From Paracidovorax cattleyae (GTDB lineage: Bacteria; Pseudomonadota; Gammaproteobacteria; Burkholderiales; Burkholderiaceae_C), in contig NZ_FNJL01000025.1 of assembly GCF_900104515.1 (NCBI RefSeq), positions 24,247 to 88,246 of the forward strand: a DNA stretch of 64,000 nucleotides. Reading direction: 5' to 3'. The notes beneath the pieces were generated by a model that worked only from the letters and a program-made list of their open reading frames with translations, had not been told where the DNA came from and did not search any database. Of the stretch, positions 1 to 64,000 are shown one piece after another. The position numbers and the translations under genes were made by a program. Positions within the stretch are counted from its first letter, which is position 1; each line of letters opens with the position of its first letter.

Positions 1-1
1 C

Positions 2-838
2 ACGCGCATGCCGCAGATCCAGGCCGCGGTGGCCGCGTTCTTCGGCACGGAGCCGTTGAACAACCTGAATCCGGACGAGGTGGTCGCCCTGGGCGCTGCC
101 ATCCAGGCCCACCAGTTGGCCGGCAACGACCCGGCGGGCGACATGCTGCTGCTGGACGTGATCCCGCTGTCGCTGGGCATCGAAACCATGGGAGGGCTCG
201 TGGAGCGCATCATTTCGCGCAACGAGACCATCCCCACCGCCAAGGCCCAGGATTTCACCACCTACAAGGACGGCCAGACGGCCCTGGCCATTCACGTGGT
301 GCAGGGCGAGCGGGACCTGGTCGCGGATTGCCGCAGCCTGGCGCGTTTCGAGCTGCGCGGCATTCCGCCCATGGCGGCAGGAGCGGCACGCATCCGCGTC
401 ACCTTCACGGTGGATGCCGATGGCCTGCTGGGCGTGAGCGCGCGCGAGCAGAGCACGGGCGTGGAGGCGCGGGTGGACGTGAAGCCGTCCTACGGCCTGT
501 CCGACGACCAGATCGCGCGCATGCTGCAGGAAGGCTTCGCCACGGCGGGCGAGGACATGCGTGCCCGTGCGCTGGTCGAGGCCGGGGTGGAAGCGGACCG
601 CATGATCATGGCGACCCGCACCGCCCTGGACGCCGATGGCGACATCCTGCCGCCGGCCGAGCGGCAGGCGATCGATGCGCTCGTGCAGGCGCTCGAAACG
701 CTGCGCGGGCATGACGACGCTGCTGCCATCGACGCCGCCACCCAGGCCCTCGCCAAGGGCACGGAAGCCTTCGCCGCCCTGCGCATGAACCGGGGCATCC
801 AGCAGGCGCTGGCCGGCAAGAGCGTCCAGAGCCTGTGA
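2..838 (+). CDS. hscA: Fe-S protein assembly chaperone HscA, C-terminal part (5' end outside window)
   Basis: This is an Hsp70-family chaperone dedicated to iron-sulfur cluster assembly; with HscB it helps release clusters from the IscU scaffold. The frame is open to the left edge, so the start lies outside the window. The visible part begins in the ATPase domain ([10 protein letters not shown], then [15 protein letters not shown]). It continues into the substrate-binding beta-sandwich ([46 protein letters not shown]) and the helical lid. The linker is VIPLSLGIE, as in HscA/DnaK proteins. The ferredoxin gene fdx follows after 31 bp, the usual isc order, which supports HscA over DnaK. Confidence 0.95.
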
Positions 839-869
839 TACCGCAACATTCTTCAAGCCAGTCCACGCC

Positions 870-1208
870 ATGCCTGTCATCAAGATACTGCCCCATCCCG
901 AATACTGTCCCGCCGGCACGGAGGTGAACGCACCCGCCGGAACGTCGATCTGCGAGGCCCTGCTGGACAATGGGATCAAGATCGAGCATGCCTGCGACAT
1001 GAGCTGTGCCTGCACCACCTGCCACGTGATCGTGCGGCAGGGCTACGAGTCGCTCAACGAAGCCGAGGAAGAGGAAGAGGACCTGCTGGACCGCTCCTGG
1101 GGCCTGGAGCCGCAGTCGCGGCTTTCGTGCCAGGCCATCCTGGCGCAGAAGGACGTCACGGTGGAGATCCCGAAGTACACCATCAACCATGCCAAGGAGA
1201 ACCACTGA
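870..1208 (+). CDS. fdx: ISC-system [2Fe-2S] ferredoxin
   Basis: This 112-residue adrenodoxin-type [2Fe-2S] ferredoxin supplies electrons during Fe-S cluster assembly on IscU. The four cluster ligands are visible as C42, C48 and C51 (in ACDMSCACTTCH) and C87 (LSCQ). The acidic stretch EEEEEDLLDRSWGLE between them is typical of Fdx proteins that bind the cysteine desulfurase. It lies 31 bp after hscA and is presumably co-transcribed with it. Length and motifs match the family. Confidence 0.95.
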   Translation: MPVIKILPHPEYCPAGTEVNAPAGTSICEALLDNGIKIEHACDMSCACTTCHVIVRQGYESLNEAEEEEEDLLDRSWGLEPQSRLSCQAILAQKDVTVEIPKYTINHAKENH

Positions 1209-1266
1209 TGCAGGCCCATGTCGAATCCCGCACCGTCGGCGCCGCGGTAACCGCTGGAGCCCCGGC

Positions 1267-1998
1267 ATGACGCGGCAGATCGTTCTCGATACCGAAACCA
1301 CCGGCCTGTCGGCCGAGGGGGGCGATCGCATCATCGAACTGGGCTGCGTGGAATTGCTGAACCGCAAGCTCACGGGCAACAACCTGCACCTGTACTTCAA
1401 CCCGGAGCGCGACAGCCACGAGGACGCGCTGAAGGTGCACGGCATCAGCAACGAATTCCTCAAGGACAAGCCCAAGTTCGCGGAAGTGGTGGACGAGATC
1501 CTGGAGTACCTCCAGGGCGCGGAAATCATCATCCACAACGCGGCCTTCGACGTGGGCTTCCTGAACAAGGAACTGGAACTGACGGGTCGTCCGGCGTTCA
1601 CCAGCTACGTCGAGAGCGTGACGGACACGCTGGTGATGGCCAAGGAGATGTACCCGGGCAAGCGCAACTCGCTGGACGCGCTGTGCGACCGGCTCGGCGT
1701 GGACAACTCCGGCCGCACGCTGCACGGGGCGCTGCTGGATGCGGAACTGCTGGCCGATGTCTATATCAACCTGACGCGCGGCCAGGATGCGCTGCTCATC
1801 GCCGACGACGCGCAGGAGGGCGACGAGACTGCCATGCGCCTCGCGCCCGTGGATCTTTCGGCCTTCACGCTGCCGCTGCTCCTTGCCAGCGCGCAGGAAC
1901 TGGCGGCGCATGACGAAGTGCTGGCCCAGATCGACAAGGCCAGCGGCGGCAAAACTATTTGGAAAATTTCCTCGGACAGCCAAAAAGCTATGCCATAA
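1267..1998 (+). CDS. dnaQ: DNA polymerase III epsilon subunit (3'-5' proofreading exonuclease)
   Basis: This 243-residue DEDDh exonuclease proofreads for DNA polymerase III. Exo I is DTETTG near residue 8, Exo II is HNAAFDVGFLNKEL, and Exo III is HGALLDAELLADVY, which holds the catalytic His and Asp. The ATG at 1267 is chosen because the protein then begins MTRQIVLDTETTG as in homologues; the longer open frame from 1189 adds only Arg-rich shadow sequence. It lies 58 bp after fdx. The C-terminal tail presumably binds the alpha subunit. A promoter for the following tRNA genes appears to overlap its 3' end. Confidence 0.95.
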   Translation: MTRQIVLDTETTGLSAEGGDRIIELGCVELLNRKLTGNNLHLYFNPERDSHEDALKVHGISNEFLKDKPKFAEVVDEILEYLQGAEIIIHNAAFDVGFLNKELELTGRPAFTSYVESVTDTLVMAKEMYPGKRNSLDALCDRLGVDNSGRTLHGALLDAELLADVYINLTRGQDALLIADDAQEGDETAMRLAPVDLSAFTLPLLLASAQELAAHDEVLAQIDKASGGKTIWKISSDSQKAMP

Positions 1999-1999
1999 T
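1973..1999 (+). promoter_or_regulatory. Putative sigma-70 promoter for the tRNA-Val pair
   Basis: A CATAAT box (1994-1999) lies 15 bp downstream of CGGACA (1973-1978), giving a start site about 20 bp before the first tRNA. The spacing is short and the -35 match is 4 of 6, so this is tentative. It would lie inside the last codons of dnaQ. Confidence 0.35.
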
Positions 2000-2026
2000 C
2001 ATGGGCTGCCGCAACAACGGCAATTG

Positions 2027-2101
2027 GGGTGATTAGCTCAGCGGTAGAGCACTGCCTTCACACGGCAGGGGTCACATGTTCGATCCATGTATCACCCACC
2101 A
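2027..2101 (+). tRNA. tRNA-Val (anticodon CAC), copy 1
   Basis: The cloverleaf is clear: acceptor arm GGGTGAT pairs with ATCACCC, the D arm is GCTC/GAGC, and the anticodon stem CTGCC/GGCAG encloses the loop TTCACAC with anticodon CAC, which reads GUG. A TTCGATC-type T loop follows, and the 3' CCA is encoded. It is identical to the copy 119 bp downstream. Confidence 0.95.
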
Positions 2102-2145
2102 GTTTCCATCCGGATGGACTGCCTCGCTGGCGGTTCTTCCGGAAC

Positions 2146-2220
2146 GGGTGATTAGCTCAGCGGTAGAGCACTGCCTTCACACGGCAGGGGTCACATGTTC
2201 GATCCATGTATCACCCACCA
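2146..2220 (+). tRNA. tRNA-Val (anticodon CAC), copy 2
   Basis: This is a second copy identical over all 75 bases to the gene at 2027-2101, with the same CAC anticodon and encoded CCA. Only 44 bp separate the two copies, so they are probably cut from one transcript. A rho-independent terminator follows at 2227. Confidence 0.95.
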
Positions 2221-2226
2221 TTCCAG

Positions 2227-2259
2227 ACCCCCTGCAGGCCTTGCCTCCAGGGGGTTTTG
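2227..2259 (+). terminator. Rho-independent terminator after the tRNA-Val pair
   Basis: An 8-bp perfect stem (ACCCCCTG with CAGGGGGT) closes a 13-base loop and is followed by a T run, 6 bp after the second tRNA. Confidence 0.8.
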
Positions 2260-2362
2260 TTCATGGTGCGCGCCTCGCCGACAGGCGCGGTCCCTGGAGC
2301 AGTGGTGCTCGCGGGCTCCTCGGCCACAATCCGGCTTTCTTCCTGCTACGAGCAAGCCTGCC

Positions 2363-3430
2363 GTGATCGTCTACCACAACCCCTCGCACCGTCTCCACGC
2401 CCCGGTCCATGAGTTCTTCCGGGGCGAGCGTGTTGCCTGCTTCGAAAAGCCCGACCGCGCCGATTACGTGGAAGCCCGGCTGCGCCAGCAGGGTTATGCG
2501 CTGCGTGCTCCGGACACCGACAGCCAGGCCGTCCTGGCGCGTGTGCATGCGCCGCGGTACCTGCGCTTCCTGCAGGACGCGTGGCCGCAGTGGCTGTCGC
2601 TGGATGCGCGCAATGCCGGCGTGCAACCGTTCCCGTCCGTCTGGCCGGTGCGCACGCTGCGCGACGATGTCGAGCCCGAGAATTTCGTCGCGCGGCTGGG
2701 CCTGTATTCCATGGACAACGGCTCGCCCCTGTCCGAAGGCACCTGGGCTGCCGCCAAGGCAGGCGCGGATGCGGCCGCGAGCGCAGCGGCCGCGGTGGCG
2801 GCGGGGGCGCGCGCCGCATTCTGCTGCACCCGTCCGCCCGGCCACCATGCCGGGCCCGACTTCATGGGGGGATACTGCTTCCTCAACAACGCAGCCGTGG
2901 CGGCCCAGTGGCTGCTCGATGCCGGCACCGCCCACCGCGTGGCCGTGCTGGATGTGGACTACCACCATGGCAACGGGACCCAAAGCATCTTCTACGAGCG
3001 CTCCGACGTGATGTGCATCAGCATCCACGGGGATCCGCGCACCGAATATCCGTTCTACCTGGGGCATGCCGACGAAACCGGCTCCGGGCCTGGCGCAGGC
3101 TTCAACTTCAACCTTCCACTGCCGGCCGGAACCGCCTTTCCCGACTGGCTCGGCGCACTCGACCGGGCCTGTGCGCGCGTCGCTGAATGCGGTGCGCAGG
3201 CGCTGGTTGTGCCACTGGGCCTCGACACGTTCGAGGGCGATCCGATCTCGCGCTTTACGCTGTCGTCGCCGGATTTCATCGAGGTGGGCGCCAGGCTGGC
3301 AGGCCTGGGATTGCCGACGGTCTTCGTGCTCGAAGGCGGGTATGCGGCCGCGGAACTGGGCGTGAACGCGGTCAACGTGCTCCAGGGCTTCGAGCGCGTG
3401 GCGGACGGCGCCCAGGGAGTGCGGCCATGA
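2363..3430 (+). CDS. Histone deacetylase-like / acetylpolyamine amidohydrolase family protein
   Basis: This is a 355-residue member of the arginase/deacetylase fold superfamily: zinc hydrolases that remove acetyl groups from lysine, polyamines or small amides. Family motifs are [20 protein letters not shown] (general-base His pair), [13 protein letters not shown] (zinc-binding Asp and His), and [15 protein letters not shown], with LEGGYA near the C-terminus. The start is a GTG at 2363, giving [12 protein letters not shown]; upstream in-frame sequence runs back through tRNA-Val and cannot be coding. The stop overlaps the next gene in ATGA, so the two are translationally coupled. In bacteria such proteins usually act on acetylpolyamines or other acetyl-amides; the substrate here is unknown. 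Confidence 0.85.
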
Positions 3431-4530
3431 GCGACACGATCGAATGCGTCGTGATCGGGGCGGGCGTGGTGGGTCTCGCGGTGGCCCGGGCGCTGGCGAT
3501 GGAAGGGCGGGAAGTGCTCGTGCTGGAGGCCGCGTCGGCCATCGGCACCGGCACGAGCTCCCGCAACAGCGAGGTCATCCATGCGGGCATCTACTATCCG
3601 CAGGGCTCGCTCAAGGCACGGCTGTGCGTGCGGGGCAGGGAGCTTATGTATACATACTGCGCGCAGCGCGGAGTGCCCCATCGCCGGAGCGGCAAGCTCA
3701 TCGTCGCCACGTCGCCCTCGCAACTCCCGTCGCTGGACGGAATCGCGGCGCGCGCTGGGGCCAACGGTGTGTCCGATCTGCAGCGCCTCGGCCGCGATGA
3801 GGCCGTGGCGCTCGAGCCGGCCCTCGAATGCGCCGGAGCGTTGCTGTCGCCGAGCACGGGCATCGTGGACAGCCATGCGCTCATGCTGGCGCTCCAGGGC
3901 GACCTGGAGCACGCCGGAGGCATCGTCGCGCTCAATGCCGCATTCGCCGCGGCGCAATGCGGGCCGGACGGCATCCTGCTGGAGGCTGCAGACGGCACGC
4001 AACTGCAGGCCCGCTGCGTCGTGAATGCGGCCGGACTGCATGCTCCGGAGGTCGCACGCCGTTTCGCGGGCATGCCGCATGCAATGGTGCCCCTGGCCCA
4101 TTACGCCAAGGGAAGCTATTTCTCGCTCTCCGGCCGGGCACCGTTTTCTCGGCTGGTCTATCCCGTGCCGGAACCTGCGGGCCTCGGAGTGCACCTGACC
4201 CTCGACCTGGGAGGGCAGGCGAGGTTCGGTCCGGACGTGGAATGGGTCTCGGACAGCGACGATCTGGCGGTGGATCCTGCCCGGGGTGAAGCGTTCTATG
4301 CGGAGGTGCGGAAATACTGGCCTGGCCTGCGGGATGGGGCGCTCCAGCCCGCCTACGCGGGCATGCGTCCCAAAGTCCACGGGCCGCATGAGCCGGCGGC
4401 GGACTTCCTCATCCAGGGACCCGCGGTGCATGGCGTGCCCGGGCTGGTGCACCTGTTCGGAATCGAATCGCCCGGGCTCACCAGCTGCCTTGCGATAGCG
4501 GAATACGTCACGGCCGCTGCGCGTGGCTGA
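3427..4530 (+). CDS. FAD-dependent oxidoreductase, LhgO (L-2-hydroxyglutarate oxidase)-like
   Basis: This 367-residue DAO-family flavoprotein has an N-terminal Rossmann motif [17 protein letters not shown] and the segment [15 protein letters not shown], characteristic of L-2-hydroxyglutarate dehydrogenases/oxidases. The second FAD contact is [28 protein letters not shown] and RFGPDVEW are also typical of that subfamily. It starts inside the stop codon of the deacetylase-like gene (ATGA). By family it would oxidise a 2-hydroxy acid and pass electrons to the quinone pool, but L-2-hydroxyglutarate as substrate is only an inference. Confidence 0.8.
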
Positions 4531-4648
4531 TCGCTCTGCCGCGGGCGGCGGCTTCGTGCTTCATGGGGGCCGGTAATATGGGACATCCGCCTACAGCCGA
4601 CCTGGGAGGGGCGGATTACCTTTGGGTTCTGCTATGAAAGGCTTGTTT

Positions 4649-4957
4649 ATGACCTCTGCATCCGAAACCTTCTCCAATGCACAACAAGAACTGGAAAAGC
4701 TCGTCACCGATCTGCGCGGCCTGCTGTCCAACAAGGACCTGGACAGCGTTCCGGAAATCCGCCAGTTGCGCCGCCGGCTGGACGATGGCGTGAACACGGT
4801 GCGTGATTCTGCGGTCCGTGCGGCGCAGGAGGCCGCCAGCCAGGCGAAGGAAGCAGCCCGCGTGGCAGACCGCTACGCGCACGACGAGCCGTGGCGCGTT
4901 GCCACCGCCGCGCTGGCTGCAGGTGCCCTGGTCGGCTTCCTGCTCGCCCGGCGTTGA
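4649..4957 (+). CDS. DUF883 family (YqjD/ElaB-like) membrane-anchored protein
   Basis: This 102-residue protein has a long amphipathic, charged helix (FSNAQQELEKLVTDLRGLL, then KEAARVADRYAHDEPW) and one C-terminal membrane segment ending GALVGFLLARR. That is the arrangement of YqjD/ElaB proteins, which tether to the inner membrane and, in E. coli, associate with ribosomes in stationary phase. The ATG at 4649 is chosen because AAAGG lies six bases upstream; an ATG at 4634 is also in frame. It heads a three-gene operon resembling yqjD-yqjE-yqjK. Confidence 0.85.
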   Translation: MTSASETFSNAQQELEKLVTDLRGLLSNKDLDSVPEIRQLRRRLDDGVNTVRDSAVRAAQEAASQAKEAARVADRYAHDEPWRVATAALAAGALVGFLLARR

Positions 4958-5048
4958 GCAGAGCCGGCGCCCGCCACGCCGGGCGTTGCCGTCTCCCCCG
5001 GCTGGGCGCATGCAGTGCCTGGCCTGTTCACTCCATTGAAAGGTCCTC

Positions 5049-5444
5049 ATGAATTGGTTGGCGCTGCTGGGATTGGAAGGGTGGGTTGCGCGCATACGCG
5101 CAGCCACCATTGAAGGTGCCATCGCCGCCGAGGATCGTTGGGATCTGGCCCGCCTGGAATGGGCCGAGGAAAAGCGCCGGCTGGCATGGATCGTGGTGCT
5201 TGTTGTGGCCGCTGCCGGCCTCACCGTGATCGCTCTCATCCTGCTGTCCCTGGCCATCATGGTGCATTTCTGGGATTCGCCCGATCGCGCCATGGTCGCC
5301 TGGATCGTGGCCGGCACCTGGCTGGCGCTGTGGGCGGTCACGCTGGTCAGCCTCGTGGCCACCGCCAGGCAGGCCGGCAACGCTTTCGCGCTCACGCGCC
5401 GCGAGCTGCGCGAAGACTGGCGGCAGATCAAGGAAAGGCTGTAA
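5049..5444 (+). CDS. YqjE-like (phage holin family) membrane protein
   Basis: This 131-residue protein has two membrane segments (about 45-67, VLVVAAAGLTVIALILLSLA, and about 80-103) and charged termini, as in the YqjE / holin superfamily III proteins. An AAAGG ribosome site precedes the ATG. It follows the YqjD-like gene and is separated by 4 bp from the YqjK-like gene. The family is usually linked to envelope or osmotic stress; the exact role is unknown. Confidence 0.8.
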   Translation: MNWLALLGLEGWVARIRAATIEGAIAAEDRWDLARLEWAEEKRRLAWIVVLVVAAAGLTVIALILLSLAIMVHFWDSPDRAMVAWIVAGTWLALWAVTLVSLVATARQAGNAFALTRRELREDWRQIKERL

Positions 5445-5448
5445 TCCG

Positions 5449-5808
5449 ATGTCCGCACCGCAAGCTTCCACGGCCGCCGAGACCGACTTCCGGCCCGCGC
5501 TCGGCGACCTGCACGCCACCCCCGAACAACGCAAGATCCTCGAGCGCATCGCGCTGCAGCGCGAGCGCCTGCACAGTCGCCGCATCGCGCAGCGGCAGGC
5601 TGCCGACCTGCGTGCCCAGCAGGGTGCGGAAGGCGCCCCGCGCCCGCTGGATCCGGATGCCCCCCTGCTCGAGCGGGTGGTGTGGTTTGCACGGCATCAC
5701 CCTATCGTGGTGGTGGCTGCTGCCGGAGCTGCGGCTGCCGTTGGCCCATCGCGGATCATCCGCTGGGCTGGCGTGGTGATGCCGATCATCATGAAAATGA
5801 AGCGCTGA
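5449..5808 (+). CDS. YqjK-like hypothetical protein
   Basis: This 119-residue protein is rich in Arg and Gln in its first half (ERIALQRERLHSRRIAQRQA), then has a hydrophobic C-terminal segment (HPIVVVAAAGAAAAVG) and a basic tail. Its position directly after the YqjD- and YqjE-like genes and this layout suggest a YqjK-type partner. Sequence similarity in this family is low, so the name rests mainly on context. Confidence 0.65.
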   Translation: MSAPQASTAAETDFRPALGDLHATPEQRKILERIALQRERLHSRRIAQRQAADLRAQQGAEGAPRPLDPDAPLLERVVWFARHHPIVVVAAAGAAAAVGPSRIIRWAGVVMPIIMKMKR

Positions 5809-5893
5809 ACGGCCTTGCCAGGCATCCGCGCGGGCGGTTTGCCAGAGGGGCGGGAGTTGCCCGCAGAACCCTTCGGATGGCTCTCCGATGCGC

Positions 5894-6973
5894 TCAGGCC
5901 GCCCGGGGCAGGGCGCGCAGCGCCTTGGCGACCTGGGTTACCAAGGCCGGGCCTCGGTAGATCAATCCGGTATAGATCTGCACCACGTCGGCACCTGCGC
6001 GAATCTTCTCGACCGCGTCCTCTGCGCTGAGGATGCCGCCGACCCCGATGATGGGAAAGTCCTTGCCCAGGGCATGCCGCAACTGCCGGACAACGCGGTT
6101 GCTGGCTTCCCGGACGGGCGCGCCGCTGAGGCCCCCGGTTTCCTCCGCGTGGCGCAGGCCTTGCACCGCATCGCGCGAGATGGTGGTGTTGGTGGCGATG
6201 ACGCCGTCCATGCCGTGGCGCCGCAGGGTGGATGCGATGACGGTGACCTGCTCCTCCGCCAGGTCGGGCGCGATCTTCACGAAGATGGGCACACGGCGCG
6301 GCTTCCCCGTGGCCTGTTCATGCTGCCGGGCCAGGGATTCCCGCCGCTCGGCGATGGCCCCCAGCAGTCCGTCGAGTGCTTCGTCGCTTTGCAGGGCGCG
6401 CAGGTTCTGTGTATTGGGGGAGCTGATGTTGACCGTGACATAGTCGGCATGCGGATACACGCCTTCCAGGCAGAGCAGATAGTCGCTTGTGGCCTGCTCG
6501 ATCGGCGTGGTGGCGTTCTTGCCGATGTTGAGACCCAGGAGCATCGGGCGCGTGCCTGGACGGGTGTGGTGGTTCGACTGCCGCACGTTGTGCAGGAAGG
6601 CGTCCAGGCCTTCGTTGTTGAAGCCGAGGCGGTTGATGAGGGCGTTGGCTTCGGGCAGCCGGAACATGCGCGGCTTGGGGTTGCCGGGCTGTGCGCGCGG
6701 GGTGACGGTGCCCACTTCGACGAATCCGAATCCCATGGCGCCGAGTGCGTCGATGCAGCGCGCGTTCTTGTCCAGGCCCGCGGCCAGGCCCACGCGGTTG
6801 GGGAAGGTGAGGCCCGCGAGCTGGACTGGATCGGAGACCTGCTCGCCGCTCCATGCCCACTGCAGCGGCGTACGCTGGCCGCGCGCCAGCATGTCCATGG
6901 TGAGCTCGTGGGCGGCTTCGGCATCCATGCCGAAGAGGAAGGGGCGGGTGAGGGCGTAGGGGATCAGGGACAT
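5894..6973 (-). CDS. pyrD: Dihydroorotate dehydrogenase (quinone), class 2
   Basis: This 359-residue class 2 enzyme oxidises dihydroorotate to orotate, passing electrons via FMN to quinone at the inner membrane, in pyrimidine synthesis. The N-terminal amphipathic extension typical of class 2 is present ([19 protein letters not shown]). Other motifs are [25 protein letters not shown] with the catalytic-base serine, TNTTISRD, and the FMN phosphate site [15 protein letters not shown]. The ATG at 6973 matches the class 2 N-terminus. The gene is divergent from rpiA, whose start is only 34 bp away. Confidence 0.96.
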
Positions 6974-7007
6974 GGGGATAATTCGGGCTTCACTCCCATT
7001 CTCCCCC

Positions 7008-7700
7008 ATGACCACTCCTGCATCCCTTTCCCAAGATGAACTCAAAGCCCTGGTGGGCCAGGCCGCGCTGAAGTACGTGGTACCCGGCGACATCGTCGGC
7101 GTCGGTACCGGCTCGACGGTGAACCAGTTCATCCAGGCGCTGGGTTCGATGAAGGACGCCATCCGGGGCGCGGTGTCGAGCTCCGAGGCCAGCACGCAAC
7201 GGCTGCGTGCGCTGGGCATTCAGGTCTTCGACGCCAACGAGGTCGAATCCCTGTCGGTCTATATCGATGGCGCGGACGAGATCGATCCGCGCGGCCACAT
7301 GGTCAAGGGCGGCGGCGCCGCGCTGACCCGCGAAAAGATCGTCGCGGCCCTGGCGCGGCAGTTCGTGTGCATCGCCGATGCGTCCAAGCTGGTGGAGACC
7401 CTGGGCCGGTTTCCGCTTCCGGTGGAAGTGATTCCCATGGCGGCGCAGCAGATCGCGCGTCGGTTCGCCGGGCGGGGGGGACAGGCTTTACTGCGCCGTG
7501 TGGCGAACGGCCAGCCGCTGGTCACCGACAACCAGCAGCACATCCTCGACGTGACGGGGCTGTCGATCCAGGATCCGCTGGCCTTCGAGTCGGAAGTCAG
7601 CCAGTGGCCCGGAGTGGTGACCGTGGGCGTCTTCGCCCACCAGAAGGCCGACGTGGCGCTGATCGGAGCGCCTGAGGGCGTCCGGACCCTCACTTACTGA
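7008..7700 (+). CDS. rpiA: Ribose-5-phosphate isomerase A
   Basis: This 230-residue enzyme interconverts ribose 5-phosphate and ribulose 5-phosphate in the pentose phosphate pathway. Motifs are [16 protein letters not shown] (phosphate loop), [34 protein letters not shown] (active-site Asp and Lys), and ALTREKIVA. The ATG at 7008 gives [17 protein letters not shown]; upstream in-frame codons would run into the pyrD start. Length is normal for RpiA. The divergent promoters for pyrD and rpiA must share a very small space or lie inside the opposite gene. Confidence 0.96.
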
Positions 7701-7760
7701 GGAGGCAGCCGGCACGCTCGGCCTACGGCGGTTGCGTGCCGCCAGCGATGCGCGCCAGAA

Positions 7761-8402
7761 CTAGAACTGGATGCCGGCCGGGTTCGCGGGAGAAGGCGTG
7801 GGCGGCGCAGCTGGCCGCTGCACCGGAGCGGGCGCCGCCGCAGGCGGTGCTGCGGGGGCTGGCGTGGCGGGTTTGGCGGTGACCAGGGGCGCTGCAGGCG
7901 GACGCCGGTAGTTCGGTGGCAGCTGCGATTGCCTGGGGTACCCCGCGGCATCGAGGTACTGAGTCCATTCCGTGTCCGAGAAGCCGCTCAGCTGCTGCGA
8001 CCCGATCGTGGCGGAGGGCAGGCTGGTGGCGCCGCTCAGGCGCTGCAGGGCCTCGGCGTCCTCATTGGTATTCACGGTGCGCTCGGTGAAGGGCACGCCG
8101 CGGCCCGCCAGCAGGTTGCGTGCACTGGTGCAGGGCGCGCAGTCATTGCCGGTGTAGAGCGTGACGGGAAAGCGGGAAGCGACCTGCTGCAATTCATAGG
8201 GCAGGCCGCCGGAGGGGTTTCCGGCAGGCCTGCCATTCACTGTCGCCGGCCCCGTCTGCGCATCCGGCGCCCGGTCGGAGAACGTCACCTTGCCGTCCGG
8301 GCCGACGATGCGGTAGACGTTCTGGGCAGACGCGGGCAGGGCGGCAGCCGCGCTGGCCAGGCACAGCGCAGCCAGGCGGGCTGCGGGGGGCAGGGATGGC
8401 AT
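7761..8402 (-). CDS. DUF4124 domain protein with glutaredoxin-like domain and proline-rich tail (exported)
   Basis: This 213-residue protein has a signal peptide (LAALCLASAAAALPASAQ) and a short DUF4124 segment (NVYRIVGPDGKVTFSDRAP). A glutaredoxin-like fold follows with the redox motif CAPCTSARNLLAGRGVPF and a TSLPSATIG cis-proline region. The C-terminus is Pro/Ala-rich and probably disordered. Export plus CxxC suggests a periplasmic thiol-redox role; the partner is unknown. It is 40 bp downstream of prlC on the same strand. Confidence 0.8.
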   Translation of the reverse strand: MPSLPPAARLAALCLASAAAALPASAQNVYRIVGPDGKVTFSDRAPDAQTGPATVNGRPAGNPSGGLPYELQQVASRFPVTLYTGNDCAPCTSARNLLAGRGVPFTERTVNTNEDAEALQRLSGATSLPSATIGSQQLSGFSDTEWTQYLDAAGYPRQSQLPPNYRRPPAAPLVTAKPATPAPAAPPAAAPAPVQRPAAPPTPSPANPAGIQF

Positions 8403-8442
8403 GGGAACGTGTCTCCTTGGGGCGCAGACGTTGTGGGGGGCG

Positions 8443-10482
8443 TCAGGCGGGCTGGGCCATGCCCTGGTGGCGCAGCAGGGCATCCAGGGAAGGAGCCCGT
8501 CCCCGGAAGGCCTTGAAGGACTCCATGGCCGGGCGGCTTCCGCCGACTTCCAGGATGGCCTGGCGGTAGCGGGCACCGGTTTCCGTGCTCGGCAGGCCGT
8601 CGGCGCCGGCGGTTTCCTCGAAGGCGGCATAGGCGTCCGCGCTGAGCACTTCCGCCCACTTGTAGCTGTAGTAGCCGGCCGCGTAGCCGCCCGCGAAGAT
8701 GTGGCTGAAGGTGTGCGCACTGCGGCTGAAGGTCGGCGGCTGCAGCACGGCGACTTCCTTGCGCACCCGGTCGAGCAGGGGCATGAAATCCTGCGAGGGA
8801 TCGTGCTCGGTGTGCAGCAGCATGTCGAATAGAGCGAACTCGATCTGCCGCAGCGTGGCCATGCCGCTCTGGAAGTTCTTGGCGGCCAGCATCTTGTCGA
8901 AGAGTTCGCGGGGCAGCGGGGCGCCGGTATCCACGTGGGCGGTCATGTGCCGCAGCACATCCCACTCCCAGCAGAAGTTCTCCATGAACTGGCTGGGCAG
9001 CTCCACCGCGTCCCACTCGACGCCGCTGATGCCGGAGACGTCGCGCTCGTTCACCTGCGTGAGCATGTGGTGGAGTCCGTGGCCGAATTCGTGGAAGAGA
9101 GTGATCACGTCGTCGTGCGTGAGCAGCGGCGGCTTGCCTTCCACGCCCGCGGCGAAGTTGCACACCAGGTGGGCGACGGGCGTCTGCAGCCGGCCGGTGT
9201 CCGGGCGCAGCCAGCGCGTGCGCACGCCGTCCATCCAGGCGCCGCCGCGCTTGCCGGTGCGGGCCGGCTGGTCCAGGTAGAACTGGCCGACGAGTTCGGT
9301 CCCGCGCTCGATGCGGTAGAACTCCACGGCGCGATTCCAGACGGGCGCGGTGTCGCGCCGGATGGCCACGTCGAAGAGCGTCTCGACGATCTTGAAAAGG
9401 CCGGCCAGCACCTTCGGCGCTGTGAAGTACTGCTTTACCTCCTGCTCGCTGAAGGCGTAGCGCGCTTCCTTGAGTTTCTCGGAAATGTAGGGCCAGTCCC
9501 AGGACTGCGGATCGGCGATGCCCAGGTGCTTCGCGGCGAAATCGCGCAGGTCGGCGACGTCCCTTTCCGCGTAGGGCCGCGCGCGCCGGGCGAGGTCGCG
9601 CAGGAAATCGATGACTTCCCGGGGCGAGTCCGCCATCTTGGCGACCACGGACACCTCGCCGAAATTCGCGTAGCCCAGCAGCCGTGCCTCTTCCTGGCGC
9701 AGGGCGAGGATCTCGCGGATCAGCGCGGAGTTGTCGAAACGGCTGGCATCGCCCTCGGCCTGGTCGGACGCGCGGGTGACGTAGGCGCGGTACAGCGTTT
9801 CGCGCAATGCGCTGCTTTCGGCGAACTGCATCACGGGCAGGTAGCAGGGCATCTTGAGGGTGAGCTTGCAGCCTTCCCTGCCGTCCGCCTGGGCGGCCGC
9901 GAGCGCGGCCTGGCGCACATCCTCCGGCAGTCCGGCGAGTTCGTCCTCGCGGGCGTAGTAGGCGAAGGCATCGGTGGCATCCAGGGCGTTCTCGCTGAAC
10001 TTCTGCGACAGCTCCGCCTGCCGCTCCTGGATCTGCGCGAAGCGCCCCTTGGCTTCGCCCTGCAGCTCGGCGCCGGAGAGCACGAAATTGCGCACCGCGT
10101 TCTTCCAGGCCTGGCGCTGTTCCGGATTGAGCGTGGCCGGGTCGATGGCCTTGTACTTCGCGTAGAGGCGCTCGTCGGCCCCCAGGCGCGTCCAGAACTC
10201 GGTCACCCGCGGCAGGACCTCGTTGTAGGCCGCGCGCAACTCGGGCGTGTCGGCGACGCTGTTCAGGTGGCTGACATCACCCCATGCGCGGCCCAGTTCC
10301 TCGATCGCGACGTCCAGCACGCGCGAGATGGCGTCCCAGGTGGCGGGGAAGTCCGGGGCCGTGACGGTGTCCAGGGAAGTGTTCGCGCGCGAGAGCAGGG
10401 CGTCCATCGCGGGAGCCACGTCGGCGGGCGCGATGCGATCGAACAGCGGGAGGTCTTGGAAGTCGAGGAGTGGATTGCTCAT
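8443..10482 (-). CDS. prlC: Oligopeptidase A (M3 family metallopeptidase)
   Basis: This 679-residue cytosolic zinc peptidase degrades short peptides and cleaved signal peptides. The zinc site is LFHEFGHGLHHML (HExxH), with the third ligand in SGVEWDAVELPSQFMENF. The length matches E. coli PrlC/OpdA (about 680). The start MSNPLLDFQDLPLFDRI fits the family N-terminus. It lies 79 bp downstream of folD on the same strand. Confidence 0.94.
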   Translation of the reverse strand: MSNPLLDFQDLPLFDRIAPADVAPAMDALLSRANTSLDTVTAPDFPATWDAISRVLDVAIEELGRAWGDVSHLNSVADTPELRAAYNEVLPRVTEFWTRLGADERLYAKYKAIDPATLNPEQRQAWKNAVRNFVLSGAELQGEAKGRFAQIQERQAELSQKFSENALDATDAFAYYAREDELAGLPEDVRQAALAAAQADGREGCKLTLKMPCYLPVMQFAESSALRETLYRAYVTRASDQAEGDASRFDNSALIREILALRQEEARLLGYANFGEVSVVAKMADSPREVIDFLRDLARRARPYAERDVADLRDFAAKHLGIADPQSWDWPYISEKLKEARYAFSEQEVKQYFTAPKVLAGLFKIVETLFDVAIRRDTAPVWNRAVEFYRIERGTELVGQFYLDQPARTGKRGGAWMDGVRTRWLRPDTGRLQTPVAHLVCNFAAGVEGKPPLLTHDDVITLFHEFGHGLHHMLTQVNERDVSGISGVEWDAVELPSQFMENFCWEWDVLRHMTAHVDTGAPLPRELFDKMLAAKNFQSGMATLRQIEFALFDMLLHTEHDPSQDFMPLLDRVRKEVAVLQPPTFSRSAHTFSHIFAGGYAAGYYSYKWAEVLSADAYAAFEETAGADGLPSTETGARYRQAILEVGGSRPAMESFKAFRGRAPSLDALLRHQGMAQPA

Positions 10483-10561
10483 GCGCGTTCAGATGGCGGC
10501 GGTGACGATGGGTTCAAGCGGCGTGCGCAATCTCTTCGATAGCCTGGCTCGATGGTGCCGG

Positions 10562-11413
10562 TCAGCCGGCTGCGCGTTCTGCCGCCTCGAGGGTATTCAT
10601 GAGCAGCATCGTAATGGTCATGGGACCGACCCCGCCGGGAACGGGGGTGATGTGGCCCGCGACCTCGCGCACGCCCTCGAAGTCCACGTCGCCGCAGAGC
10701 TTGCCTTCGTCGTTGCGGTTCATGCCCACATCGATGACGACGGCGCCAGGCTTGACCATGTCGGCCGTCAGCACGTTGCGCCGGCCCACGGCGGCGACGA
10801 TCACGTCGGCCTGCAGCGTCTGGGCCTTGAGGTCGGTGGTGCGGGAGTGGCACATGGTGACGGTGGCGTCCCGGGCCAGCAGCATCAGCGCCATGGGCTT
10901 GCCCACGATGTTGCTGCGGCCGATCACCACGGCGTGCTTGCCGCGCAGGTCGTAGCCGATGTGTTCCAGCATCTTCATGCAGCCATAGGGCGTGCAGGGC
11001 CAGAAGCCGGGCATGCCGGTCATCAGGGCGCCGGCGCTGGCGATGTGGAAGCCGTCCACGTCCTTGGCGGGCGAGATGGCCTCGATGACCTTCTGCGCGT
11101 CGATGTGGGCAGGCAGGGGCAGCTGCACCAGGATGCCGTGGATGGCCGGGTCGTTGTTCAGCGCGTCCACGCGGGCCAGCAGTTCGGCCTCGGTCATCGC
11201 GGCGTCGTACTTCTCGAGTACCGAGTGCAGGCCGCTTTCCTCGCAGGCCCTGACCTTGTTGCGCACATACACCTGGCTGGCGGGGTTGTCGCCCACCAGC
11301 ACGACGGCCAGGCCCGGTGTGGTGCCGCGTTCCTTGAGCAGCGCGGCGCGGCGGGCCACGTCGGCGCGGAGTTGTCGGGAAAGGGCGTTGCCGTCGATCA
11401 GTTGGGCGGTCAT
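10562..11413 (-). CDS. folD: Bifunctional methylene-THF dehydrogenase / methenyl-THF cyclohydrolase
   Basis: This 283-residue enzyme converts methylene- to formyl-tetrahydrofolate in two NADP-linked steps. Motifs are [20 protein letters not shown] (catalytic Lys in YVRNK), [19 protein letters not shown], and the nucleotide-binding [13 protein letters not shown], ending [18 protein letters not shown]. The start at 11413 ([16 protein letters not shown]) is the canonical N-terminus. It follows the response regulator gene by about 90 bp on the same strand. Confidence 0.96.
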
Positions 11414-11502
11414 GGCGGGAAGGGAGCTTCGGTGCGTTCGGTGCGAAAAAGGCCGCCGGCCCCGGCGGTCTGCCGGTTGCGGGGCGGCCGGTGCGGAGGC
11501 GG

Positions 11503-12129
11503 TCAGGCCTTGGGAGCGTTCTGGCCCAGGGCGATCTTGAGCAGGTCGGCCACGGTATTGGCGTTCAGCTTTTCCATGATGTTGGCGCGGTGCGCTTCCA
11601 CGGTCTTGATGCTGATGCCCAGGTCGTCGGCGATCTGCTTGTTGAGGCGGCCGGCGACGATGCGCTCGAGCACCTGCGCTTCGCGCCCGGTGAGCTTGGA
11701 GAGCAGGGCGTCGCGGCTGGCGGCCTGCTGGTGGCCGGCGAAGGACTCGCGGGCCCGGTCGAGCATGCGGTCCACGAGGCTGACGAGTTCGTCCTCGTTG
11801 AAGGGCTTCTGGATGAAGTCGAGCGCACCCTTCTTCATGGTGTTGACGGCCATGGGCACGTCGCCATGGCCGGTGATGAAGACGATGGGCAGGGGGGACT
11901 TGCGTTCGAGCAGGCGGTCCTGCAGTTCGAGCCCGGTCATGCCGCCCATGCGGATGTCGACGATCAGGCAGGCCACTTCGCGCGGGTCGTAGCGCGACAG
12001 GAAGGATTCGGCGGAGTCGAAGCAGCGGACGCGGTAGTCCTTGCCCTCCAGCAGCCATTGCAGCGAGTCGCGCACGGCCTCGTCGTCATCCACGACGTAG
12101 ACAGTGCCTTTTTTGGGAGTCAAACTCAT
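11503..12129 (-). CDS. FixJ/NarL-type response regulator
   Basis: This 208-residue regulator has a receiver domain ([14 protein letters not shown], phospho-acceptor D in [21 protein letters not shown] switch Thr, KPF lysine) and a C-terminal LuxR-type helix-turn-helix ([35 protein letters not shown]). The domain order and the GHGDVPMAV segment place it in the FixJ/TtrR/DctR group. Its start overlaps the stop of the upstream kinase gene in ATGA, so the two form a cognate pair. The pair is divergent from aceE, so control of pyruvate dehydrogenase or carbon flow is plausible but unproven. Confidence 0.92.
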
Positions 12130-14699
12130 GCGGGAGTCCTTGGGGTAGATGCTTTTGCTACAGAATTCGTAGTGTCATCCGCAGGCTGGGCCAGCGGAAG
12201 CCAGAAGGAGAAGCGGCAGCCGGTGACCTCCGGTCCATTGTAGATGTTCTCTGCCTGCATCCGGCCCTGGTGCGATTCGACGATGCTGCGGCACAGGTTC
12301 AGACCGATGCCCATGCCTTCCTGCTTGGTGGAGAAGAAGGCCTCGAACAGGTGTTCGAGCACCTCCGGGGCCAGGCCCTTGCCCGTGTCCTGCACCGCGA
12401 ATTCGATGCCGTCCTGGCTTTCCAGCGGGCGCGGCACCACGCGCAGTTCCACGCTGCGGCGGGCCGGCGGGCGCCCGGCCTGCTGGATGGATTCCGCGCC
12501 GTTCTTCATGAGGTTGATGAGCACCTGCTCGATCAGGATGGTGTCGGCCATTACGGGCGGCAGGCGCGCGGCGACGTAGTGGGTCAGCCGCACGTTGTGC
12601 CGGCGCAGTTCCATGTCCGCGAGCTCCACCGCCTCGCTGACCATGTGCTGCACGTCGGCGAGGGTGCGGTTGGGCTCGCTTTTCTTCACGAACGCCCGGA
12701 TGCGCTGGATGATCTGGCCCGCGCGCTGTGCCTGGTGCGCGGTCTTCTCCAGTGCGGAGAGCAGGGCGTCCTCCGTGATCTGCTGGCTCTTGATGCGCGA
12801 GACCATGCCGCTGCAGTAATTGCTGATGGCGGTGAGCGGCTGGTTCAGTTCGTGCGCCACGCTGGAGGCCATCTCGCCCATGGTGATCAGGCGGCTCACG
12901 GACTGCGCGCGCTCGGCCTGGCGCGCGGCCTGTTCCTCGGCCTGGCGGCGCGGGGTGATGTCGGTGGCGATCACCATCTGCGCCAGGCGGCCGTCCACCC
13001 AGTTCAGGTAACGGGAGCGCACTTCCAGCCATTTGCCGAGGTCGGGCAGGTAGATCTCGGCGTTTTCCGAGCGCGCGTCGGTGAGCGTGTCGGTGGGCAA
13101 GCCCATGAGGGCATCCTCGTCGTCCATGCTGCCTGCGCTGGAACTGCCGGCCGGCAGGACGCCCGCTTGGGCGACAAGCTGCAGGTGCCCGCCGGTCTGC
13201 GAGCCGAACCACTGGCGGTACAGCTTGTTCGCGAAGAGCAGTTCCTCGCTGCCCAGGGGGGCGACGGAGACGGAGGCGTCCAGCGATTCCAGCACGATGG
13301 TGAAGCGTTCATGGGACGCCGTAAGCTGTTCCCGCACGCGGTTGGGCTCGGTGATGTCGGTCATCGAGGTCATCCAGCCCGTCTGCTGGCCGTGCGCGTC
13401 GATGAGCGGCGACACGTACAGGCGCGCGTCGAACAGGGTGCCGTTCTTGCGCTTCACCCGCACCTGGAAGCCCCCGACCGTCTGCTTGCCGCTGAGTTCG
13501 TCGCGCAGTTTCGAGTGCAGTACCTCGTGGTCGGCCTCCGGCCAGTAGGTGTAGGGCGGGGACTGGCCGATCAGGTCCTCCGCGTTCCAGCCGGTCATCT
13601 GGCAGAAAGCGGCGTTCACGTAGGTCATGCGGCCGTTCATGTCGAGCGCGCGCATGCCGGTGACCATGGAGTTTTCCATGGCGCGGCGGAAGTTGGTCTC
13701 GGCCACGAGTGCTTCCTGCGTGCGCAGTCGCCGGCGCGTATGGCGCCAGTTGGCGATCAGCATCCAGGCCGTCATGGCGCTCAGCGTGCCGACGAGCCAG
13801 AAGAGACCGCTGCCCACCACCCCCAGGGAAGTGCGGTAGGCCTGGGCGCGCAGCACGAGGCCGTTGCCCACGGGAGAGACGAACACTTCATATTGGTTGG
13901 CGCGGGTGGCCCAGGGCTGCCAGGGCGAAGCGCGTCCGCGCGGCGGCAGGGGCGTGCCTGCCAGCAACTGGTCGCGGCCGTCGAGCATCGTGACCGCGTA
14001 GCGCGCGAGCACTTCGGTGGGCGTGCCGTAGCGCAGCAGGCTGTCCACGGAGTATTCGGCCAGCACCACGCCCGTGAACTTGCCTTGCGCCACCAGAGGC
14101 ACCTGCAGTTGCAGCAGGGGCGCCGCCTCGCCGCGGCCCGGGTCGGCCATGGGCTGTGCATACACGGGTTGCTGCAGATCGCGTGCGATGCCGAAGGTGT
14201 CGGCCGTGTCGCCATTGCGCAGCACTTCGCCTGCCACGCGCAACTGGCTGCTGGGCAGCGTGGGCGCCGCATGGCTGGCGCGGATGCGGCGGCGGTCGTC
14301 TATCCAGGTGATGGCCTGCAGCTCGGGGTACTGGCTGATCAGGCCTTCCGCGCGCGATACGAAATCGGTGCGCTCGAGGTCCTGATTGGAGAGGTCGCGC
14401 GCGATGCGCATGATCTGTTCCTGGCGCTCCAGCAGGCGCAGGCGCACGCGCTGCTGCGCGTATTCGACGTCGCGGCGCAGCGCTTCCTGTTCGCGTTCGC
14501 CTTCCTCCGCGCGAAGGTACCAAAAGGCCGCCACGATCGCGGCAAGGAACATGAGCACGGCGGCCAGCGGCGCCAGGGCCGCCAGGCGGTCCTGGCGGGT
14601 GGGAGAGAGGCTGCGCCACCAGGTGCGCCACCAGCGGGCCGGCGCGGTGACCACGAAAGGCTCTGCCGGGGCAGGGGGCGCGGGGGAGGTGCGGTCCAT
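12126..14699 (-). CDS. Membrane-bound PAS sensor histidine kinase
   Basis: This 857-residue kinase has a first membrane helix at about residues 41-63, a large periplasmic sensor region, and a second membrane helix near 295-318. At least one clear PAS domain follows (NGRMTYVNAAFCQMTGWNAE) with a PAC segment, then a second PAS-like region. The dimerisation/phospho-acceptor helix is SSVAHELNQPLTAISNY. The ATPase domain has LINLMKNGAESIQQAG (N box), VQDTGKGLAPEV (G1), and EGMGIGLNLCRSIVE (G2). The ATG at 14699 places the first helix properly. Its gene is coupled to the FixJ-type regulator and starts 167 bp from divergent aceE. The ligand is unknown. Confidence 0.9.
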   Translation of the reverse strand: MDRTSPAPPAPAEPFVVTAPARWWRTWWRSLSPTRQDRLAALAPLAAVLMFLAAIVAAFWYLRAEEGEREQEALRRDVEYAQQRVRLRLLERQEQIMRIARDLSNQDLERTDFVSRAEGLISQYPELQAITWIDDRRRIRASHAAPTLPSSQLRVAGEVLRNGDTADTFGIARDLQQPVYAQPMADPGRGEAAPLLQLQVPLVAQGKFTGVVLAEYSVDSLLRYGTPTEVLARYAVTMLDGRDQLLAGTPLPPRGRASPWQPWATRANQYEVFVSPVGNGLVLRAQAYRTSLGVVGSGLFWLVGTLSAMTAWMLIANWRHTRRRLRTQEALVAETNFRRAMENSMVTGMRALDMNGRMTYVNAAFCQMTGWNAEDLIGQSPPYTYWPEADHEVLHSKLRDELSGKQTVGGFQVRVKRKNGTLFDARLYVSPLIDAHGQQTGWMTSMTDITEPNRVREQLTASHERFTIVLESLDASVSVAPLGSEELLFANKLYRQWFGSQTGGHLQLVAQAGVLPAGSSSAGSMDDEDALMGLPTDTLTDARSENAEIYLPDLGKWLEVRSRYLNWVDGRLAQMVIATDITPRRQAEEQAARQAERAQSVSRLITMGEMASSVAHELNQPLTAISNYCSGMVSRIKSQQITEDALLSALEKTAHQAQRAGQIIQRIRAFVKKSEPNRTLADVQHMVSEAVELADMELRRHNVRLTHYVAARLPPVMADTILIEQVLINLMKNGAESIQQAGRPPARRSVELRVVPRPLESQDGIEFAVQDTGKGLAPEVLEHLFEAFFSTKQEGMGIGLNLCRSIVESHQGRMQAENIYNGPEVTGCRFSFWLPLAQPADDTTNSVAKASTPRTPA

Positions 14700-14865
14700 G
14701 CCCGCGAGTGTAGGGGAGTAGCCCGGCCCACCCGTCCGTGCGAATGTGCGGTTGCAGCAATTTTTCATATTATGGTTCGATGCGGCGCCATTCGAAATTC
14801 AGGAAAAGTATGCGAAACTTCCAAGGATTTACCCCCAACGCCAGCGACTCATAAAGGAGACAGGC
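14700..14865. promoter_or_regulatory. Divergent control region between the histidine kinase gene and aceE
   Basis: This 166-bp gap between two divergent starts contains an AT-rich block (TTTTTCATATTATGG near 14761-14775) that stands out in otherwise GC-rich DNA. The aceE ribosome site AAAGGAGA (14853-14860) is strong. I could not assign -35/-10 boxes with confidence. Confidence 0.4.
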
Positions 14866-17589
14866 ATGACTGCTCAGACCGACCCTCAGGCCGGAAAAAC
14901 CGCGACGTCCACCCCCGACACCGACCAACAGGAAACCCGCGAGTGGATGGACGCACTGTCTGCCGTGATCGACCGCGAAGGCGCTGAGCGGGCCCACTTC
15001 CTGCTCGAGCAATTGCTCGAACACGCGCGCCAGAGCAGCATCGACATGCCGTTCTCCGCCAACACCGGCTACGTGAACACGATCGAGCCCAGCCAGGAGG
15101 CACACTGCCCCGGCAACCTCGAGATTGAAGCCCGCCTGCGCGCCTACATGCGCTGGAACGCCATGGCGATGGTGGTCAAGGCCAACCGCCACCACCCGCC
15201 CGAAGGCGGCGACCTGGGCGGCCACATCGGCTCCTTCGCCTCGCTGGCCAACATGTTCGGCGCGGGCTTCAACCATTTCTGGCATGCAGAGAGCGAGAAC
15301 CACGGCGGCGACCTGCTGTACATCCAGGGCCACGTCTCGCCCGGCATCTACGCACGCGCCTACCTGGAAGGCCGCCTGACCGAGGAGCAACTGCTGAACT
15401 TCCGCCAGGAAGTGGACGGCAGGGGCCTGTCCAGCTATCCGCACCCCAAGCTGATGCCGGAGTTCTGGCAGTTCCCCACGGTCTCGATGGGCCTGGGCCC
15501 GCTGATGGCCATCTACCAGGCCCGCTTCCTGAAGTACCTGCAGGCCCGCGGCATCGCCAACACCGAGAACCGCAAGGTCTGGGTGTTCTGCGGCGACGGC
15601 GAGATGGACGAAGTGGAGTCGCTGGGCGCCATCGGCCTGGCCGCGCGCGAGAACCTCGACAACCTGATCTTCGTCATCAACTGCAACCTGCAGCGCCTGG
15701 ACGGCCCGGTGCGCGGCAACGGCAAGATCATCCAGGAGCTGGAAGGCGAATTCCGCGGCTCCGGCTGGAACGTGGTCAAGCTGCTGTGGGGCAAGGGCTG
15801 GGACGACCTGCTGGCCCGCGACAAGGACGGCGCGCTGCGCAAGATCATGATGGAGTGCAACGACGGGGACTACCAGTCGTTCAAGGCCAATGACGGCGCC
15901 TACGTGCGCAAGAACTTCTTCGGCCGCGATCCGCGCACGCTGAAGATGGTCGAGCACATGAGCGACGACGAGATCTGGAACCTGCGCCGCGGCGGCCACG
16001 ACGCGCAGAAGGTCTATGCGGCGTTCAAGGCGGCCAACGAGCACCAGGGCCAGCCCACCGTGCTGCTGGTGAAGACCGTCAAGGGCTTCGGCATGGGCAA
16101 GATCGGCGAGGGCAAGAACACGGTCCACCAGACCAAAAAGCTCGGTGACGAGGACATCAAGGCCTTCCGCGACCGCTTCAACATCCCGATTCCCGACAGC
16201 CAGATCGCCGACCTGCCGTTCTACAAGCCGGCTGACGACACCCCGGAAATGAAGTACCTGCACGAGCGCCGCAAGGCCCTCGGCGGCTACCTGCCGCACC
16301 GCCGCACGAAGGCCGACGAGAGCTTCACCGTGCCGTCGCTGGAGACCTTCAAGGCCGTGCTCGATGCCACGCCCGAAGGCCGCGAGATCTCGACCACGCA
16401 GGCGTACGTGCGCTTCCTCACGCAGCTGCTGCGCGACCAGGCCATCGGCCCGCGCGTGGTGCCCATCCTGGTGGATGAGGCGCGCACCTTCGGCATGGAA
16501 GGCCTGTTCCGCCAGATCGGCATCTACAACCCGCATGGACAGCAGTACACCCCGGTGGACAAGGACCAGGTGATGTACTACCGCGAGGACAAGGCCGGCC
16601 AGATCCTGCAGGAAGGCATCAACGAGGCCGGCGGCATGAGCAGCTGGATCGCGGCCGCCACGTCGTACAGCACGAACAACCGGATCATGATCCCGTTCTA
16701 CGTGTACTACTCGATGTTCGGCTTCCAGCGCATCGGCGACCTGGCCTGGGCGGCCGGCGACATGCAGGCGCGGGGCTTCCTGCTGGGCGGCACGTCGGGC
16801 CGCACCACGCTGAACGGCGAAGGCCTGCAGCACGAGGACGGCCACAGCCACATCCTGGCCAACACCATTCCCAACTGCATCAGCTACGACCCGACCTTCG
16901 CGCACGAGGTCGCCGTCATCATGCACGACGGCCTGAAGCGCATGGTCGAGCGCCAGGAGAACGTCTTCTATTACCTGACGCTGCTCAACGAGAACTACGC
17001 CATGCCCGGCCTGCAGCCCGGCACGGAGGAGCAGATCATCAAGGGCATGTACCTCAGCCGGCAGGCGCCGGCCCTCAAGAAGGGCGCGCCCGCGGTGCAG
17101 CTGCTGGGCAGCGGCACGATCCTGCGCGAGTCGTTCGTCGCCCAGGAACTGCTGGAGAAGGACTGGGGCGTGGCCGCATCCGTGTGGAGCTGCCCGAGCT
17201 TCAACGAGCTGACGCGCGACGGCCAGGAGGCGGAGCGCTGGAACCTGCTGCACCCCACGGAAACGCCGCGCACCTCGTTCGTGGAGGAACAGCTCGGCAA
17301 GACCGAGGGACCGGTGATCGCGTCCACCGACTACATGAAGGCGTACGCCGAGCAGATCCGTCCGTTCGTGCCCAAGGGCCGGACGTACAAGGTGCTGGGC
17401 ACCGACGGCTTCGGCCGCAGCGACTTCCGGCGCAAGCTGCGCGAGCACTTCGAGGTGGACCGCCACTACATCGTCGTGGCCGCGCTCAAGGCCCTGGCCG
17501 AGGACGGCAAGCTGCCCGCCGCCAGGGTGGCCGAGGCCATCCAGAAGTACGGCATCCAGGCCGACAAGGTCAACCCGCTGCACGCCTGA
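14866..17589 (+). CDS. aceE: Pyruvate dehydrogenase E1 component (homodimeric type)
   Basis: This 907-residue thiamine-diphosphate enzyme decarboxylates pyruvate and acetylates the E2 lipoyl group. The ThDP motif is seen as CGDGEMDEVESLGAI followed by VINCNLQRLDGPV (about residues 243-280). The N-terminal HPPEGGDLGGHIGSFAS and the C-terminal GTDGFGRSDFR are characteristic of the AceE type. The ATG at 14866 is chosen for its strong AAGGAGA site and for MTAQTDPQ; upstream in-frame sequence is intergenic. It is first in aceE-aceF-lpdA. Confidence 0.97.
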   Translation: MTAQTDPQAGKTATSTPDTDQQETREWMDALSAVIDREGAERAHFLLEQLLEHARQSSIDMPFSANTGYVNTIEPSQEAHCPGNLEIEARLRAYMRWNAMAMVVKANRHHPPEGGDLGGHIGSFASLANMFGAGFNHFWHAESENHGGDLLYIQGHVSPGIYARAYLEGRLTEEQLLNFRQEVDGRGLSSYPHPKLMPEFWQFPTVSMGLGPLMAIYQARFLKYLQARGIANTENRKVWVFCGDGEMDEVESLGAIGLAARENLDNLIFVINCNLQRLDGPVRGNGKIIQELEGEFRGSGWNVVKLLWGKGWDDLLARDKDGALRKIMMECNDGDYQSFKANDGAYVRKNFFGRDPRTLKMVEHMSDDEIWNLRRGGHDAQKVYAAFKAANEHQGQPTVLLVKTVKGFGMGKIGEGKNTVHQTKKLGDEDIKAFRDRFNIPIPDSQIADLPFYKPADDTPEMKYLHERRKALGGYLPHRRTKADESFTVPSLETFKAVLDATPEGREISTTQAYVRFLTQLLRDQAIGPRVVPILVDEARTFGMEGLFRQIGIYNPHGQQYTPVDKDQVMYYREDKAGQILQEGINEAGGMSSWIAAATSYSTNNRIMIPFYVYYSMFGFQRIGDLAWAAGDMQARGFLLGGTSGRTTLNGEGLQHEDGHSHILANTIPNCISYDPTFAHEVAVIMHDGLKRMVERQENVFYYLTLLNENYAMPGLQPGTEEQIIKGMYLSRQAPALKKGAPAVQLLGSGTILRESFVAQELLEKDWGVAASVWSCPSFNELTRDGQEAERWNLLHPTETPRTSFVEEQLGKTEGPVIASTDYMKAYAEQIRPFVPKGRTYKVLGTDGFGRSDFRRKLREHFEVDRHYIVVAALKALAEDGKLPAARVAEAIQKYGIQADKVNPLHA

Positions 17590-17688
17590 CCCCGCCGGAG
17601 ACGTACTTTGAACCCCCACGCTCACATTCATTCGCTGCCCCCCGAGGGGGCGCATGCCTCCTTTGAGGCGGCTCGGCAGGAGACATAA

Positions 17689-19386
17689 ATGGCACTGATT
17701 GACATCAAGGTCCCGGACATCGGGGATTTCGACGCCGTCGGCGTGATCGAACTGCTGGTGAAGCCCGGCGACACGGTGAAGGCCGAGCAGTCGCTCATCA
17801 CCGTGGAGTCCGACAAGGCTTCCATGGAGATCCCTTCCAGCCACGCCGGCGTGGTGAAGGAGGTCAAGGTCAAGATCGGCGACCAGGTGAGCGAAGGCTC
17901 CGTGATCGTCGTGGTCGAGGCCGAAGGGGAGGGCGCTCAGCCCGCCGCGGCACCCGCAGCGAAGGCGGAAGCCCCCGCGCCGGCTGCGGCATCCACTCCG
18001 GCGCCGGCACCTGCGGCCGCCGCTCCCGCACCGGCCGCGTCGGGCCCGATCGACGTGAAGGTGCCGGACATCGGCGACTTCAAGGACGTGGCGGTGATCG
18101 AGCTGCTCGTGAAGCCCGGCGATACGGTCAAGGAAGAGCAGTCGCTTTTCACCGTCGAATCCGACAAGGCCTCCATGGAGATTCCGTCGCCAGCCGCCGG
18201 CGTGGTGAAGGAACTGAAGATCAAGATCGGCGACAAGGTGAACGTGGGCGACCTCGTGGCCGTGCTGGAAGGCGCGGTCGGTGCCCCGTCGGCTGCACCC
18301 GCCGCAGCACCTGTGGATCGCCCGGCTCCCCAGTCCGAACCCGACACGCGCACTCCCCGACAACTGCCGGCCGAGGAAGCCGCACCGCAGGCGGGGGTCG
18401 CCACTGCGTCTGCTCCGGCACCCGAGCCGCATGCCCCGGGCGCCGCGCCCGTCGGCCTGCCGCATGCATCGCCCTCGGTGCGCAAGTTCGCCCGCGAACT
18501 GGGCGTGCCGCTGGAAGAGGTCAAGGGCTCCGGCCCCAAGGGCCGCATCACGCAGGAAGACGTGCAGGCCTTCACGAAGCAGGTGATGGCGGGCGGCGTG
18601 CAGACCAGGGCCCAGGCGGCCAAGGCACCTGCCGGCAGCGGCTCCGGCGCGGGCATGGACCTGCTGCCGTGGCCGAAGGTGGACTTCGCCAAGTTCGGCG
18701 GCGTGGAGCGCAAGGACCTCTCGCGCATCAAGAAGATCAGCGGTGCGAATCTGCACCGCAACTGGGTGATGATCCCCCACGTCACCAACAACGACGAGGC
18801 CGACATCACCGAGCTGGAAGCCTTCCGCGTTTCCACCAACAAGGAGAACGAGAAGTCCGGCGTGAAGGTGACGATGCTCGCCTTCGTGATCAAGGCCGTG
18901 GTGGCCGCGCTCAGGAAGTTCCCCGAGTTCAACACCAGCCTGGACGGCGACACGCTCGTCTACAAGCAGTACTTCCACATCGGCTTCGCGGCGGACACGC
19001 CCAACGGCCTCGTGGTGCCGGTGCTGAAGGATGCCGACAAGAAGGGCATCCTGCAGATCAGCCAGGAAATGGGCGAACTCGCCAAGAAGGCCCGCGACGG
19101 CAAGCTCGGCGCGGCCGACATGCAAGGCGGCTGCTTCTCGATCTCGTCGCTCGGCGGCATCGGCGGCACGCACTTCACGCCCATCATCAACGCCCCCGAA
19201 GTGGCCATCTTGGGCCTCTCGAAGGGCCAGATGAAGCCGGTGTGGGACGGCAAGCAGTTCGTGCCGCGCCTGGTGCTGCCGCTGTCGCTGTCGTACGACC
19301 ACCGCGTGATCGACGGTGCCAGCGCCGCGCGCTTCAACGCCTACCTGGGCCACGTGCTGGCGGACTACCGCCGCATCCTGCTGTGA
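17689..19386 (+). CDS. aceF: Pyruvate dehydrogenase E2, dihydrolipoyllysine acetyltransferase
   Basis: This 565-residue E2 core protein moves the acetyl group to CoA. Two lipoyl domains are visible, each with an ESDKASME lipoylation site (lysines near 43 and 160), joined by Ala/Pro-rich linkers. Next come a peripheral subunit-binding domain ([27 protein letters not shown]; about 260-300) and the catalytic domain ending in the DHRVIDG motif near 536. It follows aceE by about 100 bp, with a GCAGGAGA ribosome site. Two rather than three lipoyl domains is common in beta-proteobacteria. Confidence 0.97.
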
Positions 19387-19399
19387 AAGGAAACCCGAC

Positions 19400-21238
19400 A
19401 TGGCAGTGATCGACATCAAGGTGCCCGACATCGGTGATTTTTCCGAAGTGGGCGTGATCGAAGTGCTGGTGAAAGCGGGCGACACCATCAAGGTGGAACA
19501 GAGCCTCATCACCGTCGAATCCGACAAGGCATCGATGGAAATCCCGTCGAGCCATGCCGGCGTCGTCAAGGAATTGAAGGTGAAGGTCGGCGACAAGGTG
19601 GCCGAAGGCTCGGTGGTGCTGACGCTGGAAGCCGCCGATGCGGCGGCAGCTCCGGCACCCGCATCCGCACCTGCGGCGCCTGCGCAGGCTCCCGCGCCGG
19701 CCCCCAAGGCCGCAACTGCACCGGCTCCGGCCGCGGCGAGCTTCGGCGGCAATGCCGACCTCGAGTGCGACGTGCTCGTGCTGGGCGGTGGTCCTGGCGG
19801 CTACAGCGCGGCCTTCCGCGCGGCCGACCTGGGCCTGAAGGTCGTCATCGTCGAGCGCTACGCCACCCTCGGCGGCGTGTGCCTGAACGTGGGCTGCATC
19901 CCGTCCAAGGCGCTGCTGCACGTGGCGGCCGTCATCGACGAAGCCAGCCACCTGAAGGCGGCCGGCATCGACTTCGGCACGCCCCAGGTCAATGTGGACA
20001 TGCTGCGCGGCCACAAGGAAAAGGTCATCGGCAAGCTGACCGGCGGCCTGGCCGCCATGGCCAAGATGCGCAAGGTGACCACTGTGCGTGGCGTGGGCCG
20101 GTTCGTGGGCGCCAACCACCTCGAGGTGGAAGAGACCACCGGCGTCAAGGGCCAGGAGAAGACGGGCAGCAAGAAGGTCGTGGCCTTCAAGCGCGCGATC
20201 ATCGCCGCCGGCTCGCAGGCTGTGCACCTGCCGTTCATGCCCCAGGACCCGCGCGTGGTCGATTCGACCGGCGCGCTGGAGCTGAAGGAAGTGCCGAAGC
20301 GCATGCTGATCCTCGGCGGCGGCATCATCGGCCTGGAAATGGGCACCGTCTATTCCACCCTGGGTGCCCGCCTGGACGTGGTCGAGATGATGGACGGCCT
20401 GATGCAGGGCGCGGATCGCGACCTGGTCAAGGTGTGGCAGAAGATGAATGCCCACCGTTTCGACAACATCATGCTCAAGACCAAGACGGTGGGGGCCGAA
20501 GCCACGCCCGAAGGCATCAAGGTCACGTTCGCCGCCGCGGAAGAGGGCGGCAAGGCACCCGAGCCGCAGGTCTATGACCTGGTGCTGCAGGCCGTGGGCC
20601 GCACGCCCAACGGCAAGAAGATCGGCGCGGACAAGGCCGGCGTGGCCGTGACCGACCGCGGCTTCATCGACGTGGACGTGCAGATGCGCACCAACGTGCC
20701 GCACATCTTCGCCATCGGCGACATCGTGGGCCAGCCCATGCTGGCGCACAAGGCGGTGCACGAGGCGCACGTGGCGGCCGAAGTGATCGCGGGCGAACTC
20801 ACGGGCGACAAGGCGCTGGCCTCGGCCGCGTTCAACGCCCGCGTGATTCCGAGCGTGGCCTACACCGACCCCGAAGTGGCCTGGGTGGGCCTGACCGAGG
20901 ACCAGGCCAAGGCCCAGGGCATCAAGGTGAAGAAGGGCCTGTTCCCCTGGACGGCCTCCGGCCGCGCCATCGCCAACGGCCGCGACGAGGGCTACACCAA
21001 GCTGCTGTTCGACGACTCGCCCGAGGCCCATGGCCACGGCAGGATCCTGGGCGGCGGCATCGTGGGCACCCATGCCGGCGACATGATCGGCGAGATCGCC
21101 CTGGCGATCGAGATGGGCGCGGATGCCGTGGACATCGGCAAGACCATCCACCCGCACCCGACGCTGGGCGAGAGCATCGGCATGGCGGCGGAGATCGCGC
21201 ACGGTTCCTGCACGGACGTTCCGCCGCAGAAGAAGTGA
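19400..21238 (+). CDS. lpdA: Pyruvate dehydrogenase E3, dihydrolipoamide dehydrogenase with N-terminal lipoyl domain
   Basis: This 612-residue flavoprotein reoxidises the E2 lipoyl groups with NAD. It is longer than classical E3 (about 475) because a full lipoyl domain ([21 protein letters not shown] with Lys43) and an Ala/Pro linker precede the enzyme. The FAD site is [17 protein letters not shown], and the redox disulfide lies in [16 protein letters not shown]. The NAD site is [13 protein letters not shown], and HPHPTLGES carries the C-terminal active-site His. The start is 13 bp after aceF. A terminator follows, closing the operon. Confidence 0.96.
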
Positions 21239-21282
21239 GTTGTTCCGCCGCTGGTGCGGCGGCCGCCCTTCGGCCACAAGAC

Positions 21283-21306
21283 AGGCAGCTTCGGCTGCCT
21301 TTTTTG
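21283..21306 (+). terminator. Rho-independent terminator of the aceE-aceF-lpdA operon
   Basis: A 7-bp perfect stem AGGCAGC/GCTGCCT closes a TTCG tetraloop and is followed by a T5 run, about 45 bp after lpdA. Confidence 0.9.
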
Positions 21307-21510
21307 TTTCCACCGGGCAGCGGTATCGGAATGCGATGGGCGCAGCTGCGCCGGCGTCCTCCACTGCGGAACGTCCGCACCGCAATGGCCGCGTGGCCCT
21401 GGACGGCGCCTATCATCCCCGAGAGCCGCCTCGCCAGGACACCGATAGCGCGGCCTGCCGGCCAACAGAGGGTCGGCGAGGGCCGGCACCCAAAAGGAGA
21501 CACAACCCCC

Positions 21511-22476
21511 ATGCGCATCCGATACGCTTTTCCCGCTGCACTGCTGGCCCTGTCCGGCACCGCCTTTGCCGCCTGGCCGGATCGGCCCATCACCATGGTC
21601 GTTCCCTTTCCCCCCGGCCAGGCCACGGACATCTTCGCGCGGGCCCTGGCTGAGAAGCTCGGCGCCCGCCTGGGCCAGCCGCTGGTGGTGGACAACAAGG
21701 CGGGGGCCGGCAGCAACATCGGCACCGAGCAGGTGGTGCGTTCCAAACCGGATGGCTACACGCTGGTCATGGCGGGCAGTGCCATGGCGGTGAACCAGAC
21801 GCTCTACCGCAAGGTGAATTTCGACCCGCGCAAGGATCTGCAGGGCATCAGCCTGGTGGCCAAGGTGCCGCTGGTGTTCCTGGCGAACCCGGCTTCGGGT
21901 ATTCGCAGCATGCAGGACCTGGTGGCCCGCGCGCGGGCCGAGCCCGGCAAGCTGAGCTATGCGAGCGCCGGCATCGGCGGAACGCAGCACCTGAGCGCCG
22001 AGATGGTGAAGGCGCGCGCCCGCATCGAGATCGAACACATCCCGTACAAGGGCAGCGGTCCCGCGCAGGCCGACTTCCTGGGCGGGCAGGTGCCGCTGAT
22101 GGTGGATTCGGTCACGGCGGGCCTGGCGAACATCCAGGCAGGCAAGGCCGTGCCGTTGGGCGTGACCTCCGCCACGCGCTCCAGCCAGTTGCCCCAGGTG
22201 CCCGCGATCGCCGAGAGCGGCCTGCCGGAGTTCAAGGGCTTCGAGGCCGTGGGCTGGCTGGGGCTGATGGCTCCCAAGGGCACGCCCCGGCCCGTCGTGG
22301 ACCGTCTGAACCGCGAGGTGGTGGACATCCTGAACAGCCCGGACATGCAGAAATTCATCCGCGACCGCGGCTCCGAGCCCGCACCCACGACGCCCGAGGC
22401 GATGGACCAGTTCGTCGCCAGCGAGATCGTGGAGTGGGGCAGGGCGGTGAAGCAGTCCGGCGCCTCGGTGGATTGA
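21511..22476 (+). CDS. Bug-family (TctC-like) tripartite tricarboxylate transporter substrate-binding protein
   Basis: This 321-residue periplasmic binding protein has a signal peptide ([20 protein letters not shown]) and the family signature [20 protein letters not shown], then [13 protein letters not shown] and [16 protein letters not shown]. Such Bug proteins bind carboxylates or related small ligands and are greatly expanded in Burkholderiales. The ATG at 21511 has an AAAGGAGA site and gives a proper signal peptide. No membrane subunits TctA/TctB are adjacent, which is usual for orphan Bug genes. The ligand cannot be predicted. Confidence 0.92.
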
Positions 22477-22517
22477 CGCCACCTGCAAGGCACGGGGGAA
22501 CGCCGTCGGCGGCCTCG

Positions 22518-23294
22518 TCAAGGAGCCGCGGTGCCGGGTGCTTTCGGCATGTGCGCCTGCAGCTCGCACAGGGCGCTGGAGAGCCGCTGCGACCGTGCCG
22601 CGGCTGCCGGGCTCTCCGCCTGTGCGGCCTCGATGTCCGCCTCGATGGCGGCCTGCGCGTGCTGCGCGAACGCATGCCATGCGGGCGGATCCAGCAACTG
22701 GTGCGCAGCCTGCAGCAGATCGATGCCGGGAGCATAGGCGGCCGCCAGCTTGCGTACGGAGTTCAGCGCAAACGGGGGGCACGCCAGGGCCTGGACGGCC
22801 ACCGAGCGTGCGGCTGAACGTGGCGAGTGCCCCTTGTCGCCATGGCGCCAAGCCTGCGCTGCGGTCCATGCCGCGAAGAGATAGATCATCGCTGCGGCAG
22901 CCAGTTGCACGGCTTCGCCAGGCCACACGAACAGCGCTGCCGGCAGCAGCAGGAACAGCGACGCGCCCAGCCCGTAGAGCGGCAGCGCGAAATGGCGAAA
23001 GCTGTCGGCATGGGCCTGGAGGCGCCGAACCGCGGCGGCGTCGCCCGGCAACCGGACCTGGTCGGGTTGCCAGCGCAGCAGGTACACGGGTTGGTGCGGC
23101 GACAGCAGCGCAGGCCAGGCCAGGTAGGCCCAGCGGACTTCGAAGCCCTGGGTGGCCAGCATGGCGTGCCAGCGCGTGCGGCCTGGGCGGCGGACCAGCC
23201 CGGCGCCCTCGGCCAGGGGCACGCAGGCGTCGTACGCATAGAACGCGCAGATGGCCAGCATGACCTGCGCCTCGGGGCTGATCAACGGGAACAC
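22518..23294 (-). CDS. Hypothetical membrane protein
   Basis: I do not recognise this 258-residue protein. It begins at a GTG (VFPLISPEAQVMLAI) and has two adjacent hydrophobic segments in the middle (HFALPLYGLGASLFLLLPAA and AVQLAAAAMIYLFAAWTAA) that look like a membrane hairpin. The C-terminal helical tail is Ala/Gln/Glu-rich. The N-terminal third has an aromatic-rich part (YLAWPALLSPHQPVYLLRW). It sits 78 bp downstream of the DUF2167 gene on the same strand; no function can be inferred. Confidence 0.65.
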   Translation of the reverse strand: MFPLISPEAQVMLAICAFYAYDACVPLAEGAGLVRRPGRTRWHAMLATQGFEVRWAYLAWPALLSPHQPVYLLRWQPDQVRLPGDAAAVRRLQAHADSFRHFALPLYGLGASLFLLLPAALFVWPGEAVQLAAAAMIYLFAAWTAAQAWRHGDKGHSPRSAARSVAVQALACPPFALNSVRKLAAAYAPGIDLLQAAHQLLDPPAWHAFAQHAQAAIEADIEAAQAESPAAAARSQRLSSALCELQAHMPKAPGTAAP

Positions 23295-23372
23295 GGCAGA
23301 CTTTCGGGCATCGGTGCTGCGGATGGGGCTGCAATAAGCGGCAACGGGGCGCAGGGGCCGCCCCTTGCGCCC

Positions 23373-24230
23373 TCAGGCGTCCTTCTTGCGGCCGAAGAGC
23401 TTGCCGATGCCCGCCAGCAGGCCGGCAGCCCCGGCCAGCAGCAGCTTCCAGAACCCGGCGATGAAGCCGCCGATCACGGCCCACAGCCCCTTTTTCGTGG
23501 CGACCGCGGCGGCACCTCCCAGTACCAGGGCGCCCAGCCCGATCTGGGCGATCTTGTCGCCGTTCCTGAATTCGGCATAGGACTGGCCGCTGTTGTACTT
23601 GAAGCCGGTGAGCACCTGCTTGAATTCCTCGGTGTCCTGGGCGAGGGCGTCGGGATCGGACACGAGGACGGCGCTCATCACCCCCGTGCGCCCGAGGATG
23701 CGCGAGGTGTAGTTGATGGCTTTGTGGCCGCTCTCGTCGCGCAGGCGCAGGCCCCATTCCAGCCGCTTGCTCTGCGTGTCGTAATGCGGCTCGACCTGCC
23801 AGCCCTCCGTGTAGAGGGCCTCCATGCCCAGCTTCTTGCGCTGCTTGTTGCTCTGCACATCCGATGCCTTCATGGATGACAGCAGTTCCGCGGCATTGAT
23901 CTTCTCGTCGTCCTTGACGTAGCCGGTATCGTCGAAGGAGAACACGGCGAACCATTTCAGCGTGCCGGGCGCGATCAGGTAGTGGTCGGGCGAGGGCGGG
24001 TTCCCATAGAGTTCCAGCAGCTTGGCCGTGTCCTGCTCGCCCAGGAACCGGTAGCCGCCAGGAATCCGGATCGTGGCCTGGCTGCCGATATCCCCCTGCC
24101 CCTGGTCGATCCAGTGGAGCGCTTTCACTTTTGCCTCGATCTGCGCCTGCCGGTCCGGTTCCGCTCCTTGCGCCCATGCGCCGATGGACAACCCCATACC
24201 CACGATGGCCGCGGCCAACTGCTTTCTCAT
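23373..24230 (-). CDS. DUF2167 family membrane protein
   Basis: This 285-residue exported membrane protein has a signal peptide (MRKQLAAAIVGMGLSIGAWA). A soluble DUF2167 region follows (ATIRIPGGYRFLGEQDT, WFAVFSFDDTGYVKDDEKI, EWGLRLRDESGHKAINY, ILGRTGVMSAVLV). The C-terminal hydrophobic region ends GLLAGIGKLFGRKKDA. The function of the family is unknown. A hypothetical membrane protein gene follows on the same strand and may be co-transcribed. Confidence 0.85.
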   Translation of the reverse strand: MRKQLAAAIVGMGLSIGAWAQGAEPDRQAQIEAKVKALHWIDQGQGDIGSQATIRIPGGYRFLGEQDTAKLLELYGNPPSPDHYLIAPGTLKWFAVFSFDDTGYVKDDEKINAAELLSSMKASDVQSNKQRKKLGMEALYTEGWQVEPHYDTQSKRLEWGLRLRDESGHKAINYTSRILGRTGVMSAVLVSDPDALAQDTEEFKQVLTGFKYNSGQSYAEFRNGDKIAQIGLGALVLGGAAAVATKKGLWAVIGGFIAGFWKLLLAGAAGLLAGIGKLFGRKKDA

Positions 24231-24384
24231 GCTCTTTCCTGTTATGTATTGATTTTGGATGCGGGCGGGCCATGCCTGGCCCGCGCCGCCAGCACTGTAT
24301 CCGGTATGGCACGGCCGATTGCAGCGCTGTGTATCTCACGGGCCGCCGCAGCAGGGCGCTTGCCGGACGCCGCGCCGCAGCGAT

Positions 24385-25422
24385 ATGAAAATGGTAGCGG
24401 TCCATCCAGGCACAATCGACGTCCCAGCCACTCCTGAGCCAGAACGCGCCGCGCTTTCCGCGTGCGGCGAACCACGCTCCCCGCCTCCAATGCAAGCCCT
24501 GCTGCATGCCATCGCCCACATGGCTCCCGGCCCGGATGCCCGGCGCATCTTCCACGGCCGGGGCGGCCTGCACCCGGGCTGCGAGCACTGGTCGCTGGAT
24601 GCGTATCCACCCGCCTTCGTGCTCACCAGCTTCCTGCCGATGCAGGAGGATGCCCTGGACGCCATCGGCGCGGCGCTGCAGGCCCGCTGGGCGGAGATCG
24701 CTCCCGGCCAGCTGCTGTGCTGGGTGTTCCAGTGCCGCCATCCCGGGGAGACCGGGACGCGGCTGATGGCCGGCGAGGTGCCGGATCCGCATGCGGTCAC
24801 GGAGCAGGGCGCGCGCTACCGGGTGCATGTGCTGCGGGGACAGAACCATGGCCTCTTCCTCGACATGGCCGAGGGCCGCCGCTGGGTGCGCGAACACGTG
24901 GCGGCGCGCCGGGCCGCTGGCGGGCGCGGGCCGCGGGTGCTGAACCTTTTCGCCTACACCTGCGCTTTCTCCGTCGCGGCTTTGCAGGGCGGGGCGGCGC
25001 AGGTGGTCAATGTGGACATGGGGCAGGGCGCGATCTCCATCGGGCAGCAGAACCACCGGCTCAACGGGCTGGAGCAGGGCGCGAGCTTCCTGGCGCACGA
25101 CGTGTTCACCAGCTGGGGCAAGATCGGCCGCGGCGGGCCCTATGACCTGGTCATCGCCGATCCGCCGAGCTACCAGAAGGGCAGCTTCGTCGCGACGAAG
25201 GACTACGCGCGGCTCATGCGGCGGCTGCCCGGGCTGCTCGCGCCCGGAGGGCATGCACTGCTGTGCCTGAACGCGCCCGAGCTGGGCACGGAGTTCCTGC
25301 TCGGGCAGATGCGCGAGCAGGCGCCGGAGCTGCGCTGGGTGGAGCGGGTCGCGAATCCGGCGGTGTTCGCGGACGTGGATGCCGAGCGGTCCCTCAAGGT
25401 GATGGTGTTCGCGCTGGATTGA
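24385..25422 (+). CDS. RlmI-like class I SAM-dependent methyltransferase
   Basis: About 345 residues. The C-terminal Rossmann domain resembles the RlmI/RlmK 23S rRNA cytosine methyltransferases: VLNLFAYTCAFSVAALQGGA (motif I), VVNVDMGQGAISIG, and LVIADPPSYQKGSF (DPPS catalytic-site motif). The N-terminal PUA domain and catalytic Cys of RlmI are not evident. The start is uncertain: ATGs at 24385 and 24391 are in frame, and the conserved part may begin at the ATG at 24490. An rRNA target is an inference. Confidence 0.75.
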   Translation: MKMVAVHPGTIDVPATPEPERAALSACGEPRSPPPMQALLHAIAHMAPGPDARRIFHGRGGLHPGCEHWSLDAYPPAFVLTSFLPMQEDALDAIGAALQARWAEIAPGQLLCWVFQCRHPGETGTRLMAGEVPDPHAVTEQGARYRVHVLRGQNHGLFLDMAEGRRWVREHVAARRAAGGRGPRVLNLFAYTCAFSVAALQGGAAQVVNVDMGQGAISIGQQNHRLNGLEQGASFLAHDVFTSWGKIGRGGPYDLVIADPPSYQKGSFVATKDYARLMRRLPGLLAPGGHALLCLNAPELGTEFLLGQMREQAPELRWVERVANPAVFADVDAERSLKVMVFALD

Positions 25423-25663
25423 TCCTGCGCCGTGCGGATGCCGGAGACGCGCATGTTGCCTCCGGGAACCAGCCCGGCAGGAAGGACTCCCATTCGCAGG
25501 ATGGTGGGTGCCGCTTTCGCGGACCCGGTACCATCGCGCCCGCGGAATGTGCATCGGCAGCGTTGCCGTGCACGCGCTTCCGCCGGGCCCGTCTGCCGCG
25601 ATGCCGCGCCAGGCCGGCCCAACGCCCGCCCGCTGCGCCAATGGGTATTTACCTCCTGACCGT

Positions 25664-28297
25664 GTGATTGCTTCCCTGCTCGCTTCCCTGCGCTCCTGGC
25701 TGTCCAGCGGGCCGTTGTCCTCGCTGGCCCGCCACGCTGGCGCCGCTCTGCGCTGGTTCCTTGCCCGGCGGCCGGCCCGGATGCTGCTGTGGGCGCTGGC
25801 CGCCGTGCCGGTGGCGCTGGTGGTCTACACGCTGCTGCTCTGGCCCTTCACGCCCGCGATCAGCGATATCCGCAAGGCCAAGACCGAGCAGCCGGCCCAG
25901 CTCGTGTCGGCCGACGGCCGCCTGCTGGCCGAGTACCGCTGGGTGAACCGGGAATGGGTGGCGCTGGAGGACATCGCACCATCGGTGGTGGACGCGCTGA
26001 TCGCCACCGAGGACCACCGCTTCTACGACCACTTCGGTCTGGACTGGCGGCGCACGGGGTCGGCCCTGATCCGCACACTGGGGGGCGACAAGCAGGGCGG
26101 ATCGACCATCACGCAGCAGCTCGCGCGCAATCTCTACCCCGAGGACGTGGGTCGCGCCCCCACTCTGACGCGCAAGCTCAAGGAAGCGATCACGGCGCTC
26201 AAGATCGAGGCCCTGTATTCCAAGGACGAGATCCTGGAGACTTATCTCAACACGGTGCCCTTCCTCTACAACGCCTATGGCATCGAGATGGCGGCGCGCA
26301 CCTATTTCGACAAGTCGGCCGACAAGCTCACGGTGCTGGAAAGCGCGACGCTCATCGGCATGCTCAAGGGCACGAGCTACTACAACCCGGTGCTCAATCC
26401 GGAGCGGGCCCAGGCGCGGCGCAACGTGGTGCTGGCGCAGATGGAAAAGCGCGGCAAGCTGTCGTCCAGGGATTTCGAGACCCTGTCGAAACGGCCCCTG
26501 CGCATCCGGTTCGAGCGCCAGCTGGAGGCCGCGGGCCCCGCGCCGCACCTGGCCCAGCAGCTGCGCAAGCAGCTCATCGACTGGGCCGACCGCAACGGAT
26601 ACAGCCTGTACGCCGACGGCCTGGTGATCCGCACGACCATCGATTTCCGCTTGCAGACCCTGGCCAACCAGGCGGTGGCCCGGCAGGGCCGGCAACTGCA
26701 GTCGGTGGCCGACGGGGCGTGGGGGCCGCGGGCCTGGAATGCCAAGGGTTCCCTGGTGCAGGCCTTCGTGCGGGAGTCGCCCCAGTACGCCGCTGCCGTG
26801 GCGAAGGGCTCGTCCGAGGACGACGCACTCAAGTCCCTGCTGGCGGATGCGGACTTCATGCGCAAGCTGCGCCAGGAAAAAACCCGTGTGCAGGCGGGCT
26901 TCCTGGCGATGGATCCGCGCACCGGCCAGATCCGCGCGTGGGTGGGCAGCCGCGATTTCGCGCAGGATCCGTTCGACCATGTGCAGGCGGCGCGCCGGCA
27001 GCCGGGCTCCACCTTCAAGCCCTTCGTCTATGGCGCCGCCTTCGCCAGGGGGGCCCTGCCCACCGATACGCTCATCGACCAGGCCGTGGAGATCCCGCTG
27101 GGCGGCGGCCGCATGTGGCGCCCCACCGACGAGGGCGCCGCACCGAGCGGCGAGCCGATGACGCTGAGCGACGGGCTGGCCTATTCCAAGAACACGATCA
27201 CCGCGCAGCTGATGCAGCAGGTAGGTCCGGAGCGCGTGGCGGCGCTGGCGCGCGCCATGGGCGTGCGGGAGTCCCCGCTGGATGCCGTGCCGTCCCTGGC
27301 GCTGGGCACGAGCCCTGTCACGCTCAAGGAGATGGTGGCGGCATACGGGACCATCGCCGAAGCGGGGCGCTACACCGCGCCCACGGTCATCACGCGCATC
27401 GAGGACAAGGACGGCAAGGTGCTGGAAGACTTCAGCCCGGCGGCCCCGGAGCGCGTAGTGGGTCAGGGCCCCGCGCAGGTGCTGCGCAATGCGCTGCGCG
27501 CCGTGGTGGACAAGGGCACGGGCGCTGCCATCCGGTCGCGCTACGGCATCACCGCGGATGTGGCCGGCAAGACCGGCACCACGCAGGACGCCGCGGATGG
27601 ATGGTTCCTGCTCATGCATCCGCAACTGGTGGCGGGAGCCTGGGCCGGCTTCAACGACGGCCGCGTGACGCTGCGCAGCGACTACTGGGGGCAGGGCGCG
27701 CACAGCGCGCTGCCGATGGTGGGCGACGTCTTCCAGCAAGCCTTGCGCTCGCGCGTGATCGACGCCGGGGAGAAATTCATCGACCAGGAAGAAAGCAGTT
27801 GGGTCGGCCAGGCGGTGGATGGCGTGCGGCAGTGGGCGCTCTCCGTCTATGACCTGTTCGGGCGGCGCACCGATGGGCAGGCCGGGGGCGCGGGTACCGA
27901 GCCGCCGGCGAGGGCGCCTGCGCCGTCGTCCAGCGCGCCTGCCAGCGCACCCGCGGATACACGGCCCGAGATCACCGAGGCGCCGTTGACGCCGCTGCAG
28001 GATGCGACGCCCAGCGCGCCGTATGTTCCCCCCGCCGAGGTGGACCTGCCGCCGGAAAGCGGGAATGCCGGGGCGCCCGCAGCCACCTTCGGTGGCCCCC
28101 GCCCGCTTCCCCCCGTGACGACCGACCCGCCGGACGCCACCGTACCGGGCACGGCGCCCGGCGCGGCACCTTCCGGTGCGGCGAGCGGAGCTGCGGGAAG
28201 TGGCGGCGCCACGGGCGTGGAAGTGGTCCCCGTCCAGCGCGGTACCGTCGTGCCGGGAGGCGGCCAGCAGCCGTTCTTCGTCGAATCGCGGCCCTGA
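25664..28297 (+). CDS. Class A penicillin-binding protein (transglycosylase/transpeptidase)
   Basis: About 877 residues, anchored by one membrane helix (LLWALAAVPVALVVYTLLLW). The GT51 transglycosylase domain has ATEDHRFYDHFGLDWRRTG and GGSTITQQLARNLYPEDVG. The transpeptidase domain has the nucleophile motif in PGSTFKPFVYG, then YSKNT (SxN) and GKTGTTQD (KTG). The last 150 residues are a Pro/Ala/Gly-rich tail, probably disordered. The protein cross-links and polymerises peptidoglycan. The start is uncertain: a GTG at 25664 gives VIASLLASLRSW before the helix, and the first downstream ATG (25781) would cut into the helix. Its PBP class (1A or 1C-like) is not settled here. Confidence 0.88.
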   Translation: MIASLLASLRSWLSSGPLSSLARHAGAALRWFLARRPARMLLWALAAVPVALVVYTLLLWPFTPAISDIRKAKTEQPAQLVSADGRLLAEYRWVNREWVALEDIAPSVVDALIATEDHRFYDHFGLDWRRTGSALIRTLGGDKQGGSTITQQLARNLYPEDVGRAPTLTRKLKEAITALKIEALYSKDEILETYLNTVPFLYNAYGIEMAARTYFDKSADKLTVLESATLIGMLKGTSYYNPVLNPERAQARRNVVLAQMEKRGKLSSRDFETLSKRPLRIRFERQLEAAGPAPHLAQQLRKQLIDWADRNGYSLYADGLVIRTTIDFRLQTLANQAVARQGRQLQSVADGAWGPRAWNAKGSLVQAFVRESPQYAAAVAKGSSEDDALKSLLADADFMRKLRQEKTRVQAGFLAMDPRTGQIRAWVGSRDFAQDPFDHVQAARRQPGSTFKPFVYGAAFARGALPTDTLIDQAVEIPLGGGRMWRPTDEGAAPSGEPMTLSDGLAYSKNTITAQLMQQVGPERVAALARAMGVRESPLDAVPSLALGTSPVTLKEMVAAYGTIAEAGRYTAPTVITRIEDKDGKVLEDFSPAAPERVVGQGPAQVLRNALRAVVDKGTGAAIRSRYGITADVAGKTGTTQDAADGWFLLMHPQLVAGAWAGFNDGRVTLRSDYWGQGAHSALPMVGDVFQQALRSRVIDAGEKFIDQEESSWVGQAVDGVRQWALSVYDLFGRRTDGQAGGAGTEPPARAPAPSSSAPASAPADTRPEITEAPLTPLQDATPSAPYVPPAEVDLPPESGNAGAPAATFGGPRPLPPVTTDPPDATVPGTAPGAAPSGAASGAAGSGGATGVEVVPVQRGTVVPGGGQQPFFVESRP

Positions 28298-28455
28298 GGG
28301 CTGAAAGGCCCAACGGTTCCGCTGGGTGGATGGGGGCCACCGGGACGGCACGGGCATGCTTCCTGCGTGCCCGGCGCGGTATGCTGGCGCGGCCATGTCC
28401 GCGCAGTGTCCCTGCGGATCTTTCTTCTTCCAACGAACCACCGAAGGCCTTTTGC

Positions 28456-29241
28456 ATGAAGCGCATGTCCGCCTCCACCCTCATCGCCACCGCGGCCCTG
28501 ACTGCGGCCGCATGCATCCAGGCGGCCCACGCAGGCCCACGCCTCGACCGGATCATGGACACCAAGGTCCTGCGCGTCGGCACGCCCGGCGATTACCGGC
28601 CTTTCGCCATCAAGGCCGATGGCGGCGGCTATGCCGGCCATGACATCGACGTGGTGGAGACCATGGCGAAGGAGCTGGGCGTGAAGATCGACTACGTGCC
28701 CACCACCTGGCCCAATCTGATGAAGGATATCCAGGCCGACAAATTCGACGTGGCCGTGGGCGGGATCACGCGCAACGTCACGCGCATCCGCCAGATCGAA
28801 ATGCTGCCGGGCTACGCGCCGTTCGGCAAGGTGGCGCTGGTGCGTGCTGCCGACAAGGACAGGTTCCGAACCCTGGCCGATCTGAACCGGCCGGGTGTTC
28901 GCGTCATCAAGAACCCGGGCGGCACCAACGAGACCTTCGTGCTGGAGAGTCTCAAGGCGGCCGAGGTCAGCACGCACGACAGGAACGCCGAGATCCCCGC
29001 GCTCATCGCCGAGGGCAAGGGCGACGTGATGATCACCGAAACGTACGAGGCCCTGTACTACGCCAAGGCCGATCCGCGCCTGTATGCGGCTTTCGTCGCC
29101 GCGCCGCTGACGCCGCAGAACACCCTGGGATTCATGCTGCCCAAGGACGACGCGGATTACTCGCGCGTGATGGAGTTCGTCTGGGGCCTGATGGATGCCC
29201 GCGGCCAGCTCAGGCAGGCGGCCGACAAGTGGCTCAAGTGA
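28456..29241 (+). CDS. PheC-like periplasmic binding-fold protein (cyclohexadienyl dehydratase or amino-acid binding)
   Basis: This 261-residue protein has a signal peptide ending AAHA and the SBP_bac_3 fold: VLRVGTPGDYRPFAIKADGG, TTWPNLMKDIQADKFDVAVG, RPGVRVIKNPGGTNETFV, GDVMITETYEALYYAKADPR. The combination GDYRPF / WPNLMKD / NPGGTNE closely resembles the periplasmic cyclohexadienyl dehydratase PheC (arogenate or prephenate to Phe or phenylpyruvate). No transporter genes are adjacent. It could instead be a plain amino-acid-binding protein. The ATG at 28456 gives the signal peptide. Confidence 0.75.
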   Translation: MKRMSASTLIATAALTAAACIQAAHAGPRLDRIMDTKVLRVGTPGDYRPFAIKADGGGYAGHDIDVVETMAKELGVKIDYVPTTWPNLMKDIQADKFDVAVGGITRNVTRIRQIEMLPGYAPFGKVALVRAADKDRFRTLADLNRPGVRVIKNPGGTNETFVLESLKAAEVSTHDRNAEIPALIAEGKGDVMITETYEALYYAKADPRLYAAFVAAPLTPQNTLGFMLPKDDADYSRVMEFVWGLMDARGQLRQAADKWLK

Positions 29242-29680
29242 GCTTCGGGCCGCTGTGCCCGACAGGCGCCGCCTGACGGCCGAAGTAGGCTGCCGGCGTG
29301 CGGCCCCGTTCGCGCTTGAAGAGTGCAATGAAGGCGCTCACGCTGTCGTAGCCCAACTCCAGCGCCACTCGCGTCACAGGCTGGCCGTCGGCCAGCCACT
29401 CTAGCGATCGCAGCAGCCGCACGCGCTGGGTCCAGGCCGTGAAGCGCAGGCTGGTTTCGGCCACGAAGCGCCTGCTGAGGCTGCGGCTCGACAGTCCGGC
29501 CCAGTCGGCCCATGCCTGCAGGCTCCAGCGCCGCGCCGGGTCCGCCAGCAGCGCGCCCGCGATGCGCAGCAGGCGCGCATCGTTCGCCATTGGCAGGCCT
29601 GGCGGCCTCGGCACCATGTGGTGCAACTCATCGAGGATGACGGCCGCCAGCCGATCCTGTGCCGGATCTGCTGGGCAGAC
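29234..29680 (-). pseudogene. AraC-family regulator, 5'-truncated (only the DNA-binding domain remains)
   Basis: The C-terminal AraC domain is intact: first helix-turn-helix WSLQAWADWAGLSSRSLSRR, second VALELGYDSVSAFIALFKRE, ending GRTPAAYFG. Family members of this type have a cupin-like N-terminal domain of about 130 residues. Here the recognisable homology stops near DPAQDRLAAVILDEL, about codon position 29680. The frame stays open to 29878, but those upstream codons are antisense to a flavoprotein remnant and do not look like a cupin domain. I read it as the 3' half of a regulator left by a deletion; a short truncated product is still possible. Confidence 0.6.
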
Positions 29681-29915
29681 TCGCGGAGCACGGCAAAAAC
29701 CCAAGCTGGGCGTGGTCGTCGCGATCGACGAGACGTTGTTCCACTGCGGCAAGGCCATCCACCGGGCGCAGTTGTGGGCGTCGGAGTTCCATCTGGACTG
29801 GCGCAACCTGCCCACGTCCGGACGGATGAAGGCCGCGGTGCTGGGATGGAGCGAGGCCCAGGCATCGGAGGCGGACACGCATCACGCGCACGCCGTGCGC
29901 CATGGCCTGTACTGA
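29644..29915 (+). pseudogene. 3' remnant of a PPOX-type (pyridoxamine 5'-phosphate oxidase-like) flavoprotein
   Basis: Read on the plus strand, this stretch encodes the C-terminal end of an FMN-dependent PPOX-family protein. LLGRLAEHGK lies in one frame, and after a one-base slip in an A5 run (29695-29699) the text continues as KPKLGVVVAIDETLFHCGKA, IHRAQLWASEFHLDWRNLP and SGRMKAAVLG, ending HGLY at 29915. One more A would restore a single frame. The 5' half is missing. It is joined head-on to the truncated AraC gene on the other strand, with overlap around 29644-29680. Confidence 0.55.
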
Positions 29916-29933
29916 CCTTTCGGGCGCAGCCGC

Positions 29934-31262
29934 TCAGCCCGCCGCCCACTGCGCCGTGCGCAGGGCCAGTGCCGGGGCATCGGGCCGCGCGGCCGGGTTG
30001 TCGTGCAGGCAGTCCCGGGCCAGGGAGGGTGCTTCGCCGTCGGGCAATGCTCCATCGGCATGGGTGCACAGCTCGGCCAGCAGCACGCCAAAGGCACGCA
30101 CGTCCATGCGGCGCAGCGCGTCGCCCAACGCCCCGGGTGGTGCGAACGCGGCGGCGCCGAAGTCGCCCAGCAGACCGGTCGCCCGGCCGGTGGGAGCATC
30201 CGGGCGCCACAGCAGGTTGTGCGCATACAGGTCGCCATGCACCAGCCCGCGGCCATGCAGGTGCGCGAGCGCCGAGGCCACATCCGCCGCGATGCGCAGT
30301 GCCACGCAGGCCTGCAGCCGCAGGCCGGGTGGATAGATGTCGCGTGTGCAGCTCTCGAAGCTGGGCGGGCCGGCGAGCGTGCGGTAGTCCGCGGAGATGC
30401 GCTCCATCACCAGGCTCTGTGCGCCGTTCGGGTCCCCATCGAGCCGCCCCAGCACCGGGATCAGCCGCGGATGCCGCCCGGCGGCCAGGCTAGCCGCCAT
30501 CTCGGTCAGTGGCCAGCCATCGCTCGTAACCTCGCCCTTGAAAAGCTTGACGGCCACCTCCCGCATGCCGGTGGCGCTCTTCAGCCTGCCCGCCATGATG
30601 CGGCCGGAGGCGCCTTCTCCCAGCAGCTCACCCAGCTGCAGGCGGCTCCAGTCCACATGGCCGGCAGCCTGGCTGCCGCGCGCGAGTTCCTCGGCGGCTT
30701 CGTTGAACACATTGCCGCCGATGGCCAGCCAGGCGAGCCGGGGCAGGCCGGCCAGCCAGTCCGGCAGAGTTTCGATGCGGTTGGCGGCGATGCGCAGCAA
30801 CTCCAGCGACCCACACTGCCGCAGCGTATCGGGCAGGGTGCGCAGCAGGTTGCCGGCCAGCATCAGCTTCTGCAGCCGGGGCCGCTGCCCCAGGGCGTCG
30901 GGCAGCTCCGTAATGGCGTTGTCCGTCAGGATCAGCCAGCGCAGCCGTTCAGGCAGCGCCCGCGCCGGCACATGGGCGATGCGGTTGGCTTTGAAGCCCA
31001 CCATCTCCAACTGCGGGCAGGTGCCCAGGGCGGCGGGCAGTTCGGTGAAGCGGTTGGACGAAGCGAAGAACACCTTCAGCCGGTGCAGCCGATGCAGGTC
31101 ATCGGGCAGCGCCGAAAGGCGGTTGCCGGAGAGGTCCAGCACCTCCAGCGTATCGGCCAGGTCGAAGACCTCGCGCGGAAAGTGATCCAGGTCGGCGGCG
31201 ATGCGCAGCGCGCGCGCACCCGCGAGGTCGCCAGCGCGCAGGCGCTGCAGGTCATCGGTCAT
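29934..31262 (-). CDS. Leucine-rich-repeat protein kinase
   Basis: This 442-residue protein joins about seven N-terminal leucine-rich repeats (LEVLDLSGNRLSALPDDL, RLRWLILTDNAITELPDAL) to a C-terminal Ser/Thr-kinase-like domain. Kinase features are the Gly-rich loop LLGEGASGRIMAG, the ATP lysine in VAVKLF, the catalytic loop HGDLYAHNLL (HGD instead of HRD), and the metal-binding GDFGAA. No membrane segment or signal peptide is seen, so it is probably cytosolic. Such LRR-kinase fusions occur in several proteobacteria, but their targets are not known to me. It ends just beyond the AraC/PPOX scar and lies 37 bp downstream of the NUDIX gene's end. Confidence 0.85.
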   Translation of the reverse strand: MTDDLQRLRAGDLAGARALRIAADLDHFPREVFDLADTLEVLDLSGNRLSALPDDLHRLHRLKVFFASSNRFTELPAALGTCPQLEMVGFKANRIAHVPARALPERLRWLILTDNAITELPDALGQRPRLQKLMLAGNLLRTLPDTLRQCGSLELLRIAANRIETLPDWLAGLPRLAWLAIGGNVFNEAAEELARGSQAAGHVDWSRLQLGELLGEGASGRIMAGRLKSATGMREVAVKLFKGEVTSDGWPLTEMAASLAAGRHPRLIPVLGRLDGDPNGAQSLVMERISADYRTLAGPPSFESCTRDIYPPGLRLQACVALRIAADVASALAHLHGRGLVHGDLYAHNLLWRPDAPTGRATGLLGDFGAAAFAPPGALGDALRRMDVRAFGVLLAELCTHADGALPDGEAPSLARDCLHDNPAARPDAPALALRTAQWAAG

Positions 31263-31299
31263 GGTGTCCGGGAAACCGGGCTGCGGGGCGCCGGGTCAG

Positions 31300-31848
31300 T
31301 CAATCGATATCGACACAGTGCATGCCGAAAGCACCGGAGCGGCGGTCGGCGAAGTATTTCTCGAGCGTGACCTTGACCGTGCGGAAAGCGATCTCGTCCC
31401 ACGGGATCTCGTCTTCCGCGAAGAGCCGGGCCTCGATGGTCTCGTACCCGGGGGCGAACTGGTCGCTGTCCAGGCGGGCGAGGTAGAACAGGTGCACCTG
31501 CCCCACGCGCGGCACGTTGAGTACCGAGAAGAGCGGGCCCATGGTGATCTGCGCGCCGGCTTCCTCGTCGGTTTCGCGGGCCGCGCCTTCGGCGGTGGTC
31601 TCGTTCAGCTCCATGAAGCCGGCCGGCAGCGTCCACTTGCCCCAGCGGGGCTCGATGTTGCGCTTGCACAGCAGCACCCTGTCCCCCAGAGCGGGCACTG
31701 TGCCGACCACGTTCAGCGGGTTTTCATAGTGGATGGTGTGGCAGGCCGGGCAGACGGCACGCAGCTTGGTGTCGCCGTCATCGGGCACGCGGTACTCCAC
31801 GGCGGCCCCGCATTCGCGGCAGTGCTTGATCGGACTGCGGGTGGTCAT
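31300..31848 (-). CDS. Zinc-ribbon NUDIX hydrolase
   Basis: This 182-residue protein starts with a zinc ribbon (HCRECGA then CPACHTIHYENP) and has the NUDIX box G-x5-E-x7-RE-x2-EE-x-G in GFMELNETTAEGAARETDEE. It would hydrolyse a nucleoside-diphosphate-linked compound, as NudC/ADP-ribose-type enzymes do. The start at 31848 sits 2 bp after the fumarylpyruvate hydrolase-like gene, so the two are co-transcribed. Confidence 0.9.
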   Translation of the reverse strand: MTTRSPIKHCRECGAAVEYRVPDDGDTKLRAVCPACHTIHYENPLNVVGTVPALGDRVLLCKRNIEPRWGKWTLPAGFMELNETTAEGAARETDEEAGAQITMGPLFSVLNVPRVGQVHLFYLARLDSDQFAPGYETIEARLFAEDEIPWDEIAFRTVKVTLEKYFADRRSGAFGMHCVDID

Positions 31849-31850
31849 GT

Positions 31851-32558
31851 TCAGACGATTTCCACGCGCAGGGTGCCCAGTCCTTCCACGCCGCCTTCCA
31901 GCACGTCGCCGCGCACCACCGCGCCCACGCCTTCGGGCGTGCCGGTGAAGATGAGGTCGCCGGGTTGCAGCTTCCAGGCGGCGGACAGGTGCTCGATGGT
32001 TTCGGCGATGTTCCAGATCAGCTGCGAGACCGTGCTGCGCTGCCGGTCGGCGCCATTCACCTGCAGCCAGATGGGGGCCTTGGCCACGTCGCCCGCCTGC
32101 GCCGCCGGCGTGATGGGGCCGATGGGCGCGCTGTACTCGAAACCCTTGCCGATGCTCCAGGGGCGCCCCTGCTTCTTCATCTCGTTCTGCAGGTCCCGGC
32201 GGGTCATGTCCAGGCCGACGGCGTAGCCGAAGATGTGCTGCAGGGCGTCCGCCGCGCGGATGCCGCGTCCGCCCCGGCCGATGGCCACGACCAGCTCGAT
32301 CTCGTGGTGCAGGTTGGAAGTCAGGGTGGGGTAGGGCATGCGGCCCATCTCGCCTGCCTCCACCGGGACGATGGCGTCCGCTGGCTTGAGGAAGAAGAAG
32401 GGCGGCTCCCGGCCGGTGAAGCCCATTTCCTTGGCGTGCTCCTCGTAGTTGCGTCCGACGCAATAGATGCGGTGCACCGGAAAGCGGTCTGCGGTGCCCG
32501 CCACGGGCACGCTGGGGATGGGCGCGGGAGGAATCACGTAGTTCATGGTGGGTGTCAT
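31851..32558 (-). CDS. Fumarylacetoacetate hydrolase family protein, fumarylpyruvate hydrolase-like
   Basis: This 235-residue FAH-fold hydrolase has [43 protein letters not shown] (metal-binding acidic residues) and [15 protein letters not shown]. The N-terminal [20 protein letters not shown] is close to NagK-type fumarylpyruvate hydrolases. These finish the gentisate pathway by splitting fumarylpyruvate into fumarate and pyruvate. A maleylpyruvate/maleylacetoacetate isomerase is encoded divergently next door, which supports the assignment. No gentisate dioxygenase is seen in the window. Confidence 0.85.
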
Positions 32559-32659
32559 GCCTTGTCTCGGTGGGTGGGGCGGCGGCCCGTGAGCGCCGTG
32601 CGGGCGGCGCTGGGCCTTGGCCAGAGTGTGCCATGCACGGACGTTATGCTTGGCGGACC

Positions 32660-33328
32660 ATGAAGCTGTTCAACTACTTCCGCTCTTCCGCGTCCTACCG
32701 GGTGCGCATCGCCCTGGCGCTGAAGGGGCTGCCCTATGAGTATGTGCCGGTGCACCTGGTGCGCGCGGAGCACCGGGGGCCCGGCTATTCGGACCGGGTC
32801 GGGGACCCTCTGGTCCCGGCGCTGGAACTGGACGACGGGAGCACGCTCGTGCAGTCGATGGCGATCATCGAGTACCTGGACGAAATGCATCCGCAGCCGC
32901 CGCTGCTGCCCGGCGACGCGCTCGGCCGGGCCCACGTGCGGGCCCTGGCACAGATGGTGGCCTGCGAGATCCACCCGGTCAACAACCTGCGGGTGCTCAA
33001 GTACCTCACCCAGACGCTGGGCCGGGAGGAAGCGGAGAAGACCGCCTGGTACCGCCACTGGGCGCGCGGCGGCCTGGAAGCGTTCGAGCGGCAGCTCGGC
33101 CTGCTGGCCCGTGCCCGGGAAGCGGCGGGCCTGCCGCCATCGCGGCTGTGCTGGAGCGATGCCCCGACGCTCGCCGACTGCTGCCTGGTGCCGCAGATCT
33201 TCAACGCGCAGCGCTTCGAGGTCGATCTGTCCGGACTGCCGCGCACCATGGCGGCCTGGGAGGCCGCTTCCGCGCTGCCGGCATTCGAGGCGGCCCATCC
33301 TTCCGCATGCCCCGATGCCGGGGGCTAG
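32660..33328 (+). CDS. maiA: Maleylacetoacetate/maleylpyruvate isomerase (zeta-class GST fold)
   Basis: This 222-residue GST-fold protein begins [20 protein letters not shown], the zeta-class signature with the catalytic SS. It also has [13 protein letters not shown] (glutathione site) and a helical C-terminal domain with [15 protein letters not shown]. It performs cis-trans isomerisation of maleylacetoacetate or maleylpyruvate. The divergent neighbour is fumarylpyruvate hydrolase-like, so maleylpyruvate may be the natural substrate. The ATG is at 32660. Its 3' end overlaps the start of pgeF by 14 bp. Confidence 0.9.
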
Positions 33329-34142
33329 CGCCTTGCTGCCCGCGTCCGTTCCCCTGCCGGACGGCTGGCTGCGGCCCGACTGGCCGGCGCCCGCCCATGT
33401 GCATGCGGTGTGCACGGCGCGGCCGGGCGGCGAGAGCCGGGGCGCCTGGTCCTCGTTCAACCTCGGCGACCACGTCGGCGACGATTCAGCCGCCGTTCTG
33501 GCCAACCGGCAGCACCTGCGCGCCATGCTGGCGGGACTCGGCGGGGGGGCTGCGGTGGCGCCCACCTTCCTGCGGCAGGTGCACGGAACGGCCGTGGCGG
33601 ACCTGGACCGCGGCGTGCCGGACGGCATGGAGGCCGACGCCTGCATCGCCCGCCTGCCGGGCCGTGCCTGCACCATCATGGTCGCGGACTGCCTGCCCGT
33701 GCTGCTGACCGACCGCCGGAGTTCCGCCGTGGCGGCGGCGCATGCCGGCTGGCGCGGCCTGGCTGGCGGCGTGCTGGAGCAGGCCATCTCGCGCCTGGAT
33801 GCGGACGGCGGTGTGCTGGCGTGGCTGGGCCCGTGCATCGGGCCGTCCGCCTTCGAGGTGGGCGAGGAGGTCCGGGAGGCGTTCTGCGCTCGGGATGCCG
33901 GGGCGGGCACGCATTTTTCCGCGCAGGGCGGGGGCAAGTACCTGGCCGACCTGCCTGGCCTGGCGCGCAGGCGGCTCGGCGCGCTGGGCGTGGATGGCGT
34001 GTGGGGCAACGATGGAGGCGACGGCTGGTGCACCGTGCGCCAGGCCTCACGGTTCTTTTCGCACCGCGCCTCCATGCAGCGGTCCGGCAGCACCGGCGGG
34101 CGGTTCGCCGCCTGCATCTGGCTCGGATCGTGCGGCGGCTGA
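33315..34142 (+). CDS. pgeF: Peptidoglycan editing factor PgeF (laccase-domain, YfiH family)
   Basis: This 275-residue member of the multicopper-like YfiH/PgeF family has SFNLGDHVGDD, PTFLRQVHGTAV (metal His), MVADCLPVLLTDRR (Cys ligand), AAAHAGWRGLAGGVLE (His), and LGPCIGPSAFEVGEEV. In E. coli PgeF removes wrongly placed L-Ser from peptidoglycan precursors. The ATG at 33315 overlaps the end of maiA; a TTG at 33333 is an alternative. It is convergent with, and overlaps the end of, the small membrane protein gene on the other strand. Confidence 0.9.
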   Translation: MPGASALLPASVPLPDGWLRPDWPAPAHVHAVCTARPGGESRGAWSSFNLGDHVGDDSAAVLANRQHLRAMLAGLGGGAAVAPTFLRQVHGTAVADLDRGVPDGMEADACIARLPGRACTIMVADCLPVLLTDRRSSAVAAAHAGWRGLAGGVLEQAISRLDADGGVLAWLGPCIGPSAFEVGEEVREAFCARDAGAGTHFSAQGGGKYLADLPGLARRRLGALGVDGVWGNDGGDGWCTVRQASRFFSHRASMQRSGSTGGRFAACIWLGSCGG

Positions 34143-34391
34143 GGCCGCGTCCGCTGGAAGGGCTTCCCGGCCCGCTGGGCGCGCGGCCTTTTCCCGCTCG
34201 CGCTGCTCCTTCTCCCGCAGGGCGCGCTTGCGGGCGGGGGTGCCGAGGATGTAGGCGACGATCGAGATGGGCACCAGCCCGTAGAGCACGAAGGTCACCG
34301 CCGCGCCCAGCAGGCTGCCCTGCGGGCTGGCAGCCTCGGCGACGGCCATCATCACGGTGACGTACAACCAGCCGATGATTACCAAATACAT
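34047..34391 (-). CDS. Small hypothetical membrane protein
   Basis: This 114-residue protein has two membrane segments (MYLVIIGWLYVTVMMAVAEA and LLGAAVTFVLYGLVPISIVAYIL), then a highly charged, Arg/Glu-rich and Ala/Gly-rich cytoplasmic tail. It overlaps the 3' end of convergent pgeF by 96 bp. The tail beyond about residue 80 may therefore be partly a by-product of antisense composition. Function unknown. Confidence 0.6.
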   Translation of the reverse strand: MYLVIIGWLYVTVMMAVAEAASPQGSLLGAAVTFVLYGLVPISIVAYILGTPARKRALREKEQREREKAARPAGREALPADAASAAARSEPDAGGEPPAGAAGPLHGGAVRKEP

Positions 34392-34547
34392 GGGGCCGTC
34401 TTCCCGAAAACTGAGCTATATCGTGAAAAAGCGAAAGCGGCATTGCTTCCGGGCGCGCCGCTCGGCAACAATGCCGTGGCCATGGCGCGATTCCCTCCGG
34501 AGGCGCTGCCGGGATGGCATGATGGTTGGGTGCGAGGAGACACGTTC

Positions 34548-36260
34548 ATGGATTTTGACGCAGGCTGGGTCGGCAGTACCCGGCAGATCCAGCAGAAACT
34601 GAGCGAAAGCTGGATGCAGGCGCTGGAAGCCTTCCGGCAGGCCGGCGGCCCCGCCGCTACCGACGCCGCATCCTCGCAGGCCCGTCCGGCCATCGCCTTC
34701 TCCCCGGACAAGCTGGCCGGGCTGCAGCAGCAGTACGTGAAGGAGGCGTCGGAACTGTGGAGCCAGGCGCTCCAGCCGGCCGGTATGAAGGACCGCCGCT
34801 TCAGCTCCCCCGCCTGGGCCGAGAGCCCCATGGCGGCTTTCGCTGCAGCGTCCTACCTGCTCAATGCCCGCACCCTGATGGGGCTGGCCGACGCGGTGGA
34901 GACCGATCCCAAGACGCGCGCACGCATCCGTTTCGGCGTGGAGCAGTGGATGGCCGCCATGGCGCCCAGCAATTTCCTCGTCTTCAACCCCGAGGCGCAG
35001 AAGAAGGCCATCGATTCCCAGGGCGAGAGCCTGGCCAAGGGTATCGCCAACCTGCTGCACGACATGCGGCAGGGCCATGTGTCCATGACCGACGAAAGCG
35101 TGTTCGAGGTGGGCCGCAACGTGGCCACCTCCGAGGGCGCCGTGGTGTACGAGAACGCGCTCTTCCAGCTCATCGAATACAAGCCGCTCACACCCAAGGT
35201 GCACGAGCGCCCGCTGCTGGTGGTGCCACCGTGCATCAACAAGTTCTACATCCTCGACCTGCAGCCCGATAATTCGCTCATCCGGCATGCGGTGTCCGAA
35301 GGGCACCGCACCTTCGTGGTGAGCTGGCGCAACCCGGACCAGGCCCTGGCGAACGCCACCTGGGACGACTACATCGAGGACGCGGTGCTCCGCGCCATCG
35401 AGACCGTCCGCGAGATCGCGGGGAGCGACCAGATCAACGCGCTCGGCTTCTGCGTGGGCGGCACGATGCTGGCCACCGGCCTGGCCGTGCTGGCCGCCCG
35501 GGGCGAGGAGCCCGTGGCCAGCGCCACCTTCCTCACCACCTTCATCGATTTCGCCGAAACCGGCATCCTCGACGTCTTCATCGACGAGAGCTTCGTGCAT
35601 TTCCGCGAACTGCAGATGGGGCAGGGCGGCCTGATGAAGGGGCAGGACCTCGCCTCCACGTTCAGCTTCCTGAGGCCCAACGACCTCGTCTGGACGTATG
35701 TGGTGGGCAACTACCTGAAGGGCGAAACGCCGCCGCCGTTCGACCTGCTCTACTGGAACAGCGACTCGACCAACCTGCCCGGGCCGTTCTACGCCTGGTA
35801 CCTGCGCAATCTCTACCTCGAGAACAACCTTTGCAAGCCCGGCCGCCTGACCGTGTGCGGCGAGCCGATCGACCTGAACCTCGTGGACCTGCCCGCGTAC
35901 ATCTACGGATCGCGCGAGGACCACATCGTCCCCGTCGATGCCGCGTACGCGTCCACCCAGGTGCTGCCCGGCGAGAAGCGCTTCGTGATGGGTGCCTCCG
36001 GCCACATCGCGGGCGTCATCAATCCGCCGGCCAGGAAGAAGCGCAGCCACTGGGTCCGCGAGGACGGCGTTCTGCCGGCCACGCTGCCCGAGTGGCTGGA
36101 AGGCGCGACGGAACTTCCCGGCAGCTGGTGGACCGACTGGGCCGCCTGGCTGCGCGGCCATGCCGGCCCGCTCATGCCTGCTCCCAAGCGCTACGGCAAG
36201 GGCGCCCGGTTCCAGGCCATCGAACCGGCGCCGGGACGCTATGTGCGCGAGCGGGCCTGA
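34548..36260 (+). CDS. phaC: Class I poly(3-hydroxyalkanoate) synthase
   Basis: This 570-residue enzyme polymerises 3-hydroxybutyryl-CoA to PHB at the granule surface. The lipase-like box is LGFCVGGTM with the nucleophile Cys near residue 302. The other triad parts lie in [15 protein letters not shown] (Asp) and [13 protein letters not shown] (His). The PhaC-type N-terminal domain is present ([20 protein letters not shown]). The ATG at 34548 has a GAGGAGA site; the longer upstream frame is not supported. phaA follows after 45 bp. Confidence 0.96.
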
Positions 36261-36305
36261 GGCGCCGCTCCACCCCTTTTCCCATCATTACCTTTGAGGA
36301 TCGAC

Positions 36306-37487
36306 ATGGAAGACATCGTCATCGTTTCGGCCGTCCGCACGGCCGTGGGCAAGTTCGGCGGCGCGCTCGCCAAGACCCCGGCCACCGAACTGGGCGCCAT
36401 CGTGATCAAGGAAGCGCTGGCCCGTGCCAACGTGCCGCTGGACCAGGTGGGTGAAGTGATCATGGGGCAGGTGCTGACTGCGGGCGTGGGCCAGAATCCC
36501 GCGCGCCAGGCCATGATGAAGGCCGGAGTGGCCAAGGAAACGCCGGCGCTGACCATCAACGCCGTCTGCGGCTCCGGCCTGAAGGCCGTGATGCTCGCGG
36601 CCCAGGCGGTGGCCACGGGCGACAGCGAGATCGTGGTTGCCGGCGGCCAGGAGAACATGAGCCTCGCGCCGCACGTGCTCAACGGCTCGCGCGAGGGCCA
36701 GCGCATGGGCGACTGGAAGATGACCGACTCGATGATCGTGGACGGCCTGTGGGACGTGTACAACCAGTACCACATGGGCATCACCGCCGAGAACGTCGCG
36801 AAGCAGGAGGGCATCTCCCGCGAGCAGCAGGATGCGCTCGCCCTGGGCAGCCAGCAGAAGGCCGCCGCGGCGCAGGACGCTGGCCGCTTCAAGGACGAGA
36901 TCGTGGGCGTGAGCCTGCCCCAGAAGAAGGGTGACCCGATCGTCTTCGAGTCCGACGAATATCTCAATCGCAAGACCAGTGCCGAGGCGCTGGCAGGGCT
37001 GCGCCCGGCCTTCGACAAGGCCGGCAGCGTGACGGCCGGCAATGCGTCGGGCCTCAATGATGGCGCGGCCGCCGTGGTGGTGATGAGTGCGAAGAAGGCA
37101 GCGGCCCTGGGGCTCAAGCCGCTGGCGCGCATCGCCGCCTATGCCACGAGCGGCCTCGACCCCGCCACCATGGGCCTGGGCCCCGTGCCCGCGACGCGCA
37201 AGGTGCTGCAGCGCGCCGGCTGGACCGCGGCCGACGTGGACCTGTTCGAGCTGAACGAAGCCTTCGCCGCCCAGGCCTGCGCCGTCAACCAGCAACTGGG
37301 CATCGATCCCGCCAAGGTGAACGTGAACGGCGGAGCGATCGCCATCGGCCATCCGATCGGCGCGTCGGGCTGCCGCGTGCTGGTGACCCTGCTGCACGAG
37401 CTGCAGCGCCGTGGCGCCCGCAAGGGTGTGGCCGCGCTGTGCATCGGCGGTGGCATGGGCGTCTCGCTCGCGGTGGAGCGGGTCTGA
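36306..37487 (+). CDS. phaA: Acetyl-CoA acetyltransferase (beta-ketothiolase)
   Basis: This 393-residue thiolase condenses two acetyl-CoA to acetoacetyl-CoA, the first step of PHB synthesis. The nucleophile is C88 in [11 protein letters not shown]. The C-terminal motifs are [20 protein letters not shown] (His) and [13 protein letters not shown] (second Cys). The ATG at 36306 follows a TTGAGGA site. It sits between phaC and a terminator, so phaC-phaA form one transcript. Confidence 0.96.
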
Positions 37488-37514
37488 ATTTTCCGGACCG
37501 CCCGCCGTCCTGCA

Positions 37515-37538
37515 GCCGCACATGGTGCGGCTTTTTTG
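37515..37538 (+). terminator. Rho-independent terminator after phaA
   Basis: A 7-bp stem GCCGCAC/GTGCGGC encloses a 3-base loop and is followed by six T. It separates phaC-phaA from phaB, so phaB probably has its own promoter in the 37540-37665 interval. Confidence 0.85.
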
Positions 37539-37685
37539 CAGGCCGCGGCGGCGGAGCGGCATCCGGCGGCCATGCTTGTCCAGGAACCGGGCGCACCTCG
37601 CAGGTGCTGGGTGTTTTCCTCAACAGTGGGGCGCGGAATCTTGGGTAGAGTGGCTGCGTGAATCGTTGACTAGGAGATAAATCAC

Positions 37686-38423
37686 ATGAACCAGAAAGTA
37701 GCGTATGTCACAGGGGGCATGGGTGGCATCGGAACGGCCATCTGCCAGCGCCTGCACAAGGATGGCTTCAAGGTCATCGCGGGCTGCGGGCCGACCCGGG
37801 ACCACGCCAAGTGGCTGGGCGAGCAGAAGGCCCTGGGCTACACCTTCCACGCGTCCGTCGGCAACGTCGGCGACTGGGATTCCACGGTGGCGGCCTTCAC
37901 CAAGGCCAAGGCCGAGCACGGCAGCATCGATGTGCTGGTGAACAACGCCGGCATCACGCGCGACCGCATGTTCGTGAAGATGTCCCGCGAGGACTGGGAC
38001 GCGGTGATCGAGACCAACCTCAACAGCATGTTCAACGTGACCAAGCAGGTCGTGGGCGACATGGTGGATAAGGGCTGGGGCCGCATCATCAACATCAGCA
38101 GCGTGAACGGCGAGAAGGGCCAGGCCGGCCAGACCAACTATTCGGCCGCCAAGGCCGGCATGCACGGCTTCTCGATGGCATTGGCGCAGGAGCTCGCCAC
38201 CAAGGGCGTGACGGTGAACACCGTCAGCCCGGGGTACATCGGCACCGACATGGTCAAGGCTATCCGGCCTGATGTGCTGGAGAAGATCGTCGCCACCGTG
38301 CCGGTCAAGCGCCTGGGCGAACCCAGCGAAATCGCCTCGATCATCGCGTGGCTGGCATCCGACGAGGGTGGCTACGCCACCGGGGCCGATTTCTCGGTCA
38401 ACGGCGGCCTGCACATGGGTTGA
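37686..38423 (+). CDS. phaB: Acetoacetyl-CoA reductase (NADPH)
   Basis: This 245-residue short-chain dehydrogenase reduces acetoacetyl-CoA to (R)-3-hydroxybutyryl-CoA. The cofactor loop is VTGGMGGIGTAICQRL, and NNAGITRD is the structural motif. The catalytic Ser-Tyr-Lys lie in INISSVNGEKGQAGQ and YSAAKAG. AGGAGA precedes the ATG by about nine bases. Length and motifs match PhaB. A bidirectional terminator follows. Confidence 0.96.
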   Translation: MNQKVAYVTGGMGGIGTAICQRLHKDGFKVIAGCGPTRDHAKWLGEQKALGYTFHASVGNVGDWDSTVAAFTKAKAEHGSIDVLVNNAGITRDRMFVKMSREDWDAVIETNLNSMFNVTKQVVGDMVDKGWGRIINISSVNGEKGQAGQTNYSAAKAGMHGFSMALAQELATKGVTVNTVSPGYIGTDMVKAIRPDVLEKIVATVPVKRLGEPSEIASIIAWLASDEGGYATGADFSVNGGLHMG

Positions 38424-38441
38424 TGCCCCGGCCCCCGGACG

Positions 38442-38471
38442 AAAAAGAACCCCGCCTCGGCGGGGTTCTTC
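38442..38471. terminator. Bidirectional rho-independent terminator between phaB and the phaB-yheS gap
   Basis: A long stem AAGAACCCCGCC/GGCGGGGTTCTT at 38445-38470 has a T-rich flank on the plus strand and an A5 flank that becomes a T run on the minus strand. It can end phaB transcripts and also transcripts coming leftward from the 38.6-38.8 kb region. Confidence 0.85.
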
Positions 38472-38588
38472 ATGGGGGATGGGATAAGAAGGGAATTGGA
38501 ACGAAGGTCAGGGACCGCGCCCGCCGGGCTCGGCAGAACCCGTTGGGGATTCCGCCTGTGTCCGACTGCTGTCTGGTGCCCGCCTTTT

Positions 38589-38663
38589 TCAGAAACGGCC
38601 GGGAGCGCGCTTGCGGTCGCGTTCGTCTTCAGGCCATGCGGACAGGATTGCAGAGGTGTTCAT
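38589..38663 (-). CDS. Possible 24-residue small ORF with strong ribosome site
   Basis: On the minus strand a 24-codon frame (MNTSAILSAW then PEDERDRKRAPGRF, stop TGA) is preceded by AAGGAG with ideal six-base spacing (38670-38675). A TATAAC/TTGCTG promoter candidate lies about 120 bp upstream and a terminator about 120 bp downstream, so it would be a self-contained unit. The product is hydrophobic then charged. I do not recognise it, and conservation is needed before calling it a gene. Confidence 0.35.
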   Translation of the reverse strand: MNTSAILSAWPEDERDRKRAPGRF

Positions 38664-38780
38664 CGTTAGCTCCTTGGATGCATCCACAACGCGGCGTCTT
38701 CCTGGAGCGTTGACAGTAGAACGAAAAAAAATGCAACCAGCCGAAGGCGTTTCTTCCACTCCTATAAAAGGAGCGGGAAA

Positions 38781-38809
38781 GTTATAGGCTGTAACGTTGC
38801 CTGCAGCAA
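38781..38809 (-). promoter_or_regulatory. Putative sigma-70 promoter reading leftward into the phaB-yheS gap
   Basis: On the minus strand TTGCTG (38809-38804) and TATAAC (38786-38781) are separated by exactly 17 bp. The -35 region lies inside a nested palindrome (38788-38830), suggesting regulated activity. Confidence 0.45.
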
Positions 38810-38830
38810 ATTACAGACTGCCGTTACAGC
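38788..38830. repeat. Nested inverted repeat (possible operator) downstream of yheS
   Basis: A perfect 9-bp inverted repeat GCTGTAACG (38788-38796) / CGTTACAGC (38822-38830) encloses a smaller palindrome TTGC-CTGCA-GCAA (38797-38809). The absence of a following T run argues against a simple terminator. It overlaps the candidate leftward promoter. Confidence 0.55.
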
Positions 38831-38833
38831 ATT

Positions 38834-40873
38834 TTACTTGTCAGATCCTTGTTCCAGGGCCTCGACGGATTCGGAAAGTTCCAACCAACGTTCCTCCAGC
38901 TGACCGGTTTCGTCCCCGCAGGCCTTCAGACGGCGGCCGCAGTCGGCGATCTCGGCAGGGGGGAGGGGCTGGCTCAGCCGCTGTTCCAGTTCGGCCTTCT
39001 CCGAAACCAGGGCGGCCAGGCGCTGGTTGATCTGGTCGAGCTCGCGCCGCAAGGGGCGGGTTTTCTCCGCGAGCTGCTGCCGGGCCTGGGCCCCGAGCTT
39101 GCGTTGCTCCCGGGCATCCTTCGGGGCCGGCGCGGTGGGGGCTGCCATCGGTGCCGGCGCCGGCGGGGGCGCAGGCGCGGGACTGGGGGGCTGCGGCGTG
39201 CCGGAGTCTGCCCGTGCCGGCGAGGCGGACGCCAGCGCACGGGCCTCGTCGCGCAGCCGCTTGGACTCGTCCAGCAGGTAGCGCTGGTAGTCGTCCAGGT
39301 CGCCGTCGAAGGGGCCCACGGCACCGCGTCCCACCAGCCAGAATTCGTCGCAGACCGCGCGCAGCAGCGCCCGGTCGTGGCTGACCAGCATCACCGTACC
39401 CTCGAACTCGTTGAGCGCCATCGACAGCGCTTCACGCGTGGCGAGGTCCAGGTGGTTGGTCGGCTCGTCCAGCAGCAGCAGGTTGGGGCGCTGCCAGACG
39501 ATCATCGCCAGCACGAGGCGGGCTTTCTCGCCGCCGCTCATCGTGCCGACGGACTGCTTGACCATGTCGCCCGAGAAGTTGAAGGTGCCGAGGTAGTTGC
39601 GCAGGTCCTGCTCGCGGCTGGGCTCGCGGGACTGGGCGCCCAGCTCCTTCGCGAGGCGGATCATGTGTTCCAGCGGGTTGTCGGCGGGCCGCAGCACATC
39701 AAGCTCCTGCTGGGCGAAGTAGCCGATGGACAGGCCCTTGCCTTCGGTCACGCTGCCGGCCAGCGGCCGCATCGTGCGCGCGATGGTCTTCACCAGGGTG
39801 GATTTGCCCTGGCCGTTCGCGCCCAGGATGCCGATGCGCTGGCCCGCCAGCACCGAGCGGTTCACGTGGCGCAGGATGGTCTTGGGAGCGCCGCCCTCCT
39901 CGTCCTCGTAGCCGAAGGCGGCATCGGTGATCGCCAGCATCGGGTTGGGCAGGTTGGCGGGCTCCTTGAAGCTGAAGGTGAACTCCGCGCCCATGAGCAC
40001 GGGGGCGATCTTCTCCATGCGCTCCAGGGCCTTGACCCGGCTCTGGGCCTGCTTGGCCTTGCTGGCCTTGGCCTTGAAGCGGTCGATGAACTTCTGCAGG
40101 TGGGCGATCTTGTCCTGCTGCTTGGCATAGCTGGCGGCCTGCAGCTCCATCTGCTGGGCGCGCAGTTCCTCGAAGCGGCTGTAGTTGCCGCCGTAGCGTG
40201 TCAGCCGCGCGTTGTCGATGTGCAGCGTCACCGTGGTGATGGCGTCCAGGAACTCCCGGTCATGGCTGATGACGATCAGCGTGCCGGCATAGCGCTGCAG
40301 CCAGGCTTCCAGCCAGACGAGGGCGTCGAGGTCCAGATGGTTGGTGGGTTCGTCCAGCAGCAGCAGGTCGCTGGGGCACATGAGGGCCCGCGCCAGCTGC
40401 AGGCGCATGCGCCAGCCGCCGGAGAAGCTGTTCACGGGCCTGCCGAGTTCCTCCACCTTGAAGCCCAGGCCGAGGATGAGCGCCTGGGCGCGCGGCACGG
40501 CGTCGTGTTCGCCGGCATCGCCGAGGTCCGCGTAGGCCTGGGCGATCGCCATGCCGTCGCCGCACTCTTCCGCCGCCTGCAGTTCGCCGCGCAGCGTGCT
40601 GAGGCGCGTATCGCCGTTCAGCACGAAGTCGGTGGCGGATTCCTCCGTCTCGGGCATGTGCTGCGCCACCTGGGCCATGCGCCAGGTCGGAGGCATCGAG
40701 AAGTCGCCGCCGTCTTCGTGGAGCGAGCCGTTGAGCAGCGCGAAAAGGGTGGATTTGCCGGCGCCGTTGCGTCCCACCAGGCCGACTTTCTCGCCGGGGT
40801 TGAGGGTGACGCTGGCGCTGTCCAGCAACACCTTGGCGCCGCGGCGCAAGGTGACATTGTTCAGAAGGATCAT
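38834..40873 (-). CDS. ABC-F family ATPase, YheS-like
   Basis: This 679-residue protein has two ABC ATPase cassettes and no membrane part. The first has GLVGRNGAGKST and LLLLDEPTNHLDLDALVWLE; the second has GILGANGQGKSTL, the signature MSGGEKARLVLAM and LLLLDEPTNHLDLATREAL. A charged linker with KAKASKAKQAQSRVKAL lies between them. A C-terminal extension is Ala/Pro-rich, then coiled-coil (RRELDQINQRLAALV). The N-terminus ILLNNVTLRRGAKVLLDSAS resembles E. coli YheS. ABC-F proteins bind the ribosomal E site and relieve stalling. The start at 40873 matches the family. Confidence 0.9.
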   Translation of the reverse strand: MILLNNVTLRRGAKVLLDSASVTLNPGEKVGLVGRNGAGKSTLFALLNGSLHEDGGDFSMPPTWRMAQVAQHMPETEESATDFVLNGDTRLSTLRGELQAAEECGDGMAIAQAYADLGDAGEHDAVPRAQALILGLGFKVEELGRPVNSFSGGWRMRLQLARALMCPSDLLLLDEPTNHLDLDALVWLEAWLQRYAGTLIVISHDREFLDAITTVTLHIDNARLTRYGGNYSRFEELRAQQMELQAASYAKQQDKIAHLQKFIDRFKAKASKAKQAQSRVKALERMEKIAPVLMGAEFTFSFKEPANLPNPMLAITDAAFGYEDEEGGAPKTILRHVNRSVLAGQRIGILGANGQGKSTLVKTIARTMRPLAGSVTEGKGLSIGYFAQQELDVLRPADNPLEHMIRLAKELGAQSREPSREQDLRNYLGTFNFSGDMVKQSVGTMSGGEKARLVLAMIVWQRPNLLLLDEPTNHLDLATREALSMALNEFEGTVMLVSHDRALLRAVCDEFWLVGRGAVGPFDGDLDDYQRYLLDESKRLRDEARALASASPARADSGTPQPPSPAPAPPPAPAPMAAPTAPAPKDAREQRKLGAQARQQLAEKTRPLRRELDQINQRLAALVSEKAELEQRLSQPLPPAEIADCGRRLKACGDETGQLEERWLELSESVEALEQGSDK

Positions 40874-40996
40874 GATCGAATCACACGGCGGGCCGCTTGC
40901 GGGCCCGCGACAAAGCAACCGCGCATGGTAGCGGATGCGGTGGGGCCCGCCCGGGCAGGCCCGCGTCGCGCCGGCCGGCCGGGGCGCGCTCGGGGT

Positions 40997-44353
<3,357 letters not shown>

Positions 44354-44430
44354 GGGGTGTCCCTTGCGAAGGTGGTGTAAGGGGCGGGTGGCCGCGGCCC
44401 GGTGGATGCCGGGGGCCGCGGCGCAGGCCG

Positions 44431-45255
44431 TCAGTCGCGCAGCAGGTCGTTCAGGCTGGTGGTGGAACGGGTCTTGGCATCCACCTTCTTGACGATGATG
44501 GCCGCGTACATGCTGTACTTGCCGTCGCCCTTGGGCAGGCTGCCGCTCACCACCACCGAGCCCGCCGGCACGCGGCCGTAGCTCACGGTGTCGGTGGCGC
44601 GGTCATAGATGGGGGTGCTCTGGCCGATGTACACACCCATGGAGATGACGGAGTTCTCCTCGACGATCACGCCCTCGACGATTTCCGAACGCGCGCCGAT
44701 GAAGCAGTTGTCCTCGATGATGGTCGGGTTGGCCTGCAGGGGCTCGAGCACGCCGCCGAGGCCCACGCCGCCGGACAGGTGCACGTGCTTGCCGACCTGT
44801 GCGCAGGAGCCGACGGTGGCCCAGGTGTCCACCATCGTGCCTTCGTCCACGTAGGCACCGATGTTCACGTAGCTGGGCATGAGGATGGCGCCCCTGGCGA
44901 TGAAGCTACCGCGGCGCGCCACGGCCGGCGGCACCACGCGCACGCCGGTGGCGGCCATCTCGGCGGCCGAGCGGCCCGCGAACTTGGTCGGCACCTTGTC
45001 GTAGAAGCCGAGGCTGCCGGCCTCGATCAGTTCGTTGTCCTTCAGGCGGAACGACAGCAGCACGGCCTTCTTGATCCACTGGTGCACGGTCCACTGGCCG
45101 ACGCCCTCGCGGGTGGCTACGCGCAGCTTGCCGGCATCGAGTTCGGCGATCACGTGCTCGACGGCATCCTGCACCTCGCGGGGGGCGGCGGAGGGCGAGA
45201 GGCTGGCGCGGTTCTCCCAGGCGGTGTCGATGATGTTCTGCAGTTGTTGGGTCAT
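44431..45255 (-). CDS. dapD: Tetrahydrodipicolinate N-succinyltransferase
   Basis: This 274-residue trimeric left-handed beta-helix enzyme succinylates tetrahydrodipicolinate. Hexapeptide-type repeats run through [20 protein letters not shown], then [33 protein letters not shown], and [15 protein letters not shown]. The start [17 protein letters not shown] at 45255 is the standard N-terminus. It lies 14 bp after dapC and is followed by pilU. Confidence 0.96.
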
Positions 45256-45269
45256 GGTCCGTTCGGGAA

Positions 45270-46472
45270 TCAGGGATGGGATTGGATGAATTGCACGATG
45301 CGGCGCGCGGCTTCGAGGCATTCCTCGACCTCGGCCACGAGCGCCATGCGCACGCGCCCGGCACCGGGATTGCGGCCGCCGGATTCGCGTGCGAGGTAGC
45401 TGCCCGGCAGCACGGTCACATTGTATTGAGCGAGGAGGGCGCGGGCGAATGCTGCGTCGTCCATCCGCAGGCGCTCGGGCACGCGGGCCCACAGGTAGAA
45501 GCCTGCGTCGGGCAGTGCGACGTCCATCACCTGGGCGAGCAGCGGCGTGACCTGCTCGAACTTGCGCCGGTAGAGGGCGCGGTTCTCCTCCACATGCGCC
45601 TCGTCGCTCCAGGCGGCAATGCTGGCTCCCTGCACGGCCGGCCCCATGGCGCTGCCGTGGTAGGTGCGGTAGAGCAGGAAGGCCTTCATCAGGGCCGCAT
45701 CGCCCGCCACGAAGCCGCTGCGCAGGCCGGGCAGGTTGCTGCGCTTGGACAGGCTGGTGAAGGCGACGAGGTTGCGGAAACCCGTGCGGCCCAGGCGCAC
45801 CGCGGCTTCCAGGCCGCCGAGCGGCGGGCCGCCCTGGAAGTAGATTTCGCTGTAGCACTCGTCGGAGGCGATCACGAAGCCGTGGCGGTCGCTGAGCGCG
45901 AAGAGCTTTTCCCACTCGGCCAGCGGCATGACGGCACCCGTGGGATTGCCCGGCGAGCAGACGAAAAGCAACTGCGTGCGCTTCCAGACGTCCTCGGGCA
46001 CGCGGTCCCAGTCCACCGCGAAATTGCGCGCCGGGTCGCTGGGGGCGTAGTACGGCTGCGCGCCGGACAGCAGCGCGGCGCCTTCGTAGATCTGGTAGAA
46101 GGGATTGGGGCACACCACGGTCGCGCCTTCGCGCGTGGGGTCGATCACCGTCTGGGTGAATGCGAACAGGGCCTCGCGGGAGCCGTTCACGGGCAGGACC
46201 TGGGTCGCGGCGTCCACTGCGATGCCGTAGCGCCGGTGCAGCCATTGGGCGCAGGCTTCGCGCAGGCGGGGATCACCCGCGGTGGCGGGGTAGCTGGCGA
46301 GGCCGCCCAGGTGGTCCGTCAGGGCCTGCTGGATGAAAGCCGGCGTGGGGTGGCGGGGTTCGCCCATGCCGAGGCTGATGGCCGAAAGCCCGGTGGGGGG
46401 CTGCACCCCCGCGAAAAGCTGCCGCAGCCGCTCGAACGGATAGGGCTGCAAATGGGTGAGCAGGGGATTCAT
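45270..46472 (-). CDS. dapC: Succinyldiaminopimelate transaminase
   Basis: This 400-residue class I PLP aminotransferase has [53 protein letters not shown], and the PLP lysine in [20 protein letters not shown]. The position directly before dapD identifies the DapC subtype, which makes N-succinyl-LL-diaminopimelate. It is divergent from the chemotaxis receptor gene. Confidence 0.94.
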
Positions 46473-46611
46473 GGGGCGCCATTATCGGGGCTGCGCGGGA
46501 TGCCGCCCGCGCCGGCTCGGCGTATTCCCGCCTTGTCAATCCACCGTAAGTGCCCGCCAATACCATCCGGGGGCTACTACGATGGATGACGAGAAAAGAG
46601 GAGACAAGAGC

Positions 46612-48126
46612 ATGGCTGCTTTCCTGCCGCTGCGCCCGGGCGTCCGGCTTCTGCGCGGACTGCGGATTCCCTCCAAGCTGGCGCTGTGCACGGGCGCCGC
46701 GCTGGCGGCGCTGGGCCTCACCGTGTGGGCCAGCGCCACCGGGGGCATGGCCGCCGGTGCCGGCGTGGCCTCCGCGTGCGGCCTGGTGCTGGTCTATCTC
46801 GGCCTGGCGCTGGCGGCGGGGCTGGCGGAAGACCTGGGCCGCGTGGCCGACGCCATGGAAGCGGCCGCGCGTGGCGATCTGTCGCGTTCCGTGCCGTCCG
46901 GCGGGCGGGACGAGCCGGCGGTGCTGGCGCAGTCGCTGGCCCGCATGGTGGTGACGCTCTCTTCCATGGTGGCCGACATCCGCAGCAATGCAGCGCTGGT
47001 CGCGCATGCCGGCCACAGCCTGGCCGTGGACAACCGGGCCCTGGCCGAGCGCACGGAGCAGCAGGCCGCCAGCCTGGAGCAGACTGCCGCCAGCGTGGAG
47101 CAACTGGTGGCCGCGGTGCAGCAGAACGCGCAGACGGCCCAGGCGGCGGACCGGCGGGCGTCGGAGCTGCGCGCGTCGGCCGACGAGGGCACGCAGGCCA
47201 TGGGCCGCGCGGTGGATTCGGTGCAGGCGATCCAGCAGGGCGCGCGGCGCATGGCGGAGATCACCGGGGTGATCGACTCCATCGCGTTCCAGACCAACAT
47301 CCTCGCCCTCAACGCGGCTGTGGAGGCCGCGCGTGCGGGCGAGCAGGGCCGGGGCTTCGCGGTGGTGGCGGCGGAGGTGCGCACGCTGGCCCAGCGTTCC
47401 GGACAGGCCGCGCGCGAGATCCGCGACCTGATCGGCGATTCCGTGCGGCAGGTGAAGGCCAGCGCCGCGCTCATGCGCGCCGCGGGCGACGGCATCGGCG
47501 GCATGGCGGAGGGCATCCGCGGCGTGGCCGCCCACGTGAGCGAGATTTCGGGCTCGGGCGCCCAGCAGAGTTCGGGGCTCGCCGAAATCAGCGCGGCCGT
47601 GCAGCAGATCGACGGAGTCACGCAGCACAACGCGCGCATGGTGGGGCATGCCGTGCAGCAGGCGGAGGCGCTCGGCAGCCGTGCCGCCACGCTGGCGAAG
47701 GCGGTGCAGGCCTTCCGCCTGCAGCAGGGTACCGCCGACGAGGCGCAGGCCCTGGTGGCGCGGGCCGCGGCGCAGCGCGCGGCCGCAGGCTCCCGCGAGG
47801 CCTTCCTGCGGCAGCTGACCGATCCGGCCCAGCCCTTCCATGACCGGGACATGTACGTCTTCGTGCTGGACCGCGCCGGTACCTATCTCGCCTTCGGCGG
47901 CAATCCCGCCAAGGTGGGTACCCGGGTGCAGGACATCCCCGGCATCGATGGCGCGCGGCTGGTGGAGGACATCGTCGCGCAGGCCGAGCGCGCGCCCGGC
48001 TGGGTGGAGTACGACATCACCAACCCTGCCACGGGCAAGGTGCAGACGAAAATGTCGTATGTGCAGGCGCTCGAGGGCGTGTACCTGGGATGCGGCGTGT
48101 ACAAGTCGCTCGCGGCCCGGGGGTGA
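46612..48126 (+). CDS. Methyl-accepting chemotaxis protein with C-terminal Cache domain
   Basis: This 504-residue protein has two closely spaced membrane helices near the N-terminus (about 22-41 and 45-70) with no periplasmic sensor between them. Then come a HAMP-like segment and the signalling domain with the canonical tip [20 protein letters not shown] and [18 protein letters not shown]. The sensor, a single Cache-like domain ([40 protein letters not shown]), follows the signalling domain, at about 395-500. The ATG at 46612 has an AGGAG site; the ATG at 46582 is less well placed. It should sense a cytoplasmic ligand and signal to CheA. Confidence 0.88.
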
Positions 48127-48133
48127 GCTGCGC

Positions 48134-48871
48134 TCAGTGCGGCCCGCCGCCCCGGCGCTCGCGGGCGCGCGCCAGGGCTGCGGCGATGGCGGCTCGGCGG
48201 TCTTCGGGAGATGGATCGGCGCCTGCGGCCGGCGCGGCGGCGGCCGCTTCCTGCGCCTCGGCATGCCCGGAGCGGATCCCGGGCGCCGTGCCGGCGCGGG
48301 TCGGTGCCGATGCCGGTGCGGAGGCCGCCGGGATGCGCGGCTCGTCCGTGGCCGTGCGCAGGCGGTGTACATGGTAGCGCTGCCGGGCCTGGCCGGCCTG
48401 CGTGGCGGACCATGCGGCCCATCCCGTGTCATGGCCGGTAGCGTTTTCCATCGCGATGCAGTCCACCGGGCACACGGGGATGCAGAGCTCGCATCCCGTG
48501 CAGTGGATCTCGATCACGGTATGCATGCGCTTGTGGGTGCCCAGGATCGCATCGGTCGGGCAGGCCTTGATGCAGAGTGTGCACCCGATGCAGGCCATCT
48601 CGTCGATCACGGCGAGGCCGCGCGGCGCCTCGGCTCCGCACTGCGGATCGAGCGGCAGCGGCGCGCGTCCGGTGAGGGCCGCCAGGCGCGCGACGCCTTC
48701 GGCCCCACCCGGCGGGCATCGGTTGATGTCCGCGGCTCCCCGCGCGATCGCATCCGCATAGGCGGCACAGTCGGGATAGCCGCAGCGCGTGCACTGCGTC
48801 TGCGGCAATGCCGCGTCGATCCGGGCCGCCAGGCCGCGCACGCTGGCGGCTGCGGCGGAGGATGCCGTCAA
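48134..48871 (-). CDS. rnfB: RnfB/RsxB-type iron-sulfur electron transfer protein
   Basis: About 245 residues. An N-terminal 4Fe-4S domain ([24 protein letters not shown]) is followed by two classic clusters ([12 protein letters not shown] and [12 protein letters not shown]), then an Ala-rich tail. This is the RnfB layout without the N-terminal membrane helix. No ATG is in a suitable place: a TTG at 48871 whose last bases overlap the stop of the depolymerase gene (TTGA) is the best start, implying translational coupling. No other rnf genes are nearby, as in several beta-proteobacteria with a solitary rnfB. Confidence 0.85.
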
Positions 48872-50292
48872 GCCTTGGGCGCGCTGCGCCGGCTGCGCGC
48901 CTGCGGTGCAGCGGTAGCGGTCGGCAGCTCTTCGCTCAGCAGGTCCGCTGGCGCGGCGGCCGCTCCGGTGCGGCGGCGGGGCGCGTCTTCGCTGGGCACG
49001 GAGGCGCTGTCCACCGTGGTGGCGGGTTGCGGATCGTGGGCGAGGATGAAGTCCCGCACCTGCGGGTAGACGACCTCGCGCCAGCGGCGGCCGCTGAAGA
49101 TGCCGTAGTGGCCCGCGCCCTTGACCTCGAAGTGGCGGCGGTCCTTCTCGGGAATGGCCGTGCACAGGCCATGCGCGGCTTCCGTCTGGCCCGAGCCGGA
49201 GATGTCGTCCAGCTCGCCTTCGATGGTCAGCAGGGCCGTGGTGCGGATGTCCTGCGGGCGCACGCGCTCGGGTTGGCCTTCGGGCGAGCGCACGTCCCAG
49301 GTGCCGTTGACCAGGCCGTAGTCCTGGAAGACCGTCCTGATGGTCTCGAGGTAGTAGTCCGCGTCCATGTCGAGCACGGCGTTGTATTCGTCGTAGAACT
49401 TGCGGTGCGCCTCTGCGCTGGCATCGTCGCCCTTGATCAGGTCCTTGAAGTAGTCGTAGTGGCTCTTGGCGTGGCGGTCGGGGTTCATGGCCACGAAGCC
49501 CGTGTGCTGCAGGAAGCCCGGGTACACGCGGCGTCCGGCGCCGGGGAAGCTGTCCGGCACGCGGTAGATGACGTTGTTCTCGAACCACTCGAAGCTGCGC
49601 TGGGTGGCGAGGTTGTTCACCGCGGTGGGCGATTTGCGCGCGTCGATCGGGCCGCCCATCATGGTCATGGACAGCGGCGTCTTCTCGCCGCGGCTGGCCA
49701 TGAGCGAGACGGCTGCGAGCACCGGCACCGTGGGCTGGCACACGCTCATCACGTGGCAGTTGCCGTAGCGGGACTGCAGCAGGCGGATGAATTCCTGGAC
49801 ATAGTTCACGTAGTCGTCGAGGTGGAATTCGCCCTCCGACAGCGGCACCAGGCGGGCGTTCTTCCAGTCGGTGACGAACACCTTGTGGCCCTGCAGCATG
49901 GTGCGCACGGTGTCACGCAGCAGCGTGGCGTAGTGGCCGGACAGCGGTGCCACGATCAGCACCGCAGGCTGGCGCTTGATGGTCTCGAGCGTGCCGGGAT
50001 TGTCGCAGAAGCGCTTGAAGCGGCGCAGCTCGCAGAAGGGCTTGTCCAGCTCCACCCGTTCGTGGATGACCACCTCGTGGCCGTCCACCTGGACGGTGGA
50101 GATGCCGAACACCGGCTTCTCGTAGTCCTTTCCGAGCCGGTACAGCAGGTCGTAGCCGGCGGACATGCGCTGGGCGTAGGTCGTGTGGCTGAACGGCGAA
50201 ACCGGGTTGCTGTAGATCTTGGAGACGGTCTGCGCGAGTTCCGCGAACGGCTCCATCAGGGAACGCTGCGTTTCGTAGAGGTTGTAGAGCAT
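48868..50292 (-). CDS. phaZ: Intracellular polyhydroxybutyrate depolymerase (PhaZ-type)
   Basis: This 474-residue alpha/beta-hydrolase degrades granule PHB. The nucleophile is a cysteine, not serine, in [12 protein letters not shown] (residue 185), as in PhaZa1 of Cupriavidus, whose catalytic Cys is at nearly the same position. [18 protein letters not shown] and the His segment [16 protein letters not shown] complete the fold. The ATG at 50292 ([12 protein letters not shown]) is the conserved start; a TTG at 50325 is unlikely. A TTGC-AGT-GCAA palindrome lies just upstream of the start. Confidence 0.92.
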
Positions 50293-50314
50293 GGGGACGG
50301 CTCGGCGAACAATG

Positions 50315-50325
50315 TTGCAGTGCAA
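50315..50325. promoter_or_regulatory. Palindrome at phaZ start, possible PhaR-type operator
   Basis: TTGCAGTGCAA is a perfect TTGC-N3-GCAA palindrome 23 bp upstream of the phaZ ATG and next to a TATATT box (50329-50324, minus strand). PhaR-type PHA regulators bind TTGC/CTGC...GCAA/GCAG palindromes, so it may sense PHB status. Confidence 0.4.
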
Positions 50326-50488
50326 TATAGCAGCAGTTCGTGCCGGGCGTATGGCGTGAAACTACGGATACGGAGTCGCCAACGCGACACCTGTATGCCC
50401 CCGTATCTACAAGAGCTGGTGCTATGGATTCAGTAGCTGTAAGTTGAAGTAACCACGCCGCGGGTGCACCTTTTGGGCCCGGAATGGG

Positions 50489-51568
50489 TCAGCCATGGTT
50501 GCGCAGCCATGCCTCGAACGCCTCGCGCGAACTGTTGCGCAGCGCCCGGCGGAAGGTGACGCGGTCGCCCAGGTAGAGGCAGTGCCGTATGACCGTATAG
50601 GCATTGAAGCTGGTCTGCGGATTCGCCTCCTCGAAATGCTGCCTGTAGCGTTTCACGGTGCCCAGGGTGGCCCGCAGCAGGGTGTTGAACCGGGCGCGGG
50701 TGATGCCGGGAGCCCAGCCCCTTATATCTGCCACGAACAGGTCCACCTTGCGCGGATCGAAATCGCTGTCCTTGAAGAAATGGTTGGCGATCTTCAGGAA
50801 GGTGAAGGCGTTGAGCTCGCTGCCGGGAGGGGCCGGCCGCTCTTCCTGCGGCCCGGCCGTGGCGGCCTCCGGCTCTGCGGAATCGGGCGCTTCGGTCTCG
50901 TCCGGCGCGTGCCGCAGTCCGGCCTCGGTCTCGTCGCGGATCTGGCGGAATTCGCGGTCGGCGAGCTCGAACAGGGCCGACAGCACGTTGATGCGGCGCT
51001 TGAGCTGGCCCGGAATGGCCTTTTTGTACTTGATCTTGTGGTCCAGCACGCTCCAGGAGTCCTGGATGATGGTGCGGACCTGCAGCTCGAAAGGCTGGGC
51101 TGCGTAGGCGGCATGCTCCGGCAGGCCGGCCTGCGCGGCGTTGAGGCGCAGGTCCAGGTGCAGGCCCTTGTAGCCGAAGGAGCCTTCGGTGCTTTCCATG
51201 GCCGAGACCTTGTCGGTCACGTCGATCACGTCGAAGTGCGAGCGCACGGCCTGTGCAACCTTTTCCAGCTCATCCTCGTACAGGCAGACCACGCGCACCC
51301 CGATCAGGTCGGTGATGTAGTGCCGGATCTCGTAGGGAGTGTTGCTTTCTTCCAGCGCAGCCCGGTATTTGCGGGAGAACTTCGCGATACATTCCAGACG
51401 GTCCTTGACCCGGCCTTCCACCTTGGTGATGTCCAGGTGGGGCGTGCGCGAGAGAATGGACTGCAGCAGGGCGATGTAGGAGGCGCAGGCATATTGCAGG
51501 GCGGGCAGCTCCTGCTCGTAGAAGGCTTCGAAGCCTCTTTCTTCCCTGGAAAAATCGAGCGACGTCAT
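50489..51568 (-). CDS. RelA/SpoT-domain (p)ppGpp synthetase-like protein
   Basis: This 359-residue protein has a RelA/SpoT nucleotidyltransferase domain: TKVEGRVKDRLECIAKFSRK, HYITDLIGVRVVCLYEDEL, GSFGYKGLHLDLRLN, and FELQVRTIIQDSWSVLDHKI. There is no HD hydrolase domain and no TGS/ACT region, so it looks like a small alarmone synthetase with a C-terminal helical extension of about 140 residues. It would transfer pyrophosphate from ATP to GDP or GTP. The start at 51568 is well placed. It is divergent from the GGDEF-EAL gene. Confidence 0.82.
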   Translation of the reverse strand: MTSLDFSREERGFEAFYEQELPALQYACASYIALLQSILSRTPHLDITKVEGRVKDRLECIAKFSRKYRAALEESNTPYEIRHYITDLIGVRVVCLYEDELEKVAQAVRSHFDVIDVTDKVSAMESTEGSFGYKGLHLDLRLNAAQAGLPEHAAYAAQPFELQVRTIIQDSWSVLDHKIKYKKAIPGQLKRRINVLSALFELADREFRQIRDETEAGLRHAPDETEAPDSAEPEAATAGPQEERPAPPGSELNAFTFLKIANHFFKDSDFDPRKVDLFVADIRGWAPGITRARFNTLLRATLGTVKRYRQHFEEANPQTSFNAYTVIRHCLYLGDRVTFRRALRNSSREAFEAWLRNHG

Positions 51569-51703
51569 GAAAAAGGCAAAAGTACCGAAACGAAGGCGGC
51601 GCACGGCGATGGTAGCCCCATGCCGGATGGGTGAAGGATACCGCCTGCCACGGCGACCCGGGGGCTTGCCAGCGCACGCCGCTCGTGCCACGCTGCGCCG
51701 CGC

Positions 51704-54505
51704 ATGAGCCTCTTTCCACTCTCCCGCCGTCCGGGCACGCCCCGCAGCAGCCCGACGCGGTTCTGGCACGTGCGCCTGGCGTTCGCGCCGCTGCTGTCGG
51801 CGGCGCTGCTGGGAATCACCTATCTGTACTGGCACCATGCCGAGCAACTGCAGGAAACCCGGCGGCGCCAGAATTTCGACGCGGCGGCCGAGAGGGTGGT
51901 GTCGGCCCTGCGCGACCGCATGGGCGCCTATGAAATGGTGCTGCGCGGTCTCAAGGGCTATGTGGATGGCTCCACGTCCATCGAGCAGGGCGAATTCTCC
52001 GCCTATGTGCATGCGCTGCAGATGGATCAGACGCGGCCGGGGCTGCAGGCCCTGTGCCTGATCGAGCAGATTCCGCACGACGGCCTGCGGCTGCATGTGC
52101 AGTCGATGCGGGCGCAGGGGCTGGAGCGCTACGAGGTGCGCTCGCGCGGGGACCGAGGCGCCTATGCCGTCATCACCCGCGTGGAGCCGCGCACCCGCGG
52201 CAACCTGACGGCACTGGGCTTCGACGTGGCCAGCCTGCCCGCCGCCCGCGAGGCCCTGGACCGCGCGCGCGATTCAGGCGCGCTGGCGCTGTCCGGCCTC
52301 TGGAGCGTGGGCGGTGACGGCGATCCCGGCCTCATGATGTTCCTGCCCGTCTATGCCGGCGGGGGAACACCGGCCACGCAGGAGGCACGGCGCGCGGCGA
52401 TCCAGGGCTGGGTGGCGGCGCCGTTCCGCGTGGCCGCGGTGGCCGGTGCGCTGCTGGGCGAACTGGATCCGGGCGTGTCGCTGCGTATCCAGGATGGTTT
52501 GTCCGGCGGCGATGCCGACGCGGACGCCGGAGAGCTCTACAACTCCCGCGACACGGCCCAGCCGGCCCAGGCGGCTTCCGCCGACCGGCTGCGCGCAGTC
52601 CGCGTGCTGATCGTGGGTGGCCGGCCCTGGACGCTCACCATGGAGCCCCTGCCTGCCTTCGACCACCGGCTCGGGCACGACAACTACGCGCTCATCGCCT
52701 GGCTGGGGGCGCTCTTCAGCGTGCTGGCGGGCTGGTTCATCGCCATGCAGGCCACCGGCCACCAGCGCGCTTCGGCACTCGCCCAGTCGATGACGAGCGA
52801 GCTGCGCACGGCCCGCGACAACCTGGAAGGCATCCTGCAGGCCGTGCCGGACCTGCTGTTCGAACTGGACGCCGATGGCCGCATCCATTACCACCGTTCG
52901 GCACGCTCCGGGTTGTCCGATGAGCCCAGCCAGGCATTCGAAGGCCGTACGCTGGCGGAGGCCCTGCCGCCGGAGGTGGCCCGCGAGTTCATGCAGGCAC
53001 TGCGCGAAGCCGCATCCCAGGGGGTGTCGCTGGGCCGCCAGTACCACCAGGACACCGCCATGGGGCAGCGCTGGTTCGAGCTGTCGGTGGCGCGCCGGCG
53101 CGGCGTGGAAGCCGCCGCAGGGCAGGGCGGTGGTGCCTCGCGCTACGTGGCCCTGGCCCGGGACATCACGGCCCGGCGCGATGCCGAGGCGGCGATGCAC
53201 CGCATGGCGTACTACGACGCGCTCACGGGCCTGCCCAACCGGCGGCTGCTTTTCGAGCAACTGCAGGAGGCGCTGGACCAGGCCCGCAGCGGCGGGCGCA
53301 TCGGCGCACTGTTCTTCATCGACCTGGACAATTTCAAGCAGCTCAACGATGCGCGCGGGCATGCGGCGGGCGACCGCCTGCTGGTGCAGGTGGCGCGGCG
53401 GCTGGAGCGTCTGCTGCAGGGGTTCGGCAGCGTGGTGCGCATCGGTGGCGACGAGTTCGTGGTGCTCATCCCCCGCATCGCCAACGGCATGCAGGCCGGG
53501 GTGGATGCCGCAGGGGCCATGGCGGCGCGGCTGCGCGAAGGGATGGAGGCGCCGTACGACCTGGGCAGCACCTGCTATTCCGTCACCGCCAGCACCGGGG
53601 TGACGCTGTTTCCCAAGGCGGGCGAAACCGTCGAGGACCTGCTGCGCGAAGCCGATACCGCGATGTACCGCGCCAAATCGTCCGGCGCGCACCGCGTGCG
53701 CTTCTTCGAGGCCGACATGCAGGCGGCCGCGCAGGAACGGCTGTCGCTGGAGCAGGACCTGGCGCAGGCGATCGCCGACGATGCGCTCGAGATCCACATC
53801 CATCCCCAGATGGACCGGGACGGGTCCGTCTGCGGCGGCGAACTGCTGCTGCGCTGGAATCATCCGGCGCACGGCAACGTGTCACCCGCCCGCTTCGTCG
53901 CCATCGCGGAGGAGTCCGGGTTGATCCTGCGCCTGGGTGCCCGTGTGATCCGCCGTGCCTGCGACGCGCTGGCGCAGCTGCATGCGGCGGGCCGGGACAT
54001 GACGATTTCCGTCAACGTGAGCGCCCGCCAGTTCCGGCAGGACGATTTCGTCGCCTACGTGCGCGATGCGCTGGCCTACAGCGGCGCGCCGGCGTCCCGC
54101 CTGATCCTGGAAGTCACCGAGACCCTGTTGGTGGAAAACTGGCAGGACACCGCGCAGCGCATGGCGGAACTGGTGCGCTTCGGGGTGCGCTTTTCCATCG
54201 ACGATTTCGGCACGGGCTATTCGAGCCTGGCCTACCTGAAGCGGCTGCCGCTCTATGAACTCAAGATCGACCGCAGCTTCGTGCAGGACGCGCCGGTGAA
54301 CCCCAACGATGCGGCCATCGTGCGCGCCATCCTGTCCATGGCGCAGCACCTGCGCCTGCGCGTGGTGGCCGAAGGGGTGGAAACCGAGACCCAGGCGGAA
54401 TTCCTGGCCCGGCACGGCTGCGACGCCATGCAGGGTTATCTGTACGCTCACCCCCTGCCGCTCAAGGAGTGGATCGACACGCAGGTGGGCGCCGCGGCCG
54501 TCTGA
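51704..54505 (+). CDS. CHASE-PAS-GGDEF-EAL cyclic-di-GMP enzyme
   Basis: 933 residues. One membrane helix near residues 25-45, a periplasmic CHASE sensor (about 60-260), a second helix near 328-350 (LIAWLGALFSVLAGWFIAMQ) and a PAS domain (about 380-490) precede the catalytic domains. The GGDEF domain has an intact RIGGDEFVVL active site (about 580) but no RxxD inhibitory site just upstream. The EAL domain shows GGELLLRWNHPAHG (ELL for EAL, a tolerated variant), VTETLLVENW and IDDFGTGYSSLAYLKRLP. Both synthesis and hydrolysis of c-di-GMP appear possible. Confidence 0.9.
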   Translation: MSLFPLSRRPGTPRSSPTRFWHVRLAFAPLLSAALLGITYLYWHHAEQLQETRRRQNFDAAAERVVSALRDRMGAYEMVLRGLKGYVDGSTSIEQGEFSAYVHALQMDQTRPGLQALCLIEQIPHDGLRLHVQSMRAQGLERYEVRSRGDRGAYAVITRVEPRTRGNLTALGFDVASLPAAREALDRARDSGALALSGLWSVGGDGDPGLMMFLPVYAGGGTPATQEARRAAIQGWVAAPFRVAAVAGALLGELDPGVSLRIQDGLSGGDADADAGELYNSRDTAQPAQAASADRLRAVRVLIVGGRPWTLTMEPLPAFDHRLGHDNYALIAWLGALFSVLAGWFIAMQATGHQRASALAQSMTSELRTARDNLEGILQAVPDLLFELDADGRIHYHRSARSGLSDEPSQAFEGRTLAEALPPEVAREFMQALREAASQGVSLGRQYHQDTAMGQRWFELSVARRRGVEAAAGQGGGASRYVALARDITARRDAEAAMHRMAYYDALTGLPNRRLLFEQLQEALDQARSGGRIGALFFIDLDNFKQLNDARGHAAGDRLLVQVARRLERLLQGFGSVVRIGGDEFVVLIPRIANGMQAGVDAAGAMAARLREGMEAPYDLGSTCYSVTASTGVTLFPKAGETVEDLLREADTAMYRAKSSGAHRVRFFEADMQAAAQERLSLEQDLAQAIADDALEIHIHPQMDRDGSVCGGELLLRWNHPAHGNVSPARFVAIAEESGLILRLGARVIRRACDALAQLHAAGRDMTISVNVSARQFRQDDFVAYVRDALAYSGAPASRLILEVTETLLVENWQDTAQRMAELVRFGVRFSIDDFGTGYSSLAYLKRLPLYELKIDRSFVQDAPVNPNDAAIVRAILSMAQHLRLRVVAEGVETETQAEFLARHGCDAMQGYLYAHPLPLKEWIDTQVGAAAV

Positions 54506-54522
54506 ACCGTGGCCCGCGGTAT

Positions 54523-55566
54523 TCAGCCGGGCAGGGCGTCCGCAGCCACCCGGGGCGGCGTGCGTGCGATGGCCATCACCTCGTGTGCGGGCAGGTGCTT
54601 GAGGCGGTGGTCGCTCCAGACCTGCCGCCACCGCCGCGCGCCGGGCAACCCGTTGCGCAGGCCCAGCATGTGGCGCGCAACGGAGTACCACGAGGTGCCG
54701 TGCTGCGCCGCCTCGCGCGCCATGTAGTCCACCATGGCTTCTTCGGCGGCCTCCCGGGTGAGGGCGGACTCGGCGCCGCCAAAATACAGCGCATCCCAGC
54801 GGGCGAGCCACCAGGGGTTGTGGTAGGCCTCGCGGCCGATCATCGCGCCATCGAGGCCGCCGCCCAGCGCTTCCTGCACCGCGGCGTCGGTGGCGAGGCC
54901 GCCGTTGATCGCGATGACGAGGTCCGGGAACTCGGCCTTGAGCCGGTGCACCACGTCGTAGCGCAGCGGCGGGATTTCACGGTTCTCCTTCGGCGACAGG
55001 CCTTCCAGCCAGGCATTGCGCGCATGCACGATGAACACGCGGCAACCGGCCTCGGCCACCGCGCCGACGAAATCCCGCACGAAGGCGTAGTCTTCGCTGC
55101 GGCCGATCCCGATGCGGTGCTTGACGGTGACAGGCACGCTCACCGCATCCACCATCGCCTTCACGCAGTCGGCCACCAGGCGCGGCTCGTTCATCAGGCA
55201 GGCGCCGAAGGCCCCGCGCTGCACGCGCTCGCTGGGGCATCCGCAGTTGAGGTTGATCTCGCCATAGCCCCAGTGCTCGCCGAGACGCGCCGAATGCGCG
55301 AGGTCGGCGGGCTCGCTGCCGCCCAGTTGCAGCGCGACCGGGTGTTCCTCGGCGTTGAAGCGCAGGTGCCGCTCCACGTCGCCATGCACCAGCGCACCGG
55401 TCGTCACCATCTCGGTGTAGAGCAGGGCATGGCGGCTCAGCAGCCGGTGGAAGTAGCGGCAGTGGCGGTCGGTCCAGTCCATCATCGGCGCAACGGACAG
55501 GCGCCAGGGGACTGTTTTCTGGATGTTTTCTTTTAAATCAACAGTTTGCGATGGTGCTTGCAACAT
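54523..55566 (-). CDS. dusA: tRNA-dihydrouridine synthase A
   Basis: This 347-residue flavoenzyme reduces uridines 20/20a in the tRNA D loop. Motifs are VAPMMDWTDRHCRYFHRLL, YTEMVTTGALVHGD, INLNCGCPSERVQRGAFGAC (catalytic Cys), VTVKHRIGI, INGGLATDAAVQEAL, and GAMIGREAYHNPW. The first 20 codons (about 55508-55566) are AT-rich, unlike the rest of the gene. dusA 5' ends are known integration sites for prophages and islands, and mobile-element remnants follow immediately upstream. The start region may therefore have been rebuilt by an inserted element. Confidence 0.95.
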   Translation of the reverse strand: MLQAPSQTVDLKENIQKTVPWRLSVAPMMDWTDRHCRYFHRLLSRHALLYTEMVTTGALVHGDVERHLRFNAEEHPVALQLGGSEPADLAHSARLGEHWGYGEINLNCGCPSERVQRGAFGACLMNEPRLVADCVKAMVDAVSVPVTVKHRIGIGRSEDYAFVRDFVGAVAEAGCRVFIVHARNAWLEGLSPKENREIPPLRYDVVHRLKAEFPDLVIAINGGLATDAAVQEALGGGLDGAMIGREAYHNPWWLARWDALYFGGAESALTREAAEEAMVDYMAREAAQHGTSWYSVARHMLGLRNGLPGARRWRQVWSDHRLKHLPAHEVMAIARTPPRVAADALPG

Positions 55567-55964
55567 TTCGGGCTTCCTATTTACCGCCTTTTCGCACTAT
55601 TCCGACCCATTTTTGAAGCCATGGTCTACATTGAGTGCTATGAGGACCAACGTGTAGCACTGCCAGATGGGTACGAGCACGTAAAGAAAGAAGAGTAGCG
55701 GAACCTTCTCACACACGGCCCAGATCCGGCTGAAGCAGAGCGGGAAGGTCGTGCACAGGGAGGCGCAGACGTTCAGTCGCCGAATGTTGGCGTCCGCGTG
55801 GCTGAAGCGCCGAGAGTCGGCGTTAGAACTGGCGCGCGCAAGCGGCCGGAAGATGGCCGAGAAGGTGACGCTGAGGGTGCTGTTCGACGAGTAGGTCAGT
55901 GCGGCTGAAAAATCACGCCGTGGGGGCGTAGCAAGACGCGGACATCAAGAGGGTGTAGACGAAA
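55567..55964. other. Intergenic stretch between dusA and IS5 remnant
   Basis: This 398-bp stretch has no intact gene. It holds an integrase-like fragment at 55685-55894 on the plus strand. A short open frame at 55621-55698 (MVYIECYEDQRVALP) that I do not recognise is also present, and the left flank of the IS5-type remnant lies at the end. Confidence 0.5.
55685..55894 (+). pseudogene. Remnant of a tyrosine-recombinase (phage-type integrase) N-terminal domain
   Basis: A 69-codon open stretch with no start codon reads SGTFSHTAQIRLKQSGKVV, then HREAQTFSRRMLASAWLKRR and ESALELARASGRK, and stops at a TAG (55892-55894). The pattern xYTAQIRxKxxGxVVHxExxTFxRxxLAxxWxxRRExxL is that of the N-terminal arm-binding domain of integrases found in islands and prophages. 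The core-binding and catalytic domains are missing. Its place 120 bp from the dusA start fits the integrase of a dusA-targeting element. The call is from pattern memory only. Confidence 0.5.
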
Positions 55965-56520
55965 TCAACCATCGAGCGCGAGCCTGCTGAGCAGGATACG
56001 CGCCTCAGCGAGCCAGACCCAGGCAGTGGAGATCGAGGTCTTGCGATCGTGGTGCATGACCATGCGGCGCCAGCGCTCATTCCAGCCATGTCCTGCCTTT
56101 GACTTTTTTGCCTGCGTCGTAGCCGCAGTCGCCGCCCTGCGGTGATGCGCGGTTGGACTGCGCATCGATGACGGCCGCACTCGGTTGGGCGGCGCCACCC
56201 ATGCGGGTTCGCCATTGTTGGCGCAGCCGGTCCTGCATCTGCTCGAAGGCGTCGACTTCCACCCATCGCATGAAGGCCTTGTAGACCGCCTGCCACGGCG
56301 CGAAGCTCGACGGCAGGAGCCGCCAGGAGCCGCCAGTGCGCAGCACGTAGCAGCAGGCGTCGACCAAGTGCCGACGCTCGTAGCAGGCTGGCGCACCGCG
56401 GCTGCCTCCGGGACGCTCGAAGAGGTCCGCGACCAGGCTCCATTCGGTATCGGTCAGATCGGTGCTGTACTGGCCTGTCTCACGCCGGTGCGCTGCGGTG
56501 TCGCCATGGCGCTTTGCCAC
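55965..56520 (-). pseudogene. IS5-family transposase, internally deleted
   Basis: The N-terminal part is recognisable (DLTDTEWSLVADLFERPG, HLVDACCYVLRTGGSWRLLP, WQAVYKAFMRWVEVDAFEQM, VIDAQSNRAS, GYDAGKKVKGR). After KKVKGR the reading frame shifts and jumps straight to the C-terminal end (ERWRRMVMHHDRKTSIST, AWVWLAEARILLSRLALDG). The middle with the second and third DDE residues is missing, so the enzyme is dead. The family member is probably an IS5-group element; terminal repeats could not be fixed. Confidence 0.75.
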
Positions 56521-56604
56521 GGCGACCGGGGCAACTGGCTTGACGGACTCACTCGGGAGTCCAGACGGCAGCAGGCCGCGAGGACTGACCAGGCGCTTTA
56601 TTGC

Positions 56605-56619
56605 GAATAGAAGTCATTC
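56605..56619 (+). promoter_or_regulatory. Possible Fur box upstream of the FecI-type sigma gene
   Basis: GAATAGAAGTCATTC is an imperfect inverted repeat with AT-rich arms 46 bp before the sigma gene start, where iron-regulated ECF genes usually carry a Fur site. The match to the Fur consensus is partial. Confidence 0.35.
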
Positions 56620-56665
56620 CTGTATACTTGGACTGGTAGAAACCCGAACCCTTCAACGTCTGCGC

Positions 56666-57214
56666 ATGGCTTCTCAGCAGTCCCAGGGCGTCGCGGCGTT
56701 GTACTGTTCGCATCATTCTTGGCTGCAATCATGGCTAGAGCGCAGGCTCGGGCATGCCGCTGATGCGGCAGATCTGGCCCAGGATGCTTTCATACGCCTC
56801 ATTCGCTCGCCACTCTCATTCGAGAATCCTGGCTCCGCTCGCTCATACCTGAGGAAGCTGGCCGGCGGCCTTTGTGTAGATCTTTGGCGTCGCCGCCAAA
56901 TCGAACAGGCATGGTTGGACACGCTGACATCCCTGCCCGAGGACCTCGTTCCTTCGGCAGAGCACCAGGCGATCGTGCTACAGACAATGGGAGAGATTGA
57001 CCGCATGCTGAACGGGATCTCCGCCAAGGCGGCTACCGCATTCGTGCTGGCGGTGGGATGCGAGATGACCGACAACGAGGTCGCGGAGCAGGTAGGAGTC
57101 TCGCCGCGAATGGTGAGAAAGTACGTTGCGGCCGCCATGGCTCATTGCATCGCCTTGGAGATCCGAGCCTCATCGTCGGCAGGCAACACATCTGACAAGC
57201 ATCCAGAACTGTGA
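56666..57214 (+). CDS. FecI-family ECF sigma factor
   Basis: 182 residues. Region 2 is YCSHHSWLQSWLERRLGHAA, ADLAQDAFIRLIRSP, and ARSYLRKLAGGLCVDLWRRR; region 4 is MLNGISAKAATAFVLAV, then NEVAEQVGVSPRMVRKYVAA. This is the FecI/FpvI iron-starvation type. The ATG at 56666 fits the family; upstream in-frame sequence runs into the transposase remnant. Its stop overlaps the GTG start of the anti-sigma gene (GTGA). It probably transcribes the receptor gene and the DUF3649-PepSY operon through the shared elements at 58235 and 60679. Confidence 0.9.
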   Translation: MASQQSQGVAALYCSHHSWLQSWLERRLGHAADAADLAQDAFIRLIRSPLSFENPGSARSYLRKLAGGLCVDLWRRRQIEQAWLDTLTSLPEDLVPSAEHQAIVLQTMGEIDRMLNGISAKAATAFVLAVGCEMTDNEVAEQVGVSPRMVRKYVAAAMAHCIALEIRASSSAGNTSDKHPEL

Positions 57215-58218
57215 AGCCACTCAACGGGTCTTTGGACACAGCTGGTGACCACCTGCCTGGCGAGCTGCCACACGAGGTGATTGAATCTGCTGCGCAGTGG
57301 TACGCAGAGCTCCGTTCCGGCAACGCCTCCGAGAAGCAGGAGCGCGACTTGGCTGCCTGGTTGGCCCAGAACCCATCCCATGGTGCCGCATGGAGCTATG
57401 TCGAGCGCATCAGTCAGCGGTTTGAGCCCATCCGCGGATCAGAATCGAAGCGCGAAATTGGCGAGTCCTATGCGAAGGCTTCCAAGAGGCAGTCCAGGCG
57501 GCGGTTCCTTGCGCTGCCTGCCATTGGCGCGGCTGTTTTTGGAGGGCTTCTATGGAAGCGCGAGGCTGTTCAGGGGCAGATTCTCGCGATGGCCGCGGAC
57601 GTTCGAACCCGGACCGGAGAGATTCGAGAGCTGCGGTTGGATGAGCACTCAGCACTCTGGCTCAATACCGCGACAGCTGCTAATTATGCACTGCGCTCCA
57701 GCGAAAGCCAGATTGAAATGGTGGCGGGCGAGATACTGGTGCATGCAGAGCCGGGCCACAGTCGCATGTTCTCTGTGGAGGCTCCTCACGTGCGGATGAC
57801 GGCGCGCGGCAGCCGATTTGGCGTCCTCTCTTCTGACGAAGGAAGCCTCATTTCCGTGTATCACGGAAGCGTTTCGCTCTCATTCGGCACAGAACTCGGA
57901 GAGCTGACGCTGAAGGCTGGCCAGCAACTGCGCGTCTTGGGCGATACCGTTGGATCGGTCGTTGCAGCGCATCCGGCTCGCGAAGCCTGGATCCACGGAA
58001 TGCTTGTTGCCCAGGACGACCGGTTCTCCGACGTAGTGGCAGACCTGCGCCGGTACAGGCGAGGCCACCTTGCGCTGTCGCCTGACGTGGCCGATCACCG
58101 GGTGGTCGGAACTTTCCCTCTCAACGATACGGACAAGGCCCTGGAGATGATGGCCTCTGTGTTGCCGATTGCGATCCACCAGCGGCTTCCCTGGTGGACC
58201 AGTATCGAAAAAGCTTGA
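57211..58218 (+). CDS. FecR-family anti-sigma/sigma regulator
   Basis: This 335-residue protein has an N-terminal DUF4880 segment (VIESAAQWYAELRSGNASEK, DLAAWLAQNPSHGAAWSYVE), then one membrane helix (RRRFLALPAIGAAVFGGLLW). A periplasmic FecR domain follows (VRTRTGEIRELRLDEHSALW, GEILVHAEPGHSRMFSVEAP, VYHGSVSLSF), ending in an STN-like region (LRRYRRGHLALSPDVAD, VGTFPLNDTDKALEMMASVL). It should pass the ligand-bound receptor signal to the sigma factor. It starts at a GTG overlapping the sigma stop. Confidence 0.9.
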   Translation: MKPLNGSLDTAGDHLPGELPHEVIESAAQWYAELRSGNASEKQERDLAAWLAQNPSHGAAWSYVERISQRFEPIRGSESKREIGESYAKASKRQSRRRFLALPAIGAAVFGGLLWKREAVQGQILAMAADVRTRTGEIRELRLDEHSALWLNTATAANYALRSSESQIEMVAGEILVHAEPGHSRMFSVEAPHVRMTARGSRFGVLSSDEGSLISVYHGSVSLSFGTELGELTLKAGQQLRVLGDTVGSVVAAHPAREAWIHGMLVAQDDRFSDVVADLRRYRRGHLALSPDVADHRVVGTFPLNDTDKALEMMASVLPIAIHQRLPWWTSIEKA

Positions 58219-58234
58219 GACGACCGGTCATGTG

Positions 58235-58265
58235 AGTTCCGCTTTTCTCCATCTCGTTCGATTAA
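58235..58265 (+). promoter_or_regulatory. Putative FecI-type promoter of the DUF3649-PepSY-DUF3325 operon
   Basis: AGTTCCGC (58235-58242), 11 bp, then TCGTTCGATTAA (58254-58265). The same two blocks at the same spacing occur before the receptor gene at 60679-60709. It lies 17 bp after the anti-sigma gene and 50 bp before the DUF3649 gene. Confidence 0.6.
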
Positions 58266-58314
58266 GGAGATGGAGAACTTGCGCCGCGCTTTCCCCGGGG
58301 GAAGTGCCAATCAC

Positions 58315-58641
58315 ATGAAAAACCCTCTCAACGACCTTCCTCTCATCAATCGGGTTAGCCCGTATCAGTGGTCAGTGCTGGCCCGCGTGTTTGCGGGAAC
58401 GATCGGCGCCTACCTTGCCTCGGCTCTTTCGGCCTATCTGTTGGCCATGGTTTACGTGGCCGCAGGCTCCTCAAGAGCAGATGCGGTGGCCGCTTCGACG
58501 CTCCTTGCGTTTCTCATTCAGGTCGTGGCCGTTGTCATGGTCTTCGCTTGCAGTTCAACGCTGAAGGCGGTCAGGAGCATCGCCATTCTTCTGGTCATCC
58601 TGGCCATTGCCGCCTGGATCAACGCGCCGATTCGACCATGA
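58315..58641 (+). CDS. DUF3649 family small membrane protein
   Basis: 108 residues with three predicted membrane helices: VFAGTIGAYLASALSAYLLA, AASTLLAFLIQVVAVVMVFA, and RSIAILLVILAIAAWI. The layout and place directly before a PepSY protein in an iron cassette are those of DUF3649 proteins. The ATG at 58315 is preferred (GGGGGAAG upstream). An ATG at 58270 would leave almost no leader if transcription starts at the promoter element. It overlaps the PepSY gene in ATGA. Confidence 0.8.
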   Translation: MKNPLNDLPLINRVSPYQWSVLARVFAGTIGAYLASALSAYLLAMVYVAAGSSRADAVAASTLLAFLIQVVAVVMVFACSSTLKAVRSIAILLVILAIAAWINAPIRP

Positions 58642-60311
58642 GAGCAGACGGAAAACCTGAAGGCCTCCGACAGTCCATGTCATGGCTTCATACCTGGAGT
58701 GGGCTGGTACTCGGTTGGCTGCTGTTTGCGATCTTTCTGACTGGTACCTTGAGCTACATCCTCGATGAAATCGACGTATGGATGCAGCCTGGGATGCATC
58801 AGTCCGTTCCGACTGCTGCGACGCCGCAACTGGCCGTCGACACTCTCAAGGAACTGGCACCGAATGCAAGTAGCTGGACGATCTCCCTTCCAACGCCGAG
58901 GCAGATCGCTCTTGGTGTTTCCTGGACCGATCCCGGCGCTGAAGCGGCATCCAGTCAGGTCGGACGTGGCCGCGGGCGGAACGCTCGTCTCATCGAGTTA
59001 GATGCATCTACAGGTGAGAAGCTGACCAGGCGCGAGACCGCTGGCGGACGATTCCTCTACCGCTTCCACTTCGAGCTGTACAACATGCCTCGAAATTGGA
59101 GTCGCTGGATCGTCGGCATCGCGACCATGTTCATGTTCGCTGCCATCGTGAGTGGTGTCATCACCCACAAGAAGATCTTCGTCGACTTCTTCACTTTCAG
59201 GCCAGGTAAGGGGCAGAGGTCGTGGCTCGATGCACACAACGTGACGGCCGTTCTTGCCCTGCCATTCCACATCATGATCACCTTCAGCGGCCTTCTGCTT
59301 CTGATGCTGACCATCATGCCCTGGGGTATTCAAAGCACCTATGGCGACGTGAAGACCTATTTCGCGGAAAGCCGTGGAGGACATGGTGCGGGGGGGGCTC
59401 CAGGCGGAGGCGGGGCGCGTGGTACCCGCCCGGCTGACACTGAGCCGCAGGGCTGGGTGGAGATGGCCCCTGTTGGTCCAATGATAGTGACTGCACATCG
59501 GCGCTGGGGTGGGCAGGATGTCGCGAGCATCACAGTTACTCGACCAGGAAAGTCGGGATCCACTGTCGAACTTCGTGAGGCTGGCGGCTCAAGTTTGCTC
59601 GATCGCGGCAGCAGCCGCAGTATGGTTCTGGACGCCGACACGGGCCGGGTTCTGAGCGAGAAGCGAGCAGATGCTCCGTCCGCTTGGGCTGCAACGGTGA
59701 ACGCCCTGACAACGCCGCATCTGGGCCGATTTGCCGGTCCGGCGTTGCGGTTACTGCTGTTCGTGAGCGGACTCATTGGAGCGGCGATGGTCGCGACAGG
59801 GATGGTGCTTTGGCTCGTGAAGCGGAGCCCGACCTATAAGGCGAAAACCCGACATGCAGGGCACAGGTGCGTTGAGATTCTCAACGTCGCTGCCATAAGC
59901 GGGCTACTCCTGGCGGTAGCGGCGTATTTCCTGGCGAGCCGATTCATTCCATCCGGCTTCTCCGAAAGAGCAGCCTGGGAGATCCGCTCCTTCTTCATCG
60001 TCTGGGTGTTGAGCCTCGCCCATGCAGCTCTGCGATCGCACAAAGCGGCCTGGATTGAGCAGCTGGCGCTCGCTGCTATCGCATTCGCGTCGCTGCCGCT
60101 GGTTAACGGTTGGACAGGAGGTGCGCCGTTGACATCTAGCGTGCGGAACGCGCAGTGGAGCCTTGTGATATTCGAGGTATCGATGCTTGTGTTGTCCGCA
60201 GCTTGCATCACGACCGTGTACTTCCTGACGCGGAGATCCAAGAAGGTGCCGACCAGCCCTAAGCGTCAGACAGCTCAGAACGGTGCGGAGCTTCTAGAGG
60301 TGAATAAATGA
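58638..60311 (+). CDS. PepSY-associated transmembrane protein (possible ferric-siderophore reductase)
   Basis: This 557-residue inner-membrane protein has about seven hydrophobic segments, starting LHTWSGLVLGWLLFAIFLTG and including SRWIVGIATMFMFAAIVSGV and ALRLLLFVSGLIGAAMVATG. Conserved membrane His (HTWSG, RFHFELYNMP, HNVTAVLALPFH) resemble haem ligands of PepSY_TM proteins, some of which reduce ferric siderophores (FoxB/PiuB-like). A Gly-rich loop (ESRGGHGAGGAPGGGGARGT) includes a run of eight G in the DNA. It overlaps its neighbours on both sides by 4 bp. Confidence 0.85.
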   Translation: MRADGKPEGLRQSMSWLHTWSGLVLGWLLFAIFLTGTLSYILDEIDVWMQPGMHQSVPTAATPQLAVDTLKELAPNASSWTISLPTPRQIALGVSWTDPGAEAASSQVGRGRGRNARLIELDASTGEKLTRRETAGGRFLYRFHFELYNMPRNWSRWIVGIATMFMFAAIVSGVITHKKIFVDFFTFRPGKGQRSWLDAHNVTAVLALPFHIMITFSGLLLLMLTIMPWGIQSTYGDVKTYFAESRGGHGAGGAPGGGGARGTRPADTEPQGWVEMAPVGPMIVTAHRRWGGQDVASITVTRPGKSGSTVELREAGGSSLLDRGSSRSMVLDADTGRVLSEKRADAPSAWAATVNALTTPHLGRFAGPALRLLLFVSGLIGAAMVATGMVLWLVKRSPTYKAKTRHAGHRCVEILNVAAISGLLLAVAAYFLASRFIPSGFSERAAWEIRSFFIVWVLSLAHAALRSHKAAWIEQLALAAIAFASLPLVNGWTGGAPLTSSVRNAQWSLVIFEVSMLVLSAACITTVYFLTRRSKKVPTSPKRQTAQNGAELLEVNK

Positions 60312-60637
60312 CTGTCTGGCTTGTGATTGCTGTGTCCTTCTGTGCCTTTGCATGCCTGGGTAGTGCAATGGAGAGGCACGTGGACGACGTCCTTCGTGGG
60401 GTGGGATCCCGCTGGTTGAGGCTCTTCCTGCGCTCATTTGGCGTCTTCCTGCTCACAGCAGCTCTGCTTCTTTGCACCAGGAGTGCTGGGACCTCAGTGG
60501 GGATAACCATCTGGCTCGGCGCACTCACCGTCGCGGCCTGCACGGTCGCGATCTTCATGACCTATGGAGCTAGATGGCTCCCATATGTAGCGCTCACTGC
60601 TATGGCAACCGCTGGCGGCCTCGTCTGGGCAAAGTGA
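60308..60637 (+). CDS. DUF3325 family small membrane protein
   Basis: This 109-residue protein has three to four membrane helices: TVWLVIAVSFCAFACLGSAM, FLRSFGVFLLTAALLLCT, GITIWLGALTVAACTVAIFM, and YVALTAMATAGGLVWAK. The size and place right after a PepSY gene fit DUF3325, a regular companion in siderophore-uptake clusters. It overlaps the PepSY gene in ATGA and is last in the operon. Confidence 0.8.
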   Translation: MTVWLVIAVSFCAFACLGSAMERHVDDVLRGVGSRWLRLFLRSFGVFLLTAALLLCTRSAGTSVGITIWLGALTVAACTVAIFMTYGARWLPYVALTAMATAGGLVWAK

Positions 60638-60678
60638 CATCAACAAATGCGTCGTTGCTCCATTTGCAGTTGCGAATC

Positions 60679-60709
60679 AGTTCCGCATTTCTTGAGGTCG
60701 TTCGATTAA
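60679..60709 (+). promoter_or_regulatory. Putative FecI-type promoter of the TonB receptor gene
   Basis: AGTTCCGC (60679-60686), 11 bp, then TCGTTCGATTAA (60698-60709), the same two blocks and spacing as at 58235-58265. It lies 122 bp before the receptor ATG, so the transcript has a long leader. Confidence 0.6.
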
Positions 60710-60831
60710 TACATGAAGGAGCGATGTGAAAAACCTGTGGCCTGGCTTGCAGGTTGCCTAAGCAGCACGCAAGGCTCCCTCATTTGAGTGAGATATCACT
60801 CCACAACCATCAAAATCCACTGGAGAGTTGC

Positions 60832-63492
60832 ATGCGCAGCGAGTATCTGCACCGTCGGGACGTGACCGGCGGATTCATTAAGCCATCTGTTCCACACAAC
60901 CGGGCTCCCATTGCCTTGGCCGCACACCTCCTAGTAGCGGGCGGCATTCTGGTTATGAGCGCAATGCCGGCAGATGCATCGGCCCAGGGGCGTCAAGATC
61001 GCCGAGGCTCGCGTGGCGATCACAACGTTGATGACCGCAAGGCCTACTCGATCAACGGAGGCGCACTCAGCACGGTGCTGACGCAATTTGGATCTTCTGC
61101 TGGGGTCTTCATCGTCAGCACATCTGATTTGACCGCGGGCAAGGTCAGTCCTGGGTTGAGGGGACGCTTCAGCGTGGCCGAGGCGATGGATGAGCTGCTC
61201 TCGGGCACCGGACTAGAGGCCGTTGAAGACAGTCCGCGCCAGTATCGTCTGCGCAGCATCGCAACTGTGACCGGCGCAACTGTGCCTGCGGCCGCCGCAG
61301 CAGCTGCCAGTCAGCTGTCTGACGCAAAGGTACTGCCGACGGTGACGGTTACTGCTGAAGAGGCTCTTCGCCAAGCGCCCGGCGTGTCCCTCATCACCGC
61401 GCAGGACATCGAGAAGCGCCCCCCGGTGAACGACATGTCTGAGCTCATCCGGACTCAACCAGGTGTGAACCTGACGGGCGCCTCCTCCTCGGGCTCCTAT
61501 GGCAACAACCGTCAGATCGACCTGCGCGGCATGGGGCCGGAGAACACCATGATCCTGATCGACGGTAAGCCCGTCATGTCTCGCAATGCGGTTCGCATGC
61601 AGCGCAACGGCGAACGCGATTCTCGGGGGGACTCCAACTGGGTGCCCGCCGATTCGATCGAAAGCGTTGAGGTTATTCGCGGCCCCGCAGCTGCTCGCTA
61701 TGGCTCTGGCGCTGCGGGCGGCGTGGTGAACATCATCACGAAGCGTCCCACGAAGGCATTGCAGGGCTCTGTCACGACATACTTTGATGCTCCCGAAGAC
61801 AGCCTGGAAGGCAGCACTCGCCGGCTGGGATTCAACCTTGCGGGCCCCGTCGCCGAAGGTCTCAGCTTTCGCGTGTACGGGAATGTGGCAAAGACGGACG
61901 GCGACAATGCGGAGTTGAATGCCGCAGCCTCGGGCATCGCAAACAACGGAACGACATTGCCTCCAGCGGGTCGAGAAGGTGTTCGCAATCGCGATCTGAA
62001 CGCCTTGCTGCGTTGGGATATCAATCCTGATCACACAGTGGAGTTAGAGGCAGGCATGAGTCGCCAAGGCAATATCTACGCTGGCGAGCGGCCGGTCTCA
62101 GCAAACGGGACGGCACTGGAGTCTACGCTTGCTCACGCTGGCGCTGAGACCAATATCATGCATCGCAACACGGCCTCGGTTACGCACCGCGGCAAGTGGG
62201 GCGACATCGGCACTTCGCGCCTAGTGTTCCAGTATGAAGGCACACGCCGCGAGAACTATCCGCTGGATCAGTTCGGCGCTGGTGGTGATATATCCAACAC
62301 CAACGAGATGATCCGCTCGGAACTGGGCAACTACTTCGTGAACGGAGAGCTCTACACCCCCTTGAAGATCGGAGGTCTAGAACACGTGCTCACCACAGGT
62401 CTCGAATGGAGGAAGGAGAAGCTCGACGATCCGAATGCGACATCAGGAACTTCAAGTGCGGGAACGGTCCTCGTGCCCGGGCTGCCAACAACGGGCACGC
62501 GCTCCGGCAAGATCGACGCGCAGAGCTTCGCCTTCTACCTCGAGGACAACGTCAGCGTCACGGATAAGCTCGTGCTTACTCCCGGCGTTCGATTCGATCA
62601 CCATGATCAGTTTGGAACCAACGGTAGCCCAAGCCTGAACACCACGTATGCCCTCACGCCGGAGATCAGCCTCAAGGGTGGCATCGCGCGTGCATTCAAA
62701 GCACCGAATCTATACCAGACGAATCCGAACTATCTGTTCTTCTCTAATGGCAACGCCTGTATGGCGGTGGATGGTGCTCGACCGAATGGCTGCTATATCC
62801 AAGGTAACCCAGACCTGAGACCAGAGACCAGCGTCAACAAGGAAATCGGGATTGCGTTCAATGGCCGTACTGGCGTTGATGCAGGCCTGACCTACTTCCA
62901 CAACGATTACAAGAACAAGATCCACGCTGACGTCTGGGACCAGACAGGTAGCGACATTCCTGGCGCGGGACGTGGGGCAGGATCCGGTGCGCTTTATCGT
63001 TGGGTCAATGCCCGCCGAGCGATCGTTAGAGGCTTTGAAGGCAATCTCACCATCCCTCTTCTGGGAGATCGTGGTGGTGACCTCAAGTTGCTGAACAACC
63101 TGACGTACATGCTGGAGAACAAGAACTCGGACACAGACCAGCCCCTGTCGATCATCCCAAAGTACACCATCAATAGCACCCTCGACTGGCGCGTCAACAG
63201 CGATATTTCCGCTCAGCTCACCGCGTCCTTCTATGGCACGCAGAAAGCCCGGACTCGCAGCTCAGGCTACGGTCTGCCTGTGACCGGAGATCAGGCGCAC
63301 AACGTATCTGCATATGCCATCTACGGCCTCGGCATCCAATACCACACAGCAAGGAACTACCGTGCTTCATTCGGCGTCAAGAATCTGTTCGACAAGCGAC
63401 TCTACCGGGGTAGCACGAGCGATGGAGCGGGCGCCAGCACGTACAACGAAGCAGGCCGTTCATACTACGTGACCTTGACGGCCTCGTTCTGA
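60832..63492 (+). CDS. TonB-dependent siderophore receptor with STN signalling domain (FepA-like)
   Basis: 886 residues. The signal region ends near ASAQG. An STN domain follows (KAYSINGGALSTVLTQFGSS, GLRGRFSVAEAMDELLSGTG), the element that contacts FecR-type proteins. Next come the TonB box region (TVTVTAEEALRQAPGVSL) and plug (DMSELIRTQPGVNLTGAS, QIDLRGMGPENTMILIDGKP, VEVIRGPAAARYGSGAAGGV). The 22-strand barrel ends YYVTLTASF. RNAVRMQRNGERDSRGDSNW in the plug is typical of FepA/BfeA/PfeA catecholate receptors. The ATG at 60832 has GGAGAG. With the sigma and anti-sigma it forms a surface-signalling system. Confidence 0.93.
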   Translation: MRSEYLHRRDVTGGFIKPSVPHNRAPIALAAHLLVAGGILVMSAMPADASAQGRQDRRGSRGDHNVDDRKAYSINGGALSTVLTQFGSSAGVFIVSTSDLTAGKVSPGLRGRFSVAEAMDELLSGTGLEAVEDSPRQYRLRSIATVTGATVPAAAAAAASQLSDAKVLPTVTVTAEEALRQAPGVSLITAQDIEKRPPVNDMSELIRTQPGVNLTGASSSGSYGNNRQIDLRGMGPENTMILIDGKPVMSRNAVRMQRNGERDSRGDSNWVPADSIESVEVIRGPAAARYGSGAAGGVVNIITKRPTKALQGSVTTYFDAPEDSLEGSTRRLGFNLAGPVAEGLSFRVYGNVAKTDGDNAELNAAASGIANNGTTLPPAGREGVRNRDLNALLRWDINPDHTVELEAGMSRQGNIYAGERPVSANGTALESTLAHAGAETNIMHRNTASVTHRGKWGDIGTSRLVFQYEGTRRENYPLDQFGAGGDISNTNEMIRSELGNYFVNGELYTPLKIGGLEHVLTTGLEWRKEKLDDPNATSGTSSAGTVLVPGLPTTGTRSGKIDAQSFAFYLEDNVSVTDKLVLTPGVRFDHHDQFGTNGSPSLNTTYALTPEISLKGGIARAFKAPNLYQTNPNYLFFSNGNACMAVDGARPNGCYIQGNPDLRPETSVNKEIGIAFNGRTGVDAGLTYFHNDYKNKIHADVWDQTGSDIPGAGRGAGSGALYRWVNARRAIVRGFEGNLTIPLLGDRGGDLKLLNNLTYMLENKNSDTDQPLSIIPKYTINSTLDWRVNSDISAQLTASFYGTQKARTRSSGYGLPVTGDQAHNVSAYAIYGLGIQYHTARNYRASFGVKNLFDKRLYRGSTSDGAGASTYNEAGRSYYVTLTASF

Positions 63493-63675
63493 GAGCGTAT
63501 AAGGACGCCCCGGTTTGCCAAGCCTTCAATTCGTGATGCCAGGAAGGTCAAGATTGCACGCGTATATCCGGACTTGTATGGCAGCACGTTGCCACGGTCC
63601 CTGATGGAATTCGCTAGCCAAGGTCCCATCGGCTAAGCGCACTCTAGGTGCTTTACTCTTATCGGACTGTCTTGG

Positions 63676-64000
63676 TGACCTGCCCCCTTCAGCCGTGCCA
63701 ATGTTGAGTTAGCGAGTCCAAGGGTTTGGAGATTACTTGATCTCCGGTTGTTGCACAGCATCGCCAGTGCGCTGGCGATGCTGTGCGGCGAAACTGGCCG
63801 GCGGTATGCGCCCCAGTGAGCTGTGCGGGCGTACTTCGTTGTAGTCCCGCCGCCATCGGGCAATCTCCTGCCTGGCCTGTGGCAGTGACTCGAACCACTG
63901 CTCATTGAGGCACTCATCCCTGAACTTGCCGTTGAAGCTCTCAATGTAGGCGTTCTGCGTCGGGCAGCCTGCGTCGTTGAGCAAGTGCCGAACGCCCCGG
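63676..64000 (-). mobile_element. IS3-family insertion sequence, one end only
   Basis: The leftmost part of an IS3-type element: the 3' part of its transposase gene plus a probable terminal sequence beginning TGACCTGCCCCC at about 63676. The other end lies beyond the window. Confidence 0.65.
63733..64000 (-). CDS. IS3-family transposase OrfB, C-terminal part (5' end outside window)
   Basis: The frame is open to the right edge. Visible is the end of the rve integrase core: RHLLNDAGCPTQNAYIESFN (with the catalytic Glu in AYIESFNGKF), RDECLNEQWFESLPQARQEI, and WRRDYNEVRPHSSLGRIPP, then a short tail and TAA. This is the typical IS3-group OrfB C-terminus. It appears intact as far as it can be seen. 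Confidence 0.9.
   Translation of the reverse strand, partial: RGVRHLLNDAGCPTQNAYIESFNGKFRDECLNEQWFESLPQARQEIARWRRDYNEVRPHSSLGRIPPASFAAQHRQRTGDAVQQPEIK

What the first reader, a model, noticed from the sequence alone, without database searches (positions are those of the whole stretch)
58235..60709. Two matching promoter elements define a likely sigma-factor regulon inside the island
AGTTCCGC - 11 bp - TCGTTCGATTAA occurs upstream of both the DUF3649-PepSY-DUF3325 operon (58235-58265) and the receptor gene (60679-60709) with identical spacing; the 11-bp spacer differs at several positions. Conservation of two boxes at fixed spacing in two intergenic regions 2.4 kb apart suggests the binding site of the ECF sigma encoded at 56666. 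FecI-type promoters usually carry CGT-type -10 boxes, which the TCGTTCGATTAA block contains.
Basis: partly seen in the sequence, partly recalled or inferred. Interest (0 to 1): 0.7.

Follow-up and report, generated by a model that had tools for sequence, protein, structure and literature searches.

The report
Twin switches for an iron-receptor island
The same two-part DNA signal stands before a small membrane-protein operon and before an iron-receptor gene, with no third close copy found in this genome; both copies are likely switches worked by the iron-sensing sigma factor encoded next door, and transcription is predicted to start between the two parts rather than after them.

Summary
In detail: AGTTCCGC-N11-TCGTTCGATTAA occurs exactly at 58235 and 60679, and at up to 3 mismatches nowhere else in the 5.6-Mb genome. 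A matrix made only from nine other loci ranks these sites first and second in the window. The motif follows the FecI-like sigma factor, not the receptor. It recurs after fecR, or before the receptor, in sigma relatives whose receptors are FauA/FhuE-, FhuA- or FepA-like. Of 100 receptor loci found with the window's FepA-type receptor, one has it, and that one (Nitrincola) has a sigma of the same clade. Two target promoters of this sigma factor are therefore very likely. The E. coli fecR-fecA gap holds GTCCTTTTTACCCTTCTCGTTCGACTCA. With the published Fur-box position (PMC9249621), the fecA start falls just before CTCG. The first box would then be the -10 element and the second an initially transcribed downstream element; mutations downstream of the fecA start are reported to reduce transcription strongly. 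As a system it is ordinary (FecI-FecR plus STN receptor); the conserved downstream box is the interesting part. Start sites are untested.

The parts
56666..57214 (+). FecI-like ECF sigma factor, 182 aa
   Evidence: Pfam Sigma70_r2 52.4 bits (cut-off 24) and Sigma70_r4_2 32.8 (25.7); NCBIfam FecI models hit but under their cut-offs (150.7 of 185; 150.1 of 260)
57211..58218 (+). FecR-like sigma regulator, 335 aa (GTG start)
   Evidence: Pfam FecR 66.4 bits (24) and DUF4880 48.3 (25); NCBIfam E. coli-type FecR model 199.4, under its cut-off 385
58235..58265 (+). Promoter 1: box A AGTTCCGC 58235-58242, T-tract 58243-58246, box B TCGTTCGATTAA 58254-58265
   Evidence: matrix from nine other loci scores it 36.7, first in the window
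58245..58252 (+). Predicted range of the transcript start of promoter 1 (by alignment with E. coli fecA)
   Evidence: inference
58245..58277 (.). Inverted repeat (14-base arms, 93%) across box B of promoter 1; meaning unknown
   Evidence: hairpin register not shared with other loci
58315..58641 (+). Small protein, 108 aa, first gene of the operon (the frame is open from ATG 58270); no Pfam family
58638..60311 (+). PepSY_TM membrane protein, 557 aa; possible siderophore reductase (inferred)
   Evidence: Pfam 221.6 bits (28.8); weak PDB match 7abw, E 5.5e-05
60308..60637 (+). DUF3325 protein, 109 aa
   Evidence: Pfam 73.7 bits (26.8)
60679..60709 (+). Promoter 2: box A AGTTCCGC 60679-60686, T-tract 60688-60690, box B TCGTTCGATTAA 60698-60709
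   Evidence: matrix score 24.7, second in the window, next best 12.2
60689..60696 (+). Predicted range of the transcript start of promoter 2
   Evidence: inference
60832..63492 (+). TonB-dependent receptor: STN signalling domain plus FepA-type plug and barrel, 886 aa
   Evidence: Pfam STN 36.4 bits (28.4), Plug, barrel; NCBIfam FepA family 922.5 bits (cut-off 493); best PDB sequence match PirA 5fp2

Best explanation
The two matching sites at 58235 and 60679 are likely the two target promoters of the FecI-like sigma factor encoded at 56666, each predicted to consist of a -10 element (AGTTCCG), a T-tract close to the predicted start, and an initially transcribed downstream box (TCGTTCGATTAA). 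Inferred sequence of events: iron shortage allows expression of the sigma-FecR pair. A ferric siderophore, probably of catecholate type, binds the STN-FepA receptor, whose signalling domain acts on FecR. FecR then frees or activates the sigma factor, and RNA polymerase carrying it starts at both sites. This raises the receptor itself and the membrane operon with the PepSY protein, a possible siderophore reductase, so that one sensor would drive two transcription units. Shown by the calls: the anatomy, the two-copy count in the genome at up to 3 mismatches, the co-occurrence with the sigma clade, and the match to the E. coli fecA promoter region. Inferred: start sites, inducer, direction of regulation, and the roles of the operon proteins.
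For: Two copies only in the genome. A matrix from nine other loci ranks the two sites 1st and 2nd in 64 kb on both strands, 36.7 and 24.7 against 12.2. In sigma relatives the motif lies after fecR in 9 of 17 and before the receptor where gene order differs: G013, G522, Nitrincola. 14 of 16 motif-positive sigmas, the window included, fall in one supported clade of 18. The motif precedes receptors of three barrel types whose non-FepA bodies are 17-22% identical to the window's, and is found in 1 of 100 receptor loci retrieved with the window's receptor, the one with a sigma of the clade. STN-FepA receptors beside sigmas of another clade (L261, L262) lack it. The general matrix of this family ranks the E. 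coli fecR-fecA gap first of 8,978 sense positions (16.4, next 11.0). The published Fur-box position puts the fecA start just before CTCGTTCG, and mutations downstream of the start are reported to reduce fecA transcription strongly (PMC9249621).
Against: No transcript data. G015 has a sigma nearly identical to G013's but no site at up to 2 mismatches of the relaxed pattern. 8 of the 17 loci lack a close match after fecR: one has its site elsewhere (G013), one has it upstream (G522), one has a 1-base-shorter variant (G658), two have weak variants (G359, G263), and three have none found (G015, G219, G190). One motif-positive sigma (L138) lies far outside the clade. Window site 1 has no A/T-rich stretch at the -35 distance. 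The E. coli start was placed by arithmetic from a review, with three upstream Fur-box alignments of 11 or 12 of 19; the original promoter paper is not held. No Fur box stands out before the sigma gene (10 of 19, a level reached at 182 places of the window).
Confidence: 0.72

Rival explanations
1. One reading: both sites are promoters of this sigma factor, with AGTTCCGC as the -35 box and TCGTTCGATTAA as a CGT-type -10 box; transcription starts just after box B.
For: Same co-occurrence evidence as above. Box B is the most strongly conserved block of the family profile (T 0.92, G 0.92, G 0.97), as a -10 might be, and a further RTGAGA-like stretch follows it at 12 of 19 sites.
Against: In E. coli the three upstream Fur-box placements put the start 1-8 bases before CTCG, so CTCGTTCG would be transcribed. 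The A/T-rich stretch upstream of GTTCC in the family profile is then left without a role. Conservation of box B in that profile is partly by construction.
Confidence: 0.18
2. The boxes are the operator of a separate DNA-binding regulator (GTTCCG and GTTCGA form a direct repeat 20 bases apart), not sigma-contact elements.
For: Direct-repeat look and fixed spacing.
Against: The motif follows the sigma clade and not any other gene looked at, and a related motif follows fecR in 59 of 87 FecI-FecR loci at a score of 10 or more and in E. coli, where the polymerase with FecI alone is reported to transcribe the fecA promoter (PMC9249621).
Confidence: 0.04
3. Box B is an RNA leader element (hairpin or protein-binding site) rather than a promoter element.
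For: Box B is predicted to be transcribed. Strong folds at window site 1 and at G013 (z -2.5 and -3.9 with block shuffles). Over 59 sites folding is slightly better than in control stretches further downstream (Mann-Whitney p 0.048).
Against: Over the same 59 sites the mean z is only -0.34 (median -0.06, Wilcoxon p 0.087), and 24% against 19% of controls lie under -1. The hairpins at window site 1 and G013 are in different registers. Sequence, not pairing, is conserved.
Confidence: 0.05

Closest known systems
E. coli FecI-FecR-FecA and the fecA promoter
   Same: FecI-like sigma, FecR and STN receptor encoded together; the gap after fecR holds GTCC, a T-tract and CTCGTTCGACTCA
   Different: Here there are two sites, the second before a receptor placed behind an operon; FecI of E. 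coli is described as controlling a single promoter (PMC9249621; PMC5493296). The receptor barrel is FepA-type, and there is no clear Fur box
FepA/PfeA/PirA catecholate siderophore receptors
   Same: Plug and barrel over full length: NCBIfam FepA family 922.5 bits, PDB PirA and PfeA-type matches
   Different: Carries an N-terminal STN signalling domain; among the 120 best-listed relatives (the window's own included) carry PF07660
PvdS-type iron-starvation box of Pseudomonas (TAAAT-N16-17-CGT, recalled, from no call)
   Same: Promoter of a FecI-type sigma with elements at fixed spacing
   Different: Different sequence; in the family here the conserved CTCG box is predicted to lie after the start site
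PepSY siderophore reductase FoxB (that 7abw is FoxB is recalled)
   Same: Only PDB match of the 557-aa PepSY_TM protein, residues 13-171, E 5.5e-05
   Different: Weak, partial match; reductase role untested

Membership tests
FecI-FecR-FecA cell-surface signalling system | FecI-like ECF sigma gene next to a FecR gene | tested here: met
   Pfam hits over cut-off; FecI and FecR NCBIfam models hit under their cut-offs
FecI-FecR-FecA cell-surface signalling system | Receptor with an N-terminal STN signalling domain | tested here: met
   PF07660 36.4 bits, cut-off 28.4
FecI-FecR-FecA cell-surface signalling system | A single sigma-dependent promoter, before the receptor gene (described for E. coli FecI) | tested here: not met
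   Two sites in the genome; this trait is that of the E. coli type system and does not define the wider family
FecI-FecR-FecA cell-surface signalling system | Fur control of the sigma-FecR unit | tested here: inconclusive
   Best match 10 of 19 to a recalled Fur consensus, not above background
FecI-FecR-FecA cell-surface signalling system | Induction by the ferric ligand through receptor and FecR | not testable with these tools
   Needs expression assays
FecI-type promoter | GTCC/GTTCC, T-tract and CTCG box as in the fecA promoter region | tested here: met
FecI-type promoter | A/T-rich -35 element upstream of GTCC/GTTCC | tested here: inconclusive
   Present in the 61-site profile; absent at site 1 and weak (CATTTG) at site 2
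FecI-type promoter | Transcript start at the expected place, dependent on the sigma factor | not testable with these tools
   Needs start-site mapping in wild type and sigma deletion
FepA-family siderophore receptor | FepA-type plug and barrel over full length | tested here: met
   922.5 bits against a cut-off of 493, residues 154-886

The most novel reading that the evidence does not exclude
FecI-type promoters of beta- and gamma-proteobacteria carry a sequence-specific initially transcribed box (CTCGnnnG), more conserved than their -10 or -35, that the sigma-FecR-polymerase complex must read to open the promoter; clade-specific versions of this box (TCGTTCGATTAA here, CTCGTGC[AG]TCAA beside STN-FepA receptors of another sigma clade, CTGGCCCGTCAA at a second FecI locus of the same genome) keep parallel iron-signalling systems in one cell apart.
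Probability: 0.35. Interest if true: 0.7.

Novelty: new member of a known kind. Interest (0 to 1): 0.48.

Why it matters
It turns a guess from raw sequence into a testable regulon: one surface sensor, two promoters. It also offers a concrete sequence for an open question, why fecA transcription depends on DNA downstream of its start (PMC9249621), and a simple rule for genomes with many FecI systems: the promoter box goes with the sigma factor while receptors are exchanged.

Tried and rejected
Dispersed repeat: rejected, two copies only. Chance: rejected. Motif carried by the receptor family: rejected. RNA hairpin conserved across the family: not supported. Fur boxes: none stands out. A sigma-70-like TTGCGA-N16-TATACT lies at 56601-56628 before the sigma gene, but one such site is what shuffles give (mean 1.3). 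The search for related loci with FecR found no relative. Correlating promoter score with identity in sigma region 2 or region 4 gave weak, similar values (Spearman 0.31 and 0.33), so it does not tell which domain reads which box. STN identity (0.33-0.45 to all relatives compared) does not tell the receptor's origin.

Weak controls: the reverse-complement run is no control, since it sees the same motif; the three shuffled sets there, and the shuffles, were shuffles of two-base blocks. The mismatch scan (0 of 61 loci at up to 5 mismatches) missed the Nitrincola site that the matrix later found. The extended-element patterns were written after seeing the sites.

Mistakes: the pattern had one N too few and so tested a spacing one base shorter; of its 10 places, two lie just behind a sigma homologue (G187, G658). 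The corrected, slightly relaxed pattern gave 29 places in 19 genomes against 21 for the backwards control at up to 2 mismatches; 13 of the 29 have 0 or 1 mismatch, and 12 of these 13 are FecI-linked (all but G775:3404543).

Rows dropped: of 92 sigma places, those without a FecR match of 40 bits and duplicates were left out, giving 87; 28 of the 87 scored under 10 and were left out of the profile. L180 was replaced by the longer L265 in the tree. For the labels, G013 was scored before its distant receptor and Nitrincola and G522 before their receptors, all others after fecR. L044 was not scored for lack of a FecR match in place. In one search a Fur-like match of 11 of 19 near the fecA start codon was set aside as downstream of the promoter, and the third upstream placement was reckoned by arithmetic, not printed. 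Of the 61 loci, L111 and L112 are weak receptor matches; overlap of species between searches was not checked.

Full report
Observation. AGTTCCGC-N11-TCGTTCGATTAA is present exactly at 58235-58265 and 60679-60709. 100 shuffles of the window gave no match, and the 5.6-Mb genome has only these two at up to three mismatches. The first lies 16 bases after the fecR stop (58218), the second 41 bases after the DUF3325 stop (60637) and 122 bases before the receptor ATG (60832). The spacers share TTTCT, so the real motif has three blocks: RGTTCCG, a T-tract and CTCRTTSGATTnA (12-site table).

Surroundings. 56666-57214 is a FecI-like ECF sigma factor and 57211-58218 a FecR. 58638-60311 is a PepSY_TM protein and 60308-60637 a DUF3325 protein. 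58315-58641 has no Pfam family, so the name DUF3649 is not confirmed. The receptor combines an STN signalling domain with a FepA/PirA-type plug and barrel. The stretch 56600-63500 has 59% G+C against 68% in the first 55 kb of the window. By eye the ORFs at 56077-56520 and 63733-63984 look like transposase pieces (not scanned against a library).

The motif follows the sigma factor. Sigma relatives were sought in 399 genomes of the family (18 with a match at E up to 1e-40, the own genome included) and 399 of the order (11, own included). In nine of 17 relatives with at least 49% sigma identity, the 420 bases after fecR hold a match at up to 6 of 20 mismatches, against 6 of 669 control segments from the same loci. 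A matrix made from nine sites of other loci ranks the two window sites first and second on both strands, 36.7 and 24.7, next 12.2. Scored leave-one-out with a threshold of 14, 16 of 91 sigma loci are positive. On the sigma tree they need 7 changes against a shuffled mean of 15.0 (0 of 500 as low), and 14 of the 16 lie in one supported clade of 18 that includes the window. In three relatives the motif is not directly behind fecR: G013 (18.7 kb away, before a receptor followed by PepSY and DUF3325 genes), G522 (receptor before the sigma gene) and Nitrincola (receptor convergent to fecIR). In each it stands before the receptor.

The motif does not follow the receptor. Where it occurs, the four receptors typed with NCBIfam are FauA/FhuE-like (L171, L175), FhuA-like (L043) or FepA-like (L102); the non-FepA bodies compared are 17-22% identical to the window's. 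Conversely, 100 loci retrieved with the window's receptor (61 and 39; 1.17 Mb; the 39 hold about 1.5 kb on each side) contain one matrix hit above 18, at Nitrincola lacisaponensis, 41 bases before the receptor ATG; its sigma factor falls in the clade. Two STN-FepA receptors next to sigmas of another clade (L261, L262; 35% and 33% identity) lack the motif; by eye their gaps share a different box, CTCGTGC[AG]TCAA. Receptor and sigma lineages thus appear to have been recombined, and the box went with the sigma factor.

What the boxes are. A de novo search of 87 unique post-fecR regions gives a T-tract followed by CTCGnnnGgC (log-likelihood 378 against 85-96 in three shuffled sets). Aligning the 59 of 87 loci that score 10 or more, plus window site 2 and E. 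coli, shows two further signals outside the searched motif: T/G-T-n-C-C just before the T-tract, and an A/T-rich stretch (69-80% A+T at positions -21 to -16 of the profile, box A lying at about -4 to 0). The same matrix ranks the E. coli K-12 fecR-fecA gap first of 8,978 sense positions of the fec region (16.4, next 11.0): GATTGTCCTTTTTACCCTTCTCGTTCGACTCA. The review PMC9249621 (section 20 read in full) places the Fur consensus at -36 to -17 of fecA and reports that mutations downstream of the start strongly reduce transcription, that -10 mutations strongly reduce it, and that -35 mutations matter much less. The three upstream placements of a Fur box in the gap (12, 11 and 11 of 19) put +1 one to eight bases before CTCGTTCG (the third by arithmetic). 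GTCC/GTTCC is then the -10 region and CTCGTTCG the downstream element. PMC6180224 (passages) speaks of AT-rich -35/-10 motifs for groups ECF05 to ECF10, which fits the A/T stretch. Conservation inside the searched motif is partly by construction; that of GTTCC and of the A/T stretch is not.

Mechanism, with status. Shown here: anatomy, copy number, co-occurrence with the sigma clade, similarity to the fecA promoter region. Taken from PMC9249621 for the Fec system (passages and section 20): the signalling domain acts on FecR, FecR is needed for FecI activity, and FecI polymerase reads the fecA promoter. Inferred: that this sigma factor reads both sites, that the inducer is a ferric catecholate, and that the PepSY protein reduces the imported complex (its only PDB match is 7abw, E 5.5e-05; that 7abw is FoxB is recalled). 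In relatives L171 and L172 the PepSY and DUF3325-like genes follow the receptor behind a single motif. In the window the receptor lies behind the operon and has its own copy, so both units are predicted to stay under one sensor.

Against. No expression data exist here. G015 carries a sigma factor nearly identical to that of G013 without a detectable site. Eight of 17 relatives lack a close match directly after fecR. Site 1 has no A/T stretch at the -35 distance. The RTGAGA-like stretch after box B (12 of 19 sites against 40 of 5,700 random places) was defined after inspection. The plain pattern is not enriched across 200 family genomes at up to three mismatches (8 places outside the own genome, 11 control places).

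Literature. Ten searches listed no paper that, by title or abstract start, describes such a consensus. PMC9249621, PMC6180224, PMC4362757, PMC3597554, PMC12772443, PMC10253897, PMC5493296, PMC3817407 and PMC12548402 were read in passages only, apart from section 20 of the first. The key promoter study (Enz 2003) is not held, so the downstream box may be partly described there.

Verdict. A real, sigma-linked promoter pair in an otherwise ordinary FecI-FecR system. The naming of the boxes should be revised, and the conserved downstream box deserves a direct test.

Noticed in passing
window 58245-58277: Inverted repeat TTCTCCATCTCGTT/AAGGAGATGGAGAA (93%) spans box B of promoter 1; G013 has a longer one in another register.
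   Followed up: partly
window 60636-60699: 16-base inverted repeat (88%) between the DUF3325 stop and promoter 2; could form a hairpin in read-through RNA.
   Followed up: no
L141 (G000:C59:159500-162800): A second FecI-FecR locus of the same genome (42% sigma identity) has GGTTCCGGTTTT, like box A here, but a different box B, CTGGCCCGTCAA: box B may keep the two systems apart.
   Followed up: partly
L152 (G000:C43:16000-20500): A third FecI-like gene of the own genome matches in two pieces with a stop inside and looks broken.
   Followed up: no
L261 and L262, gap between fecR and receptor: STN-FepA receptors beside another sigma clade share, by eye, TTGTAAC and CTCGTGC[AG]TCAA in this gap: a different promoter version.
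   Followed up: partly
L042 and L043 (G013:C7:262000-300000): Five FecI-like sigma genes lie within about 28 kb, with the target site of one of them apparently 18.7 kb from its gene.
   Followed up: partly
window 56077-56520 and 63733-63984: ORFs that by eye look like transposase pieces flank the low-G+C stretch (59% against 68%); consistent with an acquired island.
   Followed up: no
G015 (L041): Sigma factor nearly identical to that of G013, but no site found in the genome at up to 2 mismatches of the relaxed pattern.
   Followed up: partly
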